A DNA stretch of 64,000 nt from Jiangella aurantiaca (GTDB taxonomy: Bacteria; Actinomycetota; Actinomycetes; Jiangellales; Jiangellaceae): the NCBI RefSeq assembly GCF_004349105.1, contig NZ_SMLB01000004.1, positions 62,001 through 126,000 of the forward strand, written 5' to 3'. The notes beneath the pieces are model-generated. The model saw only the letters and a program-made list of their open reading frames with translations. It searched no databases and was not told the origin of the DNA. This document shows positions 1 through 64,000 of this stretch, piece after piece. The position numbers and the translations under genes were made by a program. Position 1 is the stretch's first letter; each line of letters starts with the position of its first letter.

Positions 1-396
1 CGGCCCGGTGGCGGCGCGAAGATCGCCCGCTCCGCCGGCGCCAGCGTCCAGCTGGTCGCCAAGGAGGGCACCTGGGCGCAGCTGCGCATGCCGTCCGGCG
101 AGATCCGCAACGTCGACGTGCGCTGCCGCGCCACCGTCGGCGAGGTCGGCAACGCCGAGCAGTCGAACATCAACTGGGGCAAGGCCGGCCGCATGCGCTG
201 GAAGGGCAAGCGCCCGACGGTCCGCGGTGTCGCCATGAACCCGGTCGACCACCCGCACGGTGGTGGTGAGGGCAAGACCTCCGGTGGCCGTCACCCGGTC
301 AACCCGAACGGCCGTCCCGAGGGGCGCACCCGCCGGAAGAACAAGCCCAGCGACCGTCAGATCGTCCGCCGTCGCAAGACCGGCAAGAAGCGCTGA
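1..396 (+). CDS. rplB: 50S ribosomal protein L2, C-terminal part (5' end outside window)
   Basis: The reading frame is open from the first base and ends at TGA 394-396, giving the last 131 residues of L2, a 23S rRNA-binding protein close to the peptidyl-transferase centre. The hallmark [12 protein letters not shown] loop with its conserved histidine is encoded at about 239-274, followed by the basic [13 protein letters not shown] tail. L2 is usually about 275 residues, so roughly half the gene is missing to the left. It is followed after 17 bases by rpsS, the normal S10 operon order. Confidence 0.97.
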
Positions 397-413
397 GTCG
401 GGAGTAGGAAAAG

Positions 414-695
414 ATGCCGCGCAGCCTGAAGAAGGGCCCCTTCGTCGACGAGCACCTGGCCAAGAAGGTCGATGTTCAGAACGAGAAGGGCACGAAGAAC
501 GTCATCAAGACCTGGTCCCGTCGCTCGATGATCGTGCCGGACATGATCGGCCACACCATCGCGGTGCACGACGGCCGCAAGCACGTCCCGGTGTTCGTCA
601 CTGAGGCGATGGTCGGGCACAAGCTCGGCGAGTTCGCGCCCACGCGCACGTTCAAGGGCCACGAGAAGGACGACCGCCGCGCCCGGCGCCGGTGA
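414..695 (+). CDS. rpsS: 30S ribosomal protein S19
   Basis: A 93-residue protein, the usual S19 length, starting [16 protein letters not shown]19 sits in the head of the small subunit, where it binds 16S rRNA together with S13. The conserved TWSRRS and [15 protein letters not shown] stretches are present. A GGAGTAGGAAAAG ribosome-binding region lies just before the ATG. It is in the S10 operon between rplB and rplV. Confidence 0.98.
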
Positions 696-725
696 CGTCC
701 ACCACGGAATGACTGAGGAGTAACG

Positions 726-1127
726 ATGGAAGCCAGGGCTCAAGCGCGGTTCGTCCGCGTCACGCCCATGAAGGCGCGCCGTGTGGTGGACCTGATCCGT
801 GGAATGGACGCGGACGAGGCCTCGGCGCTGCTGCGGTTCGCCCCGCAGGCGGCCGCCGAGCCGGTGCGCAAGGTGCTCGAGAGCGCCATCGCCAACGCCG
901 ACGACCTCGCCGGCACGCCGCGCGAGACGCTCGTCATCGCGCAGGCGTATGTCGACGACGGCCCGACGATGAAGCGGTTTCGTCCGCGCGCACACGGCCG
1001 CGCGAGCCGCATCAACAAGCGGACGTGCCACATCACGGTGATCGTCGACGACAAGGCGACAGTCACCGCGGCCTCGACGGGGAAACGTGCCTCGGCCGGT
1101 GCCGCAGCGAAGGGAGGGGCCCGCTAG
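726..1127 (+). CDS. rplV: 50S ribosomal protein L22
   Basis: 133 residues with the typical L22 start ([20 protein letters not shown]) and the loop sequence [21 protein letters not shown] that lines the peptide exit tunnel. The last residues form a short Ala/Lys/Gly-rich tail ([14 protein letters not shown]) that is longer than in E. coli L22 (110 residues). The ATG follows GAGGAG with good spacing. The stop codon TAG shares its last base with the GTG start of rpsC, implying translational coupling. Confidence 0.98.
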
Positions 1128-1981
1128 TGGGTCAGAAGATCAACCCGCACGGGTTCCGGCTGGGTGTCTCCACCGATCACAAGAGCCGGTGGTTCGCCGA
1201 CAGCACGACCCAGGGTCAGCGCTACCGCGACTACATCGCCGAAGACGTCGCCATCCGCAAGCTGATGACCGACGGCATGGAGCGCGCCGGCATCTCGCAC
1301 GTCGACATCGAGCGCACTCGCGACCGCGTGCGCGTCGACATCCACACCGCCCGGCCGGGCATTGTCATCGGCCGCCGCGGGGTGGGCGCGGACCGCCTGC
1401 GCTCTGAGCTCGAGAAGCTCACCGGCAAGCAGGTCCAGATGAACGTCCTCGAGGTCAAGCAGCCCGAGATCGACGCTCAGCTGGTCGCCCAGGGCGTGGC
1501 CGAGCAGCTCTCGGCTCGTGTGGCGTTCCGCCGCGCGATGCGCAAGGCGCTGCAGACCACGATGCGTGCCGGTGCCAAGGGTGTCCGGATCCAGTGCTCG
1601 GGCCGTCTCGGCGGCGCCGAGATGAGCCGCTCGGAGTTCTACCGCGAGGGCCGGGTCCCGCTGCACACGCTGCGCGCCGACGTCGACTACGGCTTCTACG
1701 AGGCCCGCACCACCTTCGGCCGCATCGGCGTGAAGGTGTGGATCTACAAGGGTGACGTGAGCGGCTCCCGCGCCGAGCGCGCCGCTGAGCAGGCCGCGCA
1801 GGCCCGCGCTCAGCAGCAGCGCGGCGGCGGTGGCGGCCGTGGCCGTCCCGAGCGCCGCCGGCCGGGTGGCCGCGGCGACCGCGACAACGCTCCCGCCACC
1901 CAGGCCGCTCCGGCCGAGGCGACCGCGCCTGAGGCGCCGGCCGCCGACGCCGCCGCGACCACGACGGGCCAGGAGGGTTGA
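1127..1981 (+). CDS. rpsC: 30S ribosomal protein S3
   Basis: GTG start overlapping the rplV stop; 284 residues beginning [14 protein letters not shown]. It contains the KH domain with [14 protein letters not shown] and the C-terminal S3 domain ([17 protein letters not shown]). S3 is at the mRNA entry site of the small subunit and contributes to helicase activity. After residue 205 or so comes a low-complexity tail rich in Ala, Gln, Gly, Arg and Pro, about 75 residues long, which makes the protein longer than the 233-residue E. coli form; such tails are common in actinobacteria. Confidence 0.97.
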
Positions 1982-1985
1982 GACC

Positions 1986-2405
1986 ATGCTGATCCCCCGC
2001 AAGGTCAAGCACCGCAAGCAGCACCACCCGAAGCGCCGCGGCATGGCCAAGGGCGGCACGTCGCTGGCCTTCGGTGAGTACGGCATCCAGGCGGTCGAGG
2101 GCCACTACGTGACCAACCGTCAGATCGAGGCCGCTCGTATCGCCATCACCCGGCACATCCGTCGTGGCGGCAAGGTGTGGATCAACATCTACCCCGACCG
2201 TCCGCTGACCAAGAAGCCGGCCGAGACCCGCATGGGTTCCGGTAAGGGTTCGCCGGAGTGGTGGATCGCCAACGTCAAGCCGGGCCGGGTCATGTTCGAG
2301 CTGTCGTACCCGAACGAGACCGTGGCTCGCGAGGCGCTCACGCGTGCGATCCACAAGCTCCCCATGAAGGCGCGCATCGTCAAGCGCGAGGCAGGTGAGT
2401 TCTGA
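1986..2405 (+). CDS. rplP: 50S ribosomal protein L16
   Basis: 139 residues, the family length, starting [20 protein letters not shown]16 lies near the A site and the GTPase-associated region of the 50S subunit. The motif [19 protein letters not shown] is intact. The ATG was chosen because it gives the universal L16 N-terminus and lies 5 bases after the rpsC stop. The stop TGA overlaps the rpmC ATG (TGATG). Confidence 0.98.
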
Positions 2406-2860
2406 TGGCGATCGGTTCGAAGAACCTCGACGCCGTTTCGCTGCGCGACCGCTCGGACGACGAGCTGGTCGAGGAGCTGAAGAAGGCCAAGGAGTCGCTG
2501 TTCAACCTGCGGTTCCAGGGTGCGACCGGTCAGCTCGAGAGCCACGGCCGGCTGAAGGCCGTCCGGCGCGACATCGCGCGCATCTACACGGTGATGCGCG
2601 AGCGCGAGCTGGGCATCGTCACGGTCGTGGCCGCCCCGGCCGAGAAGAAGGCTGAGGCGAAGGCCGAGAAGGCGGAGGCCAAGGCCGAGCCGAAGAAGAC
2701 GGCGGCCAAGAAGACCGCCGCCAAGGCCGAGCCCGAGGCCGATGACGCCGAGGCGCCGAAGAAGGCCGCTCCGCGCAAGCGGACGGCCAAGAAGGCAGCC
2801 CCCCAGGACACTGCGTCCTCGGCTGAGAAGCGTGCCTCGGACGAGGACGGTGCCGAGTGA
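2405..2860 (+). CDS. rpmC: 50S ribosomal protein L29 with long Lys/Ala tail
   Basis: Residues 1-75 form a normal L29 domain ([26 protein letters not shown], then [27 protein letters not shown]). L29 sits at the polypeptide exit tunnel and is part of the docking site for trigger factor and SRP. Unusually, about 75 further residues follow, built almost entirely from Lys, Ala, Glu and Pro, so the protein is 151 residues instead of the usual 60-80. The tail reads in the same frame with no stop, and its stop codon overlaps the first possible rpsQ start, so it belongs to the gene. Its function is unknown; it resembles histone H1-like basic tails. Confidence 0.95.
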
Positions 2861-2883
2861 GCCCCGCGAACAAGGAAGAGAAC

Positions 2884-3174
2884 GTGACCGAGAGCCCGAA
2901 GACCGCCGGAAGTGCCCCGGGCGGCCGTGGCTACCGCAAGACCCGCCAGGGCGTGGTGGTCAGCGACAAGATGGACAAGACCGTCGTCGTCACCGTCGAG
3001 GACCGCTTCAAGCACCCGCTCTACGGCAAGGTCGTCCGTCGGTCGAGCAAGCTGAAGGCCCACGACGAGCAGAACACCGCCGGCATCGGCGACCGCGTCC
3101 TGCTCATGGAGACCCGTCCGCTGTCGGCCACGAAGCGCTGGCGCGTCGTGGAGATCCTCGAGAAGGCGAAGTAG
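2884..3174 (+). CDS. rpsQ: 30S ribosomal protein S17
   Basis: S17 binds helices of 16S rRNA early in 30S assembly. The OB-fold core [27 protein letters not shown] is present. The GTG at 2884 was chosen because AGGA at 2873-2876 lies seven bases before it, giving 96 residues. An in-frame GTG at 2857 overlaps the rpmC stop (GTGA) and would add nine residues; it cannot be excluded. Confidence 0.95.
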
Positions 3175-3181
3175 GAGCGAG

Positions 3182-3550
3182 ATGATTCAGCAGGAGTCGC
3201 GACTGCGGGTCGCCGACAACACCGGTGCCAAGGAGCTCTTGTGCATCCGTGTGCTCGGTGGCTCCGGTCGGCGATACGCCGGCATCGGTGATGTCATCGT
3301 GGCCACCGTCAAGGACGCCATTCCCGGCGGCGCGGTCAAGAAGGGCGACGTCGTCAAGGCCGTCGTCGTGCGGACCGTGAAGGAGCGACGCCGTCCGGAC
3401 GGCTCCTACATCCGCTTCGACGAGAACGCGGCGGTCATCATCAGGGACGGCGGGGACCCGCGCGGGACGCGCATCTTCGGCCCCGTCGGTCGTGAGCTGC
3501 GGGACAAGCGTTTCATGCGCATCATCTCGCTCGCTCCGGAGGTGTTGTGA
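3182..3550 (+). CDS. rplN: 50S ribosomal protein L14
   Basis: 122 residues, exactly the family length, starting [28 protein letters not shown]14 contacts 16S rRNA in the intersubunit bridge and binds near the factor site. The conserved [29 protein letters not shown] block is complete. It follows rpsQ by seven bases, with GGAGCGAG as ribosome-binding site, and is followed one base later by rplX. Confidence 0.98.
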
Positions 3551-3551
3551 G

Positions 3552-3890
3552 ATGAAGATCAAGAAGGGTGACAAGGTCATCGTCATCGCCGGCAAGGACA
3601 AGGGCCTGGTGGGCAAGGTCATCGCGGCCTACCCACGCCAGGAGCGTGTCCTCGTCGAGGGCGTCAACCGCATCACCAAGCACCAGAAGCCGACCCAGAC
3701 GGCCCGCGGCACGCAGCAGTCCGGTGGGATCATCCACCAGGAGGCGCCGATCCACGTCTCGAACGTGATGATCGCCGTCGAGGCCGACGTGGAGGGCAAG
3801 AAGAAGACGGTGGGCACCCGGGTCGGGTACCGCATCGACGACAACGGCAACAAGGTCCGGTACGCCAAGCGCACCGGTGAGGACATCTGA
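3552..3890 (+). CDS. rplX: 50S ribosomal protein L24
   Basis: 112 residues with an N-terminal KOW motif ([20 protein letters not shown]). L24 starts 50S assembly by binding the 5' domain of 23S rRNA. The ATG at 3552 gives the standard MKIKKGD start. The stop overlaps the rplE start (TGATG), so the two are probably translationally coupled. L24 is encoded here in its usual spc operon place. Confidence 0.97.
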
Positions 3891-4459
3891 TGACCACCAC
3901 CACTGAGACCCGCGCACTGCCGCGGCTCAAGCAGCGCTACCGCGACGAGATCATCGCGGCGCTGCGCGAGCAGTTCCAGATCGCGAACGTCATGCAGGTG
4001 CCGACGGTGACCAAGGTCGTCGTCAACATGGGTGTCGGCGAGGCCGCCCGCGACGCGAAGCTCATCGAGGGCGCGGTCGCCGACCTCGCGGCCATCACCG
4101 GCCAGCGGCCGGCGATCACCAAGGCGCGCAAGTCGATCGCGCAGTTCAAGCTGCGCGAGGGCATGCCCATCGGTGCGCACGCCACGCTGCGCGGCGACCG
4201 CATGTGGGAGTTCCTGGACCGCCTGGTGACCATCGCGCTGCCGCGCATCCGGGACTTCCGCGGCCTGTCGGGCAAGCAGTTCGACGGCAACGGGAACTAC
4301 ACCTTCGGCCTCAACGAGCAGTCGATGTTCCACGAGATCAACCAGGACAGGATCGACCGGGTCCGCGGCATGGACATCACGGTCGTCACGACCGCCACCA
4401 ACGACGACCAGGGTCGGGCGCTGCTCAAGCTGCTCGGTTTCCCGTTCAAGGAGAACTGA
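3890..4459 (+). CDS. rplE: 50S ribosomal protein L5
   Basis: 189 residues. L5 binds 5S rRNA and forms part of the central protuberance, contacting P-site tRNA. The [21 protein letters not shown] and [21 protein letters not shown] segments are diagnostic. Its start shares one base with the rplX stop and it is followed by rpsN after one base, so it is tightly packed in the spc operon. Confidence 0.98.
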
Positions 4460-4460
4460 C

Positions 4461-4646
4461 GTGGCCAAGAAGGCTCTTGTCATCAAGGCTTCGCGCAAGC
4501 CGAAGTTCGCGGTACGCGCGTACACCCGGTGCCAGAAGTGCGGGCGTCCGCACTCGGTGTACCGGAAGTTCGGGCTGTGCCGGGTGTGCCTGCGCGAGAT
4601 GGCGCACCGCGGCGAGCTGCCGGGCATCACCAAGTCCAGCTGGTAA
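4461..4646 (+). CDS. rpsN: 30S ribosomal protein S14, zinc-binding (type Z)
   Basis: A 61-residue S14 from a GTG start. It is the short zinc-containing form: Cys24, Cys27, Cys40 and Cys43 make two CxxC pairs (CQKC and CRVC). S14 completes the head of the 30S subunit. Actinobacteria often have a second, zinc-free S14 used under zinc starvation; only the zinc form is seen here. A 90-base gap separates it from rpsH. Confidence 0.97.
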
Positions 4647-4736
4647 TCGGCCAATGCTGGTCACCCAGCAGCCAGACCCTTCGGATCGTCGCAGGTCCGC
4701 GAAGCGGAAACCACGACGGGAAAGCGGCAACCACAC

Positions 4737-5144
4737 ATGACCATGACCGACCCGATCGCAGACATGCTCACCCGTCTGCGCAACGCCAACACGGCGCACC
4801 ACGACACCGTGGCGATGCCGCACAGCAAGATCAAGGTGCACATCGCCGAGATCCTCAAGCAGCAGGGCTACATCGCCGGGTTCTCCGTGCGTGAGCCGGC
4901 CGAGGGTCAGGTGGGCAAGACGCTCGAACTCACCCTGAAGTACGGCCCGTCCCGTGAGCGCTCGATCGCCGGCATCCGCCGCGTCAGCAAGCCGGGCCTG
5001 CGGGTCTACGCGAAGGCCACCAACATGCCGCGCGTGCTCGGTGGGCTGGGCATCGCCATCATCTCCACGTCGCAGGGCCTGCTCACCGGCCAGGCGGCAG
5101 CCAAGCAGGGCGTGGGCGGGGAAGTCCTCGCCTACGTCTGGTAA
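4737..5144 (+). CDS. rpsH: 30S ribosomal protein S8
   Basis: 135 residues starting [21 protein letters not shown]8 binds the central domain of 16S rRNA and in E. coli is the autogenous regulator of the spc operon. The C-terminal [27 protein letters not shown] block is complete. Of the two in-frame ATG codons (4737 and 4743) the first was used; the second is a possible alternative. The upstream gap 4647-4736 holds no gene. Confidence 0.98.
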
Positions 5145-5165
5145 CGGGAAAGGAGCGCAACACTC

Positions 5166-5705
5166 ATGTCGCGTATCGGCAAGCTCCCGATCCCCGTTCC
5201 GTCGGGCGTCGAGGTCAACGTCGACGGCCGCGCGCTGACGGTCAAGGGGCCGAAGGGCACCCTGAACCACACGCTGCCCGAGATCATCGGCGTCGAGAAG
5301 GGTGACGACGGCGCGTTGCAGGTCGTCCGTCCCGACGACGAGCGCGAGAGCAGGGCGCTGCACGGGCTCACCCGCACGCTGGTCGCCAACATGGTCACCG
5401 GCGTCACCGAGGGCTACGTGAAGAAGCTCGAGATCGTCGGCGTCGGCTACCGCGTCACCGCCAAGGGCCAGAACCTCGAGTTCGCGCTCGGCTTCAGCCA
5501 CCCGGTCGTCGTCGAGCCGCCCGAGGGCATCACGTTCGCCGTCGAGTCGCCGACCAAGTTCTCGGTGCAGGGCATCGACAAGCAGAAGGTCGGCGAGACC
5601 GCGGCGAACATCCGCAAGATCCGCAAGCCCGAGCCGTACAAGGGCAAGGGCGTGCGCTACGAGGGCGAGCACGTCCGGCGCAAGGTCGGAAAGGCTGGGA
5701 AGTAA
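5166..5705 (+). CDS. rplF: 50S ribosomal protein L6
   Basis: 179 residues, the normal length, starting [18 protein letters not shown]6 has two similar alpha/beta domains and lies next to the sarcin-ricin loop at the factor-binding site. The second domain includes the conserved [23 protein letters not shown] sequence. GGGAAAGGAG precedes the ATG. It is followed three bases later by rplR. Confidence 0.98.
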
Positions 5706-5708
5706 GGC

Positions 5709-6092
5709 ATGGGCATCGCGATCAATCGCCACATCAAGAAGGGCGACAAGCGGGTTGCCCGCGACCGCCGGCACCTGCGGGTCCGGAAGAAGGTCACCGG
5801 CACGGCCGAGCGTCCGCGCCTGGTCGTCACCCGGTCGCTGCGGCACATGGTGGTCCAGGTCGTCGACGACTCCACCGGCCGCACCCTGGCCTCGGCCACC
5901 AGCATGGAGGCCGACCTGCGCTCGCTCGACGGCGACAAGACCGCCAAGGCGCGCCGGGTCGGCGAGCTCGTCGCCGACCGCGCCAAGGCAATCGGAGTGG
6001 TCTCCGTTGTCTTTGATCGTGGCGGCAACCAGTACCACGGCCGTGTGGCCGCGGTGGCGGAGGGCGCCCGTGAGGGCGGCCTGAAGCTCTGA
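5709..6092 (+). CDS. rplR: 50S ribosomal protein L18
   Basis: 127 residues; L18 binds 5S rRNA with L5 and links it to the 50S subunit. The basic N-terminus, [20 protein letters not shown] and the C-terminal [28 protein letters not shown] are characteristic. It lies between rplF and rpsE in the spc operon. Confidence 0.98.
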
Positions 6093-6128
6093 CGACCGGC
6101 AAGATTCTCGAGAGGATAGAGGGACATC

Positions 6129-6745
<617 letters not shown>

Positions 6746-6749
<4 letters not shown>

Positions 6750-6976
6750 GCGGGCAGCTGAAGGTCCGTCAGGTCAAGAGCCCGATCGGCGGGACGTCGT
6801 CCCAGCGCAACACCCTGCGCTCGCTCGGCCTGAAGCGGATCGGACACGAGGTCGTCAAGGAGGACCGCCCTGAGATCCGGGGCATGGTCAAGACGGTGGC
6901 GCACCTCGTCACGGTCGAAGCAATCTCCGCCGCTGAGGCCGAAAATGTACAGCCGAGGAGGTCGAGAGACACATGA
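6746..6976 (+). CDS. rpmD: 50S ribosomal protein L30
   Basis: 76 residues with the single L30 domain ([25 protein letters not shown]) and about 15 extra residues at the C-terminus compared with the usual 60. L30 is a small 50S protein of the spc operon. Both ends overlap neighbours by four bases (ATGA with rpsE and with rplO), which indicates coupled translation. Confidence 0.95.
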
Positions 6977-7422
6977 GCAACTCGCCGCTGAAGCCGCACC
7001 ACCTGCGGCCGGCCCCCGGCGCCAAGACCCCGAAGACCCGTGTGGGTCGCGGAGAGGCGTCGAAGGGCAAGACCGCGGGTCGCGGCACCAAGGGCACCAA
7101 GGCCCGCTACCAGGTACCGGCCCGCTTCGAGGGCGGCCAGATGCCGCTGCACATGCGCCTGCCGAAGCTGAAGGGGTTCAAGAACCCGTTCCGCGTCGAG
7201 TTCCAGGTCGTGAACCTGGACAAGCTGGCGGCGCTGTTCCCGGAGGGCGGGGACGTCACCGTCGACGACCTCGTGGCCAAGGGCGCTGTGCGGGCCGGCA
7301 AGCCGGTCAAGGTTCTGGGCACCGGTGAGATCTCCGTTGCGCTGCGAGTGAACGCCAACGCGTTCTCCTCCAGCGCCAAGGAGAAGATCACCGCTGCTGG
7401 GGGCACCGTCACCGAGGTGTAG
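6973..7422 (+). CDS. rplO: 50S ribosomal protein L15
   Basis: 149 residues starting with [33 protein letters not shown], the glycine- and basic-rich L15 tail that threads through 23S rRNA. L15 joins late in 50S assembly. The ATG overlaps the rpmD stop. A 172-base gap separates it from secY. Confidence 0.97.
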
Positions 7423-7513
7423 GCGCCCCGCACCGTGTGGCCGAACGGTTCCGAGAGCGTCCTGCCGTCTTACCAGGCGACAGGCGCTTTCGGTCGTTCG
7501 GACCCGGCGGTGT

Positions 7514-7519
7514 TACCGT
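7514..7519 (+). promoter_or_regulatory. possible secY promoter -10
   Basis: The 172-base gap between rplO and secY contains TACCGT at 7514-7519 with a weak TTCGGT at 7489-7494, 19 bases upstream. It could be an internal promoter for secY-adk-map. The match is poor and this is only a suggestion; read-through from the spc operon may serve instead. Confidence 0.25.
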
Positions 7520-7594
7520 CTTTTCCGTCCGTACCACCGCGCCGGCTTCGACTGCGCAGTCGTCTCCGCCGTCGGCCATGCAGGAGGCCCTGAA

Positions 7595-8899
7595 GTGCTC
7601 AGAGTGTTCGCACAGGCGTTCCGTACACCTGACCTGCGCCAGAAATTGCTGTTCACGCTGGGCATCATCGCGATCTTCCGAGTCGGGTCGGTCCTGCCCA
7701 CGCCCGGCGTCGACGTCCCCGCGGTACGTACCTGCGTGGACCTCGCCGGGAACGAGGGCATCTACGGGATGCTCAACCTGTTCTCCGGCGGAGCGATGTT
7801 GCAGCTCGCGGTGTTCGCGCTGGGCATCATCCCGTACATCACCGCCAGCATCATCCTGCAGCTGCTGACGGTCGTGATCCCGCGCATCGAGGCGCTGCGC
7901 AAGGAAGGCGCGTCGGGACAGGCGCAGATCACGCAGTACACCCGGTACCTCACCATCGGCCTGGCGCTGCTGCAGGCGACCACCATCGTCACGCTGGCCC
8001 GCCGCGGGCAGTTCTTCCCGAACTGCCCGGAAGAGGTGCTGCAGGACGACTCGCTGACCACCGCCGCGATCATGATCATCGTGATGACGGCCGGCACCGG
8101 CCTGGTCATGTGGCTGGGCGAGCTGATCACCGACCGCGGCGTCGGCAACGGCATGTCGCTGCTGATCTTCACCCAGATCGTCGCCAGCGTGCCGGGCCTG
8201 TTCTGGGGCATCCAGACCAGCCGCGGCTGGGGCATTTTCGGCCTGGTGATCCTGGTCGCGCTGATCGTCGTCGCGCTCATCGTCTTCGTCGAGCAGGCAC
8301 AGCGCCGCATCCCGGTCCAGTACGCCAAGCGGATGGTCGGCCGGCGCATGTACGGCGGCTCGGCCACGTACATCCCGCTGAAGATCAACCAGGCCGGCGT
8401 CATCCCGGTCATCTTCGCCTCGTCCCTGCTCTACATCCCGCTGCTGGCCGCACAGTTCAACCAGACGTCCGGCTGGGCGCTGTGGATCCAGGACAACTTC
8501 ACCCGCGGCGACCACCCCGCGTACATCGTGGCGTACTTCTTGTTCATCGTCGGCTTCGCGTTCTTCTACGTGTCCATCACGTTCAACCCGAAGGACATCT
8601 CCGACAACATGAAGCGCTACGGCGGCTTCGTGCCGGGCATCCGTGCCGGCCGGGCCACCGAGGAATACCTGGCCTACGTGCTCAACCGCATCACGTCGGC
8701 CGGCGCCGTCTACCTGGCGCTCGTGGCCCTGTTGCCACTGCTGGCCTTCAACGTGCTGAACCCCGCCGACGGCGGCCAGTCGTTCAACAACATGTTCGGC
8801 GGCACCTCCATCCTGATCATGGTCGGTGTCGGCCTGCAGACCGTGCAGCAGATCGAGAGCCAGCTGCAGCAGCGCAACTACGAGGGGTTCTTGCGGTGA
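7595..8899 (+). CDS. secY: preprotein translocase subunit SecY
   Basis: 434 residues with about ten hydrophobic segments. SecY is the channel of the Sec translocon in the cytoplasmic membrane, working with SecE, SecG and SecA. Diagnostic sequences are the N-terminal LRVFAQAFRTPDLRQKLLFTL, the TM2 plug region (NLFSGGAMLQLAVFALGIIPYI), the cytoplasmic loop QRRIPVQYAKRM and the KPADVSDNMK-like FNPKDISDNMKRYGGFVPGIRAG. The GTG start was chosen because AGGAGG (7582-7587) lies seven bases before it. The last four bases overlap adk. Confidence 0.98.
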   Translation: MLRVFAQAFRTPDLRQKLLFTLGIIAIFRVGSVLPTPGVDVPAVRTCVDLAGNEGIYGMLNLFSGGAMLQLAVFALGIIPYITASIILQLLTVVIPRIEALRKEGASGQAQITQYTRYLTIGLALLQATTIVTLARRGQFFPNCPEEVLQDDSLTTAAIMIIVMTAGTGLVMWLGELITDRGVGNGMSLLIFTQIVASVPGLFWGIQTSRGWGIFGLVILVALIVVALIVFVEQAQRRIPVQYAKRMVGRRMYGGSATYIPLKINQAGVIPVIFASSLLYIPLLAAQFNQTSGWALWIQDNFTRGDHPAYIVAYFLFIVGFAFFYVSITFNPKDISDNMKRYGGFVPGIRAGRATEEYLAYVLNRITSAGAVYLALVALLPLLAFNVLNPADGGQSFNNMFGGTSILIMVGVGLQTVQQIESQLQQRNYEGFLR

Positions 8900-9480
8900 C
8901 GCGACTGTTGATCATGGGCCCGCCGGGCGCGGGTAAGGGCACCCAGGCCGAGCTGGTGGCCAAGCGCTTCGCGGTGCCGGCCATCTCAACCGGTGACATC
9001 TTCCGGTCGAACATCGCGAACGAGACCGACCTCGGCCGCCGGGTGAAGCCCTACCTCGGCCCAGGCCTCTACGTGCCGGACGAGCTGACCAACGAGGTGG
9101 TCCGCGACCGCCTCTCGCAGGCCGACGTCGCCGACGGCTTCCTGCTCGACGGCTACCCGCGCACGCTGGCGCAGGTCGACTTCCTCGACAAGGTGCTGGC
9201 CGAGCAGGGCCACGAGCTCGACCACGTCATCGTCCTGAAAGTCGACGTCGACGAGGTCGTCAAGCGGCTGCACCAACGGGCGCTCAAGGAGGGTCGCGAG
9301 GACGACACCCCCGAGACCATCCGCAAGCGGCAGGAGGTCTACCTCGAGCAGACCGATCCGCTGATCGCGGTCTACCGCGAGCGCGGCCTCGTCTTCGAGG
9401 TCGACGGCCTGGGCTCGGTCGAGGAGGTCCAGCGGCGGGTGGCCGACGCGATCGAGCAGCCGCCGCAGCCGCCGAACTGA
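8896..9480 (+). CDS. adk: adenylate kinase
   Basis: 194 residues. It catalyses ATP + AMP to 2 ADP in the cytosol. The P-loop GPPGAGKGTQ is near the N-terminus, the AMP site STGDIFR and DGYPRT follow, and the LID is the short version without the zinc/27-residue insert, as in many actinobacteria. The GTG start overlaps the secY stop (GTGA). It is cotranscribed with secY and map, a widely conserved arrangement. Confidence 0.97.
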   Translation: MTRLLIMGPPGAGKGTQAELVAKRFAVPAISTGDIFRSNIANETDLGRRVKPYLGPGLYVPDELTNEVVRDRLSQADVADGFLLDGYPRTLAQVDFLDKVLAEQGHELDHVIVLKVDVDEVVKRLHQRALKEGREDDTPETIRKRQEVYLEQTDPLIAVYRERGLVFEVDGLGSVEEVQRRVADAIEQPPQPPN

Positions 9481-9497
9481 GCCACCCAGGAGCGATC

Positions 9498-10310
9498 ATC
9501 GAGATCAAGTCGCCGGAGCAGCTGGCCGGCATGCGGGCGGCCGGGCTGGTCGTGGCCGAGATCCACGAGCTGATGCGCGCGGCCATCGTGCCCGGCGCCA
9601 CTCCGCTCGACCTCGACGCGATCGCCCGGCGCGAGCTGAAGGTTCGCGGCGCCACGTCGAACTTCCTCGGCTACGGCGGCTTCCCGGCGACGGTCTGCGT
9701 CTCCGTCAACGACGTCGTCGTCCATGGCATCCCCGACGACACCCCGTTCCGCGACGGCGACATCGTCTCGCTCGACTTCGGCGCCGTCCTGAACGGCTGG
9801 CACGGCGACGCCGCCGTGACCGTGCCGGTGGGCGACGGCGAGCTGCCGGACGAGGTGGCCCGGCTCCTCGTCGACTGCGAGGACGCGCTGTGGTCCGGCA
9901 TCGCCGCGATGAAGGCCGGCCGCCGGGTGCGCGACATCGGCACCGCCATCGAGCAGACCATCGAGGCCCGCGGCGACTACGGCATCGTCGAGGAGTACGG
10001 CGGCCACGGCATCGGCACCGCGATGCACATGGACCCGCACGTGATGAACTACCGCACCCGCCAGCGCGGCCCCAAGCTGGTGCCGGGCCTGTGCCTCGCG
10101 GTCGAGCCGATGATCACCCTCGGCGGCCCCGAGACTCACGTCCTCGACGACGACTGGACCGTCAAGACCGACGACGGCTCCTGGGCGGCACACTTCGAGC
10201 ACAGCATCGCAGTCACCCCCGACGGCCCGTGGGTGCTCACCGCCCTCGACGGCGGCGCCGTGCGGCTGGAGGCGCTCGGCGTGCCGGCCGCCGCTGCCCA
10301 CCGCGCCTGA
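9498..10310 (+). CDS. map: methionine aminopeptidase, type I, apparently with an ATC start
   Basis: Removes the N-terminal methionine from nascent proteins. With an ATC start at 9498 it has 270 residues and its metal ligands fall at Asp93, Asp104, His170, Glu203 and Glu234, close to E. coli positions 97, 108, 171, 204 and 235. Homologues begin with a (I)xIKxPExxxxMRxAG helix; here that sequence (IEIKSPEQLAGMRAAG) is encoded upstream of the first ATG (9531), and no ATG, GTG or TTG precedes it in frame. AGGAG at 9488-9492 is spaced five bases from ATC 9498. If translation began at 9531 the protein would be 259 residues and lack this helix. It follows adk by 17 bases. Confidence 0.93.
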   Translation: MEIKSPEQLAGMRAAGLVVAEIHELMRAAIVPGATPLDLDAIARRELKVRGATSNFLGYGGFPATVCVSVNDVVVHGIPDDTPFRDGDIVSLDFGAVLNGWHGDAAVTVPVGDGELPDEVARLLVDCEDALWSGIAAMKAGRRVRDIGTAIEQTIEARGDYGIVEEYGGHGIGTAMHMDPHVMNYRTRQRGPKLVPGLCLAVEPMITLGGPETHVLDDDWTVKTDDGSWAAHFEHSIAVTPDGPWVLTALDGGAVRLEALGVPAAAAHRA

Positions 10311-10395
10311 CGTCTGTCGGGGTTGCCGCGTTTGGCCAGCCCCCTGCTCGACTCCGCTCTGGCTGGGCGCCGCTGGCCTCCTCCGGCCGCGAAAA

Positions 10396-10469
10396 GATCA
10401 CGTTCACTACGAACTCTCGTGTCGCACTACGTCTGTAATCGTGTTGATGCTCGAGAAATCCTGGTGATG
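10396..10469 (-). repeat. dispersed hairpin repeat, copy R1 (degenerate)
   Basis: On the minus strand this stretch carries CATCACCAGGATT...GAGCATCAACACGATT, the same core as the copies at 20.4, 53.2 and 58.8 kb. The downstream arm is poorly preserved. It lies in the 294-base gene-free gap between map and the DUF1707 gene; nothing else was recognised there. Confidence 0.6.
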
Positions 10470-10604
10470 GCCCGGCCCGGCCGCCGGAAACTGATCAACG
10501 CCGGTCGGGCCTGCTGAACGTGGTCATTTCGGGGGTGGTCCCGGGGGCGAACTGGGGGGTTACCCCGATAGGCGGACCCCGTGCACCGGCGGATACTGGA
10601 ACGC

Positions 10605-11063
10605 ATGGGAGCCGAGCGATTCGAGATGCGCGCCAGCGACGCCGATCGCGATCGCGTGGCGGAGATCCTGCGCGACGCGCACGGAGAGGGCCGGCTGAAC
10701 CAGGACGAGCTGCTCTCCCGGGTCGAATCGACGTATGCCGCCAAGACGTACCAGGACCTCGACCGGATCATCGCCGACTTGCCGGTGCGCCGCCAACCGG
10801 CCGGCATCATGCCGCGGCCGCTGTCCGCGCCGCGCCCGGTGCCGCGGCGCACCGGACGGCGCATCGCACGCGGCATGCTCACCGCGGCGTGGTGGTTCTA
10901 CGGCATCTGCGTGGCCATCAACCTGATGGTGTGGCTGCTGGTCAGCATCGGTGGCGGCGGCCCGGAGTACTTCTGGCCGATCTGGGTGGCCGGGCCCTGG
11001 GGCGTGCTGCTCGGCGGCCTCGAGATGGCGTACCGTTCGGGGGAGACTCCCGCGCAGCGCTGA
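10605..11063 (+). CDS. DUF1707 and 2TM domain membrane protein
   Basis: 152 residues from the ATG at 10605 (a GTG at 10581 is an alternative). Residues 5-55 form a DUF1707 domain (MRASDADRDRVAEILRDAHGEGRLNQDELLSRVESTYAAKTYQDL), a short module found almost only in actinobacteria. Two hydrophobic segments follow (about 90-112 and 123-142), resembling the 2TM domain. Function is not established; the architecture suggests a small membrane sensor or structural protein. It is an insert between map and infA, which are often closer together in related genomes. Confidence 0.85.
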   Translation: MGAERFEMRASDADRDRVAEILRDAHGEGRLNQDELLSRVESTYAAKTYQDLDRIIADLPVRRQPAGIMPRPLSAPRPVPRRTGRRIARGMLTAAWWFYGICVAINLMVWLLVSIGGGGPEYFWPIWVAGPWGVLLGGLEMAYRSGETPAQR

Positions 11064-11088
11064 CCGCCGGTCGGCTTGCCAACCGCGA

Positions 11089-11119
11089 TTGGCCTCTGGT
11101 AGGCCGAGTGCCGTACAAT
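11089..11119 (+). promoter_or_regulatory. probable infA promoter
   Basis: TTGGCC at 11089-11094 and TACAAT at 11114-11119 are separated by 19 bases and lie about 165 bases before infA. The -10 is close to the sigma-70/HrdB consensus. This would drive infA-rpmJ-rpsM-rpsK-rpsD-rpoA-rplQ with a long leader. Confidence 0.6.
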
Positions 11120-11285
11120 TCTTGGTCGGCCCACTGTGGTCTGTTTCGTTGCGCCCTGCGGCTGGTTCCGGTCGTTCTCGACCGGGACGGGGTGCTCGTG
11201 ACAGCTCGCCGCCCGTCCCTCTCAGGACTCCTGGTGGCGTGGTGTGCCGAGGCGGAAGACGACCGACAGAAGAAGTGCGGAGGAC

Positions 11286-11507
11286 ATGCCGAAGAAGGAC
11301 GGGGTCATCGAGATCGAGGGCACCGTGACCGAGGCTCTCCCGAACGCGATGTTCCGGGTAGAGCTCTCGAACGGTCACAAGGTGCTCGCCCACATTTCCG
11401 GCAAGATGCGCCAGCACTACATCCGGATCCTCCCCGAGGACCGCGTGGTGGTGGAGCTGAGCCCGTACGACTTGACCCGCGGTCGCATCGTCTACCGCTA
11501 CAAGTAG
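11286..11507 (+). CDS. infA: translation initiation factor IF-1
   Basis: 73 residues, the family length: a single S1/OB-fold domain ([40 protein letters not shown]). IF-1 occupies the 30S A site during initiation. The ATG at 11286 gives the universal MPKKDGVIE start. It is followed by rpmJ after 76 bases. Confidence 0.98.
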
Positions 11508-11583
11508 CAAACCACCCACGACACTGCCGGCGGCTTCGGCCCACGCTCCGAACTCTCGGCACACGTCAACGAAAGAGTCCCCG

Positions 11584-11697
11584 ATGAAGGTCAAGCCGAG
11601 CGTCAAGCCGATCTGCGACAAGTGCAAGGTGATCCGCCGTCACGGCCGGGTCATGGTGATCTGCGAGAACCTGCGCCACAAGCAGCGCCAGGGCTGA
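11584..11697 (+). CDS. rpmJ: 50S ribosomal protein L36, zinc-binding
   Basis: A 37-residue protein, [20 protein letters not shown] and onward, with the zinc ligands Cys11, Cys14, Cys27 and His32 of the C+ form. L36 binds 23S rRNA in the 50S subunit. The gene sits between infA and rpsM, its usual place in bacteria. Confidence 0.97.
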
Positions 11698-11753
11698 TCA
11701 CCCGCACCGCTCGCCCGGACACAACTGAATACTCCAGGACAACGCACCTGCAC

Positions 11754-11773
11754 CCCTGCCTCGCACGGCAGGG
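11754..11773 (+). other. hairpin in the rpmJ-rpsM gap
   Basis: CCCTGCC (11754-11760) and GGCAGGG (11767-11773) form a perfect 7-bp stem with a 6-base loop in the 170-base gap before rpsM. It may be a leader structure, a processing site or a weak attenuator. No promoter could be assigned with confidence. Confidence 0.4.
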
Positions 11774-11867
11774 ACTACCCCCGGGCGGAGGCCGGGGCTC
11801 GGCGGCACAGGGCCACCGAGACGCGGTGCGCCAGACACCTCCGCGAAAATGAAGTGAGGAACACCGC

Positions 11868-12245
11868 ATGGCACGCCTCGTCGGCGTCGACCTCCCGCGC
11901 GACAAGCGCCTGGAGGTAGCACTCACCTACATCTTCGGCATCGGGCGTACCCGAGCGCTGGAGACTCTGAAGAACACGGGCGTCAGCCCGGACATCCGCG
12001 TCAAGGACCTCGGCGACGAGGAGCTGGTCAAGCTCCGCGACTGGATCGAGGCGAACTACCAGATCGAGGGTGACCTGCGCCGCGAGGTGCAGAGCGACAT
12101 CCGCCGCAAGATCGAGATCGGTAGCTATCAGGGCATCCGGCACCGCCGCGGGCTCCCCGTCCGTGGTCAGCGCACTCACACGAATGCCCGTACCCGCAAG
12201 GGTCGGAAGAAGACCGTCGCCGGCAAGAAGAAGGCCGGCAAGTGA
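11868..12245 (+). CDS. rpsM: 30S ribosomal protein S13
   Basis: 125 residues. S13 is in the 30S head, contacts P-site tRNA and forms intersubunit bridges. [30 protein letters not shown] with the helix-hairpin-helix motif, and the C-terminal [19 protein letters not shown], are characteristic. A GAAGTGAGGAACACC ribosome-binding region precedes the ATG. First of the alpha-operon ribosomal genes. Confidence 0.98.
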
Positions 12246-12249
12246 GTGC

Positions 12250-12276
12250 CGCGACGGCGTCTCTCACGCCGTCGCG
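12250..12276 (+). terminator. strong hairpin between rpsM and rpsK
   Basis: CGCGACGGCGT (12250-12260) and ACGCCGTCGCG (12266-12276) give a perfect 11-bp stem with a 5-base loop, immediately after the rpsM stop. There is no following T-run. It may cause partial termination or protect or process the mRNA, adjusting expression of the downstream genes. Confidence 0.55.
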
Positions 12277-12325
12277 AGCAGCGAACCGCTGACCTCAGAA
12301 GCTTTCGGACAGGAGTACCGCACAC

Positions 12326-12724
12326 ATGCCACCCGCAAAGGGCCGCCAGACCAAGGTGCGCCGCAAGGAGAAGAAGAACGTCGCTCACGGTGTCGCGCAC
12401 ATCAAGAGCACGTTCAACAACACGATCGTCTCGATCACCGACCCCCAGGGCAACGTGATCGCATGGGCCAGTGCCGGCCAGGTCGGCTTCAAGGGCTCGC
12501 GTAAGTCGACGCCGTTCGCCGCGCAGATGGCTGCCGAGGCCGCCGCCCGCCGTGCTCAGGAGCACGGCATGCGTAAGGTCGACGTGTTCGTCAAGGGCCC
12601 GGGCTCGGGCCGGGAGACCGCGATCCGCTCGCTGCAGGCCGTCGGCCTCGAGGTCGGTTCCATTTCGGACGTGACCCCGCAGGCCCACAACGGTTGCCGG
12701 CCGCCGAAGCGCCGCCGCGTCTGA
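12326..12724 (+). CDS. rpsK: 30S ribosomal protein S11
   Basis: 132 residues. S11 lies on the 30S platform near the E site and the Shine-Dalgarno helix. [45 protein letters not shown] and the C-terminal [17 protein letters not shown] are hallmark sequences. The start follows GACAGGAGT by a suitable distance. Confidence 0.98.
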
Positions 12725-12758
12725 CGCCACCGAGACGAACGAGGAGACCTGAACCACC

Positions 12759-13364
12759 ATGGCCCGTTACACCGGTCCACTCACGAAGAAGTCGCGCCGG
12801 CTCGGCGTCGACCTGATCGGCGAGGACAAGGCGTACGAACGCCGTCCGTACCCGCCCGGCCAGCACGGCCGCGGCCGGCAGAAGGAGAGCGAGTACCGCC
12901 TCCAGCTGCACGAGAAGCAGAAGGCGCGCTACACCTACGGCGTCCTGGAGAAGCAGTTCCGCCGCTACTACGAGGAGGCCAACCGTCGCCAGGGTCGCAC
13001 CGGTGACGTCCTCCTCCAGCTGCTGGAGTCGCGCCTGGACAACGTCGTCTACCGCGCCGGCCTGGCCCGTACCCGCCGGCACGCCCGCCAGCTGGTCGTC
13101 CACGGCCACTTCCTGGTCAACGGCCGCAAGGTGAACGTGCCGTCGTACCAGGTGGCGCTGCACGACGTCATCGACGTGCGGGACAAGTCCAAGGAGACGA
13201 CACCGTTCATCATCGCCCGCGAGACCCACGGCGACCGCCCGGTCCCCGCGTGGCTCGAGGTGATCCCGAACCAGCTGCGCGTGCTGGTCCACCAGCTCCC
13301 GTCCCGGCAGCAGATCGACACGCCGGTGCAGGAGCAGCTCATCGTCGAGTTCTACTCGAAGTAG
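12759..13364 (+). CDS. rpsD: 30S ribosomal protein S4
   Basis: 201 residues. S4 nucleates 30S assembly on the 5' domain of 16S rRNA and in E. coli represses the alpha operon. This is the cysteine-free form: the N-terminus lacks the CxxC zinc pairs seen in some bacteria. The S4 RNA-binding domain ([43 protein letters not shown]) is complete. Confidence 0.98.
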
Positions 13365-13380
13365 TCCGCACCACCGCCGC

Positions 13381-13396
13381 GGCCGGCAATCCGGCC
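13381..13396 (+). other. hairpin in the rpsD-rpoA gap
   Basis: GGCCGG and CCGGCC pair around a CAAT loop in the 91-base gap. It could be a processing or pausing site. A CATATA at 13423-13428 just after it is a possible weak -10 for rpoA. Confidence 0.3.
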
Positions 13397-13455
13397 GGCC
13401 ACGGCAGCCTGATCGCGACAGTCATATAGCGGGCGTCGCGGAGAGGAAGTCAGAA

Positions 13456-14469
13456 GTGCTCATCACCCAGCGTCCCAGTCTCAGCGAAGAGTCGCTGAAC
13501 GACTACCGCGCCCGGTTCACCATCGAGCCGCTGGAGCCGGGCTTCGGCTACACGCTCGGCAACTCGCTGCGCCGGACCCTGCTCTCGTCCATCCCCGGCG
13601 CGGCCATCACGTCGATCCGCATCGACGGTGTGCTGCACGAGTTCACCACCATCCCCGGGGTGAAGGAGGACGTCACCGACGTCATCCTGAACCTCAAGGG
13701 CCTCGTCGTCTCGTCCGAGCACGACGAGCCGGTCGTGATGTACCTGCGCAAGCAGGGCCCCGGCGCCGTCACCGCCGCCGACATCGCGCCGCCCGCCGGG
13801 GTCGAGGTGCACAACCCCGACCTGCACATCGCCACGCTGAACGGCAAGGGCAAGCTGGAGATGGAGCTGACGGTCGAGCGCGGCCGCGGCTACGTGTCGG
13901 CCGTGCAGAACAAGCGCGCCGACGCCGAGATCGGCCGCATCCCGGTCGACTCCATCTACTCGCCGGTGCTGAAGGTCACCTACAAGGTCGAGGCGACCCG
14001 CGTCGAGGGCCGTACCGACTTCGACCGCCTCATCGTCGACGTCGAGACCAAGCCGTCGATCCGGCCGCGCGACGCGCTCGCGTCGGCCGGCAGCACGCTG
14101 GTCGAGCTGTTCGGTCTCGCTCGCGAGCTGAACATCGAGGCCGAGGGCATCGAGATCGGCCCGTCGCCGGTCGACGCCCAGCTGGCCGCGGACCTCGCGC
14201 TGCCGATCGAGGACCTGCAGCTCACCGTCCGCTCGTACAACTGCCTCAAGCGTGAGGGCATCCACTCCGTGGGTGAGCTCGTCTCCCGCAGCGAGGCCGA
14301 CCTCCTCGACATCCGCAACTTCGGCCAGAAGTCGATCGACGAGGTCAAGGCGAAGCTGGCCACCATGGGCCTCGGCCTGAAGGACAGCGCGCCGGGCTTC
14401 GACCCGGCCGCGGCCGTCGACAGCTACGGCGACGACGACCAGTCCTACGCCGAAGACGAGCAGTACTGA
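13456..14469 (+). CDS. rpoA: DNA-directed RNA polymerase subunit alpha
   Basis: 337 residues from a GTG start with GAGAGGAAG upstream. The N-terminal domain ([36 protein letters not shown]) dimerises and assembles the core enzyme. The C-terminal domain (about 245-315, with [21 protein letters not shown]) binds UP elements and activators. The tail is acidic, as in other actinobacteria. Position between rpsD and rplQ is standard. Confidence 0.98.
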
Positions 14470-14516
14470 CCGAGCGCGGCCGGTAGCGGTCGCCACCACA
14501 CAGGAGAACGATCACC

Positions 14517-15110
14517 ATGCCCACCCCAACCAAGGGTGCTCGCCTGGGAGGCTCGCCGGCTCACCAGCGCGCGATCCTCGCCAACCTGGCGACCGCGCTG
14601 TTCGAGCACGGCCGCATCACTACTACCGAGGCCAAGGCCCGCCGGTTGCGTCCGGTCGCCGAGCGGCTGATCAGCAAGGCCAAGCGCGGCGACCTGCACG
14701 CGCGGCGCCAGGTGCTCAGCACGATCCGCGACAAGGACGTCGTGCACGCGCTGTTCGCCGAGATCGGCCCGCGCTACGAGAACCGCAACGGCGGCTACAC
14801 CCGGATCGTGAAGATCGGTCCGCGGAAGGGTGACAACGCTCCGATGGCGGTCATCGAGCTGGTCGAGCCGCTGGCCGAGCAGGTGGTGACCGAGGCGACG
14901 AACGCCGCCCGGCGCGCGGCGACGGCGGCTCCGGCTGCCGCTGCCGCGTCGGCGGCCGAGGTCACCGACGCTCCGGCGGACGAATCGACCACCGAGACAA
15001 CGCCCTCTCAGGCTGCCGTCGACGAGGCGGCCGGTGCCGAGGAGTCCGCGTCCGACACCGCTGAGGAGGCCGCGGCCGACGCCGCCGAGGGCCCGGCCGA
15101 GAAGGCCTGA
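14517..15110 (+). CDS. rplQ: 50S ribosomal protein L17 with long Ala/Glu tail
   Basis: Residues 1-120 are a normal L17 ([47 protein letters not shown]), a protein near the exit tunnel. About 75 extra residues follow, rich in Ala, Glu, Thr, Ser and Asp and acidic in character, for a total of 197. Acidic tails on L17 are seen in several actinobacteria. In charge it is the opposite of the basic tail on L29 in this same window. Confidence 0.96.
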
Positions 15111-15136
15111 CCCTCCCTCACCGCGTCAGCAGCATC

Positions 15137-16006
15137 ATGCAGCCCGCCGATCTCGTGTCCGGGGTCGGCGGGCTGCTGCGCGTCCGGCTCGACCTCGCCT
15201 ACGACGGGTCGGGCTTCTCCGGCTGGGCCGCGCAGCCCGGCCGGCGCACCGTCCAGGGCGTCCTCGAGGAGGCGCTGGGCCGGGTGCTGCGCATCGACCC
15301 GCCGCGGGTCACCGTCGCCGGGCGGACCGACGCCGGGGTGCACGCCCGCGGCCAGGTCTGCCACGTCGACGTACCGGCGACGGCGTGGGCGGCGGCGCCC
15401 GGCCGCTCGGACCGGCCGCCGGCGGTCGCGCTCCTGCGGCGACTGGCCGGGGTGCTGCCGGCCGACGTCCGGGTGCACGGCGTCGCAGAGGCGCCGCCCG
15501 GCTTCGACGCCCGGTTCTCCGCCGTCTGGCGCCGCTACCGCTACCGCGTCGCCGACACCCCGTACGGCGCCGACCCGCTGCTGCGCTCGTTCGTACTGTG
15601 GCACGACCGCCCGCTCGACGTCGACGCGATGAACGCCGCGGCCGCCGGGCTGCTCGGCGAGCACGACTTCGCGGCGTACTGCCGGCCACGCGAGGGTGCC
15701 ACGACGATCCGCGAGCTGCGGGTGCTGACCTGGGAGCGGACGGCCGACGGCCTGGCCGTCGCGACCATCGAGGCAGACGCGTTCTGCCACAACCAGGTGC
15801 GAGCGATGATCGGCGCACTGCTGCTGGTCGGCGACGGCCGGCGGCCGGTCGAGTGGCCGGCGACGGTGCTCGCGGCGGGCCGGCGTGACCCCGCCGTCGT
15901 CGTCATCCCGCCGCACGGGCTGACGCTGGAGTCCGTCGGCTACCCGCCCGACGCCGAGCTGGCCGCCCGCGCCCGCGCCGCCCGCAACGTCCGCACGCTG
16001 CGCTGA
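15137..16006 (+). CDS. truA: tRNA pseudouridine(38-40) synthase
   Basis: 289 residues. TruA converts uridines 38-40 in the anticodon arm of many tRNAs to pseudouridine. The catalytic aspartate is Asp65 in [30 protein letters not shown] and the C-terminal [20 protein letters not shown] are also typical. It follows rplQ by 26 bases, the common actinobacterial arrangement. The exact start is uncertain; the ATG at 15137 was used. Confidence 0.96.
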
Positions 16007-16082
16007 CCTCCATCTCGCGGAGGGTGGAAAGCTCGGGGAGATCCCTGAGGGCAAACGCGGCCGGGACGCGTAGCCTGGAGGA

Positions 16083-16505
16083 GTGTTCACCGACGCGATC
16101 GAGATTGCCGTAGCCATTCTGGGCCTCGGCCTTGTCGTGCTGTCCGTGCGACAGGCACGGGCCAAGGGCTGGGCGGCCTCGCTGCAGATGGCGGCGGGCG
16201 GGTTCCTGCTCATGGGCGCCTCCGCCATCGGCATCGTCGGCTTCATCGCCGGGCTCGTGCTTTCGCCGGTCGCCTGGGCGGGTGTCATCATGCTCGGCAT
16301 CGCGGGCCTGCTGTTCTCGGTTGGCCAGAAGCTCGAGGTCCCCAAGGGCTCGGCCAAGCCCGACGCCGTCGGCGAGTCGGGGCCGGCCCCGAAGGGCGCG
16401 GTCGACGCCGGCCCGAAGCGCGGTAAGAAGCAGCAGCAGTCGTCGACGGGCGACCCGGAGCTCGACGACATCGAGGCCATCCTGCGCCGCCACGGCATCC
16501 AGTAG
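16083..16505 (+). CDS. small conserved membrane protein of unknown function
   Basis: 140 residues from a GTG start preceded by GGAGGA. Three hydrophobic segments lie at about 5-21, 33-59 and 63-79, followed by a charged cytoplasmic tail that ends in DPELDDIEAILRRHGIQ. A similar small membrane gene follows truA in Streptomyces-type genomes, so it probably belongs to the ancestral block. No function is known. Confidence 0.8.
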   Translation: MFTDAIEIAVAILGLGLVVLSVRQARAKGWAASLQMAAGGFLLMGASAIGIVGFIAGLVLSPVAWAGVIMLGIAGLLFSVGQKLEVPKGSAKPDAVGESGPAPKGAVDAGPKRGKKQQQSSTGDPELDDIEAILRRHGIQ

Positions 16506-16521
16506 CTCACAGCTCCAGTAC
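16504..16521. repeat. 18-bp direct repeat, left copy
   Basis: AGCTCACAGCTCCAGTAC, matching 17893-17910 at 17 of 18 positions. Read on the minus strand it encodes the last residues and stop (V-L-E-L-stop) of the MBL-fold gene whose intact end is in the right copy. The two copies bracket the DUF4143 ATPase gene. Confidence 0.75.
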
Positions 16522-16531
16522 ACCGCTCTGT

Positions 16532-16600
16532 GGTAGCGTTTGAGGCCGTAAAACGGTAGCGTTTGAAACCGTAAAACGGTAGCGTTTGAGCGCGAAGAAC
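16532..16600. repeat. three tandem 23-bp repeats (iteron-like operator)
   Basis: Units at 16532-16554, 16555-16577 and 16578-16600 all start GGTAGCGTTTGA and end with (G/C)TAAAAC or a variant. The third is diverged. Within the first two units CGTTT is followed by AAACG, so each also has dyad symmetry. They lie directly before the ATPase gene and are likely an operator or promoter region. Confidence 0.8.
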
Positions 16601-16612
16601 GGTTGTGGCTGG

Positions 16613-17884
16613 GTGCGATACATCCCGCGGATCGTGGATGTCGAACTCGATGACATGCTGGCCGGACTTCCCGCGCTCAGCATCGAGGGTCCGAAGGCCG
16701 TAGGCAAGACGGCCACCGCGTCGCGTCGAGCCACCTCACTGATCGCTCTCGACGATGACGACGAGATGGCGCTCCTCGACGCCGATCGTGGCCGGCTCGA
16801 TCGGCTGCCGCCCCCAGTGCTGGTCGACGAATGGCAGCGGTACCCCCGGGTGTGGGACCTGGTCAGGCGAAGTGTCGACCGCAACCCGTCAGCCGGCCGG
16901 TTCGTTCTGACCGGGAGCGCCAGCCCGGTGGACGCGCCGACCCATTCCGGCGCTGGTCGCATCGTGCGGCTCCGCATGCGGCCCATGTCATTGTGCGAGC
17001 GCCAAGTGACAACACCGACGGTCAGCCTGGCCGCCCTCCTGACCGGCCGTCGCCCCGAGATCGCTGGGGAGAGCCGGCTGGACCTGGCCGCCTACACCGA
17101 CGAGGTCGTCCGATCCGGGTTCCCCGCGATCCGTACCCTGGATGAACCGCACCGCAGGGACGCCCTCGACGGCTACCTGGCGGAGATCGTCAGGCGGGAC
17201 TTCCCCGAGCAGGGACACGTCGTTCGTCGCCCGGCCACCTTGCGAGCCTGGCTCCAGGCGTATGCGGCCGCGACAGCGAGCACGGCCTCCTACAACGTCA
17301 TCCTCCAAGCGGCCACCGCCGGCGACGGTGAGCAACCCGCCAAGACGACCACGATCGCCTACCGAGACGTTCTCGCCCAGCTCTGGCTCCTCGAGCCGGT
17401 CCCGGGCTGGCTGCCGACGCGTAACCATTTCACTCGGCTGAGCCAGGCGCCCAAGCACCACCTTGCCGATCCGGCGCTGGCTGCGCGTCTACTGGGCGTC
17501 GGCGCATCGGCGCTGCTCGATCAGCCGTCGGCGGGTCCGCCGGTCCGCCGCGACGGGCCGCTTCTCGGTGCGCTCTTCGAATCACTCGTGACGTTGAGCG
17601 TTCGGGTCTATGCGCAGAGATCGCGGGCGGACGTCCATCACCTGCGCACCGCACGTGGCGACCGTGAGGTCGATCTGATCGTCGCTCGAGACGACGGACG
17701 CGTCGTGGCATTCGAGGTCAAACTCTCACCGTCCGTCGACGACAAGGACATCACGCACCTGCGCTGGTTGCGTGAGCAGCTGCAGGACGATCTACTCGAC
17801 GCCGGTGTCATCACCACGGGGAAGGCGGCGTATCGGCGCCCGGACGGCATCGCCGTCATCCCCGCGGCTCTGCTCGGTCCGTGA
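16613..17884 (+). CDS. AAA-type ATPase with DUF4143 C-terminal domain
   Basis: 423 residues from GTG 16613, chosen because it gives the family-type start RYIPRIVDVELDDML; a TTG at 16586 lies inside the third upstream repeat and is less likely. The Walker A motif GPKAVGKT is at residues 26-33 and Walker B is PPPVLVDEWQ. The C-terminal part has the PD-(D/E)xK-like signature of DUF4143 (REVDLIV, then VVAFEVKLS). Proteins of this class are ATPases of largely unknown role, common in bacteria and archaea as single horizontally moving genes. The gene is convergent with and 11 bases from the next one, and is flanked by an 18-bp direct repeat. Confidence 0.88.
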   Translation: MRYIPRIVDVELDDMLAGLPALSIEGPKAVGKTATASRRATSLIALDDDDEMALLDADRGRLDRLPPPVLVDEWQRYPRVWDLVRRSVDRNPSAGRFVLTGSASPVDAPTHSGAGRIVRLRMRPMSLCERQVTTPTVSLAALLTGRRPEIAGESRLDLAAYTDEVVRSGFPAIRTLDEPHRRDALDGYLAEIVRRDFPEQGHVVRRPATLRAWLQAYAAATASTASYNVILQAATAGDGEQPAKTTTIAYRDVLAQLWLLEPVPGWLPTRNHFTRLSQAPKHHLADPALAARLLGVGASALLDQPSAGPPVRRDGPLLGALFESLVTLSVRVYAQRSRADVHHLRTARGDREVDLIVARDDGRVVAFEVKLSPSVDDKDITHLRWLREQLQDDLLDAGVITTGKAAYRRPDGIAVIPAALLGP

Positions 17885-17892
17885 CCGACAGC

Positions 17893-17910
17893 AGCTCACA
17901 GCTCCAGCAC
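17893..17910. repeat. 18-bp direct repeat, right copy
   Basis: AGCTCACAGCTCCAGCAC; the pair of the copy at 16504-16521. It includes the stop codon and last codons of the minus-strand MBL-fold gene. The distance between copies is 1389 bases. Confidence 0.75.
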
Positions 17911-18726
17911 GTCGCCCTCGCGGCCGACGGTGACGGGGAGCGGGGCGGCCGCGGCGTGCTTCGCGGCCAGCTCGTCCACGTCGTCGTCCGAACGCGTGGG
18001 GGCGTGGTGGATGAGCACCAGCCGGCCCACCCGCGCCCGCGCGGCCAGCGCGATCGCGTCGCCGATGGTCGAGTGGCCGTACGCCTCGGCCCAGTAGCGC
18101 TCGGCGTCGGAGAACTGCGCGTCGTGCAGCAGGAGGTCGACGCCGCGGACGAGGTCGGCGGCGGGGCCGTCGCCGGCGCCGGCGGCGTGGTCGGGCAGGT
18201 AGGCGAACGAGGCGCCGTCGGCCGTCACCCTGATGCCGAACGTGCGGCCGCCCTTGTGCGGGATGTCGGCCAGCTGGACCCGCGCCCCACCCGCCTCCGC
18301 CCAGCCGGCGTCGCGGGCCTCGAACCGCCACCGCCCGGCCAGCCCGTCGGGTCCGATCGGGAAGTGCGGCGGCGACATCGCCCGGCGCAGCAGCGCGGCT
18401 GCCGACCCCGGTACGTCCGGCGCGGCGCCGTCCTGCGCAGGCAGCCACAGCCGCACCTCCGCGCCGTCGACGTCGCCGGAACGGAAGAACGGCAGCCCCT
18501 GCACGTGGTCCCAGTGCAGGTGGCTCAGCACCAGGTCGCCGCGGTACGGCGCGCCGCCCAGCATCGTCGTCAGGTTCGTGAGCCCGGTGCCGGCGTCGAG
18601 CACCAGCCGCGGGTCCGGCTCACCCCGCACGGTGACCGTGACGCACGACGTGTGCCCGCCGGTGCGCACGAACGCGGCACCGGGCGCGGGCGTCGAGCCC
18701 CGGACACCGTGCAGGGTGATCCTCAC
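17896..18726 (-). CDS. MBL-fold metallohydrolase, possible cyclic-nucleotide phosphodiesterase
   Basis: 276 residues. The metal-binding HxHxDH motif is SHLHWDH at residues 69-74, with later ligands in IPHKGG, YLPDH and LIHHAP. The N-terminus MRITLHGVRGSTPAPG...GGHTSC matches the VRGS(T/I)P-type group of the metallo-beta-lactamase superfamily, some members of which are annotated as class II cAMP phosphodiesterases. The GTG start overlaps by four bases the stop of the upstream cyclic-nucleotide-binding gene, so the two are translated together. The substrate is inferred from context, not shown. Confidence 0.85.
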   Translation of the reverse strand: MRITLHGVRGSTPAPGAAFVRTGGHTSCVTVTVRGEPDPRLVLDAGTGLTNLTTMLGGAPYRGDLVLSHLHWDHVQGLPFFRSGDVDGAEVRLWLPAQDGAAPDVPGSAAALLRRAMSPPHFPIGPDGLAGRWRFEARDAGWAEAGGARVQLADIPHKGGRTFGIRVTADGASFAYLPDHAAGAGDGPAADLVRGVDLLLHDAQFSDAERYWAEAYGHSTIGDAIALAARARVGRLVLIHHAPTRSDDDVDELAAKHAAAAPLPVTVGREGDVLEL

Positions 18727-19736
18727 GCCGGCACGTCCTCCGCACGGTGCCGCTCGGCGAGCTCGGCCAGCTTGCCCCGGTCGATCGCGGCGCCGGAGCA
18801 GACCGCGACGCGGATCGGCGTGACGGCCATGAGCGTCGAGGTGCGTCGTCCGCCCTCCAGGACGGCGCGCTCGCCCAGCACCGCGCCGGGCCCGATCTCA
18901 GCCAGCCGGCGCCCGTCCACCTCGACTCGCAGCACCCCGTCGAGCAGCAGGTAGAGATCGTCGCCGGGCTCGCCCTGCAGCGTCAGCATCTCGTCGGCGG
19001 CCAGCGTGCGGATGACCGGCTTCTGCTCCCCGCTCATCAGCATGCGCGACAGCACGCGCTCGGTCGCGCTCTCCACCTCGACGGTCAGCGCCGGCGAGTC
19101 CTCGTCGCCCCACGGCGTGCGGGCGCCGAACGAGTGCGCCGCCCAGGCCGAGTAGTCGGTCAGGCCGGACTTCAGCACCAGCGCGCCGGCGTCGTCGTAG
19201 ACCCAGTGGCGCGGGAACGTGCTGGCGCCCGGCAGGCCCGGCTCGGAGCGGCCGTCCGGGTACAGCGTCAGAGTGAGCGTCGTCCACACCAGCGGCGCCT
19301 GCAGCTTGACGTACGGCGGGTGCGGGACGGCGCGCGGTGCCGGCAGCGCGGTCCGGCCGCCGCAGGTCTGCGTCAGCCGCACGCTGCCGTCGGGCCGGAA
19401 CTCCGGCTCGTGGCGCAGCACCGGCAGCGCGACCGCGGCGAACGTGGCGCCCAGCCGGCCGACGCGCACCGTCGTCGACCCCATCAGCACGCCGGACGCG
19501 TCGCCGTAGCCGGCCCGGACGATCCGCCCGTCCTCGACCTCGGCCCAGCCGGTCAGCAGGTTCGCGTACCGGAACCGGTCGTCGGCACGCAGCTGGTCGA
19601 GGTCCCCGACGACGTCGGGCGGCGGCGGGTCGTAGTGGGTGAAGCCGGTCTCGAAGGCGGCCTTGGTGAGTCCCGTGACGGCCTCGGACGGGATCCACGA
19701 CAGCGTGGTGGCGGTGGCCTCGATTCGGGTGGTCAT
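18723..19736 (-). CDS. protein with C-terminal cyclic-nucleotide-binding domain
   Basis: 337 residues. The last 95 or so residues form a cNMP-binding domain. Its phosphate-binding cassette (GAVLGERAVLEGGRRTSTLMA, from residue 284) keeps the ribose-binding Glu289 and phosphate-binding Arg298, so ligand binding is plausible. The first 230 residues do not match a family I can name; they lack membrane segments and a recognisable HTH, so this is not a CRP-type transcription factor. First gene of a two-gene minus-strand unit with the MBL-fold hydrolase. A nucleotide cyclase gene starts 0.8 kb away on the other strand. Confidence 0.8.
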   Translation of the reverse strand: MTTRIEATATTLSWIPSEAVTGLTKAAFETGFTHYDPPPPDVVGDLDQLRADDRFRYANLLTGWAEVEDGRIVRAGYGDASGVLMGSTTVRVGRLGATFAAVALPVLRHEPEFRPDGSVRLTQTCGGRTALPAPRAVPHPPYVKLQAPLVWTTLTLTLYPDGRSEPGLPGASTFPRHWVYDDAGALVLKSGLTDYSAWAAHSFGARTPWGDEDSPALTVEVESATERVLSRMLMSGEQKPVIRTLAADEMLTLQGEPGDDLYLLLDGVLRVEVDGRRLAEIGPGAVLGERAVLEGGRRTSTLMAVTPIRVAVCSGAAIDRGKLAELAERHRAEDVPA

Positions 19737-19827
19737 GGTGTGCCCCCTCGGACGGACGTGTCGAGCCTGGTCACCACGGTAGGAAGCGCCCGAGGCGCGG
19801 GGCAGGGTGCAGGCAGGCCGGTCCGGA

Positions 19828-19843
19828 GGGGTGCTGGCACGCC
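19828..19843. promoter_or_regulatory. palindromic operator site A
   Basis: GGGGTGCTGGCACGCC, one mismatch from the perfect palindrome found at 36738-36753. It is 37 bases before the ATG of the small membrane protein gene at 19881 and 92 bases before the start of the divergent cyclic-nucleotide-binding gene. Confidence 0.6.
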
Positions 19844-19880
19844 CGGTGTGACCGTGATCGCGCGGGGTATTCCTCCCGAT

Positions 19881-20372
19881 ATGGGAGTCTTGACGCGGTA
19901 TCGGGCGACGACCGCCGCCGGCGTGATCGCGGCGCTCGTTCTGGTCCTCGTGTTCGGCAGTCCGCCGTATGGCGACTGGGCCCGTGACAACGCGAACGGG
20001 ACAGGTGCCCTCGACTGGTTCCTCACCCTCCTCACCTGGCCGTCATGGGACTTCGACGCCGACCTTCCGGTCCGGGACATCGTCGCTATCGCACTGCGCG
20101 CGATTCTCGTGATCGTCCTGACCGCGGTGTTCCTGGCCCTGCTCACGGGCCCGCGCCTCTCGCGAGAGCGCAGTGGCGCCGCCCAGCTGCTCACCGGCTG
20201 GTCTGCGTACATCTTCGCCGGCGCCGGCGCCGGTCTGCTGGCGGCGATCTTCATGAGCGACCCGTCGACGCTGGGCGCGTTCCAGGCGGCCGCGGCGGGT
20301 GCTGCCTACGGGTTGTTCACCGGCTGGGTCGTCGGCCTGGCCACCTTCGGCGGTCCCGGCCGCATGACGTAG
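19881..20372 (+). CDS. putative membrane protein
   Basis: 163 residues with about four hydrophobic segments (residues 10-27, 66-86, 107-126 and 133-155). Nothing in the sequence identifies a family. The short N-terminus and TM-only composition suggest a small integral membrane protein. It has operator site A just upstream and the hairpin repeat R2 just downstream, and it precedes the cyclase/ABC operon, so it may be part of the same regulon. Confidence 0.7.
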   Translation: MGVLTRYRATTAAGVIAALVLVLVFGSPPYGDWARDNANGTGALDWFLTLLTWPSWDFDADLPVRDIVAIALRAILVIVLTAVFLALLTGPRLSRERSGAAQLLTGWSAYIFAGAGAGLLAAIFMSDPSTLGAFQAAAAGAAYGLFTGWVVGLATFGGPGRMT

Positions 20373-20397
20373 CGGCGGCGGCCGGGGTCCGTGAGCT

Positions 20398-20487
20398 GTG
20401 ATCATCAACGATCGCGTACATCACCAGGATCACCCGAGCCTCGACACGATTGCAGTCGTCGGTGAGGCTCCAGAAAACGTCGTGATG
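20398..20487 (+). repeat. dispersed hairpin repeat, copy R2
   Basis: Begins GTGATCATCAACGATCGCG, then CATCACCAGG...GAGCCTC, the conserved loop ACGATTGCAG, GAGGCTC and GTGATG. The GAGCCTC/GAGGCTC arm pairs, whereas the copy at 53.25 kb has GAGCATC/GATGCTC: a compensated change. It fills most of the gap between the small membrane protein and the cyclase gene. Confidence 0.75.
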
Positions 20488-20498
20488 TGCCCCGGATG

Positions 20499-20514
20499 GG
20501 GATGCTGGCACCCC
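20499..20514. promoter_or_regulatory. palindromic operator site B
   Basis: GGGATGCTGGCACCCC (one mismatch from the perfect form), centre 66 bases before the ATG at 20573. The same centre-to-ATG distance is seen at site C before the gene at 36812. It probably controls the cyclase/ABC-transporter operon. Confidence 0.65.
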
Positions 20515-20572
20515 GCGCATTCGGGTGGCTGCAGCACTGGTGCAAATGCGCCGGTAGGAGTGTCATATCCGC

Positions 20573-21922
20573 ATGACCTCGACCGGCGCGCGCATCACAG
20601 TGCTCCTCGCAGACGACAACCTGCTCGTCCGCGAGGGCGTTCGGGCGTTGCTGCGCGTCGCCGGTGACATCGACGTCGTCGCGATGGCCGAGGACTACGA
20701 CAGCCTCGTGGCTCGAGCCGACGAGCACCGGCCGCAGGTCGTCGTCACCGACATCCGGATGCCGCCGCGGTTCGCCGACGAGGGGATCGAGGGGGCCAAG
20801 GAGGTCCGCAAGCGCCTGCCCGGGACGGGGATCGTCGTGCTCTCGCAGTACGACGACCCGGAGTACGCGGTCGCACTGCTGGCCCAGGGGGCGGCCGGGT
20901 ACGCATACCTGCTCAAGGAGCGGGTGGCGGACGGCGACCGGCTCGCCCGGGCGGTCCGCGAGGTCGCGGCGGGGGGTTCCATGCTCGACCCTGAGATCGT
21001 CCAGGCCCTCGTGACACCGGCGCGGAGTGGCGCCGGGCTGTCCGCCGACGAGGAACGGCTGCTCACCATGGTGGCCGAGGGGCGGGCCGTCAAGGCCATC
21101 GCCGCCACACTGCAGAGCACGCCCGAAGCGGTCGACCACGCCGTCGAGGAGCTGTTCCTGCATCTCGCCCGCGACGCCAGCTCCGGCGTGCGCGGGGCGT
21201 TGGAGCGGCTGCGCAAGCTGCACACCGCGATCCTGGAGCGCGAGGAGCAGGGCGAGACGCTCACCCGGCTGCTGCCGTCCGGGCTGGCGAACAAGCTGCG
21301 CGACGACCCCGGCGCGGTCGCGCGCACCGAGCGGCTGATCGTCACCGTGCTGATGTCTGACGTGCGCGGCTACTCCGGCATCGCCGAGCGGTCCGACCCG
21401 TCGACGCTGGCGCGTCAGCTGAATGCCCACCGCCGGGCCATGAACGGTGCCATCCTCGACCAAGGGGGCACCGTGATGCAGTATGTGGGCGACGCCGTGA
21501 TGGCGGTCTTCGGAGCACCGTTCCCGCAGCCGGACCACGCCGAGCGGGCGCTGCGGGCCGCCCTCGACATGCACCGGCGGCAGGCCGTCGTCGACGCCGA
21601 GTGGGCGGCCGAGGGGCTGGAACCGTTCGGCATGGGCATCGGCCTGTCCACCGGCGAGGTGGCCGCCGCGCTGCTCGGCAGCGACGAGCGGCTGGAGTAC
21701 ACGCTGGTCGGCGACACCGTGAACCTGGCGCAACGCCTGCAGGACCTCGCCCGCCCGGCCGGCACGACGGTGGCCAGCGAGGCCACCGCGGGGGCCGCGC
21801 CGGCGTGGACGTTCCAGCGGCTGGACCCCGTGCGGGTCAAGGGCCGCGACGCTGCCGTGACGGCGTGCCGGGTGGTCGCGCCCGCGGCCGCGCACGACGA
21901 GGTGAAGGAGTACAGCCGATGA
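20573..21922 (+). CDS. response regulator-class III nucleotide cyclase fusion
   Basis: 449 residues. Residues 8-125 are a receiver domain with Asp14/Asp15 and the phospho-acceptor Asp60 (VVVTDIRMPP). Residues 150-200 (LSADEERLLTMVAEGRAVKAIAATLQSTPEAVDHAVEEL) look like a degenerate LuxR/GerE HTH. Residues 250-440 are a class III adenylate/guanylate cyclase domain with metal ligands Asp263 and Asp307 and transition-state Asn384 and Arg388. The position of the substrate-selecting lysine is Gln303 and the partner is Thr377, so base specificity is unclear. The receiver closely resembles that of the LuxR regulator at 36014. The stop overlaps the ABC ATPase start (ATGA), making it the first gene of the transporter operon. 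Confidence 0.9.
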   Translation: MTSTGARITVLLADDNLLVREGVRALLRVAGDIDVVAMAEDYDSLVARADEHRPQVVVTDIRMPPRFADEGIEGAKEVRKRLPGTGIVVLSQYDDPEYAVALLAQGAAGYAYLLKERVADGDRLARAVREVAAGGSMLDPEIVQALVTPARSGAGLSADEERLLTMVAEGRAVKAIAATLQSTPEAVDHAVEELFLHLARDASSGVRGALERLRKLHTAILEREEQGETLTRLLPSGLANKLRDDPGAVARTERLIVTVLMSDVRGYSGIAERSDPSTLARQLNAHRRAMNGAILDQGGTVMQYVGDAVMAVFGAPFPQPDHAERALRAALDMHRRQAVVDAEWAAEGLEPFGMGIGLSTGEVAAALLGSDERLEYTLVGDTVNLAQRLQDLARPAGTTVASEATAGAAPAWTFQRLDPVRVKGRDAAVTACRVVAPAAAHDEVKEYSR

Positions 21923-22647
21923 CCGCACTGCTGGCTCAGGGGGTCCGCCGGACGTTCGAGGCGGAGCTGGCGCCCGTCCGTGCACTGCGCGGCGTCGACC
22001 TGCGGGTGGACCGCGGCGAGTTCGTCGCGCTGATGGGACCGTCCGGCTGTGGCAAGTCGACCCTGCTGAACATCTTCGCCGGGCTCGACCAGGCCGACGA
22101 GGGCGAGGTGGTCGTCGACGACCTCGTGGTGAGCGGCCGCGACGAGAACTGGCTGGCCCGGTTCCGCCGGCACCACGTGGGCATAGTGTTCCAGTTCTTC
22201 AACCTGCTCGAGGGCGTCTCTGCGCTGGACAACATCGCGCTGCCGGCGATCCTGGGCGGGCTGCGCCGCCGGGCCGCCGAGTCGCGCGCCCGCGACCTGC
22301 TCGACCTGCTGGGCCTCGGCGACCGCACCGAGCAGCTGCCGTCGGTGCTCTCCGGCGGGCAGCGGCAGCGGCTGGCGATCGCCCGCGCGCTGGTCAACGA
22401 GCCGGCCGTGCTGCTGGCCGACGAGCCGACCGGCGCTCTGGACAGCGAGGGCGGCGCGGAGATCCTGGAGCTGTTCCGCCGGCTGCACGGCGACGGCCAG
22501 ACCATCCTCATGGTCACCCACTCCGCCGACGTCGCCGCCGGCGCGTCGCGCGTGGTGCGGATGCGTGATGGTCGCATCGACGGCGACGACGGCGTCCGGA
22601 TCGGCCCGGCGGCCACCACAGCGGTGGCGGAGGAGCGCGCTCCGTGA
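21919..22647 (+). CDS. ABC transporter ATPase, MacB/LolD type
   Basis: 242 residues. Walker A GPSGCGKST is at 40-48, the signature LSGGQRQRLAIARAL at 144-158, and Walker B VLLADEPT at 164-171. The sequence class (short, FQFFNLLEGVSALDNI after the Q-loop) is that of ATPases paired with FtsX/MacB-type permeases that move lipoproteins, peptides or antibiotics. It is the only ATPase of this type in the operon and is followed by four permease genes, each linked by a four-base overlap. Confidence 0.95.
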   Translation: MTALLAQGVRRTFEAELAPVRALRGVDLRVDRGEFVALMGPSGCGKSTLLNIFAGLDQADEGEVVVDDLVVSGRDENWLARFRRHHVGIVFQFFNLLEGVSALDNIALPAILGGLRRRAAESRARDLLDLLGLGDRTEQLPSVLSGGQRQRLAIARALVNEPAVLLADEPTGALDSEGGAEILELFRRLHGDGQTILMVTHSADVAAGASRVVRMRDGRIDGDDGVRIGPAATTAVAEERAP

Positions 22648-25112
22648 CCGCTGTCCGCGCCTGGCTGCTCCTGGACACCCGGCGCCGGTGGCGCTCGCTG
22701 CTGGTGATGGCGCTGCTGGTGGCGCTGGCCGCCGGCACCGTCATGACGGCGCTGGCCGGCGCCCGCCGCGGCGCCACCGCCGTCGACCGGCTCATGGACC
22801 GGACGCTCCCGGCCGACATCGCCGTCCTGCCGAACCAGCCGGGCTTCGACTGGGACGCCGTCCGCGCGCTGCCCGAGGTCGAGGCACTGACGACCTTCGT
22901 GCTCACCGCCTCGTACGTGGTCGACGGCGTGCCGCCGGACTCCTTCGCCCTGGCGTTCCCACCGGGCGACGACGAGGTGTTCCGCACCATCGAGCGCCCC
23001 GTGGTACTGGAGGGCCGGCTCCCGGATCCCACTCGCGCCGACGAGGTCGCGATCAGCCCGAACTTCGAGGAGACCCGCGGCCTCGGCGTCGGAGACAGCG
23101 TCACGCTGCGGCTGTTCGCTCCGGAGACCCAGGACCTTCTCGCCAGCGGCGCCATGTCGCCGCCAGAGCCCGACGGCCCGGTCGTCGACGCCCGGATCGT
23201 GGGTGTGATCCGCTCGCCGTGGTTCAGTGACAAGCTCGGCGACGCCGAGGGCGGGCTGTCCCCGTCGCCAGGCCTGGCCGCGCGGTACGGGCCGAACCTG
23301 TTCGGCGCCTCGGGACAGGGCATCGCCAACGCGCTGGTCCGGCTGCGCGGCGGCGAGGCGGACCTCCCGGCGTTCAAGGCCGGCCTGGAGGAGGTCAGCG
23401 GGCGCAGCGACATCGACTTCATGGACCTGGCCGGGGAGGGCCGGCACGCAGCCGACGTGGCCGACTTCGAGGCCGAGGCGCTGACGGTGTTCGCCGTCGC
23501 CGCGGGCGCGGCGGCGGTCTTCCTTGTCGGCCAGGCGGTGGCTCGGTACGCGGCGTCGTCGGCCGCGGACCTGCAGGTGCTGCGTGCGGTCGGTATGACG
23601 GTGGGACAGTCCGCCCTGGCCGCGGCCGCCGCACCGGTGGCCGCGGCCGTCGCCGGGGCGATGGCCGGGGCCGCGGCGTCCGTCGTGGCGTCGCGCTGGT
23701 TCCCGATCGGCACGGCCGCGCTGTTCGAGCCGGCGCCGGGGTTCGACGTCGACCTGCCAGTCGTCCTGGTGGTCGGCGTGCTCACGTCCGTGCTCGCGGC
23801 GCTGGGCGCCGTCACCGCGGCCCGGCTTGCGCTGCGGTCTGCGCGGTCGGCACGCAGCCGGCCGTCGGCGCTGGCCGCGGTGGCGCGGCGGCTGGGCGCG
23901 CCGGTGCCGGTGGTGGTCGGCACCCGGTTCGCGCTCGAGCCGGGGCGCGGCCGGCAGGCCGTCCCCGTGCGGCCGGCACTGGTGGGTGCGGTCGTGGGCG
24001 TCCTGGGCGTGGTCGCGACGTTCACGTTCTCCGACGGTGTCGACGACGCCGTCGCGAACCCGTCGCGCTTCGGGCAGGTGCATCAGATCGAGGGCTACCT
24101 CGGCCTGGAGGGCGAGGACATGGTCCCGGCGCCCGACGTGCTGCGCGTGCTGGCCGCCGAGCCGGACGTCGTCGCCGTGAACGACACCCGTGTCGCGGTG
24201 GCCGAGCTGGACCACCGGCCGGTGACCCTGTTCACGCTGGACCCGGTCGGCGCGCCCCTGCAGCCGGTGCTGACGGAGGGGCGGCCACCGGAGGATCCAG
24301 CCGAGGTGGCGCTGGCTCCGGACAGCGCCGCGGCGATGGGCGTGTCGGTGGGCGACGTCGTGTCCGTCACCGGCACGGCCGGCGTCCGTGAGATGACGGT
24401 CACCGGCCTGGCGTTCGTGCCGGAGGGCGCGCACAACAACTATGTCTCCGGCGGGTGGGTCACTGCGGACGGCTACGACACGCTGTTCGACGCCGACAGC
24501 CCGGTCTCGCCGGCGTTCAAGTACCACATGGTGATGGTCGCGCTGCGGCCCGGAAGCGATCCGGCCGAGGTGACCGGCCGGCTCGTCACCGCCGTGACGC
24601 CGGTCGTCGCGGCCGCCGCCGAGGCGGCCGGGATGGACCCGGCAGAGCTCGACCCGGCGAACATGCTCTACCCGGCACCGGAGCCCAGCCGGCTGGCGGA
24701 GATCCGGCAGGTGCGCACGCTGCCGGTGCTCCTGGCCGGGTTCCTGGCCGTGCTGGCGCTCGGCGCCGTTGGCCACGCGCTGGCCACCGCCGTCCGCCGG
24801 CGCCGGCACGAGGTGGCGGTGCTACGGGCGCTCGGGATGACCCGCTGGCAGTCCCGCGGCCTCGTGGTGACGCAGGCGAGCCTGCTGGCGCTGATCGGGC
24901 TGGCGGCCGGCGTGCCGCTGGGCCTGGCGCTGGGCCGCACTGTGTGGCGCTACGTCGCGGAGACGACGCCGCTGCTCTACGTCGCGCCGATCGCCGCGCT
25001 CGCGCTGCTCCTGGTGGTGCCGCTGGCGCTCGTCGCCGCGAACCTGCTGGCCGCCTGGCCGTCGCACCGGGCCGCGTCGATGCGGGTCGGTTCCGTGCTG
25101 AGGGCCGAATGA
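22644..25112 (+). CDS. FtsX-type ABC transporter permease 1
   Basis: 822 residues from a GTG start overlapping the ATPase stop. An N-terminal membrane segment (about 17-38) is followed by a large presumably extracytoplasmic region, an FtsX core (about 275-400, several TM segments), another TM near 450, a second extracytoplasmic region and a C-terminal FtsX core (about 690-820) with the hallmark RRRRHEVAVLRALGMTRWQ. Such duplicated-core permeases work with MacB/LolD-type ATPases. It shares the starting LDxRRRWRSLLVxALLVALA and ending AAWPSHRAASMRVGSVLRAE sequence with the next genes. Confidence 0.92.
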   Translation: MTAVRAWLLLDTRRRWRSLLVMALLVALAAGTVMTALAGARRGATAVDRLMDRTLPADIAVLPNQPGFDWDAVRALPEVEALTTFVLTASYVVDGVPPDSFALAFPPGDDEVFRTIERPVVLEGRLPDPTRADEVAISPNFEETRGLGVGDSVTLRLFAPETQDLLASGAMSPPEPDGPVVDARIVGVIRSPWFSDKLGDAEGGLSPSPGLAARYGPNLFGASGQGIANALVRLRGGEADLPAFKAGLEEVSGRSDIDFMDLAGEGRHAADVADFEAEALTVFAVAAGAAAVFLVGQAVARYAASSAADLQVLRAVGMTVGQSALAAAAAPVAAAVAGAMAGAAASVVASRWFPIGTAALFEPAPGFDVDLPVVLVVGVLTSVLAALGAVTAARLALRSARSARSRPSALAAVARRLGAPVPVVVGTRFALEPGRGRQAVPVRPALVGAVVGVLGVVATFTFSDGVDDAVANPSRFGQVHQIEGYLGLEGEDMVPAPDVLRVLAAEPDVVAVNDTRVAVAELDHRPVTLFTLDPVGAPLQPVLTEGRPPEDPAEVALAPDSAAAMGVSVGDVVSVTGTAGVREMTVTGLAFVPEGAHNNYVSGGWVTADGYDTLFDADSPVSPAFKYHMVMVALRPGSDPAEVTGRLVTAVTPVVAAAAEAAGMDPAELDPANMLYPAPEPSRLAEIRQVRTLPVLLAGFLAVLALGAVGHALATAVRRRRHEVAVLRALGMTRWQSRGLVVTQASLLALIGLAAGVPLGLALGRTVWRYVAETTPLLYVAPIAALALLLVVPLALVAANLLAAWPSHRAASMRVGSVLRAE

Positions 25113-27568
25113 TGACCGCGGCCTGGCTGCGGCTGGACCTCCGCCGCCGCTGGCGCTCGCTGCTCGTACTGGCGTTGCTGGTGGCTCTGGCGACGGCGAC
25201 GGTGCTGACGGCGGTGGCCGGCGCCAGACGCGGCGCCAGTGCCATGGACCGGCTGCAGGACGCCACCGCGCCGGCCACGCTGCTGGTCGCGCCGGTCACG
25301 CCCGGCTTCGACTGGACGCCGGTCCGTGAGCTCCCCGAGGTCGAGGCCCTTGGGCTGGTCGCCCACACCGGCTATGAGATCGACGGCCGGCCCGCACCCG
25401 GCTCGTTCATGCTGCCGCCGGCCGACACCGGCACCATGCGCGCGCTGGAGCGTCCGGTCGTACTCGAGGGCCGGTTGGCCGACCCGGCCCGAGCCGACCA
25501 GGTGGTGGTGACCCCGGCGTTCACCCGCACCTATGACAAGGGTGTCGGCGACACCGTCGCGCTCGGGCTCTATTCGCCGGAGCAGGTGGACACCGGGCAG
25601 GTGCCGGGCGGCGTGCGGATCGGCCTGCTGGGCGGCGACGTGTGGCTGCTGACGTACCCGCAGCAGGCGGCCGCGGTCGAGGCCGGTCTGGAGCCGGACT
25701 CCGGCGCGCCGGCGGCCGGCCCGGTCGTCAGCGCCACGATCGTCGGTGTCGTCCGGTCGCCGCTGTTCGGCGACGAGCTCGACAGCCCCGGCGTCCTGGT
25801 GCCCTCGGCCGGCCTGTACGCGGCGTACCGGCCGAACCTCCTCGGCACGCGGGGCCTCGCGGCCGTCAGCGCCCTGGTCCGGCTGGCCGGCGGCGAGGAC
25901 GCGATTCCGGCCTTCCGGGCCGGCCTGGCACGGGTCACCGGGCGGGCCGACATCACGGTGCACGACCTGGCCGGCCCGGCCCGCGCCGTCGGCGACACCC
26001 TCAGGTTCGAAGCCACCGCGTTGTACGTCCTCGCCGGCACGGCGACGGTGGCCGCCGCCTTCCTGATCGGCGGGGCGATCAGCCGTCACGTCATCGCGGC
26101 ACGAGCCGGCCTGCGCGTGCTCTCGGCCGTCGGCATGACCCCCGGCCAAGTCGCCCGCGCCGCGGCGGCCGGCCCGGCGATCGCGGCGGCGGCGGGGACC
26201 GTGCTCGGCGTCGCCGGCGCCGTGGTGGCATCGCGATGGTTCCCGGTCGGCTCCGCCTTGTTCCACGAGCCGGCGCCGGGGTTCGACGTCGACGCGGTGG
26301 TGCTGCTCCCCGGACTGCTCGGGTTCCCGCTGCTGGTCACCATCGCGGCGGCTGGTGTGGTCGCGGCGGGATGGTCGGCGCGGCGTCCGGCGCGGACGCG
26401 CACCTCCGGCGTCACCCGCGCCGCCTCGCGTGCGGGGCTGCCGATGGCGCTGGTCCTGGGCACCCGGTTCGCTCTGGAGCCCGGCACGGCGAGGACCGCC
26501 GGCCCGGTCCGGCCGGCGCTCGTCGGGGCCGTGGTCGGGGTGACCGGCGTGCTGGCGGCGCTGACGTTCGCCGCAGCCGCCCGGGATGCGGCGGAGAACC
26601 CGGCCCGGTTCGGCGTCGTCCACCAGGTGGAGGCTTGGGTCGGCTTCGACCGCGGCGCCTTCGCGCCGGCGGACGACGTGTTCCCGGCGCTCGCCGAGGT
26701 GCCGGGCGTCCGCGGGGTCAACGGCATCCGCGGCCAGCTGGGCGAGGCCGGCGGTGCCCAGCTCACCGTGCTCTCGTTCAGCCCGGTCGGTGAGCCGTTG
26801 GGATACCTCGTCGCCGCCGGCCGCATGCCGGCCGGCGCGGACGAGGTCCTGATCTCGCGCAGCGCGGCCGATGCCTTGAGCCTGCGCATGGGCGACGCCC
26901 TCCCGCTCGCCGGGACCGCGGGCGAGGCCGACCTGACCGTCGTCGGCATCGGCGTCCTCGGTCCCGGATTCGGGCGGGCGGCGCTCGTCTCGGCCGCGGC
27001 ATACGAGGCCCTGTTCGATGGCGCGTTCCTGTACGAGTACGCCGAGATCGGCCTGGAGCCCGGCGTCGAGCCGGAGACGATCATTCCTCGGCTGGCCGAG
27101 GCGGCCCCTGACCAGTCCTACGGAGTCCGTCCATTCGAGTTCGACAGCCCCGCGGAGCTGCGGCTCATGCGTTCGGTACCCATCGCCCTCGGCGGTTTCG
27201 TGGCTGCGCTGGCCGCCGGAGCCGTCGGCCACGCGGTGGTGACGGCGGTCCGGCGCCGTCGGCGGGAAGTGGCGGTGCTGCGCGCGCTGGGCATGACGCC
27301 CAGGCAGTCCCGGGTCGCGGTGACGACGCAGTCAGTCGTCCTGGCGCTCGTCGGGCTGGCCTTCGGCGTTCCGCTCGGCATCGCCCTGGGACGCACCGTC
27401 TGGCGTTCGGTCGCGCACGCCATGCAAGCGCACTACCTGCCGCCGGCGGTGTGGCGTGAGGTGGCCCTCGTGGCGCTGCTCTCGCTGCTCACGGCCGGGC
27501 TGCTCGCACTCTGGCCGTCGCGGCGTGCGGCCACCATGCGGGTCGGACACGTGCTGAGGGCCGAGTGA
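25109..27568 (+). CDS. FtsX-type ABC transporter permease 2
   Basis: 819 residues, starting at the first of two consecutive ATGs (25109, 25112) and overlapping permease 1 by four bases. It has the same plan: N-terminal TM, extracytoplasmic domain, FtsX core, second domain, C-terminal FtsX core. It is the most divergent of the four near the C-terminus, where the YVAETTPL segment of the others is replaced by SVAHAMQAHYLPPAVW. Sequence similarity to its neighbours shows origin by tandem duplication. Confidence 0.9.
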   Translation: MMTAAWLRLDLRRRWRSLLVLALLVALATATVLTAVAGARRGASAMDRLQDATAPATLLVAPVTPGFDWTPVRELPEVEALGLVAHTGYEIDGRPAPGSFMLPPADTGTMRALERPVVLEGRLADPARADQVVVTPAFTRTYDKGVGDTVALGLYSPEQVDTGQVPGGVRIGLLGGDVWLLTYPQQAAAVEAGLEPDSGAPAAGPVVSATIVGVVRSPLFGDELDSPGVLVPSAGLYAAYRPNLLGTRGLAAVSALVRLAGGEDAIPAFRAGLARVTGRADITVHDLAGPARAVGDTLRFEATALYVLAGTATVAAAFLIGGAISRHVIAARAGLRVLSAVGMTPGQVARAAAAGPAIAAAAGTVLGVAGAVVASRWFPVGSALFHEPAPGFDVDAVVLLPGLLGFPLLVTIAAAGVVAAGWSARRPARTRTSGVTRAASRAGLPMALVLGTRFALEPGTARTAGPVRPALVGAVVGVTGVLAALTFAAAARDAAENPARFGVVHQVEAWVGFDRGAFAPADDVFPALAEVPGVRGVNGIRGQLGEAGGAQLTVLSFSPVGEPLGYLVAAGRMPAGADEVLISRSAADALSLRMGDALPLAGTAGEADLTVVGIGVLGPGFGRAALVSAAAYEALFDGAFLYEYAEIGLEPGVEPETIIPRLAEAAPDQSYGVRPFEFDSPAELRLMRSVPIALGGFVAALAAGAVGHAVVTAVRRRRREVAVLRALGMTPRQSRVAVTTQSVVLALVGLAFGVPLGIALGRTVWRSVAHAMQAHYLPPAVWREVALVALLSLLTAGLLALWPSRRAATMRVGHVLRAE

Positions 27569-29973
27569 TGACGGCGGCGTGGCTGCGGGTGGACCTGCGC
27601 CGGCGGTGGCGCTCGCTGCTGGTGCTGGCGCTGCTGGTGGCCGTGGCCGCGGCGACCGTGATGACGGCGCTCGCGGGCGCCCGCCGCGGGGAGACCGCCG
27701 TCGACCGCCTGGTGCAACGGACGCTGCCGGCGACGGCCGTGGTGCTGCCGAACAGCGCCGGCTTCGACTGGGACCCGGTGCGCCGGCTGCCCTCGGTCGA
27801 GGCGCTGGCGGTGTGGCCGCTCGGACAGGTCGAGGTCGCCGGCTCCACCGGCGACCCGGACACATGGGTCATGGACGAGGCCGCGTTGCGCGACATCGAG
27901 CGGCCGGTCGTGCTCGACGGCCGGCTGCCCGATCCCGATCGCCTCGACGAGGCGGTCGTCACCGCGGCCTGGCCGGACGCCCAGGGCAGCGGCGTCGGCG
28001 ACTCCATCGATGTGCGGCTGCTCTCGCCGGAGGCCGTCGACCTCTACCACCTCGAGCAGGCCGAGCCCGAAGTGGCGACCGGGCCGCGGCTGGACGTGAC
28101 GATCGTCGGCGTGGTCCGCTCGCCGTGGTTCAGCGATGCTCCCGACGGCGCGGGCGGAGTGGTGCTGTCGCCGGCCGTGCTGGCCGCGTACCCGGAGAGC
28201 TTCTACGGCGCCCAGAACACCGCCCGCAGCAACGCGCTGGTGCGGCTGGCGCCCGGACCGGGAGCGACCGAGCGGTTCGCCGGCGAGCTCGCCGCCGCCA
28301 CCGGCCGGTCCGACATCGACGTCTGGGACCTGGGCGAGGTCATCCACGCCCGCCAGCGCGACCTCACCGCGTTCGAGGCGGCCGGGTTGCGGGTGTTCGC
28401 CCTGGTCGCGGCCGCCGCGGCGGTGGTCCTGGTGGGCCAGGCGGTGGCCCGGAACACCGCCGCGACGGTGAACGACCTGCGGGTGCTCCAGGCGCTCGGG
28501 CTGACCCCTGGCCAGGCGCTGCGCGTCGCGGTGACCGGTCCCGCGCTGGCCGCGACCGCCGGTGCGCTGCTCGCGGTCGCCGGCGCCGTCGTGGCGTCGC
28601 GCTGGTTCCCCATCGGCGCGGCGGCACCGGCCGAGCCGGATCCCGGGTTCGACGCCGACTCGGTCGTGCTCGGTGCCGGGCTGGTCCTCACCCCGGCGCT
28701 GGTGACGCTGGGCGCCGTCCTGTCCGCCGCGGCGGCGTTGCGCGCCGCCGACAGCGCCGCTCCGGGCCGCCGATCCGTCGTCGCCACCGCCGCGGCGCGG
28801 GCCGGGCTGCCGGTCGCCGCGGTCGTAGGCGCCCGGTTCGCGCTGGAGCCCGGCCGCGGCCGGCGCGCCCTGCCGGTACGGCCGGCGCTGGCCGGCGCGG
28901 TGTTCGGCGTGCTCGGCGTCATCGCGGCGTTCACGTTCTCCGACGGCGTCGACGACGTCGCCGCCCATCCGGAGCGGCTCGGCGTCGTCCACGACCTCAC
29001 CCTGTACGTCGGCCTCGACGGCCAGGACGGCGAGGACGTCCTGCCGGCAGCGCGGGAGCTGTTCACGGCGGTGGCCGGCGTCGACGGGGTTCGTGGCGTC
29101 AACGACACCCGATCCGCCGTGGCCGAGACCGGCGCCCGGCCGCTCGCCGTCCTCACCTCCGACCCTGTCGGCGAGCCTCTGGACGTCGTCGTCACCGAGG
29201 GCCGGCGGCCGGAGGCGGCCGGCGAGATCATGCTCGGCCCGGACTCCGCACGTCAGCTCGACGCCGGCGTCGGCGACACGATCGAGCTCACGGGGACCGC
29301 GGGCCAGGACGGCCTGACCGTGGTCGGCGTCGGGCTGATGCCGGAGCTTTCGCACAACCGCTACACCGACGGCGGACTCGTCACGGCGGCGACCTACGAC
29401 GGGCTGTTCGACGGCTTCCGCTTCCACGCCGGCTTCGTCGACCTGGAACCCGGGGTGACGCTCGACGACATCGGTCAGGAGCTCGCCGAGGCGGCGGCCA
29501 CGGTACCGGGCGGCGAGAACGTCGCGCCGGAGCCGGTGGAGCCGCCGTCGCCGGTGGCCGAGCTGGCGTCCATACGTGAGCTGCCGGTCATCCTCGCCGC
29601 TTTCCTCGCGGTGCTCGCGCTGGGCGCCGTCGGGCACGCGCTGGCGACCGCGGTGCGGCGGCGCCGGCACGAGATGGCCGTGCTGCGGGCCGTCGGGATG
29701 ACCCGGCCGCAATCACGGGCCGTCGTGGCGACGCAGGCGTCGGTCCTGGCCCTGGCCGGTCTGGTGGCCGGCGTCCCGCTGGGCGTCGCGCTCGGGCGCG
29801 TGGTGTGGCGGTACGTCGCCGAGACCACGCCGCTGTTCTACGTGCCGCCGGTGGCCGCCACCGCGCTCGCGCTGGTCGTGCCGGCGGCGCTGGTGGCGGC
29901 GAACCTGCTGGCGGCGTGGCCGTCGCACCGGGCCGCGTCGATGCGGGTCGGTTCCGTCCTGAGGGCTGAGTGA
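27565..29973 (+). CDS. FtsX-type ABC transporter permease 3
   Basis: 802 residues; ATG overlaps the permease 2 stop. Its two FtsX cores are close to those of permease 1 (VRPALAGAVFGVLGVIAAFTFSDGVDD and RRRRHEMAVLRAVGMTRPQ), and its last residues (AAWPSHRAASMRVGSVLRAE) match permease 1 exactly. The extracytoplasmic parts differ more, as expected if the copies have diverged in substrate or partner contacts. Confidence 0.9.
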   Translation: MMTAAWLRVDLRRRWRSLLVLALLVAVAAATVMTALAGARRGETAVDRLVQRTLPATAVVLPNSAGFDWDPVRRLPSVEALAVWPLGQVEVAGSTGDPDTWVMDEAALRDIERPVVLDGRLPDPDRLDEAVVTAAWPDAQGSGVGDSIDVRLLSPEAVDLYHLEQAEPEVATGPRLDVTIVGVVRSPWFSDAPDGAGGVVLSPAVLAAYPESFYGAQNTARSNALVRLAPGPGATERFAGELAAATGRSDIDVWDLGEVIHARQRDLTAFEAAGLRVFALVAAAAAVVLVGQAVARNTAATVNDLRVLQALGLTPGQALRVAVTGPALAATAGALLAVAGAVVASRWFPIGAAAPAEPDPGFDADSVVLGAGLVLTPALVTLGAVLSAAAALRAADSAAPGRRSVVATAAARAGLPVAAVVGARFALEPGRGRRALPVRPALAGAVFGVLGVIAAFTFSDGVDDVAAHPERLGVVHDLTLYVGLDGQDGEDVLPAARELFTAVAGVDGVRGVNDTRSAVAETGARPLAVLTSDPVGEPLDVVVTEGRRPEAAGEIMLGPDSARQLDAGVGDTIELTGTAGQDGLTVVGVGLMPELSHNRYTDGGLVTAATYDGLFDGFRFHAGFVDLEPGVTLDDIGQELAEAAATVPGGENVAPEPVEPPSPVAELASIRELPVILAAFLAVLALGAVGHALATAVRRRRHEMAVLRAVGMTRPQSRAVVATQASVLALAGLVAGVPLGVALGRVVWRYVAETTPLFYVPPVAATALALVVPAALVAANLLAAWPSHRAASMRVGSVLRAE

Positions 29974-32366
29974 TGACGGGGGCGTGGCTGCGGCTGGAGT
30001 TGCGGCGGCGGTGGCGTTCACTGCTGGTGCTGGCGCTGCTGGTGGCGTTCGCGACCGCGGCCGTGCTGACGGCGGTGGCCGGCGCCCGGCGCGGCGAGAG
30101 CGCCGTCGAGCGTCTGGAGCACAGCACGCTGCCGGCCACGGCGGAGGTGTTGCCCGGCGACCCGGGGTTCGACTGGGACGCGGTCCGCGCGCTGCCGGGC
30201 GTCGCGGCCGTCGGCGAGGTGGCGTTCGCCAGTTACGAGCTGGACGGCGTGCCGGTGGAGGGTCCAGTACCGGCCGACCTGGACGTCCTGAGGACGGTGG
30301 AACGCCCGGTGGTCTTCGAGGGCCGGCTCGCCGACCCTGGGCGGCTCGACGAGGCGATCGTGACGCCGCGGTTCGTCCGGACGTACGGCCGCGGCGTCGG
30401 CGACACCGTCACGGTGCGCCTCTACCGACCCGAAACGCTGGCCGCCGCGATAGTCGACTGGCGTGGCGGTAGCTCGGCGGACGGGGCCGGCCTCCCACCG
30501 GCGGACGGGCCATCGGTGCGGATCCGCATCGTCGGTGTGGTGCGCTCGGCGCTGCTCACCGATACGGAGGGCGCGCCGGGCTGGCTGGTCCCCGCGGCCG
30601 CCTTCTTCACGGCGTACGCGCCGAACCTGCTGCGCGATCCGGGCGACACGAGAGGGCTGGTCCGGCTGGACGACGGCGGCAGCGGCTACGCGGCCTTCAA
30701 GGACGCGCTGGCCGAGTACACCGGCCGGACCGACCTCACGATGTGGAACCATGCCGCGGCGTCCGTCTTCGTCCAGGGAATCATCGACATCGAGACGACG
30801 GCCGTCAACGGCTTCGCCGTCGCCGCCACGGCCGCCGCCGTGTTCCTGGTGGGCCAGGCGATCGCCCGCTACGCCGCGGCGTCCGTGACCGAGCTGCGGG
30901 TGCTCGGCGCGCTGGGGCTCACGCCGCGGCAGCAGGTGGCAGCGGCGGCGACGGGCCCGGTGCTCGCCGGCGTGGCCGGGGTCACGGCCGGAGCCGGCGC
31001 GGCCGTGCTCGCGTCGGCGTGGTTCCCGGTCGGGACGGCGGCGCACCGCGAGCCGACGCCCGGCATCGAAGCGGACTGGCCGGTGCTCGCTGGCGGGTGG
31101 TGCGCCGTGGTGGCCTCGGTGGCGGCGGGTGCGGCGCTCGCAGCCGTCGCCACGTTGCGAGCGGACCGGGTGGCCGGCTCGCCACGCCGCTCGCCGGTCG
31201 CGGACGCGGTCAACCGCACCATGCCGTCGCTGGCCGTGGTGCTCGGCACGCGGCTGGCACTGGAGCCGGGACGCGGCCGGCGGGCCGTGCCCGTCCGGCC
31301 GGCGCTGACCGGCGCCGTCGCCGGGGTCGCGGGCACGGTGGCCGCACTCACCCTGGCGGCCGGCGTCAACGACGCCCAGACCACCCCCGCCCGGTACGGC
31401 CAGGTGCACGCGCTGGAGGCTCCGCTGGACGCCGCCGGCGACGGCACGGCCGCGCGGGTCCTGTCGTTGCTCGCGGCCGACCCGGAGGTCGCCGCCGTCA
31501 ACGACAGCCGGTCGGCGGTGGCGCAGGCCGGCGCGACCAACCCGATGGTCTACTCCTTCCAGCCGGTGGCCACGCCGCTGCCGGTCATCGTGGACGAGGG
31601 GCGGATGCCGGCCGCCGCCGACGAGGTCGCGCTGGGCCCGTACGTGGCCGAGCTGCTGTCGGTCCGCGTGGGTGACACTGTCGAGCTGACCGGGACCCGG
31701 GCGTCACATCGATTCACGGTCACCGGGCTTGCCTTCCTGCCGGAGGGGCCGGAGAACTACAACGTCGACGGTGCCTGGGTCAGCGCGGCCGGGTTCGACG
31801 CGCTGTTCGACGCCCCCGCCTTCCACGTCGCCCACATCGCGCTGCGCGACGGCGCCGACCCGGCGGCCGTGGCCGAGCGGCTGGACCGGGCCGTGTCGAC
31901 GGTCGCAGCGGACCAGGCGGTGACGCCGGCGCTGCAGCGCGACCACTCGGTGGAGCTACGCGTGATACGCGCGATCCCGCTCTACCTTTCAGTGTTCCTC
32001 GCCGTGCTCGCCCTGGCCGCCGTCGGGCACGCGCTGGCCGTGGCGGTCCGCCGGCGGCGGCACGACCTCGCTGTGCTGCGCGCCGCCGGGCTGACCGGCC
32101 GGCAGTGCCGTGCCGCGGTCGTCACCCAGGCGGTGGTCATCGTGCTGGCCGGGCTGGCGATCGGCGCGCCGCTCGGCGTCGCGGCCGGCCGCTGGCTGTG
32201 GCGCTACGTCACCGACGCGACGGTGACGCACTACGTGCCGCCACCGGTGCTGCCGGCGCTGGTCGTCGTGGTCCCCGTGGCGCTGCTGGCCGCCGTCGCG
32301 CTGGCAGTGTGGCCGGCCCGGCGGGCGGGGTCGTTCCCCGTTTGGCAGGCCTTGAGAGCGGAATGA
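29970..32366 (+). CDS. FtsX-type ABC transporter permease 4
   Basis: 798 residues; start overlaps permease 3 by four bases. It has the same N-terminal RRRWRSLLVLALLVAFATAAVLTAVAGARRGESA region and two FtsX cores, but the C-terminus differs (ARRAGSFPVWQALRAE). It is the last permease of the series and is followed after 13 bases by a sensor kinase gene. Confidence 0.9.
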   Translation: MMTGAWLRLELRRRWRSLLVLALLVAFATAAVLTAVAGARRGESAVERLEHSTLPATAEVLPGDPGFDWDAVRALPGVAAVGEVAFASYELDGVPVEGPVPADLDVLRTVERPVVFEGRLADPGRLDEAIVTPRFVRTYGRGVGDTVTVRLYRPETLAAAIVDWRGGSSADGAGLPPADGPSVRIRIVGVVRSALLTDTEGAPGWLVPAAAFFTAYAPNLLRDPGDTRGLVRLDDGGSGYAAFKDALAEYTGRTDLTMWNHAAASVFVQGIIDIETTAVNGFAVAATAAAVFLVGQAIARYAAASVTELRVLGALGLTPRQQVAAAATGPVLAGVAGVTAGAGAAVLASAWFPVGTAAHREPTPGIEADWPVLAGGWCAVVASVAAGAALAAVATLRADRVAGSPRRSPVADAVNRTMPSLAVVLGTRLALEPGRGRRAVPVRPALTGAVAGVAGTVAALTLAAGVNDAQTTPARYGQVHALEAPLDAAGDGTAARVLSLLAADPEVAAVNDSRSAVAQAGATNPMVYSFQPVATPLPVIVDEGRMPAAADEVALGPYVAELLSVRVGDTVELTGTRASHRFTVTGLAFLPEGPENYNVDGAWVSAAGFDALFDAPAFHVAHIALRDGADPAAVAERLDRAVSTVAADQAVTPALQRDHSVELRVIRAIPLYLSVFLAVLALAAVGHALAVAVRRRRHDLAVLRAAGLTGRQCRAAVVTQAVVIVLAGLAIGAPLGVAAGRWLWRYVTDATVTHYVPPPVLPALVVVVPVALLAAVALAVWPARRAGSFPVWQALRAE

Positions 32367-32379
32367 GGAGGTGGCCGGC

Positions 32380-33993
32380 ATGAACGCGACACTCGCCGCG
32401 GCCCGGGCTCGGAACCGGCGCGACGTGGCGCTGTGGGCCGGATGGGCGTCCCTGGTCGCGGGCACTGTCGCCCTCACGGTGTGGGCGCTGCGCACGCTGA
32501 TCGACGTGCCGGGGGAGCTGCTGCCGTGGGCGCTGCTCGGGCTGGCCGCGGTCCCGGTCGCCGTGACGGCGGCCGCCGTGCCCCGGCTGCGTCGCCGCGC
32601 GGGCGCCGTCGCCGGCCCGTCGTTCGTGTTCTGCGGGCTGGTGCTCACGGTGCTGGCCGTCTACCTGGTCGTGGTGATCGGGCTGGGCAGCGAGGTCGAC
32701 GAGGACGGGCAGGGCGTGTTGGCGTTCTCGATGCTGGCCGCGCTGACGGCGGTCCTGCTGGCCGAGCCGGTGCGCGTCCGGCTGCGCGAGCTGGCCGAGC
32801 AGTGGGCCGGCCGGCCGCAGCGGCCGGCGTCCTCGGCGCTGGAGACGTTCGGGTCGCGGATGACCCGCGCCGTCCCGATGGACGAGCTGCTGCTGCAGCT
32901 GGCCGAGACGCTCCGCTCGACCCTCGGACCGCTCGGCGCGGAGGTGTGGACAGGCGAGGACGGCGTACTGGAACGGACGGTCTCGGTGCCGGAGCGCGGC
33001 CGCGGCCGGCTGGCCCTCGCCGGGGCCGAGCTGGCCGCCGTCAGCCGGGCGCGGGTCTCCGGCAACGCGTGGGCGGCGATGTGGTTGCCGTCGGTTCTGG
33101 CCGGCGCCGGCGAGCCGGGACGGCGGTCGGTACGGGTCGCGTCGGTGACGCACCTGGGCCGGCTGCTCGGGCTGCTCGTGGTGGTGCGCTCCACGGAAGA
33201 CCGTCCGTTCAGCGACGACGATGACCGCGTGCTGACCGACCTCGCCCGGCAGGTCGGCCTGGCGCTGCACAACGTCCGTCTCGACTCCGCGCTGCAGGCC
33301 TCGCTGGAGGAGCTGCGCCGCCGCAACGCCGAGCTGCAGGCGTCGCGGGCCCGCATCGTCTCCGCGGCCGACGCGTCGCGGCGGCAGATCGAGCGGAACC
33401 TGCACGACGGCGCGCAGCAGCGGCTCGTCGCGCTTGCGGTGAAGCTCGGGCTGGCCCGCAGGCTGGCGACCGGCGACGCGGCGGCCCTGCTGGACGAGCT
33501 GCGCACCGACGTCCAGGAGACGCTGACGGAACTGCGCGAGCTGGCGCACGGCATCTACCCGCCGCTGCTGCGCGAGCACGGCCTCGGCGAGGCGCTGCGC
33601 AATGCCGCGAACCGGGCCGCCGTGCCCACCCGCGTGGAGCCGGCGACCGACCTGCGGTATCCGCCGGAGGCCGAGGCGGCGGTGTACTTCTGCTGCCTCG
33701 AAGCGATGCAGAACGCCGCCAAGCACGCCGGCCCGGGCGCGTCGGTGACGGTCCGGGTGAACGGCTCTGCGGCCGGCGGCCTGGAGTTCGAGGTCGCAGA
33801 TGACGGCGCCGGCTTCGACCCCACGACCACCGGCGAGAGCCACGGCTTCGTCAACATGCGCGACCGCCTCGGCGCGTTCGGCGGCGAGCTGACGGTCGAC
33901 AGCGCGCCCGGCGCGGGCGCCTCCGTCCGAGGGACGCTGCCGACGGCCGCTCTGGCACCGCGCGAACGGGCCGCGGAGGCGGGCCGGCCATGA
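32380..33993 (+). CDS. sensor histidine kinase 1 (HisKA_3/NarL-type)
   Basis: 537 residues from ATG 32380, seven bases after AGGAGG (32367-32372); a GTG at 32371 is inside that ribosome-binding site. Four membrane segments (about 18-40, 47-67, 83-106 and 118-136) are followed by a GAF-like region, a dimerisation/phospho-acceptor domain with His342 (SRRQIERNLHDGAQQR) and an HATPase domain with N-box Asn445 and the G-boxes DDGAGF and GFVNMRDRLGAFGG. It autophosphorylates and would pass the phosphate to a NarL-type regulator, probably 36014 or the receiver of 20573. Stop overlaps the next kinase gene. Confidence 0.92.
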   Translation: MNATLAAARARNRRDVALWAGWASLVAGTVALTVWALRTLIDVPGELLPWALLGLAAVPVAVTAAAVPRLRRRAGAVAGPSFVFCGLVLTVLAVYLVVVIGLGSEVDEDGQGVLAFSMLAALTAVLLAEPVRVRLRELAEQWAGRPQRPASSALETFGSRMTRAVPMDELLLQLAETLRSTLGPLGAEVWTGEDGVLERTVSVPERGRGRLALAGAELAAVSRARVSGNAWAAMWLPSVLAGAGEPGRRSVRVASVTHLGRLLGLLVVVRSTEDRPFSDDDDRVLTDLARQVGLALHNVRLDSALQASLEELRRRNAELQASRARIVSAADASRRQIERNLHDGAQQRLVALAVKLGLARRLATGDAAALLDELRTDVQETLTELRELAHGIYPPLLREHGLGEALRNAANRAAVPTRVEPATDLRYPPEAEAAVYFCCLEAMQNAAKHAGPGASVTVRVNGSAAGGLEFEVADDGAGFDPTTTGESHGFVNMRDRLGAFGGELTVDSAPGAGASVRGTLPTAALAPRERAAEAGRP

Positions 33994-36017
33994 GCGGGCG
34001 GCTGACTCGGCCGCGGCTGGACCCGATCACGTCCCGCCGATTCATCGGCGCGGCCGTCGCGACGGTGTGGCTGCTGGTGCTGGCCTGCATCGCGCTGGTG
34101 CTGGTCACCGACGAACTGGTGAGCGACGCCGGCCGCCCGGACCTGACCCAGGGCCTGACCGAAGGCTTCATGTACGTCCTGGCGATGCTCAGCGCACTGG
34201 TGGTCGGGTCCGCCCTGACGATCCGCCGGCCTCGGCACCCGGTCGGATGGCTCTTCCTCCTCCTTGGCGCGCTTCAGGCCGTCGGCCCGGCCATGACCGG
34301 CTATGCCGCCTATGGCGCGGTCGCCCGGCCGGGAAGCCTGCCGTTCGCGGCAGTGGTCGCAGTGGTGGCCGACTCCGCGTACCTGCTGTGGTTCGTCGCC
34401 ATCGCGCTGGTGTTCCACCTGACGCCGGACGGCCGGCCGCTCTCGCCGGCGTGGGGCCGGCTGGCGTGGGCGACGGTGATCAGCGGAGTGGTCGCCATCG
34501 GCTCCGCGTTCGTCACGAAGGCGAACCTCGACCCGCCCCTGGCCGAGATCGAGACCCCGGTGCCGCTGACCGGCGTGGCTGACGAGCTCGACGCGGTCCG
34601 TGTCGCCGCGGGGATCGCCACCGGTCTCGGCGTGCTGGTCGGTGCGCTGTCGCTGCTGGTGCGCTTCCGCCGGGCCGCCGGCCGGGAGCGCCGGCAGCTG
34701 CTCTGGCTGGCGCCGGCCGCTGTGCTGATCCCGGTGCTGGTGGCGGCGGCGTTCGTGACGTCCTACCTGGACTACCAGGCCGTCCTCGACGTGGTCGGTG
34801 GGCTCTTCCTCATCCTGCTGCCGGTGGCGACGGGGCTGGCGATCACGCGGTACCACCTGTTCGACGTCGACCGGATCCTCAGCCGCGCACTGACATACGC
34901 GCTGCTCAGCGCCGTCCTGGCCGCCGTCTACGTCGTCGTGGTGGTCGCCGCCGGAGCCGCGGTGGGCGAGTCGCAGCTGTCCGCCGTCGTCGCCACCCTC
35001 GCCGCGGTGAGCGTGGCCGGTGCGGCGCGCCGCCGGCTGCAGGACGCCGTCGACCGCCGATTCAACCGGCGCCGGTTCGAGGCCGTGCGCATGGTCCGCG
35101 AGCACGTCCACGACCCGGCGCCGGACGTGACCATCGACGACGTGCTCCGCCGTGCGCTCGGCGACCCGGACCTGCGAGTGGCCTACTGGGTGGAGGGTCG
35201 CGGCGAGTGGGTCACGGGCGACGGGCGGCCAACGGTCGCGGGCGACGACGACGTCCGGCTGTCCGGACCGGACCAGCCGATCGCCAGCATCGGCGGAGCG
35301 CCCGGCACGCCGCGGGAGCTGCTGCACGCCGTCGTCGCCGCGGCCCGCCCCGAGCTGGACAACGCCGGGCTGCGGGCCGCCGTCGCGCTGCAGCTGGTCG
35401 AGGTGCGCGAGTCGCGTGCGCGCATCGTCTCCGCGGCCGACGCGTCGCGCCGGGAGATCGAGCGCAACCTGCACGACGGCGCGCAGCAGCGCCTGGTGGC
35501 GCTGGAGGTGAAGCTGGGCCTGGCCCGCCGGCTGGCGTCCGGAGGCACCGCCGTGCTGCTGGACGAGCTGCGCACCGACGTGCATGAGACGCTGACCGAG
35601 CTTCGCGACCTGGCGCACGGCATCTACCCGCCGCTGCTGCGCGAGCACGGGCTGGGCGAGGCGCTGCGCTCGGCCGCCGGGCGCGCCGCCCGCCCGACCA
35701 CCGTCGACGTCGCCACCGAGCGCCGGTTCGAGCCCGGCGCCGAGGCAGCCGTCTACTTCTGCTGCCTCGAGGCCATGCAGAACGCCGGGAAGCACGCGGG
35801 CGTGGGGGCGTCGGTGACGGTGCGCGTCGCAGAGGCGGCGGACGGCGGGCTGGAGTTCGAGGTGTGCGACGACGGTGCCGGCTTCGACCCCGCGGCCACG
35901 GGCGAGAGCCACGGGTTCGTGAACATGCGCGACCGCCTCGGCGCGCTCGGTGGCCGGCTGACCGTCGAGAGCGGACCGGGCCGGGGCACCGTCGTGCACG
36001 GGACGCTGCCGGTATGA
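33990..36017 (+). CDS. sensor histidine kinase 2 (HisKA_3/NarL-type)
   Basis: 675 residues starting at an ATG that overlaps the kinase 1 stop. About eight to ten hydrophobic segments fill the first 350 residues, more than in kinase 1. The phospho-acceptor is His495 (SRREIERNLHDGAQQR) and the ATP-binding N-box Asn598. Its last 240 residues are almost the same as in kinase 1, while the sensory halves are unrelated, so the catalytic half has been duplicated or exchanged. Its stop overlaps the response regulator start. Confidence 0.92.
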   Translation: MSGRLTRPRLDPITSRRFIGAAVATVWLLVLACIALVLVTDELVSDAGRPDLTQGLTEGFMYVLAMLSALVVGSALTIRRPRHPVGWLFLLLGALQAVGPAMTGYAAYGAVARPGSLPFAAVVAVVADSAYLLWFVAIALVFHLTPDGRPLSPAWGRLAWATVISGVVAIGSAFVTKANLDPPLAEIETPVPLTGVADELDAVRVAAGIATGLGVLVGALSLLVRFRRAAGRERRQLLWLAPAAVLIPVLVAAAFVTSYLDYQAVLDVVGGLFLILLPVATGLAITRYHLFDVDRILSRALTYALLSAVLAAVYVVVVVAAGAAVGESQLSAVVATLAAVSVAGAARRRLQDAVDRRFNRRRFEAVRMVREHVHDPAPDVTIDDVLRRALGDPDLRVAYWVEGRGEWVTGDGRPTVAGDDDVRLSGPDQPIASIGGAPGTPRELLHAVVAAARPELDNAGLRAAVALQLVEVRESRARIVSAADASRREIERNLHDGAQQRLVALEVKLGLARRLASGGTAVLLDELRTDVHETLTELRDLAHGIYPPLLREHGLGEALRSAAGRAARPTTVDVATERRFEPGAEAAVYFCCLEAMQNAGKHAGVGASVTVRVAEAADGGLEFEVCDDGAGFDPAATGESHGFVNMRDRLGALGGRLTVESGPGRGTVVHGTLPV

Positions 36018-36730
36018 CCCCGTCCTCGGTGGCCGCAACCGGTACGCTCCCACCCGTGACCACAGGCACCCGGGTCCGCGTCGTCGTCGCCGACGACGCC
36101 CTGCTGGTGCGCGAGGGCGTCCAGCGCGTGCTCGGCCTGTTCCCCGACATCGAGGTCGTCGGCGTGGCCGGCGACCTCGACGGCCTGCTCGCCGCCGTCG
36201 ACGAACACCGGCCCGACGTCGTCGTCACCGACATCCGGATGCCGCCCACGTCCAGCGACGAGGGCATCCGCGCCGCCACCCGGCTGCGGCAGACCGCGCC
36301 CGAGACCGGCGTCGTCGTGCTGTCGCAGTACGCCGCGCCCGCGTACGCGCTGGAGCTGCTCTCCGGCGGCTCGCAGCGGCGCGCCTACCTGCTCAAGGAG
36401 CGGGTCAGCGAGCCCGACCAGCTGGCCGCCGCGGTCCGCGAGGTGGCCCGCGGCGGCAGCGTCGTCGACCCGCGCGTCGTCGAGGTTCTGGTCGCCGGCA
36501 CCCGTCCGGCCGGCGACCCGCTCGCCGGGCTGACGAAGCGCGAGCTGGAGGTGCTCGAGCAGATCGCGCAGGGCAAGAGCAACGCCGGGGTGGCCGCAGC
36601 CCTGGTGCTGACCGAACGCGCCGTCGAGAAACACATCAACGCGCTGTTCGCCAAGCTCGGCCTCACCGCCGAGCCCGACGTGCACCGCAGGGTCACCGCC
36701 GTCCTGCTGTACCTCGCCTCGCTGCGCTGA
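36014..36730 (+). CDS. LuxR/NarL-family response regulator
   Basis: 238 residues from ATG 36014 (overlapping kinase 2 by four bases); a GTG at 36056 would trim 14 residues. The receiver has phospho-acceptor Asp73 (VVVTDIRMPP) and YLLKER, and the C-terminal GerE HTH is LTKRELEVLEQIAQGKSNAGVAAALVLTERAVEKHINALFAKL. It is the natural partner of the two kinases. Its receiver is strikingly similar to that of the cyclase fusion at 20573. A likely binder of the GGGGTGCTGGCACCCC palindromes (inference). Confidence 0.93.
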   Translation: MTPSSVAATGTLPPVTTGTRVRVVVADDALLVREGVQRVLGLFPDIEVVGVAGDLDGLLAAVDEHRPDVVVTDIRMPPTSSDEGIRAATRLRQTAPETGVVVLSQYAAPAYALELLSGGSQRRAYLLKERVSEPDQLAAAVREVARGGSVVDPRVVEVLVAGTRPAGDPLAGLTKRELEVLEQIAQGKSNAGVAAALVLTERAVEKHINALFAKLGLTAEPDVHRRVTAVLLYLASLR

Positions 36731-36737
36731 CGGGCTG

Positions 36738-36753
36738 GGGGTGCTGGCACCCC
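36738..36753. promoter_or_regulatory. palindromic operator site C (perfect copy)
   Basis: GGGGTGCTGGCACCCC, two 7-base half sites around TG. Its centre is 66 bases upstream of ATG 36812, the same distance as site B from 20573. Confidence 0.65.
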
Positions 36754-36811
36754 TCCGGGACTGGTGGTGTCCGGGTGGCCGCGGAGATCGTGGGAGGGCG
36801 ATGCTGGTTGC

Positions 36812-37231
36812 ATGGCCGGTAGTGCGCACACCCCCCACGCCGAGGCTCCGCCCGCCGTCGTCGACGTCCTCGTGGTCGACGACCAGGAGACCTACCTGTC
36901 CGTCGCGCGGTTCGTGGTCGGCGCCACGCCCGGGTTCCGGGTGGCCGGCGAAGCCACCAGCGGCGAAAACGCGGTCACGCAGGCGGCGGCGCTGCGGCCC
37001 GGGCTCGTCCTGATGGACATCAACCTGCCCGGCATCTCCGGCCTCGAGGCGACGCGCCGGCTCGTCGCGGCCGCGCCTGACACCGTCGTGCTGCTGATGT
37101 CGACGTACCCGGCGTCGGACCTGCCGCAGGACGCCCGGACCAGCGGCGCGCGGGCGTACGTCCACAAGGAGGACCTCGCGCCTGACGTGCTGGTCGCCGT
37201 CATGGCGGGGGAGCAGCCGCCCGGCTTCTGA
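36812..37231 (+). CDS. receiver-only response regulator
   Basis: 139 residues from ATG 36812; a GTG at 36764 would add 16 residues. A complete receiver domain (VDVLVVDDQETYLSV, phospho-acceptor Asp69 in LVLMDINLPG, conserved Lys in VHKEDL) ends at the C-terminus with no output domain. Such proteins act as phosphate sinks, shuttles or allosteric partners. It may compete for phosphate from the two kinases upstream. It has its own copy of the palindromic operator. Confidence 0.85.
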   Translation: MAGSAHTPHAEAPPAVVDVLVVDDQETYLSVARFVVGATPGFRVAGEATSGENAVTQAAALRPGLVLMDINLPGISGLEATRRLVAAAPDTVVLLMSTYPASDLPQDARTSGARAYVHKEDLAPDVLVAVMAGEQPPGF

Positions 37232-37282
37232 CCCGGTGAAAACCTCTCGACCGGCGCGGCCGGCGCGGGCGAGACTGAGCGC

Positions 37283-38959
37283 ATGGGCCACGTCGACCTC
37301 AACGCCGTCTCGTTCACGCTGCCCGACGGGCGGGTGCTGCTCGACGACATCTCGTTCCGGGTCGGCGACGGCGCCAAGGTCGCGCTGGTCGGTGCGAACG
37401 GGTCGGGCAAGACGACGCTGCTGCGCATCGTCGCCGGCGACCTCGCCCCGCACGGCGGCGCGGTGACACGCAGCGGCGGGGTCGGCGTCATGCGGCAGTT
37501 CGTGGCCCGCGGCGCGCAGGACGTCCGCGACCTGCTGCTGTCGGTGGCGCCGCCGCGGGTGCGGGCCGCCGCTGCCGCCGTCGACGCCGCCGAGCTGGCC
37601 ATGATGGACCGCGACGACGAGCCCACCCAGATGAAGTACGCCGCCGCGCTGGGCGAGTGGGCCGACGCGGGCGGGTACGAGACCGAGGTGCTGTGGGACG
37701 TGTGCACCACGGCCGCGCTGGGCATCCCGTTCGAGCGGTGCCGCTGGCGCGAAGTGTCGTCGCTGTCCGGCGGCGAGCAGAAGCGGCTGGTGCTCGAGGC
37801 GCTGCTGCGTGGTCCCGACGAGGTGCTGCTGCTGGACGAGCCCGACAACTTCCTCGACGTCCCGGCCAAGCGCTGGCTCGAGGACCGCATCGTGGAGTCG
37901 CCGAAGACGGTCCTCTATGTCAGCCACGACCGCGAGCTGCTCGATCGCACCGCCACCCGCGTCGTCACCGTCGAGCTGGGCGCGGCCGGCAACACCGCCT
38001 GGGTGCATCCAGGTGGGTTCGCCAGCTATCACGAGGCACGGCGCGAGCGGTTCGCCAAGCTCGAGGAGCTGCGCCGGCGCTGGGACGAGGAGCACGCCAA
38101 GCTCAAGGCGCTGGTGCTCATGTACAAGCAAAAGGCCGCCTACAACGACGGCCTGGCCTCGCGGTACCAGGCCGCGCAGACCCGGCTGCAGAAGTTCGAG
38201 GACGCCGGCCCGCCCCAGGCCATCCCGCGCGAGCAGAACGTCCGCATGCGGCTGCGCGGCGGGCGCACCGGCAAGCGCGCCGTCATCTGTGAGTCGCTGG
38301 AGATGACCGGGTTGATGAAGCCGTTCGACCTGGAGGTCTGGTACGGCGAGCGGGTCGCCGTGCTCGGTTCGAACGGCTCCGGCAAGTCGCACTTCCTGCG
38401 GCTGCTGGCCGCCGGCGGGTCCGACCCGGAGCCCGAGCACCAGCCCGTCGACGACGTGCCGATCGCGCCGGTGCTACACACGGGGCTCGCGCGGCTGGGC
38501 GCGCGGGTGCGGCCCGGCTGGTTCGCGCAGACGCACGACCACCCGGAGCTCATCGGCCGCAGTCTGCTGGAGATCCTGCATCGCGGCGACGGCCGCCGGG
38601 CCGGGATGCCCCGCGAGGAGGCCAGCCGGGCGCTGGACCGTTACGAGCTCGCCCACGCCGGCGAGCAGAGGTTCGAGTCGCTGTCCGGCGGACAGCAGGC
38701 GCGGCTGCAGATCCTGCTGCTGGAGCTGTCCGGCGCCACGTTGCTGCTACTCGACGAGCCCACCGACAACCTCGACCTCGTGTCGGCCGAGGCCCTCCAG
38801 GACGGGCTGGCGGCCTTCGACGGGACGGTGCTCGCGGTCACCCACGACCGCTGGTTCGCCCGCGACTTCGACCGCTTTCTGGTCTTCGGCGCCAACGGCT
38901 CGGTCTACGAGTCACCGGAGCCGGTCTGGGACGAGGGCCGCGTCACCCGGGTGCGCTGA
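37283..38959 (+). CDS. ABC-F family ATPase
   Basis: 558 residues with two ABC domains and no membrane segment. NBD1 has Walker A VGANGSGKTT, signature LSGGEQKRL and an atypical Walker B region LLLDEPDNFLDV. NBD2 has GSNGSGKS, LSGGQQARL and LLLDEPTDNLDL. Between them is the charged interdomain helix pair that in ABC-F proteins reaches into the ribosome. ABC-F proteins ease ribosome stalling or protect it from antibiotics. It lies 51 bases after the receiver gene; a role in self-protection linked to the exporter is possible but unproven. Confidence 0.92.
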   Translation: MGHVDLNAVSFTLPDGRVLLDDISFRVGDGAKVALVGANGSGKTTLLRIVAGDLAPHGGAVTRSGGVGVMRQFVARGAQDVRDLLLSVAPPRVRAAAAAVDAAELAMMDRDDEPTQMKYAAALGEWADAGGYETEVLWDVCTTAALGIPFERCRWREVSSLSGGEQKRLVLEALLRGPDEVLLLDEPDNFLDVPAKRWLEDRIVESPKTVLYVSHDRELLDRTATRVVTVELGAAGNTAWVHPGGFASYHEARRERFAKLEELRRRWDEEHAKLKALVLMYKQKAAYNDGLASRYQAAQTRLQKFEDAGPPQAIPREQNVRMRLRGGRTGKRAVICESLEMTGLMKPFDLEVWYGERVAVLGSNGSGKSHFLRLLAAGGSDPEPEHQPVDDVPIAPVLHTGLARLGARVRPGWFAQTHDHPELIGRSLLEILHRGDGRRAGMPREEASRALDRYELAHAGEQRFESLSGGQQARLQILLLELSGATLLLLDEPTDNLDLVSAEALQDGLAAFDGTVLAVTHDRWFARDFDRFLVFGANGSVYESPEPVWDEGRVTRVR

Positions 38960-39213
38960 CGGTGCGGGTCGACGTCACCGCCGACGCGGGACGAGTTCCG
39001 GCAGCGGGCACACGCCTGGCGGGAGCGCGAGCCGGCTGCACTCGGTGCTGCTCACAGCCGTCGACCGGGTCCGCGGTGACAGGTCCGGCGGCACCTTCGC
39101 GACCGCGGCCGACGACGGTTCGAGCGGTGGCATCGCTACACGGACCTGGCCGACCCCACCTCGAACCACGTCTACGGACGTCACGGCGTATTCGCTCACC
39201 CGGTGAAGGTCGG
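38960..39213. pseudogene. possible gene remnant
   Basis: 254 bases without an accepted gene. In one plus-strand frame it reads DEFRQRAHAWREREPAALG then a stop, and in another RWHRYTDLADPTSNHVYGRH followed by GVFAHPVKVGYGVG and a stop, both protein-like. This would fit a small gene broken by frameshifts. No family could be named, and the stretch may be plain non-coding DNA. Confidence 0.3.
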
Positions 39214-39612
39214 CTACGGGGTCGGATAGAGCTCGATCTCGGCGTGGTGGGCACCCAGCAGCTTGGCGTCGCCGGTGAGCAGCGGACAGGCGAGGAGTTC
39301 GGCTAGCGCGATGTAGGCGGCGTCGTAGGCGGTGTAGTTGTGGCGGAGCTCCCACATTCGTCCGGACAAGATCGCGCCCGGGAAGCGCTCGATGCGCAAC
39401 TCGACGAAGTCGGCCCTGATGCCGTCGGCCTGAGCCACGGTCAGTTTGCCGCCCAGTGTGAGGCCGCGCAGAGCGTTGCTGATCTCGAAGTCGATGAGGT
39501 GCGGCGCGTGCAGGACCCGTGGGGCCGACAACCGCTTGCGCAGCACGTCGTCATGCTGCGCCTCGCTCAAGGCGTAGAGGACCAGCGAGGTGTCGACGAC
39601 GAGCGCGCTCAC
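39214..39612 (-). CDS. vapC: VapC-type PIN-domain toxin
   Basis: 132 residues with PIN-domain acidic residues in LVVDTSLVLYAL, FEISNALRG, YDAAYIALAE and LLTGDAKLL. VapC toxins are magnesium-dependent ribonucleases that often cut tRNA or rRNA. Its start overlaps by four bases the stop of the antitoxin gene, as in most vapBC operons. Confidence 0.9.
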   Translation of the reverse strand: MSALVVDTSLVLYALSEAQHDDVLRKRLSAPRVLHAPHLIDFEISNALRGLTLGGKLTVAQADGIRADFVELRIERFPGAILSGRMWELRHNYTAYDAAYIALAELLACPLLTGDAKLLGAHHAEIELYPTP

Positions 39613-39842
39613 TCACCTCTCCCGGCGCGGGTCGCCGCAACGATGTCAGCCATCGTCAACCCCGCGGCCGGGCGCTGGGCCGCACGTGCAAGCACCTCGG
39701 CGACGGTGGGTTGCGCGGCCGCCTCGATGACCATGCGCCGGAGGTATGCGGCGAGGCTCATCCCTTCGGCGGCGGCGCGCATGCGCATGACGTCGAGGGC
39801 GTCGACGGGAACATCCCGGATCTGAATGGGCTTCGTCTCCAT
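39609..39842 (-). CDS. vapB: VapB-type antitoxin
   Basis: 77 residues, METKPIQIRDVPVDALDVMR and onward, with a ribbon-helix-helix type N-terminus for DNA binding and an Ala/Arg-rich C-terminus (PTVAEVLARAAQRP) that would wrap the toxin. It neutralises VapC and, with it, represses the operon. The start ATG lies inside a CATGCATGCA repeat that forms the probable operator. Confidence 0.88.
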   Translation of the reverse strand: METKPIQIRDVPVDALDVMRMRAAAEGMSLAAYLRRMVIEAAAQPTVAEVLARAAQRPAAGLTMADIVAATRAGRGE

Positions 39843-39869
39843 GCATGCAATGCTACCAACATGCATGCA
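39840..39869 (-). promoter_or_regulatory. vapBC operator and leaderless promoter
   Basis: CATGCATGCA occurs at 39840-39849 and 39860-39869, exactly 20 bases (two helical turns) apart; the first includes the antitoxin start codon. On the minus strand TAGCAT (39855-39850) is a -10 element about eight bases before the ATG, so the mRNA is probably leaderless. Confidence 0.6.
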
Positions 39870-39919
39870 CCCCGTCGAGGCTCCGGCCCGCCCGCGGCGG
39901 GCGGGCCGGAGCGATTGCG

Positions 39920-41029
39920 TCAGGCGGCCGGTTGGACGTTGAACAGGTCGTCGTATGCCTCCATGAGCATCGCCTTGCCCTTGACCTGCGAGATCACCTC
40001 GGGTCCGGCAACGCCGTCGACGCCGGGGAGCTGGCCGGCGCCGCCCTCGGGGCCGAGCGGGATGGCGACCAGCGGCGGCAGCTTCTGGTAGTCGGCCACC
40101 TCGCCGTTGTCCGTGATCCGCGCGGTCAGGTTGGCCGCGACGAGCTCCGCCTGCAGCCGGGCGGTCGCCGCCATGTTGCGGTCGGCGTCGGCGATGTCGC
40201 CGATCGCATACACGTTCTCGTGCCCGACGACCCGCAGCTGGTCGTCGACGCGCAGGTAACCCTGGGCGTCGCGGGCCGCGGCCAGCGAGCCGGTGACGAA
40301 CCCCGTCGCCGGGGTGACGCCGAACGCGCGGAACCAGATGTCGGCGGTCAGCTCCTCGCCGGCCTCCGTGGTGACGGTGACCGGAGCCGCCGTCGCGGCC
40401 GGGGCGTCCGGCAGGGCCCGCAGCGGGCTGCCGAGGACCAGGCGGACGCCGAGCTTGTCGAGCTGGCGGCGCAGCTCCTCGCGCAGCTCCTGGTCGTACG
40501 GGCCGGGCAGGATGTCGTCGGCCAGGTCGACCAGCGTGACGTCCTTCTCCGGGTAGGCGGTCTTGATCTCGCCGGCCAGCTCCAGGCCGGCCGCTCCCGC
40601 GCCGATCACCAGAGCGCGGGCCGACCCGCGAAGCGCGTGGTGCGCCTCCAGGAACCGTCCGCGCGCGACGGCGACGTCGGGCTCGTCGGTCTTGGCCGGG
40701 AAGGGGTACGAGGAGCCGGTCGCGAGGATGACGTAGTCGGCGGCCAGCCGTTCGCCGGAGGCCAGCGTGACGCCGGTGCCGTCGGCGTCGACGGCCCGGT
40801 CGCGGACGAACCGGCCGTGGGCGAGCAGCCGGTCGTACGGCAGGAAGATGCGGTCCAGCCACTCCGGCTCGACCAGCGCGCGCCAGGACGCGAGGTTGTG
40901 CAGGAACGTGTCGGACGGGTCGACCAGGGTCACATCGGCCACCTCGTCGAGCGCCTTGGCGGCGTTGATGCCGCCGAACCCGCCGCCGACGATGACGACG
41001 GAGGGGCGCGAGCCGTGGGTCTCGGTCAC
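39920..41029 (-). CDS. NAD(P)/FAD-dependent oxidoreductase, NDH-2/AIF-like
   Basis: 369 residues. The first Rossmann motif VVIVGGGFGGINAAKAL binds FAD and the second, LVIGAGAAGLELAGEI, binds NAD(P)H; VYAIGDIAD is the C-terminal FAD motif. It resembles type II NADH dehydrogenases and the FSP1/AIF group that pass electrons to quinones. No C-terminal membrane helix is visible. It is divergent from an HxlR regulator that probably controls it through the palindromes between them. Confidence 0.88.
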   Translation of the reverse strand: MTETHGSRPSVVIVGGGFGGINAAKALDEVADVTLVDPSDTFLHNLASWRALVEPEWLDRIFLPYDRLLAHGRFVRDRAVDADGTGVTLASGERLAADYVILATGSSYPFPAKTDEPDVAVARGRFLEAHHALRGSARALVIGAGAAGLELAGEIKTAYPEKDVTLVDLADDILPGPYDQELREELRRQLDKLGVRLVLGSPLRALPDAPAATAAPVTVTTEAGEELTADIWFRAFGVTPATGFVTGSLAAARDAQGYLRVDDQLRVVGHENVYAIGDIADADRNMAATARLQAELVAANLTARITDNGEVADYQKLPPLVAIPLGPEGGAGQLPGVDGVAGPEVISQVKGKAMLMEAYDDLFNVQPAA

Positions 41030-41047
41030 GGAATTCTCCTCGGAGAG

Positions 41048-41110
41048 TCGAAGCTACGAGCTGTCTCGTAGCAGCTTCGAAATTCGAAGCAACATCGCTC
41101 GCGCTAGTAT
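41048..41110 (+). promoter_or_regulatory. HxlR operator with overlapping promoter
   Basis: GCTACGAG-CTGT-CTCGTAGC (41053-41072) is a perfect 8-bp inverted repeat, nested in a wider TCGAAGC...GCTTCGA pair. It overlaps a second palindrome GCTTCGA-AAT-TCGAAGC (41074-41090). TAGTAT at 41105-41110 is a good -10 for the HxlR gene. Binding here would cover both divergent promoters. Confidence 0.7.
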
Positions 41111-41117
41111 TCCTCCT

Positions 41118-41480
41118 ATGGCCGCGAACGTCCGCACCAGTCACGACCTGGACACCTGTGTGCGGGCCGACGAAGCGCTCACCCGGGCGTTCGTCATCCT
41201 CGGCAAGCGCTGGAACGCGCTGGTCCTGGGCAGTCTGAGGTTCGGCCCGGCCGGGTTCCGCGAACTGTCCCGCGCAATCGACGGGCTCAGTGACTCCGTC
41301 CTCGCCGACCGGCTGGCAGAGCTGACGCGGCATCAGCTTGTGCACCGGCGGGTCGACGCGGGGCCGCCGGTCTCCGTCACCTACGAGCTCACCGAGCGCG
41401 GCCGCGCGCTGCTGCCGGCGCTCGACCAGATCTCCGCCTGGGCCGTCGAGCACCTCCCGCCGGAGCCGTCAGCGCAGTGA
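41118..41480 (+). CDS. HxlR-family transcriptional regulator
   Basis: 120 residues with the winged-helix HxlR domain (ALTRAFVILGKRWNALVLGSLRFGPAGFRELSRAIDGLSDSVLADRLAELTRHQLVHRR). HxlR proteins often respond to quinones, aldehydes or oxidants. Cys14 near the N-terminus (DLDTCVRADEAL) is at the position of the redox-sensing cysteine in members such as HypR/QorR. The ATG lies eight bases after the -10, so the transcript may be nearly leaderless. Its last 12 bases overlap the convergent citrate synthase-like gene. Confidence 0.9.
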   Translation: MAANVRTSHDLDTCVRADEALTRAFVILGKRWNALVLGSLRFGPAGFRELSRAIDGLSDSVLADRLAELTRHQLVHRRVDAGPPVSVTYELTERGRALLPALDQISAWAVEHLPPEPSAQ

Positions 41481-42734
41481 CGGCGGCGGGACCGGCGGTG
41501 GCGGTCCCTCGTAGCGCCCCGTGACCCGCACCCGCAGCGCCCGCTCCTCGTACTCCTCGAGCGCGTGCGCGATCCAGCCCGCGGTCCGGGCCACCGCGAA
41601 GATCGTCTCACCGGCCTCCGGCGGCATCTCCGTCGCGACGGACAGTGTCGCGAGCGCGAGGTCGACGTTCGCCGGCAGTGGCAGGTGGGTCGCGGCGGTC
41701 TCGGTGACGGCGTGCGCGGCGGCCAGGACGGGCGCGGCCTCGGGGACCGCCGCGAGCCGCTCGAACAGCACCTGCGCCCGCGGGTCGGTGGTCCGGTAGA
41801 GCCGGTGCCCCAGTCCGGGCAGCCGCCGCCCGGCCCGCAGGTGCTCGGCGACGACCGGCCCGGCGCCGCGCTCGAGCACATCGGCGAGCATCCGGTGCGC
41901 CAGCCCGCTCGCCGCGCCGTGCAGCGGCCCTTCGACGGCGCCCAGCGCCGCCGAGACGACGGCGTACGGATGCGCCCGCGCCGACGCGGCCGCCCGTGCG
42001 GTGACGGTGGACGCGGCCAGCCCGTGGTCGATGAGCAGGACCAGCGCGGTGTCGAGGGCGGTGACGGTGTGTGGGTCGGCCGGGCGCGCGGTCAGCCGCG
42101 GCCACAGGCGGGCCGCGATCGAGCCCTCGACGGCGCCGGACTGGGTGCTGGGCGGGGCGCCGTCGCGGCGGGGGAGTGCGTCGACGAAGGTGGCGATGAG
42201 GCCGCGGGCCGTCGCCGCCACGGTGCGGGGGCGCAGGTCGAACCGGACCGGGTCGGCCGCCGCCGCGGCGACCGCGGCCACCCGGAGCCGGTCGACCAGT
42301 CCGGCCTGGGCCGGCAGCGCGTCTCCGACCGCCCGGGCCGCGGACAGCCCGTCGGGCGGGGCGGCGAACGGCGGCCCCGGCCGCTGGTCGGCGGTCCACA
42401 GCCACCAGGCGACCTCCTCGAACGAGGCCCGCCGCGCCAGCTCGATCGGGTCGACGCCGCGGTAGTAGTAGCGGTCGTCCTCGATCAGCGTGACGCCGCT
42501 GTACACCGGGCCGGCGGCGTCCTGCTCGCGGGCCGCGGCCGGTCCGCCGCCGGGGCGGCCGCGGCGCCGGTGGGCGAGCCGCTCCACCTCGTCGGGGTCG
42601 AACGTGCTGGCCCGGCCGCCGGGGCCTCGGCGGCTGCCGAGCAGCCCACGGCTCACGTAGGCGTACACCGTCTCGGGCTTGACGCCGAGCCTGGCCGCGA
42701 CCTGTCGCGTCGTGAGACGCCGCTGGTCAGCCAT
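41469..42734 (-). CDS. citrate synthase-like protein with N-terminal HTH
   Basis: 421 residues. Residues 1-55 are a MerR/excisionase-type helix-turn-helix (LTTRQVAARLGVKPETVYAYVSRGLL). The rest is a citrate synthase fold with active-site-like segments DHGLAAST, EGPLHGAASG, LPGLGHRLYRTTDPRA and NVDLALA. Family members condense acetyl-CoA or propionyl-CoA with oxaloacetate. The HTH might position the enzyme on DNA as a metabolic sensor, or be a dimerisation leftover. GAGGAGG lies eight bases before the ATG. It is divergent from a second citrate synthase. Confidence 0.9.
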   Translation of the reverse strand: MADQRRLTTRQVAARLGVKPETVYAYVSRGLLGSRRGPGGRASTFDPDEVERLAHRRRGRPGGGPAAAREQDAAGPVYSGVTLIEDDRYYYRGVDPIELARRASFEEVAWWLWTADQRPGPPFAAPPDGLSAARAVGDALPAQAGLVDRLRVAAVAAAAADPVRFDLRPRTVAATARGLIATFVDALPRRDGAPPSTQSGAVEGSIAARLWPRLTARPADPHTVTALDTALVLLIDHGLAASTVTARAAASARAHPYAVVSAALGAVEGPLHGAASGLAHRMLADVLERGAGPVVAEHLRAGRRLPGLGHRLYRTTDPRAQVLFERLAAVPEAAPVLAAAHAVTETAATHLPLPANVDLALATLSVATEMPPEAGETIFAVARTAGWIAHALEEYEERALRVRVTGRYEGPPPPVPPPSLR

Positions 42735-42782
42735 CGTCCCGCCTCCTCGACTCCGATCTTGACCGAAATCAATATATCTACG

Positions 42783-42797
42783 ATGGTCGTCAACCAT
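42783..42797. promoter_or_regulatory. inverted repeat between the citrate synthase genes
   Basis: ATGGT-CGTCA-ACCAT, a near-perfect dyad in the 87-base, relatively AT-rich (ATCAATATATCTA) divergent gap. It is a candidate operator, perhaps for the HTH of the citrate synthase-like protein itself. Confidence 0.45.
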
Positions 42798-42821
42798 TGA
42801 GCATGCTGGGCTGGAGGGATC

Positions 42822-43961
42822 ATGACTGCACAGGTGCCGCGCGGGCTGGCGGGGGTCGTCGTCACCGAGACCGTCCTCGGCGACGTCCGTGGCAGCGAGG
42901 GCTTCTACCACTACCGCGAGTACTCCGCCGTCGAGCTGGCCACGACCCGGACGTTCGAGGACGTCTGGCACCTGATGCTGGCCGGCGCGCTGCCGTCCGC
43001 GGCGGAGGGTGCGGCGTTCGCCCGCCGGGTCGCCGGGCTGCGGGCGCTGCCGGACGACGTGCGGGCGGCGCTGCCTGCGATCGCCCGCGCGAGCGCGGCG
43101 TCGGGGCCGATGGCCGGGCTGCGTACGGCGCTGTCGCTGACCGGCGCCGCCGCCGGGTTCCGTCCGGTCTACGACCTCACCGCCGACGAGCGGCGCGACG
43201 ATGCGCTGCTGGCCGGCGCCGTGGTGCCGACGCTGCTGGCGGCGCTGTACCGGCTCGGGCAGGGGCTGGACCCGGTCGAGCCGCGCGCCGACCTCGGGCA
43301 CACGGCCAACTACCTCTACATGCTGTCCGGCCGGGAGCCGGCGCCCGAGCACGCCCGCGCCGTCGAGCGGTACCTCATCTCGACCATCGACCACGGCTTC
43401 AACGCGTCGACGTTCACCGGCCGGGTCATCGCGTCGACCGGTGCCGACGTCGCCGCCTGCCTGGTCGGCGGCATCGCGGCGCTGTCCGGCCCACTGCACG
43501 GCGGCGCGCCGAGCCGGGCACTGGACACACTGGACGCCATCGGGACGCCGGACCGGATCCAGTCATGGGTGCGCGAGCGGGTGCTGGCCGGCGACCGGAT
43601 CATGGGCTTCGGCCACCCGGTCTACCGCACCGAGGACCCGCGGTCGCGGATGCTGCGCGAGATCGCGGTCGGCTTCGGTGGCCCGCTGGTCGAGTTCGCC
43701 GTCGAGGTGGAGCGGCAGGTCGAGGCGATCCTGGCCGAGCTCAAGCCCGGCCGCGAGCTGCACACCAACGTCGAGTTCTACGCCGGCGTCGTCATGGAGC
43801 AGTGCGGGCTGCCGCGCGCGATGTTCACCCCGACGTTCGCCGTCGCCCGGGTGGTCGGCTGGACGGCGAACATCCTCGAGCAGGCCGCCGACAGCAAGAT
43901 CATCCGGCCGGCGGCCCGCTACGTCGGCCCGCCGCCGCCCGTGCCCGTTCCCGCCGCGTGA
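42822..43961 (+). CDS. citrate synthase/methylcitrate synthase paralogue
   Basis: 379 residues, a typical bacterial short citrate synthase. Active-site histidines are in DHGFNAST, SGPLHGGAPS and FGHPVYRTEDPR. The third catalytic residue, aspartate in the NVDFY motif of most members, is glutamate here (NVEFYAG). Cytosolic. Either citrate synthase or 2-methylcitrate synthase is possible; the divergent partner keeps Asp at this place. Paired citrate synthase genes of this kind are known in other actinobacteria. Confidence 0.9.
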   Translation: MTAQVPRGLAGVVVTETVLGDVRGSEGFYHYREYSAVELATTRTFEDVWHLMLAGALPSAAEGAAFARRVAGLRALPDDVRAALPAIARASAASGPMAGLRTALSLTGAAAGFRPVYDLTADERRDDALLAGAVVPTLLAALYRLGQGLDPVEPRADLGHTANYLYMLSGREPAPEHARAVERYLISTIDHGFNASTFTGRVIASTGADVAACLVGGIAALSGPLHGGAPSRALDTLDAIGTPDRIQSWVRERVLAGDRIMGFGHPVYRTEDPRSRMLREIAVGFGGPLVEFAVEVERQVEAILAELKPGRELHTNVEFYAGVVMEQCGLPRAMFTPTFAVARVVGWTANILEQAADSKIIRPAARYVGPPPPVPVPAA

Positions 43962-44037
43962 CGCGACGGCGAGCGGCCTGACTCGAGGATCGGGCGAGCC
44001 GAGCGATCAGGGGGCTTCTCGCACGTCACCAAATCCT

Positions 44038-44100
44038 TGTTGATCATGGAGAAGGTCGGGTCCCGGGGCGCTGGAAACTCGACCTTCTCCATGATCAACA
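44038..44100. repeat. perfect 21-bp inverted repeat
   Basis: Arms 44038-44058 and 44080-44100 are exact reverse complements (left arm begins TGTTGATCATGGAGAAGG), with a 21-base spacer. No T-run follows either side. It may be a REP-like element or a stable RNA hairpin rather than an ordinary terminator. Confidence 0.85.
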
Positions 44101-44130
44101 TGAGGCGACGGCGGCCCAGGGCGCTATGCA

Positions 44131-44153
44131 GGGGGCGGGGCGAGTCTGGGCAC
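44131..44153 (+). repeat. GAGTCTGGGCAC repeat, copy 1
   Basis: GGGGGCGGGGCGAGTCTGGGCAC; nearly the same sequence occurs at 53153-53176 and 58745-58767, always between genes. The bases before it (GCTATGCA) also resemble the unit at 53.1 kb, so it is a partial copy of that unit. Confidence 0.6.
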
Positions 44154-44201
44154 ACCTCCAGGTGCACTGGCGTGGTCCCGGTTCCACGGGTCGGGGCGTT
44201 C

Positions 44202-44240
44202 CCAGCGTCCCGGAACCCGCGTTTCTCCGTGATCATCAAC
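44202..44240 (-). repeat. diverged inverted copy of the 44.04-kb arm
   Basis: On the minus strand it reads GTTGATGATCACGGAGAAAC, then CGGGTTCCGGGACGCTGG, matching the left arm and spacer start of the 44038 repeat (GTTGATCATGGAGAA...GGGTCCCGGGGCGCTGG) with a few changes. Confidence 0.55.
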
Positions 44241-44358
44241 CCTTTGTGCTGCCCTGCCCATGGCTCATCGCGCTGACATGCAAGGCGCCCCCACCTCGGT
44301 CGGTGAGAACCGGTCGCGTGCACTTCCGGCGCCGCGTGACGGGGACCGGCGGCGGGGC

Positions 44359-45264
44359 TCACTCGACGACGATCGACTGGGCCTCGGCGACCGGGAGCGG
44401 GCCGTCCACCCAGGGGCTCTCCAGCGTGGTGGGTAGTCCATCCAGCTCCAGCGGATCGCCGTTGTTGGTGAACGAGATGTCGTAGACCAGCCGCATGCGG
44501 GCCGGGTAGCCGTCGGGATGGTCGACGGACGCCTCGGCGTAGACGTGGCTGCAGGCGTCGCTCTCTGCCACGGTGAACGGGCACTGCAGCACGCCGCTGC
44601 CGTCGCCGGGGTCGACCTCGATGCGGTCGGGCGTCGCGATGGCGTTGACCGCGCCCGTGGACTCGCCGATGATCTCGCCGTCGCTCGGGCCCTCGGCCCA
44701 GTACCAGGTGTCGAGGTTGACGAAGGACCGGTCCGGCGGCGAGAACGCCAGCGTGAAGTCGGGCGTGGCGATGTTGCCGAACGCCTGCCAGGCGAGGTCC
44801 CACAGGCTCGGGCCCTGCTCCTCCGGCGGGAGGATCCACTGCCAGGTGCCGCCGGGGTTGCTCGGGTAGCAGACCACGAACGTGACGATGTAGCCCTCGC
44901 CCGGCGACGGCTCGCCGGCCAGCTGCTCCCAGTCCTCCGGCGGGTTCAGCGAGGGGATGTTGCCCCAGCAGGCCTCGGTGCCCATGCACCACTGCACCGC
45001 GGTGGGCGGGCCCTCGCCCTCGACCTGGCTCAGGTCGCACGTGGGCTCCTGCTCGCCGCCGTCACCGTTGTCGCCACCGGTGTCCTCGCCGTCGTCGCCG
45101 CCGGAGTCGCTGCACTCCTCGACCCAGCCCATCTCGCCGTTCGGCAGCTCCGACCACACCAGCTCGCACTCGGCCGACGCGGTGGGCAGCATGACCAGCA
45201 GGCCGGTGGCGGCCACCGCCGTGGCCAGCAGCAGCCGCAGCGACGTGATCGTTCGCCTCAGCAT
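44359..45264 (-). CDS. secreted protein of unknown function
   Basis: 301 residues starting MLRRTITSLRL. A Sec signal peptide (hydrophobic core LLLATAVAATGLLVML) probably ends at TASA-EC. An acidic Gly/Asp linker (about residues 53-72) is followed by a cysteine-containing domain with many Trp and Pro residues that I do not recognise. The start lies within the last codons of the upstream lipoprotein gene, so the two form an operon. No enzymatic motif was seen. Confidence 0.75.
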   Translation of the reverse strand: MLRRTITSLRLLLATAVAATGLLVMLPTASAECELVWSELPNGEMGWVEECSDSGGDDGEDTGGDNGDGGEQEPTCDLSQVEGEGPPTAVQWCMGTEACWGNIPSLNPPEDWEQLAGEPSPGEGYIVTFVVCYPSNPGGTWQWILPPEEQGPSLWDLAWQAFGNIATPDFTLAFSPPDRSFVNLDTWYWAEGPSDGEIIGESTGAVNAIATPDRIEVDPGDGSGVLQCPFTVAESDACSHVYAEASVDHPDGYPARMRLVYDISFTNNGDPLELDGLPTTLESPWVDGPLPVAEAQSIVVE

Positions 45265-45803
45265 GTGATGGTCGCCTCGCTCTGATCCACTCGTTCGCTG
45301 ACCAACCATTGCCCGTCGACCCGCTCGAGGTCGAAGACCCGGGGCCGCGGGCCCAGCAGCTCGCGCTCCAGCGGCTCGCCGTTCTGGTACACGTTCCAGC
45401 CGTCCTCGTCGACGCAGCTCTCGACCCGGGCGGTGTCGCCGTCGACGGTGACCTGCGGCGGGCCGAGGACCGGCGCGCCGTCGCGGGTGACGCCGGTGTC
45501 GACCAGGCCGCGGACGTCGGCCACCTGAGTCTGGGCGATCAGCTCCGTCGCCACGGTCTTGAGCTCTTCGTAGGACTCGTCGAGCTCGTTCTCGGACGCG
45601 ATGACAATGTCCCAGTAGCGCTGGTACTGCGCCTCGATCTCGGCGACGGCGGCGGCGTCGGGGTCTTCAGTGGTCGTGGGCGCGGCCGTCGCGGCAGACG
45701 TCTCGAGGCCGGTGGGCTCCTCGGACTCACCAGAGCACGCGGCAGCGGCCAGCACCAATCCCGCCGCGGCGAGAGTGGACACGACGACGCGAGCGGGTGT
45801 CAT
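45258..45803 (-). CDS. lipoprotein of unknown function
   Basis: 181 residues. The N-terminus has a lipobox (VLAAAAC-SGES), so the protein should be anchored to the outer face of the membrane after lipidation at that cysteine. A Thr/Ala/Glu linker is followed by an alpha+beta region (AEIEAQYQRYWDIVIASENELDESYEELKTVATEL, then DGDTARVESCVDEDGWNVY). That arrangement looks like the small SnoaL/NTF2-like domain seen in many actinobacterial lipoproteins, but this is a guess. Confidence 0.8.
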   Translation of the reverse strand: MTPARVVVSTLAAAGLVLAAAACSGESEEPTGLETSAATAAPTTTEDPDAAAVAEIEAQYQRYWDIVIASENELDESYEELKTVATELIAQTQVADVRGLVDTGVTRDGAPVLGPPQVTVDGDTARVESCVDEDGWNVYQNGEPLERELLGPRPRVFDLERVDGQWLVSERVDQSEATITC

Positions 45804-45861
45804 GACACCGGATCATTCCATACGTCACCACAAGGCACGCGTCGAACCCCGGCCTTGAAAG

Positions 45862-45903
45862 CTTGCTGCAAGTCTTGCAACGGTCGCCGGGGGTGGCTAG
45901 CGT
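45862..45903 (+). promoter_or_regulatory. amylase-pullulanase promoter with MalR-like operator
   Basis: CTTGCTGCAAG (45862-45872, dyad) is followed at once by TCTTGCAA; these CTTGCA-type repeats resemble the operators of Streptomyces alpha-amylase genes bound by the LacI-type regulator MalR/Reg1. TTGCAA (45875-45880) and TAGCGT (45898-45903), 17 bases apart, can serve as -35 and -10, so a bound repressor would block the promoter. Confidence 0.55.
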
Positions 45904-45944
45904 CTCGGACACCGTGACACCGCCGTCCGCCCCGGGAGTGCTCG

Positions 45945-48900
45945 ATGCCGACCCTGCCGACCGCCCGCCGCCTCCTCGTTCTGACGGCCTCCCTGGGGCT
46001 CGTCGCCGCCACCGCAGCGACGGCCGCCACTCCCGCCGTCGCCGACCACACGCCGCAGCCCGACACCGTCACGCTGGTGGGCAGTCTGCAGAGCGAACTG
46101 GGATGTGCCGGTGACTGGGACCCCGCCTGCGACGCCACCGAGCTGACCCGCACGAGCACGGGGACCTACGAGAGCGCCGTCACCCTCGAGCCGGGCAGCT
46201 ACGAGTTCAAGGTCGCGCTGAACGGCGGCTGGGACGAGAACTATGGCGCGGGCGGCGTCGCGAACGGCCCGAACCTCCCGCTGGTCCTCGAGGCCGACGC
46301 CGAGGTGACGTTCTCCTACGACCACGCGTCGCACCGGATCGCCGTCGCGCCGACGCACCCGCAGCCCGGCCTCACCGAGGAGGACGAACAGCTGGCCGGC
46401 GACAGCCTGCGCGCCGGGCTCACCGATGAGCGGTTCTACTTCGTCATGGCCGACCGGTTCGACAACGGCGACCCGGCGAACGACACCGGGGGTCACGGGG
46501 TACCGCCCGGGGCGGAGGAACCGCGGCTGGTCCATGGGCACGACCCCGCGGACAAGGGCTTCTACCACGGCGGCGACCTCGCCGGGATCCTGCGCCGGCT
46601 GGACTACATCGAGGACCTCGGCACGACGGCGATCTGGCTGACGCCGTCGTTCATGAACCGCCCGGTGCAGGGCAGCGGCGCCGACGTCAGCGCCGGCTAC
46701 CACGGCTACTGGATCACCGACTTCACCCGGATCGACCCGCACCTGGGCACCAACGACGAACTGCGCCGGCTCATCGACGAGGCGCACGCACGGGGCATCA
46801 AGGTGTTCTTCGACATCATCACCAACCACACCGCCGACGTCATCGACTACGAGCAGGGGCAGTACACGTACGTCCCGAAGAGCGACGTCCCGTACCGCGA
46901 CGCCGTCGGCAACGTCTTCGACGACAGCCAGTACGCCGCCGGCGACACGTTCCCGCCGCTGGACACGGAGACCTCGTTCCCGTACACGCCGTTCTTCCGC
47001 ACGCCCGAGGATGCGACGGTCAAGGTCCCGGCCTGGCTGAACGACCCGACGCTCTACCACAACCGCGGCAACGCGGCCTTCGACGGCAGCGAGGGCGACC
47101 TGTACGGCGACTTCGTCGGGTTGGACGACCTGTTCACCGAGCAGCCCGCCGTCCGCGACGGGATGATCGACATCTACCGGTACTGGGCCGCGTTCGGCGT
47201 CGACGGGTTCCGCATCGACACCGTCAAGCACGTCAACATGGAGTTCTGGCAGAAGTTCGCGCCCGAGGTGCTCGACGCCGCGCACGACTCCGGAGCCGAC
47301 GACTTCTTCATGTTCGGCGAGGTGTACGACGCGAACCCGGCCGCGATGTCGCGGTACACGACCGAGGGCGGGCTGCAGGCCACCATCGACTTCGGCTTCC
47401 AGGCCCGGGCGCAGGGCTTCGCGACCGGCCGCCCGACGACGGAGCTGCGTGACCTGTTCGCCGGCGACGACCACTACACCGACGCCGACTCCAACGCGTA
47501 CTCGCTGCCGACCTTCCTCGGCAACCACGACATGGGCCGCATCGGGATGTTCGTCCAGGACACCGGGGTAGCGCCGGACGAGCAGCTGGACCGCTCCCTG
47601 CTCGCGCACGACCTCATGTACCTGACCCGCGGCCAGCCGGTCGTCTACTACGGCGACGAGCAGGGCTTCACCGGCGACGGCGGCGACAAGGACGCCCGGC
47701 AGGACATGTTCGAGAGCCAGGTCGCCAGCTACAACGACGACGACCTCATCGGCACCGACGCCACGACGGCGGAGGAGAACTTCGATTCGGAGCACCCGAT
47801 CTACCGGCGCCTGGCCGAGCTGTCCGCACTGCGCGACGAGCACCCGGCGCTCGCCGACGGCGCGCAGATCCACCGCTACGCCAGCGACGACGCCGGCGTG
47901 TACGCGTTCAGCCGCATCGACGCCGACGAGCAGGTCGAGTACGTCGTCGCCACCAACAACTCGACGCAACCGCAGACGGTCGGCTTCGACACGTTCAACG
48001 CCCGCACCTCGTTCAAGGGCGTCTGGCCGGCCGGCGCCGCCGACCTCCGCTCCGACGCCGACGGCCGCGTCACCGTCACCGTGCCGCCGCTGTCGGCGAC
48101 GGTCTGGCGGGCGCCGAAGCCGCTGAAGGCGGCCAAGGACGCGCCGGCGCTGCACTTCCGCACGCCCGGCGCCGGCGGGACCGTCGGCGGCCGCGCCGAG
48201 GTCGGGGTCTCCGTGCCGGCCGGCGGCTTCAACCAGGTGACGCTGGCCTGGCGGCCGCTCGGCACGTCCGCGTGGCAGGTGCTCGGTACCGACGACAACG
48301 CCCCGTACCGCGTCTTCCACGACGTCACGGACCTCGCGCACGGGACGCTGGTGGAGTACCGCGCGGTGCTGAAGGACCATTCCGGCAACCTCTCGGTGAC
48401 CTCGACGTACGGCGTGGTGGGCGAGCCGCAGGACGAGGGCGAGGAGCCGGGCGGCGGCGGGCCGGTCGAGCAGCCGGACCGGGTCACCGTCCCCGGCAGC
48501 CTGAACACCGAGATGGGCTGCGGCGGCGACTGGGACCCGGCGTGCGTGCAGGCCGGCCTGACGCTGGACGCGAACGACGACGTCTGGAAGGGCACGTTCG
48601 CACTGCCCGCGGGTGACTTCGAGTACAAGGTCGCGATCGACGGCTCGTGGGCGGAGAACTATGGCCTGGGCGCCCGCCGCGACGGCCCGAACATCCCACT
48701 GCCGCTGCCCGCGGCCGGCGACGTCACGTTCTACTACGACCATGCCACGCACTGGATCACCAGCGACGCGCAGGACCCGATCGTCACCGTGCCGGGGTCG
48801 TTCCAGTCCGAGCTGGGCTGCCCGGGCGACTGGGACCCGGCCTGCATGCGATCGTGGTTGAAGGATCCCGACGGCGACGGCATCTACACACTCTCGACGA

Positions 48901-51707
48901 CGGGCATCGCCGCCGGGACGTACGAGGCGAAGGTGACGCACGGGCTGAGCTGGGACGAGAACTACGGCGCGGGTGGTGCGCCGGACGGGTCCAACATCGC
49001 TTTCACCGTGCCGGCCGGCGCCCGCGCCACGTTGAGCTATGACGTCGCCACCCACGTGCTGACGGTGACGGCGTCGGCCGCGGAGTCGCAGGCCGACCTC
49101 ACCCAGCAGAAGGCGCACTGGCTGGAGCGTGGGCTGCTGGCCTGGGACCTGCCGGCGGCCGCGGCGGACTGGAGCTTCCGGCTGCACGCGGCGCCGTCGG
49201 GCGGCCTCGGGCTGGACGCCGAGGCCGTCACCGGCGGGACGTCGTACCCGCTCACCCTGGGTGAGCTGCCGGAGGAGATTCGGGAGCAGTACCCGCACCT
49301 GGCCGGGTACGACGCGCTCATTCTGGCCGCCACGAAGGACGTCGAGGAGCTGCTCACCGGGCAGCTCGCCGTCGCCGCGTACGACGACCTCGGCCGGCTG
49401 GTCGACGCCACCGGGGTCCAGCTGCCCGGCGTCCTGGACGACGTCCACGTGCGCGCCGCGGACCGTGAGCTGGGCGTCGTCTGGCACGGCCGCCGCCCGG
49501 ACATCGCGGTCTGGGCGCCGACGGCGAAGCAGGTCGACCTGCTGCTCACGCCGCCCGGGTCGAGCACCGAGCAGACGGTGCCGATGCGCCGCGACGGCGA
49601 CGGCGTCTGGACCGCCCGCGGAAACCCGCGCTGGGCCGGCGCTGCGTACGCGTTCGCCGTGCAGGTGTACGTGCCGGAGACCGGCGCCGTCGAGACCAAC
49701 GTCGTCACCGATCCGTACAGCATGGCGCTGACGACGAACTCGCAGCGGTCGCTGGTCGTGGACCTGGACGACCCCGCGCTGGCGCCGCCGGCGTGGGCCG
49801 GTCTCGTCAAGCCGGAGCTGGCGCAGCCGGAGGACTCCACCATCTACGAGCTGCACGTCCGCGACTTCTCCATCGGCGACGAGTCCGTGCCGGAGGCGCA
49901 CCGCGGCACGTACCTGGCCTTCGCTGACGCCGACGGGGCCGGGATGCGGCACCTGTCCGCGCTCGCCGACGCCGGGCTCAACACCGTCCACCTGCTGCCG
50001 GTGTTCGACATCGCTACGGTGCCGGAGGACCGCGCCGCACAGGCCACCCCCGACTGCGATCTCGAAGCGCTGACAGAGGCGGACCCCGCGGGCGAGGCAC
50101 AGCAGGCGTGCACCGCGGCGGTCGCCGGGCAGGACGGGTTCAACTGGGGCTACGACCCCCTGCACTACACCGTCCCGGAGGGCTCCTACGCGACGAACCC
50201 GGACGGCCCCGGCCGGACGCGGGAGTTCCGCGAGATGGTGGCAGCGCTCAACGGCGCCGGGCTGCGGGTCGTCATGGACGTCGTCTACAACCACACCCAC
50301 GCCGCCGGCCAGGACGACCAGTCGGTGCTGGACCGGATCGTGCCCGGCTACTACCAGCGGCTCTCCGCCACCGGCACCGTCGAGACGTCCACCTGCTGCG
50401 CGAACACGGCGTCGGAGCACGCGATGATGGAGAAGCTGATCGTCGACTCCGTCGTCACCTGGGCGCGCGACTACAAGGTCGACGGGTTCCGGTTCGACCT
50501 CATGGGCCACCACAGCCGGGCGACGATGGAGCGCGTCCGCGCCGCCCTGGACGAGCTGACGGTGGAGCGCGACGGCGTCGACGGCGCGTCCGTCTACGTG
50601 TACGGCGAGGGCTGGAACTTCGGCGAGGTCGCGAACAACGCCCGGTTCCGGCAGGCCACGCAGCTGGAGCTGTACGGCGCTGGCATCGGGACCTTCAACG
50701 ACCGGCTGCGCGACGGCGTCCGCGGCGGCGGCCCGTTCGACGAGGACCCGCGGCAGCAGGGCTTCGGCAGCGGCCTGTTCACCGACCCGAACGGCGCGGC
50801 CGTCAACGGGACGCCGGGCGAGCAGCGCGAACGGCTGCTGCACCTGCAGGACCTGATCAAGGTCGGGCTGACCGGCAACCTGCGCGACTACCCGTTCACC
50901 GACAGCACCGGCGCGGCCGTGACCGGCGCCGACGTCGACTACAACGGCTCGCCGGCCGGCTACACCGCCGACCCGGCCGAGGTCATCACCTACGTCGACG
51001 CGCACGACAACGAGACGCTCTACGACGCGCTCGCGTACAAGCTGCCGGCGGACACGCCGATGGCCGACCGCGTGCGGATGAACGTGCTGTCGCTGGCCAC
51101 GACGGCGCTCGCCCAGGGCCCGTCGTTCTGGCACGCGGGCGCGGACCTGCTGCGGTCGAAGTCGCTGGACCGCAACTCCTACGACTCCGGCGACTGGTTC
51201 AACCGGATCGACTGGACAGGGCAGGAGAGCACGTTCGGATCCGGCCTGCCGCCCGCGACCGACAACTCCGCGAAGTGGGACTTCATGCGCCCGCTGCTCG
51301 CGTCGCCGTCGCTGAAGCCGGGCCCGGCCGACCTCGCGACGTCGACGGCGATGGCGCAGGACCTGCTGCGGCTGCGGTTCTCGTCGCCGCTGTTCCGGCT
51401 CGGGTCGGCCGAGCTGGTGCGGGAGCGGGTGTCGTTCGGCGACGGCGGACCGTCGCAGCCCGCCGGCGCCATCGTCATGCAGCTCGACGACCGGGCAGGT
51501 GAGGACCTCGACCCGGACCGCGAGCGGCTGGTCGTGGTCTTCAACGCGACGCCGTCCGCGGTGACGGTGCCGGTCGACGACGGCGCGAGCCTGCGGCTGC
51601 ACCCCGTCCAGGCCGCCGGCGCCGACCCCGTCGTCCGGTCCGCCACCGCGGGCGCGGACGGCCTCACCGTCCCGGCGCGGACGGTCGCGGTGTTCGAGCA
51701 GCGCTGA
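45945..51707 (+). CDS. secreted bifunctional alpha-amylase/pullulanase
   Basis: 1920 residues, a two-enzyme fusion for starch and pullulan breakdown outside the cell. A signal peptide ends near residue 34 (AVA-DHT). Three similar X25/pullulanase-type modules with the motif GSxxxExGCxGDWDPAC are at about 42-125, 846-940 and 946-1040. The first GH13 domain (about 150-730) has nucleophile Asp425 (GFRID), acid/base Glu459 (FGEVYD) and Asp529 (GNHD). The second, pullulanase-type GH13 domain (about 1100-1850) has Asp1518 (GFRFD), Glu1555 (YGEGW) and Asp1688 (AHDNE), with the YNHT motif near 1446-1449. Both catalytic sets are intact. It is divergent from the lipoprotein operon. Confidence 0.95.
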   Translation: MPTLPTARRLLVLTASLGLVAATAATAATPAVADHTPQPDTVTLVGSLQSELGCAGDWDPACDATELTRTSTGTYESAVTLEPGSYEFKVALNGGWDENYGAGGVANGPNLPLVLEADAEVTFSYDHASHRIAVAPTHPQPGLTEEDEQLAGDSLRAGLTDERFYFVMADRFDNGDPANDTGGHGVPPGAEEPRLVHGHDPADKGFYHGGDLAGILRRLDYIEDLGTTAIWLTPSFMNRPVQGSGADVSAGYHGYWITDFTRIDPHLGTNDELRRLIDEAHARGIKVFFDIITNHTADVIDYEQGQYTYVPKSDVPYRDAVGNVFDDSQYAAGDTFPPLDTETSFPYTPFFRTPEDATVKVPAWLNDPTLYHNRGNAAFDGSEGDLYGDFVGLDDLFTEQPAVRDGMIDIYRYWAAFGVDGFRIDTVKHVNMEFWQKFAPEVLDAAHDSGADDFFMFGEVYDANPAAMSRYTTEGGLQATIDFGFQARAQGFATGRPTTELRDLFAGDDHYTDADSNAYSLPTFLGNHDMGRIGMFVQDTGVAPDEQLDRSLLAHDLMYLTRGQPVVYYGDEQGFTGDGGDKDARQDMFESQVASYNDDDLIGTDATTAEENFDSEHPIYRRLAELSALRDEHPALADGAQIHRYASDDAGVYAFSRIDADEQVEYVVATNNSTQPQTVGFDTFNARTSFKGVWPAGAADLRSDADGRVTVTVPPLSATVWRAPKPLKAAKDAPALHFRTPGAGGTVGGRAEVGVSVPAGGFNQVTLAWRPLGTSAWQVLGTDDNAPYRVFHDVTDLAHGTLVEYRAVLKDHSGNLSVTSTYGVVGEPQDEGEEPGGGGPVEQPDRVTVPGSLNTEMGCGGDWDPACVQAGLTLDANDDVWKGTFALPAGDFEYKVAIDGSWAENYGLGARRDGPNIPLPLPAAGDVTFYYDHATHWITSDAQDPIVTVPGSFQSELGCPGDWDPACMRSWLKDPDGDGIYTLSTTGIAAGTYEAKVTHGLSWDENYGAGGAPDGSNIAFTVPAGARATLSYDVATHVLTVTASAAESQADLTQQKAHWLERGLLAWDLPAAAADWSFRLHAAPSGGLGLDAEAVTGGTSYPLTLGELPEEIREQYPHLAGYDALILAATKDVEELLTGQLAVAAYDDLGRLVDATGVQLPGVLDDVHVRAADRELGVVWHGRRPDIAVWAPTAKQVDLLLTPPGSSTEQTVPMRRDGDGVWTARGNPRWAGAAYAFAVQVYVPETGAVETNVVTDPYSMALTTNSQRSLVVDLDDPALAPPAWAGLVKPELAQPEDSTIYELHVRDFSIGDESVPEAHRGTYLAFADADGAGMRHLSALADAGLNTVHLLPVFDIATVPEDRAAQATPDCDLEALTEADPAGEAQQACTAAVAGQDGFNWGYDPLHYTVPEGSYATNPDGPGRTREFREMVAALNGAGLRVVMDVVYNHTHAAGQDDQSVLDRIVPGYYQRLSATGTVETSTCCANTASEHAMMEKLIVDSVVTWARDYKVDGFRFDLMGHHSRATMERVRAALDELTVERDGVDGASVYVYGEGWNFGEVANNARFRQATQLELYGAGIGTFNDRLRDGVRGGGPFDEDPRQQGFGSGLFTDPNGAAVNGTPGEQRERLLHLQDLIKVGLTGNLRDYPFTDSTGAAVTGADVDYNGSPAGYTADPAEVITYVDAHDNETLYDALAYKLPADTPMADRVRMNVLSLATTALAQGPSFWHAGADLLRSKSLDRNSYDSGDWFNRIDWTGQESTFGSGLPPATDNSAKWDFMRPLLASPSLKPGPADLATSTAMAQDLLRLRFSSPLFRLGSAELVRERVSFGDGGPSQPAGAIVMQLDDRAGEDLDPDRERLVVVFNATPSAVTVPVDDGASLRLHPVQAAGADPVVRSATAGADGLTVPARTVAVFEQR

Positions 51708-51724
51708 CGGGGGGTGCCGGCCGG

Positions 51725-52831
51725 CTACGCGGCGACGGCCGCGGGCCGGCCGGCGCGCGGCCGGCGGGCGATGTGCCGCGCCACGTACTCGGCGTCCCGC
51801 CCTGCGCCGCCGACCAGCATGGAGCTGAATGCGCTCTGGAAGGCCAGGCCGGTGAAGTAGAGGCCGGGCGACGACGGCACGACGCCGCGCTCCTCCAGGG
51901 GCCAGCCGTCGTCGCCCAGGACCGGCAACCGGATCCAGGTGAAGTCTTGCCGGAACCCGGTGCACCAGACCACCGTCCCAATGTCCAGCACCCGGCCGCC
52001 GTCGAGCACCGGGTTCCCCTCCCGCACGCCGGTGACCCGCTCGGGGATCCACTCGACGCCGGCCGCGGCGAGGTCGTCCGCCTGGACCCGCAGCAGCGGG
52101 CCGCCGTGAGTGCGGATCTCCGGGCGCATCTTGCGTCCGATCGGCGTGCGCAGCGTGAACACGTGCCGGGCCAGGAACCAGAGCACCGGGAACGCCGCCT
52201 GCGCGCGCCGCGACTCCAGCGGGACCGGGAGCTGGCCTCTCGAGTGGCCGCACAGGATCGTATGGTGCTCGCGGGCGGTTTCGACCGCGATGTCCGCCCC
52301 CGAGTGCGACGCCCCGACGACCAGGACGGGGCCAGGTGCGAGCTGGTCCGGCCGCCGGTACTGGCTGGAGTGCAGTTGCGCGATGGCCGGGTCCAGCTCG
52401 GCCGCGAACGGCGGCGCGTACGCGCGCGTCCCGAACGTCCCCGTCGCCACGACGACGTTGTCCGCCGTGAGCCGCCGGTCCCCGCAGTCGAGGACGTATC
52501 CGGCGCCGTCGTCGCTCTCCGTCAGGGTCTCGACGCGGACGCCGTGCTCGACCGGCAGCTCGAAGCGGGCCGCGTAGGCCTCCAGGTAGTCGGCGACCTC
52601 GTCCTTCGTCGGGAACGCCCGGCCGGGGCCGGGGAAGCGCATCCCCGGCAGCCCGTCGTAGCGCGCCGGGCTGTAGAGCCGCAGCGAGTCCCAGTGGCGG
52701 CGCCAGTTGTCGCCCGTGCGGCGCTGCTCGTCCAGGATGAGGAACGGCCGACGCCGCTTGGCGAGGTGGTAGCCGACGCTCAACCCCGCCTGTCCACCCC
52801 CGACGACGATCGTCTCGATGTGCTGATCCAT
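51725..52831 (-). CDS. flavin-containing monooxygenase/NAD(P)-binding protein
   Basis: 368 residues. The FAD-binding motif GGGQAG is at 11-16 and a second Rossmann motif GASHSGADIA follows near 172; WCTGFRQDF is the ATG-like C-terminal motif. Such proteins resemble CzcO/TrkA-type flavoproteins and oxygenate or reduce small molecules with NADPH; the substrate is not predictable. It is convergent with the amylase-pullulanase gene (17 bases between them). Confidence 0.88.
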   Translation of the reverse strand: MDQHIETIVVGGGQAGLSVGYHLAKRRRPFLILDEQRRTGDNWRRHWDSLRLYSPARYDGLPGMRFPGPGRAFPTKDEVADYLEAYAARFELPVEHGVRVETLTESDDGAGYVLDCGDRRLTADNVVVATGTFGTRAYAPPFAAELDPAIAQLHSSQYRRPDQLAPGPVLVVGASHSGADIAVETAREHHTILCGHSRGQLPVPLESRRAQAAFPVLWFLARHVFTLRTPIGRKMRPEIRTHGGPLLRVQADDLAAAGVEWIPERVTGVREGNPVLDGGRVLDIGTVVWCTGFRQDFTWIRLPVLGDDGWPLEERGVVPSSPGLYFTGLAFQSAFSSMLVGGAGRDAEYVARHIARRPRAGRPAAVAA

Positions 52832-53023
52832 GACGCCCTCCCCGTACGTTCCGGCAGGTCAGGCCTCGACGGTAGGAGCGGCGCCGCGGCGGGCGCGTCG
52901 GGCTAACCATGCATCTTCGCGGCCGGCCGGGGATGGGTAGTTCTGTGTAGATGGCGGGCGCCCGCGTCAGGTGGGAGTTGGGTCGGCGTCGGGTCCGCGG
53001 GGTTCACGTGCGCCTGTGCTGCA

Positions 53024-53084
53024 ACGTTGGCCGTCCCCCTGCTGCCCATTCTCTTGGCCGCACAACCGCGCCTCAAGTCCGCCA
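53024..53084 (-). repeat. 50-bp unit, copy a (reverse)
   Basis: On the minus strand: GCGGACTTGAGGCGC, GCGGCCAAGA, GGGCAGCAGGGGGACGGCC. It belongs with copy d (53509-53570), with which it forms the outer inverted repeat. It lacks the TATC found in copies b and c. Confidence 0.75.
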
Positions 53085-53106
53085 TGGGGTCGCTTCGCGA
53101 CGACGG

Positions 53107-53176
53107 GGCGGACTTGACCCGCGGCTCCGCGGCCAAGAACGGGCAGCTATCAGGGGGACGGGGCGAGTCTGGGCAC
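53107..53176 (+). repeat. 50-bp unit, copy b (forward)
   Basis: GCGGACTTGACCCGC, GCGGCCAAGAACGGGCAGC, TATCAGGGGGACGGGG, then GAGTCTGGGCAC. It is the partner of copy c (53402-53469) in the inner inverted repeat. Confidence 0.8.
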
Positions 53177-53228
53177 GACTCGGGGTCCGCAGCCGACGTT
53201 CGGGTCCGCTGTGGGCCTGTCGACCGAC

Positions 53229-53317
53229 ATGATCATCAAGGATCGCCTACATCACGAGGATTACCCGAGCATCAACACGATTGCAGCCGTGTCGATGCTC
53301 GGGTAATCCTCGTGATG
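53229..53317 (+). repeat. dispersed hairpin repeat, copy R3 (most intact)
   Basis: Arms 53250-53273 and 53294-53317 are perfect 24-base reverse complements; inside them ACACG and CGTGT pair as well, leaving the loop ATTGCAGC. The arm is preceded by ATGATCATCAAGGATCGC, as in the other copies. It sits at the centre of the mirror-image units a-d. Confidence 0.85.
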
Positions 53318-53401
53318 GCCCCCGAAACGCCGGCATATCTCACCAGGTGGACGCCGAACGACATCAACGCCACACCGAAGCGGGCCCCACGCCCCGGCGC
53401 C

Positions 53402-53469
53402 GTCGCCACACTCCCCCCGTCCCCCTGATAGCTGCCCGTTCTTAGCCGCGTGCGCGCGGGTCAAGTCCA
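53402..53469 (-). repeat. 50-bp unit, copy c (reverse)
   Basis: On the minus strand: GGACTTGACCCGCGCG, CACGCGGCTAAGAACGGGC, AGCTATCAGGGGGACGGGG, followed by GAGTGTGG. It forms the inner inverted repeat with copy b. Confidence 0.8.
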
Positions 53470-53508
53470 AGGCCCCTAACCACTGAGAACAGCACACAGT
53501 CAGAGGCC

Positions 53509-53570
53509 GCGGACTTGAGGCGCACGCACGCGGCCAAGACAATCGGGCAGCAGGGGGACGGCCCAACGTG
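53509..53570 (+). repeat. 50-bp unit, copy d (forward)
   Basis: GCGGACTTGAGGCGC, GCGGCCAAGA, GGGCAGCAGGGGGACGGCCC; closest to copy a, with which it forms the outer inverted repeat. It ends 17 bases before the stop codon of the minus-strand LuxR gene. Confidence 0.75.
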
Positions 53571-53586
53571 CACTTCCGTGGCCACC

Positions 53587-55221
53587 TCACACGAGGTCGT
53601 GCTCGTAGGCGAACGCGGTCGCCGCGGCGCGCGACGAGACGCCGATCTTGGTGAAGATGTTGCTCACGTGCCGCGCGACCGTCTTGTCGCTGAGCACCAG
53701 CGCGTCCGCGATCGCCCGGTTGCTCCGCCCGGCGGCGACCAGCCGCAGGACCTCCAGCTCCCGGGGCGTCAGCCCGCCGCCCCCCGCCGGGCCGCCGTCC
53801 GTCAGCGTCCGCAGCCGGTCGAGGTCGGGTCCGGCGGAGAGCCGCCGGAACGTCCGCGCCGCCGCGTCGAACTCCACCGCGGCGGCGTCGGCGTCGCCGA
53901 GCTCGCGGCAGGCCAGCCCGACCAGGACCCGGGCACGGGCGGCCTCGTACGGCGTCGCCACGTCATGGAAGCCGGCCCATGACCGCCGCGCCGCGGCCAG
54001 CGCGCCGGCCGGGTCACCACGCGAGAGCCGCACCGACGCCGTCGCGTACGCGGACATCGCGGCCAGCATCGGCACCTGGGCGGCGCCGGCCAGCTCGGCC
54101 AGCTCGGCCGCGGCCGTATCGGCACCGTCGGCGTCGCCGGCCGCCAGCAGCGCCTCGACCAGCGCCGCGAGCAGGGCCGGGCGCTCGATCGGGCTCGGGA
54201 TCTCGTCGAGCGCACGGCGCAGCCCGGCGACCGAGGCCGCCACCCGGCCCTGGTCCAGCCGGAGCAGGGCCAGACCGGGCTGCGGGTCTCGCCCGCTCAG
54301 GCCGGCCAGCCGGTAGGCGTCCTCCGCGGCCGCCACCTCGCCGCGCAGCCGGTGCAGTTCGGCCCGTTCGTAGTGGGCGTCGCCCACGGCCGGCTGGCCC
54401 GGCGGGTCGGACAGCCGGCGGCAGGCGTCTCCGGCCACGGCCAACGCGTCCTGCCAGGCCCCCTGGTCGCGCAGCACGTGAGCGCGGTGCACCTGGCACT
54501 CGCCGCGGTACGGCACGAGGTCCGGCTGAGCCTCGCACCAGCGGCTGAGCGCCGTCGTCCACTCGCGAGCCCGGCGCAGGTCGAACGTCGCCCGGCAGGC
54601 GTCGAGGACGGTGCAGTAGACGATGCCGGTGAGCACCGGCCCGACCTCGCCGGAAGTGACCGCGACCATCACCTCGTCGAGCAGCGCGATACCCTCCGTG
54701 ACCTTGCCCAGCCCGACCAGCGCCCGGCCCTGGCCCATCCGGCCGAGGACCACCAGGTCGACGTCGCGGTGGCGCTGGCCGATGGCGCCGACCTCGGCGA
54801 ACATCTCCGCAGCCACCGCTTCGTCACCGACGGCCAGCATCTGCCGGGCTCGGGCCACGAGCAGGTAGCCGCTCTCGGCGCAGTCGCGCCCGACCTCGTC
54901 GAGGAGGCGGTCGGCCCGGGCCAGCCAGCCACCGGCCTGCGCCTGCTCACCGCGGTTGAACAGGAGGAACGCCAGCCAGACGGCGCACCGGGCGGCCGAG
55001 TGCGCCCGGCCCGCGCGCAGCAGCTCACCGTAGAGCCGTTCCTGCAGGGCCGCGCTCTCGTCGTCGTGACCGGCCAGGTACGCCGAGACGGCCAGCAGCT
55101 CCAGATCGGCGGTGGACAACGGCGACGCGGCGTCGGCGCCCGCGAGCTGCGCATGCGCCTCGGCCCAGGCCCGCCGCTCGAAGGCGGCGCGGCCCCGGTC
55201 CAGCGCCTCGGTTGTGGTCAT
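53587..55221 (-). CDS. LuxR-family regulator with TPR-like repeats
   Basis: 544 residues from the ATG at 55221, preceded by a G-rich ribosome-binding site; an ATG at 55242 would add seven residues. The first 470 residues are Ala/Leu-rich helical repeats of TPR type (for example DRGRAAFERRAWAEAHAQLAGA and ALAVAGDACRRLSD). The C-terminal GerE HTH is LTPRELEVLRLVAAGRSNRAIADALVLSDKTVARHVSNIFTKIGV. There is no P-loop, so it is not a full LAL regulator. It probably senses a partner protein or small ligand through the repeats. Confidence 0.9.
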   Translation of the reverse strand: MTTTEALDRGRAAFERRAWAEAHAQLAGADAASPLSTADLELLAVSAYLAGHDDESAALQERLYGELLRAGRAHSAARCAVWLAFLLFNRGEQAQAGGWLARADRLLDEVGRDCAESGYLLVARARQMLAVGDEAVAAEMFAEVGAIGQRHRDVDLVVLGRMGQGRALVGLGKVTEGIALLDEVMVAVTSGEVGPVLTGIVYCTVLDACRATFDLRRAREWTTALSRWCEAQPDLVPYRGECQVHRAHVLRDQGAWQDALAVAGDACRRLSDPPGQPAVGDAHYERAELHRLRGEVAAAEDAYRLAGLSGRDPQPGLALLRLDQGRVAASVAGLRRALDEIPSPIERPALLAALVEALLAAGDADGADTAAAELAELAGAAQVPMLAAMSAYATASVRLSRGDPAGALAAARRSWAGFHDVATPYEAARARVLVGLACRELGDADAAAVEFDAAARTFRRLSAGPDLDRLRTLTDGGPAGGGGLTPRELEVLRLVAAGRSNRAIADALVLSDKTVARHVSNIFTKIGVSSRAAATAFAYEHDLV

Positions 55222-55289
55222 GCGCCCCCCCAGCGCCCGCACACCGTCCTGCCGCCACGCTACTCCTGGGGCCGGGGGACAATCGTGCT

Positions 55290-56171
55290 GTGGTCGATGC
55301 CGCTGCTGACGAGATCCCCACCGCGGCCGGCGGGCTGACGGCGCGCCCGGTCGCCGCGCTGACGTCGGAGCGGGCCGCCGAGGCGATGACGCGGGCGTTC
55401 GAGGGCTACGTCGTGCCGGTGTCGGTCGACGGGCCGGGGTTCGAGCGGCGGTTCGGCGCCGAGCACCTCGACCGCTACCTCAGCGAGGTGTACGCCGCGG
55501 GCGACGACCTCGCGGGCATCTGCCTGATCGCCCGGCGTGGCACGACGGCGCGGATCGGCGGGTTCGCCTGCACGCCGGCCTACCGTGGCGTCGGCGTGGG
55601 CCGGGCGCTGATGGAGCGGGCGGTCGCCCGCTGCACAGAGGCCGGCGCGACCAGGATCACGCTCGAGGTCATCACCAGCAACGCCGCGGCCGTGCGGCTG
55701 TACGAGCGGCTCGGCTTCCGGACCACGCGGACGCTCGTCGGCTACCGCTGGGAGCGGCCGGAGGCGGCCGGGCCGGTGCCGCCGTCCGTGCCGGCGCCGA
55801 TCGACCCGGCGCGGTTCGCCCGCGGGGTGGCCGCCGGACTGAGCGGGTCGGACGAGCCGCCCTGGCAGCTAGCGCCGGAGACGCTGGCCGCCTCCGTGCC
55901 GCCGCGTCGGGCGTACGCGCTGGGCCCGGCCGCGGCGCTGGTGAGCGTCACCGAGACCACCGCGGTGCTGGGCGCCGTGCACACCGAGCCGGCCGCCCGC
56001 CGGCGGGGTCACGGGCGGGCGCTGCTGGCCGCGCTGCGCGAGTCGTTCCCGGGACGGCGGTGGACGGTGCCGCCTCTGGTGCCGGAGGAAGACGGGGCCG
56101 AGTTCTTCCGTGCGACCGGCTGGGTTCGCGAGGAGCTGGCCCAGTATGAGATGGTGCACGCGAACGTGTGA
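55290..56171 (+). CDS. GNAT acetyltransferase with two tandem domains
   Basis: 293 residues. The first GNAT domain has the acetyl-CoA motif [18 protein letters not shown] followed by [19 protein letters not shown]; a second, shorter one has [18 protein letters not shown]. The substrate is unknown. The GTG start at 55290 lies seven bases after GACAAT (55278-55283), a possible -10, so the mRNA may be leaderless. Divergent from the LuxR gene, and the last gene before rplM. Confidence 0.85.
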
Positions 56172-56201
56172 CCGGCGTCCGGTGGGGGATTCCCGACCGT
56201 T

Positions 56202-56231
56202 TTGACCATGCGGCGCCTGCACAGGTATTCT
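56202..56231 (+). promoter_or_regulatory. rplM-rpsI promoter
   Basis: TTGACC at 56202-56207 and TATTCT at 56226-56231 are 18 bases apart, close to the sigma-70/HrdB consensus. This gives a leader of about 75 bases before rplM. Confidence 0.7.
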
Positions 56232-56314
56232 GTCGTGTCGTTGTGCGTACCGGAGCGCGGCACGCCAGCCACCGACCAGATCCATCCTCTCGACCAAAGC
56301 GAAGGCCTACGACC

Positions 56315-56758
56315 GTGCGCACGTACAGCCCCAAGCCCGGCGATGTCCAGCGCCAGTGGCACGTCATCGACGCCACCGACATCGTCCTCGGCAGGCTCGC
56401 CAGCCAGACCGCGACCCTGCTGCGCGGCAAGCACAAGCCCGTCTACGCGCCGCACGTCGACACCGGCGACTTCGTCATCGTCGTGAACGCCGAGAAGGTC
56501 GCGCTCACCGGCAGCAAGCTGGTGCAGAAGCTCGACCACCGGCACTCCGGCCGGCCGGGCGGTCTGCGCTCCACCAACTACCGCGACCTCCTCGAGAAGA
56601 ACCCCCGCCGGGCCATCGAGAAGGCCGTCAAGGGGATGCTCCCGCACAACAGCCTGGGCCGGCAGATGCTGTCCAAGCTGAAGGTGTACGCGGGCCCGGA
56701 GCACCCGCACCAGGCCCAGCAGCCCGTGCCGTACGAGATCGGCCAGGTCGCGCAGTGA
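56315..56758 (+). CDS. rplM: 50S ribosomal protein L13
   Basis: 147 residues from a GTG start ([22 protein letters not shown]). L13 is an early 50S assembly protein. [34 protein letters not shown] and [25 protein letters not shown] are diagnostic. Operon with rpsI. Confidence 0.98.
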
Positions 56759-57246
56759 GTGAGGACATGACTGAGACCACCGTCGACGAGATCGACACCG
56801 ACGACGCTCCCATCGAGAGCTACACCTCCGAGTCGGCGCCGTCGCGCTTCTCGAACATCGAGGCCGCCGCGGCCACTGGCCGACGCAAGCAGGCCATCGC
56901 TCGCGTCCGCATCACGCCGGGCACCGGGCAGTGGACCATCAACGGCCGCACGCTCGACACCTACTTCCCGAACAAGGTGCACCAGCAGCTGGTCAGCTCG
57001 CCGCTGGTCGAGCTCGAGCTCACCGACCGCTACGACATCGTCGCCCGCATCGACGGCGGTGGCGTCACCGGTCAGGCCGGCGCGCTCCGGCTGGGCATCG
57101 CCCGTGCGCTGAACGCCGCCGACACCGAGAACAACCGGCCGGCGCTGAAGAAGGCCGGCTTCCTCACCCGCGACGCCCGCGTCACGGAGCGGAAGAAGGC
57201 CGGTCTCAAGAAGGCCCGCAAGGCTCCGCAGTACAGCAAGCGCTGA
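56755..57246 (+). CDS. rpsI: 30S ribosomal protein S9
   Basis: 163 residues from a GTG overlapping the rplM stop (GTGA); an ATG at 56767 would give 159. S9 has an acidic N-terminal extension of about 35 residues before the universal [17 protein letters not shown], and a C-terminal tail ([12 protein letters not shown]) whose last arginine reaches P-site tRNA. A strong terminator follows. Confidence 0.96.
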
Positions 57247-57269
57247 TTTCGCGCACCTGCGCGAATTCC

Positions 57270-57310
57270 GCGAACGGCCCCGGGGGTGCACCAACTCCGG
57301 GGCCGTTCGC
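57270..57310 (+). terminator. terminator after rpsI
   Basis: GCGAACGGCCCCGG (57270-57283) and CCGGGGCCGTTCGC (57297-57310) form a perfect 14-bp stem with a 13-base loop. There is no T-run, as is usual for high-GC actinobacterial terminators. Confidence 0.75.
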
Positions 57311-57347
57311 GTTACGACTCCTCCCGGCCTCACTAGGAGCACCTTCA

Positions 57348-58697
57348 GTGGCTCGTCTCTTCGGCACCGATGGCGTTCGCGGCCTGGCGAACTCCGATCT
57401 CACGGCCGAGCTCGCTCTCGACCTCTCCGTCGCCGCCGCCCACGTGCTGGGCGAGATCGGCGCGTTCGGCTCCGGTCGTCGCCCGGTCGCCGTCGTCGGC
57501 CGCGACCCGCGGGCGTCCGGTGAGTTCCTCGAGGCCGCCGTCGTGGCCGGCCTCGCCAGCGCCGGCGCCGACGTCCTCAAGGTCGGCGTGCTGCCCACGC
57601 CTGCCGTCGCGTTCCTCACCGGCATGCTCGACGCCGACCTCGGCGTCATGCTGTCGGCCAGCCACAACCCGATGCCCGACAACGGCATCAAGTTCTTCGC
57701 CAAGGGCGGCCAGAAGCTCGAGGACGCCATCGAGGACGCCATCGAGGCCCGGCTGCGCGAGCCGTGGAACCGGCCCACCGGCGCCGAGGTCGGCCGCGTG
57801 CACGAGCACCCGCAGGGCCTCGAGACCTACATCTCGCACATCGTGGGCACCGCGCCGGCCCGCCTCGACGGCCTGCGGGTCGTCGTCGACTGCGCGCACG
57901 GCGCCGCCTATCGCGCCGCCCCCGAGGCGCTGCGCCGCCTGGGCGCCGACGTCGTCACCGTCTGCGCCGAGCCCGACGGCCTGAATATCAACCACAACTG
58001 CGGCTCCACCCACCTCGACGTCGTCGCGGCCCAGGTGATCGCGTCCGGCGCCGACCTCGGCATCGCCCACGACGGCGATGCCGACCGGTGCCTGGCGGTC
58101 GACGCCACCGGCGAGATCGTCGACGGTGACCAGATCCTGGCCATCCTCGCGCTGGCCATGCGCGCCCAGGGGACGCTGCGCCGCGATTCCGTCGTCGCCA
58201 CCGTCATGTCCAACGAGGGCTTCCGGCTGGCCATGCGCTCGGCCGGCGTCAACGTCATCGACACCGCCGTCGGCGACCGCTATGTCCTCGAAGCCATGAA
58301 GGCCGGCGGCTACAACCTCGGCGGCGAGCAGTCCGGCCACGTGGTCATGCTCGACCACGGCACTACCGGCGACGGCGTGCTCACCGCCGTCCACCTGCTC
58401 GCGCAAGTGGCCTCCACCGGCACCTCGCTGGCGGAGCTGGCCGGCGTCGTGCAGCGGCTGCCGCAGGTCCTGGTCAATGTCAAGGGCGTCGACAAGAGCC
58501 GGGTCACCGTCGACGAAGGCGTCAAGACCGCCGTCGCCGAGGCCGAGGCCGAGCTCGGCGACACCGGCCGCGTCCTCCTCCGCCCGTCGGGCACCGAGCC
58601 GCTGGTCCGGGTCATGGTCGAGGCCGCCACCCCCGAGCAGGCCGAGACCGTCGCCCGCCGTCTGGCCGCCACCGTCCAGGCCGAGCTCGCGCTCTGA
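57348..58697 (+). CDS. glmM: phosphoglucosamine mutase
   Basis: 449 residues from a GTG start with AGGAGC upstream. It interconverts glucosamine-6-phosphate and glucosamine-1-phosphate for UDP-GlcNAc and peptidoglycan synthesis. The phosphorylated active-site serine is Ser105 ([14 protein letters not shown]); the metal loop is DGDADR and the sugar loop GGEQSGH; the phosphate loop is [14 protein letters not shown]. glmS, the previous pathway step, is also in this window. Confidence 0.97.
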
Positions 58698-58744
58698 CGA
58701 AAACGGCTCTCCGCCCCCGATCCGTGGGTCGGGCCGTGGGGTCC

Positions 58745-58767
58745 GGGGGCGGGCCGAGTCTGGGCAC
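58745..58767 (+). repeat. GAGTCTGGGCAC repeat, copy 3
   Basis: GGGGGCGGGCCGAGTCTGGGCAC in the gap after glmM; compare 44131 and 53153. As at 53 kb, a hairpin repeat follows some 40-70 bases later. Confidence 0.55.
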
Positions 58768-58810
58768 GCCTCGATGTGCCGTGGCATGCACGTGTGGTCT
58801 GTGGATAGCC

Positions 58811-58901
58811 GTGATCATCAAGGATCGCCTACATCACCAGGATTTGCCGAGCCTCAATACGATTGCAGGCGTGGTGATGCTCCAGAAAACGTGGCGAGAT
58901 G
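58811..58901 (+). repeat. dispersed hairpin repeat, copy R4
   Basis: GTGATCATCAAGGATCGCC, CATCACCAGGATT, GAGCCTC, ACGATTGCAGGCGTGG, GATGCTCCAGAAAACG. The stem is partly lost (GAGCCTC against GATGCTC), so this copy is decaying. It lies in the 275-base gap between glmM and the GNAT gene. Confidence 0.7.
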
Positions 58902-58972
58902 GAGCCACGGATCGGGTCGGAGGGCCCGAAAACCCGTTGCGGCGCCCGGGCGGCGCGAGCGAGGCTCGACGT

Positions 58973-59965
58973 GTGCAGATCCGACAGATGTCCGCCTCCG
59001 ATGCCGACTTCGCCGCCTGGTACGAGGTGCACATCAGCGCGCGCCTTGCCGACCACCCCACCGGCCCGCAGTGGCTCGAACCCGAGCTGAAGGTCGTATA
59101 CGAGGGCACCGAGCACCACGCCGCCCAGCTGTGGCTGGCCGAGGACGGCGGCAAGGCCGTCGGCGCGGCCGTGCTGGGGCTTCCGCTGCGCGACAACCTC
59201 ACGCTGGCCGAGCCTGAGGTGTTCGTCCGGCCCGAGGAGTCGCGCCGGGGCATCGGCAGCGCGCTGCTGGCCACCCTCGATGAGGCGTCGAAGGCCGCGG
59301 GCCGCACCAGCCAGCTGCTCTACATCGAGGGTCCCACCGGCACCGGCCACACCTCGGGCACGGTGTTCGCCGAGAAGTACGGCTTCACCCGCCGCATGAC
59401 CGAGATCAGCCGGGTGCAGCGGCCGCCGTTCGACCTCGACGGCATCGCGCGCGCCGAGGAGGAGGCCCGGCCGCACGCCGCGGGCTACCGCATCGTCACC
59501 TGGCGTGACCGCGCACCGGACGAGTACGTCGACGAGTACGCCCGGCTCGAGGGCCGCATGAGCACCGACGCGCCGCTCGGCGAGCTCGACTACGAGCCCG
59601 AGACGTGGGACGCCGCCCGCATCCGCACCGGTGAGCAACGACGCGAGCGGATGCGCCGCGCGACGTGGGTCGCCGCGGCCCTCGCGCCCGACGGCACCAT
59701 GGCCGGCGTCACCGTGATCTCCGTCTCCCGCGACAGTGACGACACCGGCTTACAGGACGCCACCATCGTCGACCCTCGGCACCGCGGCCACCGGCTCGGC
59801 CTGCTGCTCAAGGCCGCGAACCTGCGCCAGCTGCTGGCCGACCGGCCCGGCGTGCAGACGGTGTGGACGTGGAACGCCGACTCCAACACGCACATGATCG
59901 CGATCAACGAGACGCTCGGCTACCAGGTCGCCGGCTGGTCGGCCGCCTACCAGCGCAGCCTCTGA
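58973..59965 (+). CDS. GNAT-family acetyltransferase, two domains
   Basis: 330 residues from a GTG at 58973, chosen because upstream sequence in this frame belongs to the hairpin repeat. The N-terminal GNAT domain has VRPEESRRGIGSALLATLDEASKAAGRTS and the C-terminal one VDPRHRGHRLGLLLKAANLRQLL followed by WNADSNTHMIAINETLGY. This double form is frequent in actinobacteria; the substrate is unknown. Confidence 0.87.
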   Translation: MQIRQMSASDADFAAWYEVHISARLADHPTGPQWLEPELKVVYEGTEHHAAQLWLAEDGGKAVGAAVLGLPLRDNLTLAEPEVFVRPEESRRGIGSALLATLDEASKAAGRTSQLLYIEGPTGTGHTSGTVFAEKYGFTRRMTEISRVQRPPFDLDGIARAEEEARPHAAGYRIVTWRDRAPDEYVDEYARLEGRMSTDAPLGELDYEPETWDAARIRTGEQRRERMRRATWVAAALAPDGTMAGVTVISVSRDSDDTGLQDATIVDPRHRGHRLGLLLKAANLRQLLADRPGVQTVWTWNADSNTHMIAINETLGYQVAGWSAAYQRSL

Positions 59966-60067
59966 GGATCGGCCGAGCACCGGCGGTGACGGGGGCCGGA
60001 GGCCCCCCCGAGCCACCGGTCCAGACCGTGACGCTGCTGGAGAGCGCGAGATCATCTCGGCCGATCC
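59966..60067. terminator. bidirectional terminator with nested stems
   Basis: GGATCGGCCGAG (59966-59977) pairs with CTCGGCCGATCC (60056-60067), and inside lies GGGGGCC-GGA-GGCCCCC (59991-60007), with an ACCGG/CCGGT pair between. It separates the convergent GNAT and coaA genes and could stop transcription from both sides. Confidence 0.6.
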
Positions 60068-60110
60068 GAAATCGAGAGGGCCTGAGTGCCGGGCGGCGGC
60101 CCGGCCGCCG

Positions 60111-61058
60111 TCAGATCTTGCGCAGCTTGATCCGCTGCACCGAGTGGTCCGGGCCCTTCGCCAGCGTCAGTGTGGCCCGGCCGCGGGTCGGCAGGATGTT
60201 CTGCGCGAGGTTGGGGCCGTTGATGGTGTCCCAGAGCTGCTCGGCCTGCATGACGGCGGCCTCGTGGGTGAGGTCGCCGTAGCGGCGGAAGTACGACTCC
60301 GGCCGCTGGAACGCCGTCTCACGCAGCCGCAGGAACCGCTCGACGTACCAGCGGCGGATGTCCTTCGGCGAGGCGTCGACGTACAACGAGAAGTCGAAGA
60401 AGTCGCTGACCGTCAGGCCGGAGACGCCGTCTGGGCGCGGGCGGGCCGGCTGCAGCACGTTCAGGCCCTCGATCAGCAGGATGTCGGGCTGCTCGACGGT
60501 GATGTGCTCACCTTCGACGATGTCGTAGGTCAGGTGCGAGTACACCGGCGCCGTCACCACCGGCTCACCGGACTTCACCGCCGACACGAACCGCAGCAGC
60601 GCCCGCCGGTCGTAGGACTCCGGGAAGCCCTTGCGCTGCATGAGGCCCCGTCGCTGCAGCTCGGCGTTGGGCAGCAGGAAGCCATCTGTCGTGACCAACG
60701 ACACCCGCGGATGTTCGGACCACCGGGCCAGCAGCACCCGCAGCAGCCGCGCCGTCGTCGACTTCCCGACCGCGACGGAGCCGGCGATGCCGATGACGAA
60801 CGGGGTGCGCGCGGCGAACCCGCCGAGGAACGTCGTCGTCGCCTCGTGCAGCCGCGCTGTGGCCCGGAACCGCAGATTGAGCAGGCGCGACAGCGGCAGG
60901 TAGACGTCGCGCACCTCGTCCAGGTCGACGGCGTCGCCGAGGCCGCGCAGCTCGTCGAGCTCGGCCGCCGTCAGCGACAACGGCGTCTCGTCGCGCAGCC
61001 GCGCCCAGTCCGCGCGGGACAGGTCGACGAACGGTGAGGAGTCGCGGACAACAGTCAT
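60111..61058 (-). CDS. coaA: pantothenate kinase, type I
   Basis: 315 residues. It phosphorylates pantothenate in the first committed step of coenzyme A synthesis and is usually feedback-inhibited by CoA. The P-loop is GSVAVGKST, preceded by the domain typical of bacterial CoaA ([33 protein letters not shown]); [26 protein letters not shown] is also characteristic. ATG 61058 was chosen because GAGGG precedes it; an ATG at 61070 is in frame. Confidence 0.96.
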
Positions 61059-61117
61059 GATGGCCCTCATTCTGGCCGACTCGTCCTGGCGATGCGCGAT
61101 CCGGGGCCGACTGCGGT

Positions 61118-61123
61118 TACAGT
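61118..61123 (+). promoter_or_regulatory. glmS -10 element, probably leaderless
   Basis: TACAGT ends eight bases before the GTG start of glmS, in the 72-base gap between divergent coaA and glmS. No ribosome-binding site is visible, which fits a leaderless mRNA, a common form in actinobacteria. Confidence 0.5.
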
Positions 61124-61130
61124 GACCGCC

Positions 61131-62978
61131 GTGTGCGGGATCGTGGGATACACAGGACATCGCGCAGCGCTCGACGTCGTCGTCGGGGGGCTGCGCCGGC
61201 TCGAGTACCGCGGGTACGACTCCGCGGGTGTGGCGGTCGTCGCCGACGGCGCCCTGGCCTCGGCCAAGCGGGCCGGGAAGCTGGTGAACCTCGAGAAGGC
61301 GCTCGAGGAGTTGCCGCTGCCGGTGTCGAGCACCGGGCTCGGCCACACGCGCTGGGCGACGCACGGCTCGCCGACCGACCGCAACGCGCACCCGCACCTG
61401 GACGAGTCCGGGCGGGTGGCGGTCATCCACAACGGCATCATCGAGAACTTCGCGCGACTGCGCGCCGAGCTGGAGGACGGCGGCGTCCGGTTCGCGTCTG
61501 AGACCGACACCGAGGTCGTCGCGCACCTGCTGGCCGCCGAGGTCGCCGCGGGCTCGGAGCTGGCCGACGCCATGCGCGCGGTCTGCCGCCGCCTCGACGG
61601 CGCCTTCACGCTGCTCGCCGTGCACGCCGACACTCCAGACCGCGTCGTCGCCGCCCGCCGCAACTCGCCGCTGGTCATCGGCGTCGGTGAGGGCGAGAAC
61701 TTCCTCGCCTCAGACGTCTCCGCGTTCATCGCGTACACCCGCGAGGCGCTCGAGATCGGCGACGGCCAGGTCGTCGAGATCACGCCCGATGACGTCACGC
61801 TCACCGACTTCCACGGCAACGCCGTCGAGGAGAAGCGCTTCCACGTCGACTGGGACGCCTCGGCCGCCGAGAAGGACGGCTACGACTACTTCATGCTCAA
61901 GGAGATCGCCGAGCAGCCGAAGGCGGTCGCCAACACCCTGCTCGGGCGCATCGGCAAGGACGGCCTGCTGTCGCTGGACGAGATGCGGCTGTCCGACGAC
62001 GAGCTGCGCGAGGTCGACAAGGTCGTCGTCGTGGCCTGCGGCACCGCCTACCACGCGGGCATGGTCGCCAAGTACGCCATCGAGCACTGGACCCGGCTGC
62101 CCTGCGAGGTCGAGCTGGCCAGCGAGTTCCGCTACCGCGACCCCGTCGTCGACCGGCAGACGCTGGTGATCGCGATCAGCCAGTCCGGCGAGACGATGGA
62201 CACCCTGATGGCGCTGCGGTACGCCCGCGAGCAGGGCGCCCGGGTGCTGGCCATCTGCAACACCAACGGCGCCACCATCCCGCGCGAGTCCGACGCCGTC
62301 CTGTACACCCACGCCGGCCCCGAGGTCGCCGTCGCGTCGACGAAGGCGTTCCTCACCCAGATGATCGCCTGCTTCCTGGTCGGGCTCTACCTCGGCCAGG
62401 TCCGCGGCACCAAGTGGGGCGACGAGATCCGCTCCGTCGTCCGCGACCTCTCCGACCTGCCGGCCAAGGTCGATCTCGTCCTCGAGACGATGGAGCCGGT
62501 CCGCGAGCTCGCCCGGCTGCTGTCGAACTCGACGTCGGTGCTGTTCCTCGGCCGCCACGTCGGCTACCCGGTGGCGCTGGAGGGCGCGCTCAAGCTCAAG
62601 GAGCTCGCCTACATGCACGCCGAGGGGTTCGCCGCCGGCGAGCTGAAGCACGGCCCCATCGCGCTGGTCGAGGAGGGCGTGCCGATCATCGTCGTCGTGC
62701 CGTCGCCCAAGGGCCGCTCGGTGCTGCACGACAAGATCGTCAGCAACATCCAGGAGGTCCGCGCCCGCGGCGCCCGCACCATCGTCATCGCCGAGGAGGG
62801 CGACGAGGACGTCGTGCCGTACGCCGACCACCTCATCCGGGTGCCGGAGTGCCCGGTGCTGCTGCAGCCGGTCGTCTCGACGGTGCCGCTGCAGGTGTTC
62901 GCCTGCGAGATGGCCAGTGCCCGCGGCTTCGACGTCGACCAGCCGCGGAACCTGGCGAAGAGCGTCACGGTCGAGTAG
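61131..62978 (+). CDS. glmS: glutamine-fructose-6-phosphate aminotransferase
   Basis: 615 residues. GlmS makes glucosamine-6-phosphate from fructose-6-phosphate and glutamine, the entry to UDP-GlcNAc. The GTG start leaves the nucleophile Cys2 ([12 protein letters not shown]) directly after the initiator. The glutaminase domain (1-240, with GHTRWATHG and HNGIIEN) is followed by two SIS isomerase domains ([11 protein letters not shown], then [12 protein letters not shown]) and the conserved end [11 protein letters not shown]. No glmS ribozyme-like leader is seen. Confidence 0.98.
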
Positions 62979-63003
62979 CTCGCCTGCCGGCCGCCCGGCT
63001 CGT

Positions 63004-64000
63004 TCAGGACTCGCGGTCACCGTCGTCGCGGGCGGACTCGCCGATGTCGGGCGGGCCGAGGGCCTCCGTCAGTGGCCCGGCCTCGGCCGGCTTGCCCTCC
63101 GCCGTCGCAGCGATCTCGGGGTACTTGAGGTCGAACGCGGGCCGCTCACTGCGCACCCGCGGCAGTGACGTGAAGTTGTGCCGCGGCGGCGGGCACGAGG
63201 TGGCCCACTCCAGTGAGTTCGCGAAGCCCCACGGGTCGTCGGCCTGGACCTTCGGTGCGAGGCGGCTCTGCCAGACGTTCCACAGGAACGGCAGCGTCGA
63301 CGCGGCCAGCACGAAGGCGAACACCGACGAGAACTGATTGAGGAAGGTGAACCCGTCGTCGGCCTCGTAGTCGGAGTAGCGACGCGGGAAGCCCTCGACG
63401 CCCAGCCAGTGGTGCACCATGAAGGTGCCGTGGAAGCCGATGAACAGCAGCCAGAAGTGCACCCTACCGAGGCCTTCGTGCAGCATCCGGCCGGTGAACT
63501 TGGGCCACCAGAAGTAGAACCCGGAGAACATCGCGAACACGACCGTGCCGAAGACCACGTAGTGGAAGTGCGCCACCACGAAGTAGCTGTCGTGCACGTG
63601 GAAGTCCAGCGGCGGCGAGGCCAGGATGATGCCGGTCAGGCCGCCGAACAGGAACGTCACGAGGAAGCCGATGGCGAACAGCATCGGTGTCTCGAACGTG
63701 ATCGATCCGCGCCACATGGTGCCGATCCAGGCGAAGAACTTCAGCCCGGTCGGGATGGCGATGAGCATGGTCATGGCCGAGAAGAACGGCAGGTTCACGG
63801 CGCCGGTGGGGAACATGTGGTGCGCCCACACCGCCACCGAGAGTCCGACGATCGCGAGGGTGGCGAAGATCAGGCCCTTGTAGCCGAACAGCGGTTTGCG
63901 GCTGAACACCGGGATGACCTCGGTGATGATGCCGAAGAACGGCAACGCGATGATGTAGACCTCGGGATGGCCGAAGAACCAGAACAGGTGCTGCCAGAGG
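63004..64000 (-). CDS. ctaD: cytochrome c oxidase subunit I (5' part outside window)
   Basis: The last 332 codons of the aa3-type oxidase subunit, running off the right end. [23 protein letters not shown] carries the CuB/tyrosine-histidine region, and [29 protein letters not shown] and [15 protein letters not shown] (histidine ligands to hemes a and a3) follow. About seven membrane helices are in view. It reduces oxygen at the end of the respiratory chain and pumps protons. The C-terminal tail ([17 protein letters not shown]) is typical of actinobacteria. Confidence 0.97.

Follow-up and report, generated by a model that had tools for sequence, protein, structure and literature searches.

The window, by which we mean the whole stretch of 64,000 nucleotides of Jiangella aurantiaca DNA that was analysed, contains at 53031–53561 an imperfect inverted repeat of ~530 bp, composed of two arms with a third hairpin between them. 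We are almost certain that this element is one copy of a foldback repeat that is dispersed in Jiangella. Our best overall reading, which we favour with modest confidence, is that the arms are single-strand origin (sso) hairpins of the rolling-circle type, present here in doubled form.

Architecture of the element

The arms are themselves hairpins, of 133–147 nt each. An earlier note on this DNA had described four related units in the order reverse-forward-hairpin-reverse-forward, and we located these at roughly 53031–53080, 53108–53163, 53415–53470 and 53509–53561. A repeat search returned an inner pair, 53110–53185/53393–53468 (84%), and a pair of outer ends, 53020–53047/53545–53572 (86%). 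The tetranucleotide TATC, which reads ATAG on the opposite strand, is confined to the inner units, as had been claimed. The central hairpin was likewise borne out, its arms 53250–53279 and 53288–53317 matching over 30 nt at 97%. Repeat searches within the left arm returned 53052–53093/53097–53138 (79% complementary) and within the right arm 53440–53480/53499–53539 (80% complementary).

The complete element folds with a z-score of −16.6, a stability equalled by 0 of 100 shuffles, and the 20-base inner motif occurs twice, allowing up to 3 mismatches, against 0.02 expected. Together with the genome-wide matches described below, these values rule out that the similarity is merely at the chance level of GC-rich sequence. 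The earlier suggestion of a folded structure of about 550 bases stands in part: such a fold is possible, but conservation and homology favour each arm folding alone, because arms are also found singly, in AICEs and plasmids.

Table 1 Features of the foldback element, in window positions
Feature	Position	Strand	Notes
Left arm, sso-like hairpin	53031..53173	-	Inner to outer on the - strand; R1 match G000:C47:115031-115173 (-), 3.8e-27, arm in the R1 training set
Left-arm -35-like box TTGAGG	53071..53076	-	Sequence; conserved columns
Left-arm -10-like box GAGAAT	53048..53053	-	Sequence; 17 nt from the -35-like box
Left-arm ATAG bulge	53147..53150	-	Sequence, fold; faces predicted start ~53041
Right arm, sso-like hairpin	53405..53561	+	Inner to outer on the + strand; R1 match 115405-115561 (+), 4.9e-25, arm in the R1 training set
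Right-arm -35-like box TTGAGG	53515..53520	+	Sequence; conserved columns
Right-arm -10-like box GACAAT	53538..53543	+	Sequence; 17 nt from the -35-like box
Right-arm ATAG bulge	53428..53431	+	Sequence, fold; faces predicted start ~53550
Core motif TGATCATCAAGGATCG	53230..53245	+	Also in solo ATGATCAT palindromes
Central hairpin	53250..53317		24-bp uninterrupted stem; z -8.06 for 53225-53340
Core motif ATCTCACCAGGTGGACGC	53337..53354		Alike in several of 11 aligned copies
Outer flank	52980..53030		Degenerate ~19-20-nt GTTsGCCGG-like units, inward-facing, weak here; 19 copies compared by eye

The left neighbour is a flavin oxidoreductase gene (start 52831, minus strand) and the right neighbour a LuxR-type regulator gene (end 53587, minus strand). 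Several copies elsewhere (e.g. L005, L016, L026 and L034) are flanked on both sides by inward-facing degenerate units of ~19–20 nt, GTTsGCCGGGG, preceded in some copies by a GAGGCTCTCCGACCCGATCCGTGGGTC-like motif. Given these units, the element may extend beyond its arms. At 16532–16590 the window also holds 2.6 copies of a 23-bp tandem repeat, GGTAGCGTTTGAGACCGTAAAAC, AT-rich for this genome.

A family dispersed in Jiangella

The units are not confined to the window; related copies were found in its own genome and in other Jiangella. The best 40 of 210 candidates scored in the own genome gave at least 126 matches to the element, counted as pieces on both strands. A covariance model of the arm (R1), built from 72 arms of which 67 are distinct, found matches in 10 of the 12 Jiangella genomes, with 44 to at least 150 per genome when the best 150 candidates of each were scored and 74 in the genome of the window; these numbers are rough, as both strands of one arm may count, and so are the E-values of our home-built models. 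The two remaining genomes, G003 and G006, gave 4 and 2 weak lone matches, respectively, and no paired arms.

Among 84,980 genomes, the exact 20-base motif returned at least 111 stretches and, among the matches listed, 109 were from Jiangella, one from Kribbella antiqua, where it marks a lone arm, and one from a planctomycete. The Planctomycetaceae match (L060) is probably due to chance: the arm profile was negative there and the second half of the hairpin was not seen. No relatives were found on plasmids searched with the whole element, nor on viral contigs searched with the 20-base motif.

All 77 distinct pairs of arms less than 1 kb apart, a limit of our choice, are outward-facing, with reverse-strand duplicates (L023–L025 and L030) excluded along with the repeats of five pairs found twice. 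Just beyond this limit, two arms in the same (tandem) orientation lie 1.0 kb apart at L092:3040-4304. Long composites of 1.0–1.1 kb occur at L156:2141-3268, where the core is doubled, and at L157:5214-6251. In Kribbella antiqua, two outward-facing arms at L259:9757-10437 enclose an unrelated core that has a hairpin of its own.

Fifteen distinct copies from J. rhizosphaerae (16 loci entered, two being the same place) differ pairwise by 11–24%, with a median identity of 0.83. We therefore rejected a recent burst of copies; the spread is not recent, and the arm architecture nonetheless persists. Since each species is represented by one genome, insertions that are recent would not be visible.

None of the 58 distinct composites with usable flanks lies inside a called gene. 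Being palindromic, intergenic and multicopy, the family resembles REP or BIME repeats mobilised by RAYT transposases, a connection raised in the earlier note. Its arms are far from this type in being 133–147 nt long, and the RAYT family PF01797 was matched in none of the 12 Jiangella genomes (the control was matched in 5 of 14). As 12/12 genomes gave no PF01797 match, we rejected a RAYT-mobilised element, which we consider next to impossible.

Independent palindromes and orthologous sites

The earlier note had also suggested that one palindromic element was inserted into another. Apart from the link to REP and RAYT, which failed, this view held up in that the composite joins distinct palindromic elements, the central type of which stands alone elsewhere. 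Solo palindromes with ATGATCAT at both ends gave 10–81 matches per genome in 12/12 Jiangella genomes and 0 in the control, and occur also in G003 and G006, which are without paired arms. They are ~50 bp long (e.g. G004:C1:218152-218203) and are perhaps terminators, and the central hairpin of the window resembles them. We rejected a dso-like core, as in 24 regions no ATGATCAT came closer than 2.8 kb to an arm that was recognised.

Comparison of orthologous sites agrees with a composite of independent palindromes, since these sites in other species are empty, partial or occupied by the central-type hairpin alone. At the site of the window element, G009 has a short spacer and no clear element, whereas G004, G006, G007, G008 and G010 have a central-type hairpin and lack the full arms, with an arm remnant beside it in G004. 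Half of the element is present in G002 and a variant arm in G005; the flanks are at contig ends in G011, and G003 gave no clear orthologous pair. In G001 (L219) the flanks surround a different core with both arms missing, as if cut out. A second site is empty in G007, G008, G009 and G011, where 5–27 bases separate the matched flanks. It holds a hairpin in G003, G005 and G006, a relic in G001 and most of the element in G002, while one flank was matched in G004 and G010.

Short, dispersed copies outside called genes, and an inverted repeat that occupies two loci in some genomes and leaves them empty in others, would also be produced by a MITE-like passenger, that is, a non-autonomous foldback element moved by some transposase or recombinase, with the arms serving as terminal inverted repeats only. 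No target duplication was found, the flanks at both sites being too diverged for the exact ends to be placed and a duplication read, nor was an autonomous partner (PF01797 being the transposase family scanned). Nor did we notice any widely spaced arms with a gene between them. We regard a purely MITE-like origin as unlikely, in view of the conserved arm positions and RepSA linkage described below.

Strand-specific folding of the arms

Folded as DNA on the inner-to-outer strand, 53031–53163 and 53415–53561 gave z-scores of −11.7 and −8.75, respectively, and the complements of the arms also fold well (−10.8 and −12.2). In the R1 arm alignment, on which the structure itself had been drawn, 14 of 42 pairs changed on both sides, a count reached in 3 of 500 shuffles. 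Paired cells made up 96.1% of 2795 on the inner-to-outer strand, compared to 88.7% after shuffling and 38–49% when the alignment was slid.

The mismatches carry a polarity. On the inner-to-outer strand, the composite arms have 106 GU pairs compared to 121 in shuffled alignments, 26 AC compared to 64 and 83 other mismatches compared to 252, and the lone hairpins described below show the same pattern (GU 74 versus 98, AC 7 versus 38, other 51 versus 112), in counts that include related sequences without correction for relatedness. In a DNA palindrome free of polarity, GT and AC should be equally tolerated; GU is kept here and AC depleted, and thus the arms are strand-specific. Strand-specific folding is a property of sso of the RNA-polymerase type; in the arms, whose complements fold too, the polarity rests on the GU/AC balance and on position.

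The GU tolerance would fit RNA as well, and together with the covariation it is what a bidirectional terminator or structured RNA at gene 3′ ends would show. The surroundings of the composites point partly in the same direction. Among 49 composites, neighbouring genes are tandem in 23, convergent in 20 and divergent in 6, compared to 35, 7 and 16 in 58 background gaps, so that convergent gaps are enriched (20/49 versus 7/58, p 0.0008), with genes called by a home-made heuristic caller. These 49 remained of 76 distinct composites after removal of 16 with short flanks, 2 without a gene on one side and 9 with distant neighbours. Against an RNA-level element, 23 of the 49 lie in tandem gaps, and both the promoter spacing and the RepSA linkage would be left unexplained. 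A search of 52800–53800 against Rfam gave no family at the gathering score, the weak matches being microRNA models, and a known Rfam RNA was rejected on this result. We consider an RNA-level explanation rather improbable.

Promoter-like boxes inside the fold

In each arm, a TTGA(G/C)G box is separated by ~17 nt from a GA(N)AAT-like box, and an ATAG bulge lies where the start is predicted. The −35-like box reads TTGAGG in 64 of the 67 distinct arms, TTGACG in 2 and TTGGGG in 1. Using [GA]AN[AC]AT, a pattern of our choice, as the −10-like box, the spacer is 17 nt in 55 of these arms, 16 in 7 and 18 in 1, with none recognised in 4. The sequence of the spacer varies and covaries, and its length is maintained. 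In 20 lone or plasmid hairpins, gathered by similarity and including some near copies so that the conservation is partly due to selection, the TTGA columns are kept in 19–20, the A and the T of the −10-like box in 19 each, and the TA of the bulge in 19 and 18. This A and T are the two key positions of a −10 box. A start seven bases from the −10-like box, as predicted from the sequence, would face the ATAG bulge.

The boxes thus stand at promoter spacing inside the fold, as in RNA-polymerase-type sso, the −10-like box being weak and far from TATAAT. Promoter-like and bulge positions are nearly fixed across the 67 distinct arms, yet copies within one genome differ by the 11–24% noted above, which argues against arms that act as terminal repeats of a MITE. 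The same boxes, TTGAGG-17-GAGAAT/GACAAT at both ends, could instead be outward promoters on double-stranded DNA, driving antisense or read-through transcription of the neighbours. This is very unlikely, as the boxes are far from consensus and the conserved folding, the bulge and the GU asymmetry would have no explanation.

Many lone arms lie near RepSA

RepSA is the rolling-circle initiator of pSAM2-type elements, and AICEs of the RepSA type replicate by rolling circle, which leaves a single strand to be converted. We built a second model (R2) from 27 lone hairpins and ran it over 118 genomes of the class. Outside Jiangella it found 39 places (3 of them in the training set), with Jiangella matches excluded as well as one opposite-strand match, G015:C16:75148, that overlays a counted hairpin (2.9e-7 compared to 7.8e-23). 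Within 20 kb, again a limit of our choice, 22 of the 39 lie near RepSA, at 20 RepSA genes, and all 22 are on the same strand as RepSA; the other 17 have no RepSA within this distance on their contig. Seen from the initiator, 20 alone of 79 RepSA entries outside Jiangella have an R2 match within 20 kb.

In Jiangellaceae, 10 of 20 RepSA regions have an R1 match (E up to 0.1), 10/10 of them on the RepSA strand, and the other 10 have no R1 match. In none of the 20 regions does an R1 match reach the strength of those to composite arms, and the composite was not seen there; the composites therefore lie outside AICEs. In G003, which has no composites, all 4 R1 matches are within 12.2 kb of RepSA and on its strand; the chance of these locations is 2.8e-7, for a radius picked after the fact. 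The genome of the window itself has an R2 match (C9:77464-77611, minus) that accompanies a RepSA gene (C9:69876-71180, minus). A fixed orientation relative to rep on a rolling-circle replicon was thus found for lone arms (22/22 and 10/10, with 17 of 39 lacking a near RepSA), a count to which the composite of the window does not belong. This fixed polarity next to RepSA is a further argument against the MITE-like reading. We conclude that the arm family is very likely common to Jiangella composites and AICEs.

For the gene context of lone arms, we compared 30 proteins, selected from 5 of 13 regions, with Pfam. One region, L255, is an AICE with RepSA, FtsK, GntR and integrase in addition to the hairpin. 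No mobile gene was detected among the proteins compared from L251, L252 and L253; of the RepSA genes near L252 and L253, one is outside the region and one outside the Pfam set. At L254 and L179 (G171), a lone arm is close to a gene for a group II intron maturase, along with repeated fragments resembling a tRNA 3′ end.

Two plasmids gave R1 matches, pPA43082 with its Rep_1 initiator (E 2.8e-5) and Cryobacterium pA10BH1 (1.6e-13), beside a resolvase and a relaxase. R1 matched neither pIJ101 nor pJV1 (L249, L250), 9367 of the 11143 bases of pJV1 being covered, and an sso of the pIJ101/pJV1 type was rejected.

Discussion

The arm hairpin is probably an sso or single-stranded DNA promoter. Once a strand becomes single, the arm would fold, and host RNA polymerase would recognise the duplex −35-like box and, within an internal loop, the −10-like box, start at the template bulged at ATAG and leave an RNA that primes the missing strand. 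With the two arms of a composite on opposite strands, either strand, if single, would fold into one priming site close to the 3′ end, and this site would prime back across the element. Use by RNA polymerase, priming, and any chromosomal role or mobility of the composite are inferred. That the chromosomal composite still uses this function is a tentative suggestion.

The closest known systems are the sso and single-stranded DNA promoters of the RNA-polymerase type. Passages of PMC4595007 describe an sso as a hairpin with promoter boxes on the rep-coding strand of a rolling-circle element, read by host RNA polymerase, and those of PMC11541004 describe Frpo as a folded single-stranded DNA promoter. 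Like ssoA, ssoU and Frpo of the F plasmid, the arms are strand-specific hairpins with −35/−10-like boxes, the known examples belonging to rolling-circle or conjugative DNA and its rep-coding strand; the likeness is one of description. In contrast, the Jiangella arms are doubled and dispersed on chromosomes, and their function is predicted. The sti of pIJ101 and the single-strand origin of pJV1 share the niche of the arms, actinomycete rolling-circle replicons, and differ in giving no R1 match. Priming of pSN22 is reported in PMC4170104 to be independent of RNA polymerase; with pIJ101 and pJV1 unmatched as well, the arm hairpin would be a separate type of sso. A term search of the AICE survey PMC3218068 returned no mention of sso, and we found nothing on the element or on an AICE sso family in the open-access literature.

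In some AICEs of the RepSA/pSAM2 type a lone arm lies close to RepSA; the composite differs in its second arm and its core hairpin. MITEs and foldback elements share with the composite short, dispersed inverted repeats and empty sites, and differ in that the arms are conserved, functional-looking hairpins and that neither target duplication nor transposase partner was found. The likeness to REP/BIME repeats is that of intergenic palindromes, from which the lack of a RAYT match sets the composite apart.

The hairpin family is a concrete candidate sso for RepSA-type AICEs. Jiangella chromosomes might conceivably, though we would not presume it, harbour dozens of strand-symmetric sites for second-strand priming, each a rolling-circle sso doubled around a host palindrome. 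If so, either chromosomal strand would be self-priming wherever it became single-stranded, the lone relatives would be the first sso family for RepSA-type AICEs, and Kribbella would have made a similar outward pair with a different core. The composite would then be unusual, a plasmid priming signal made into a chromosomal repeat, and it raises the question of whether the element should be seen as a parasite or as a restart site that has been domesticated.
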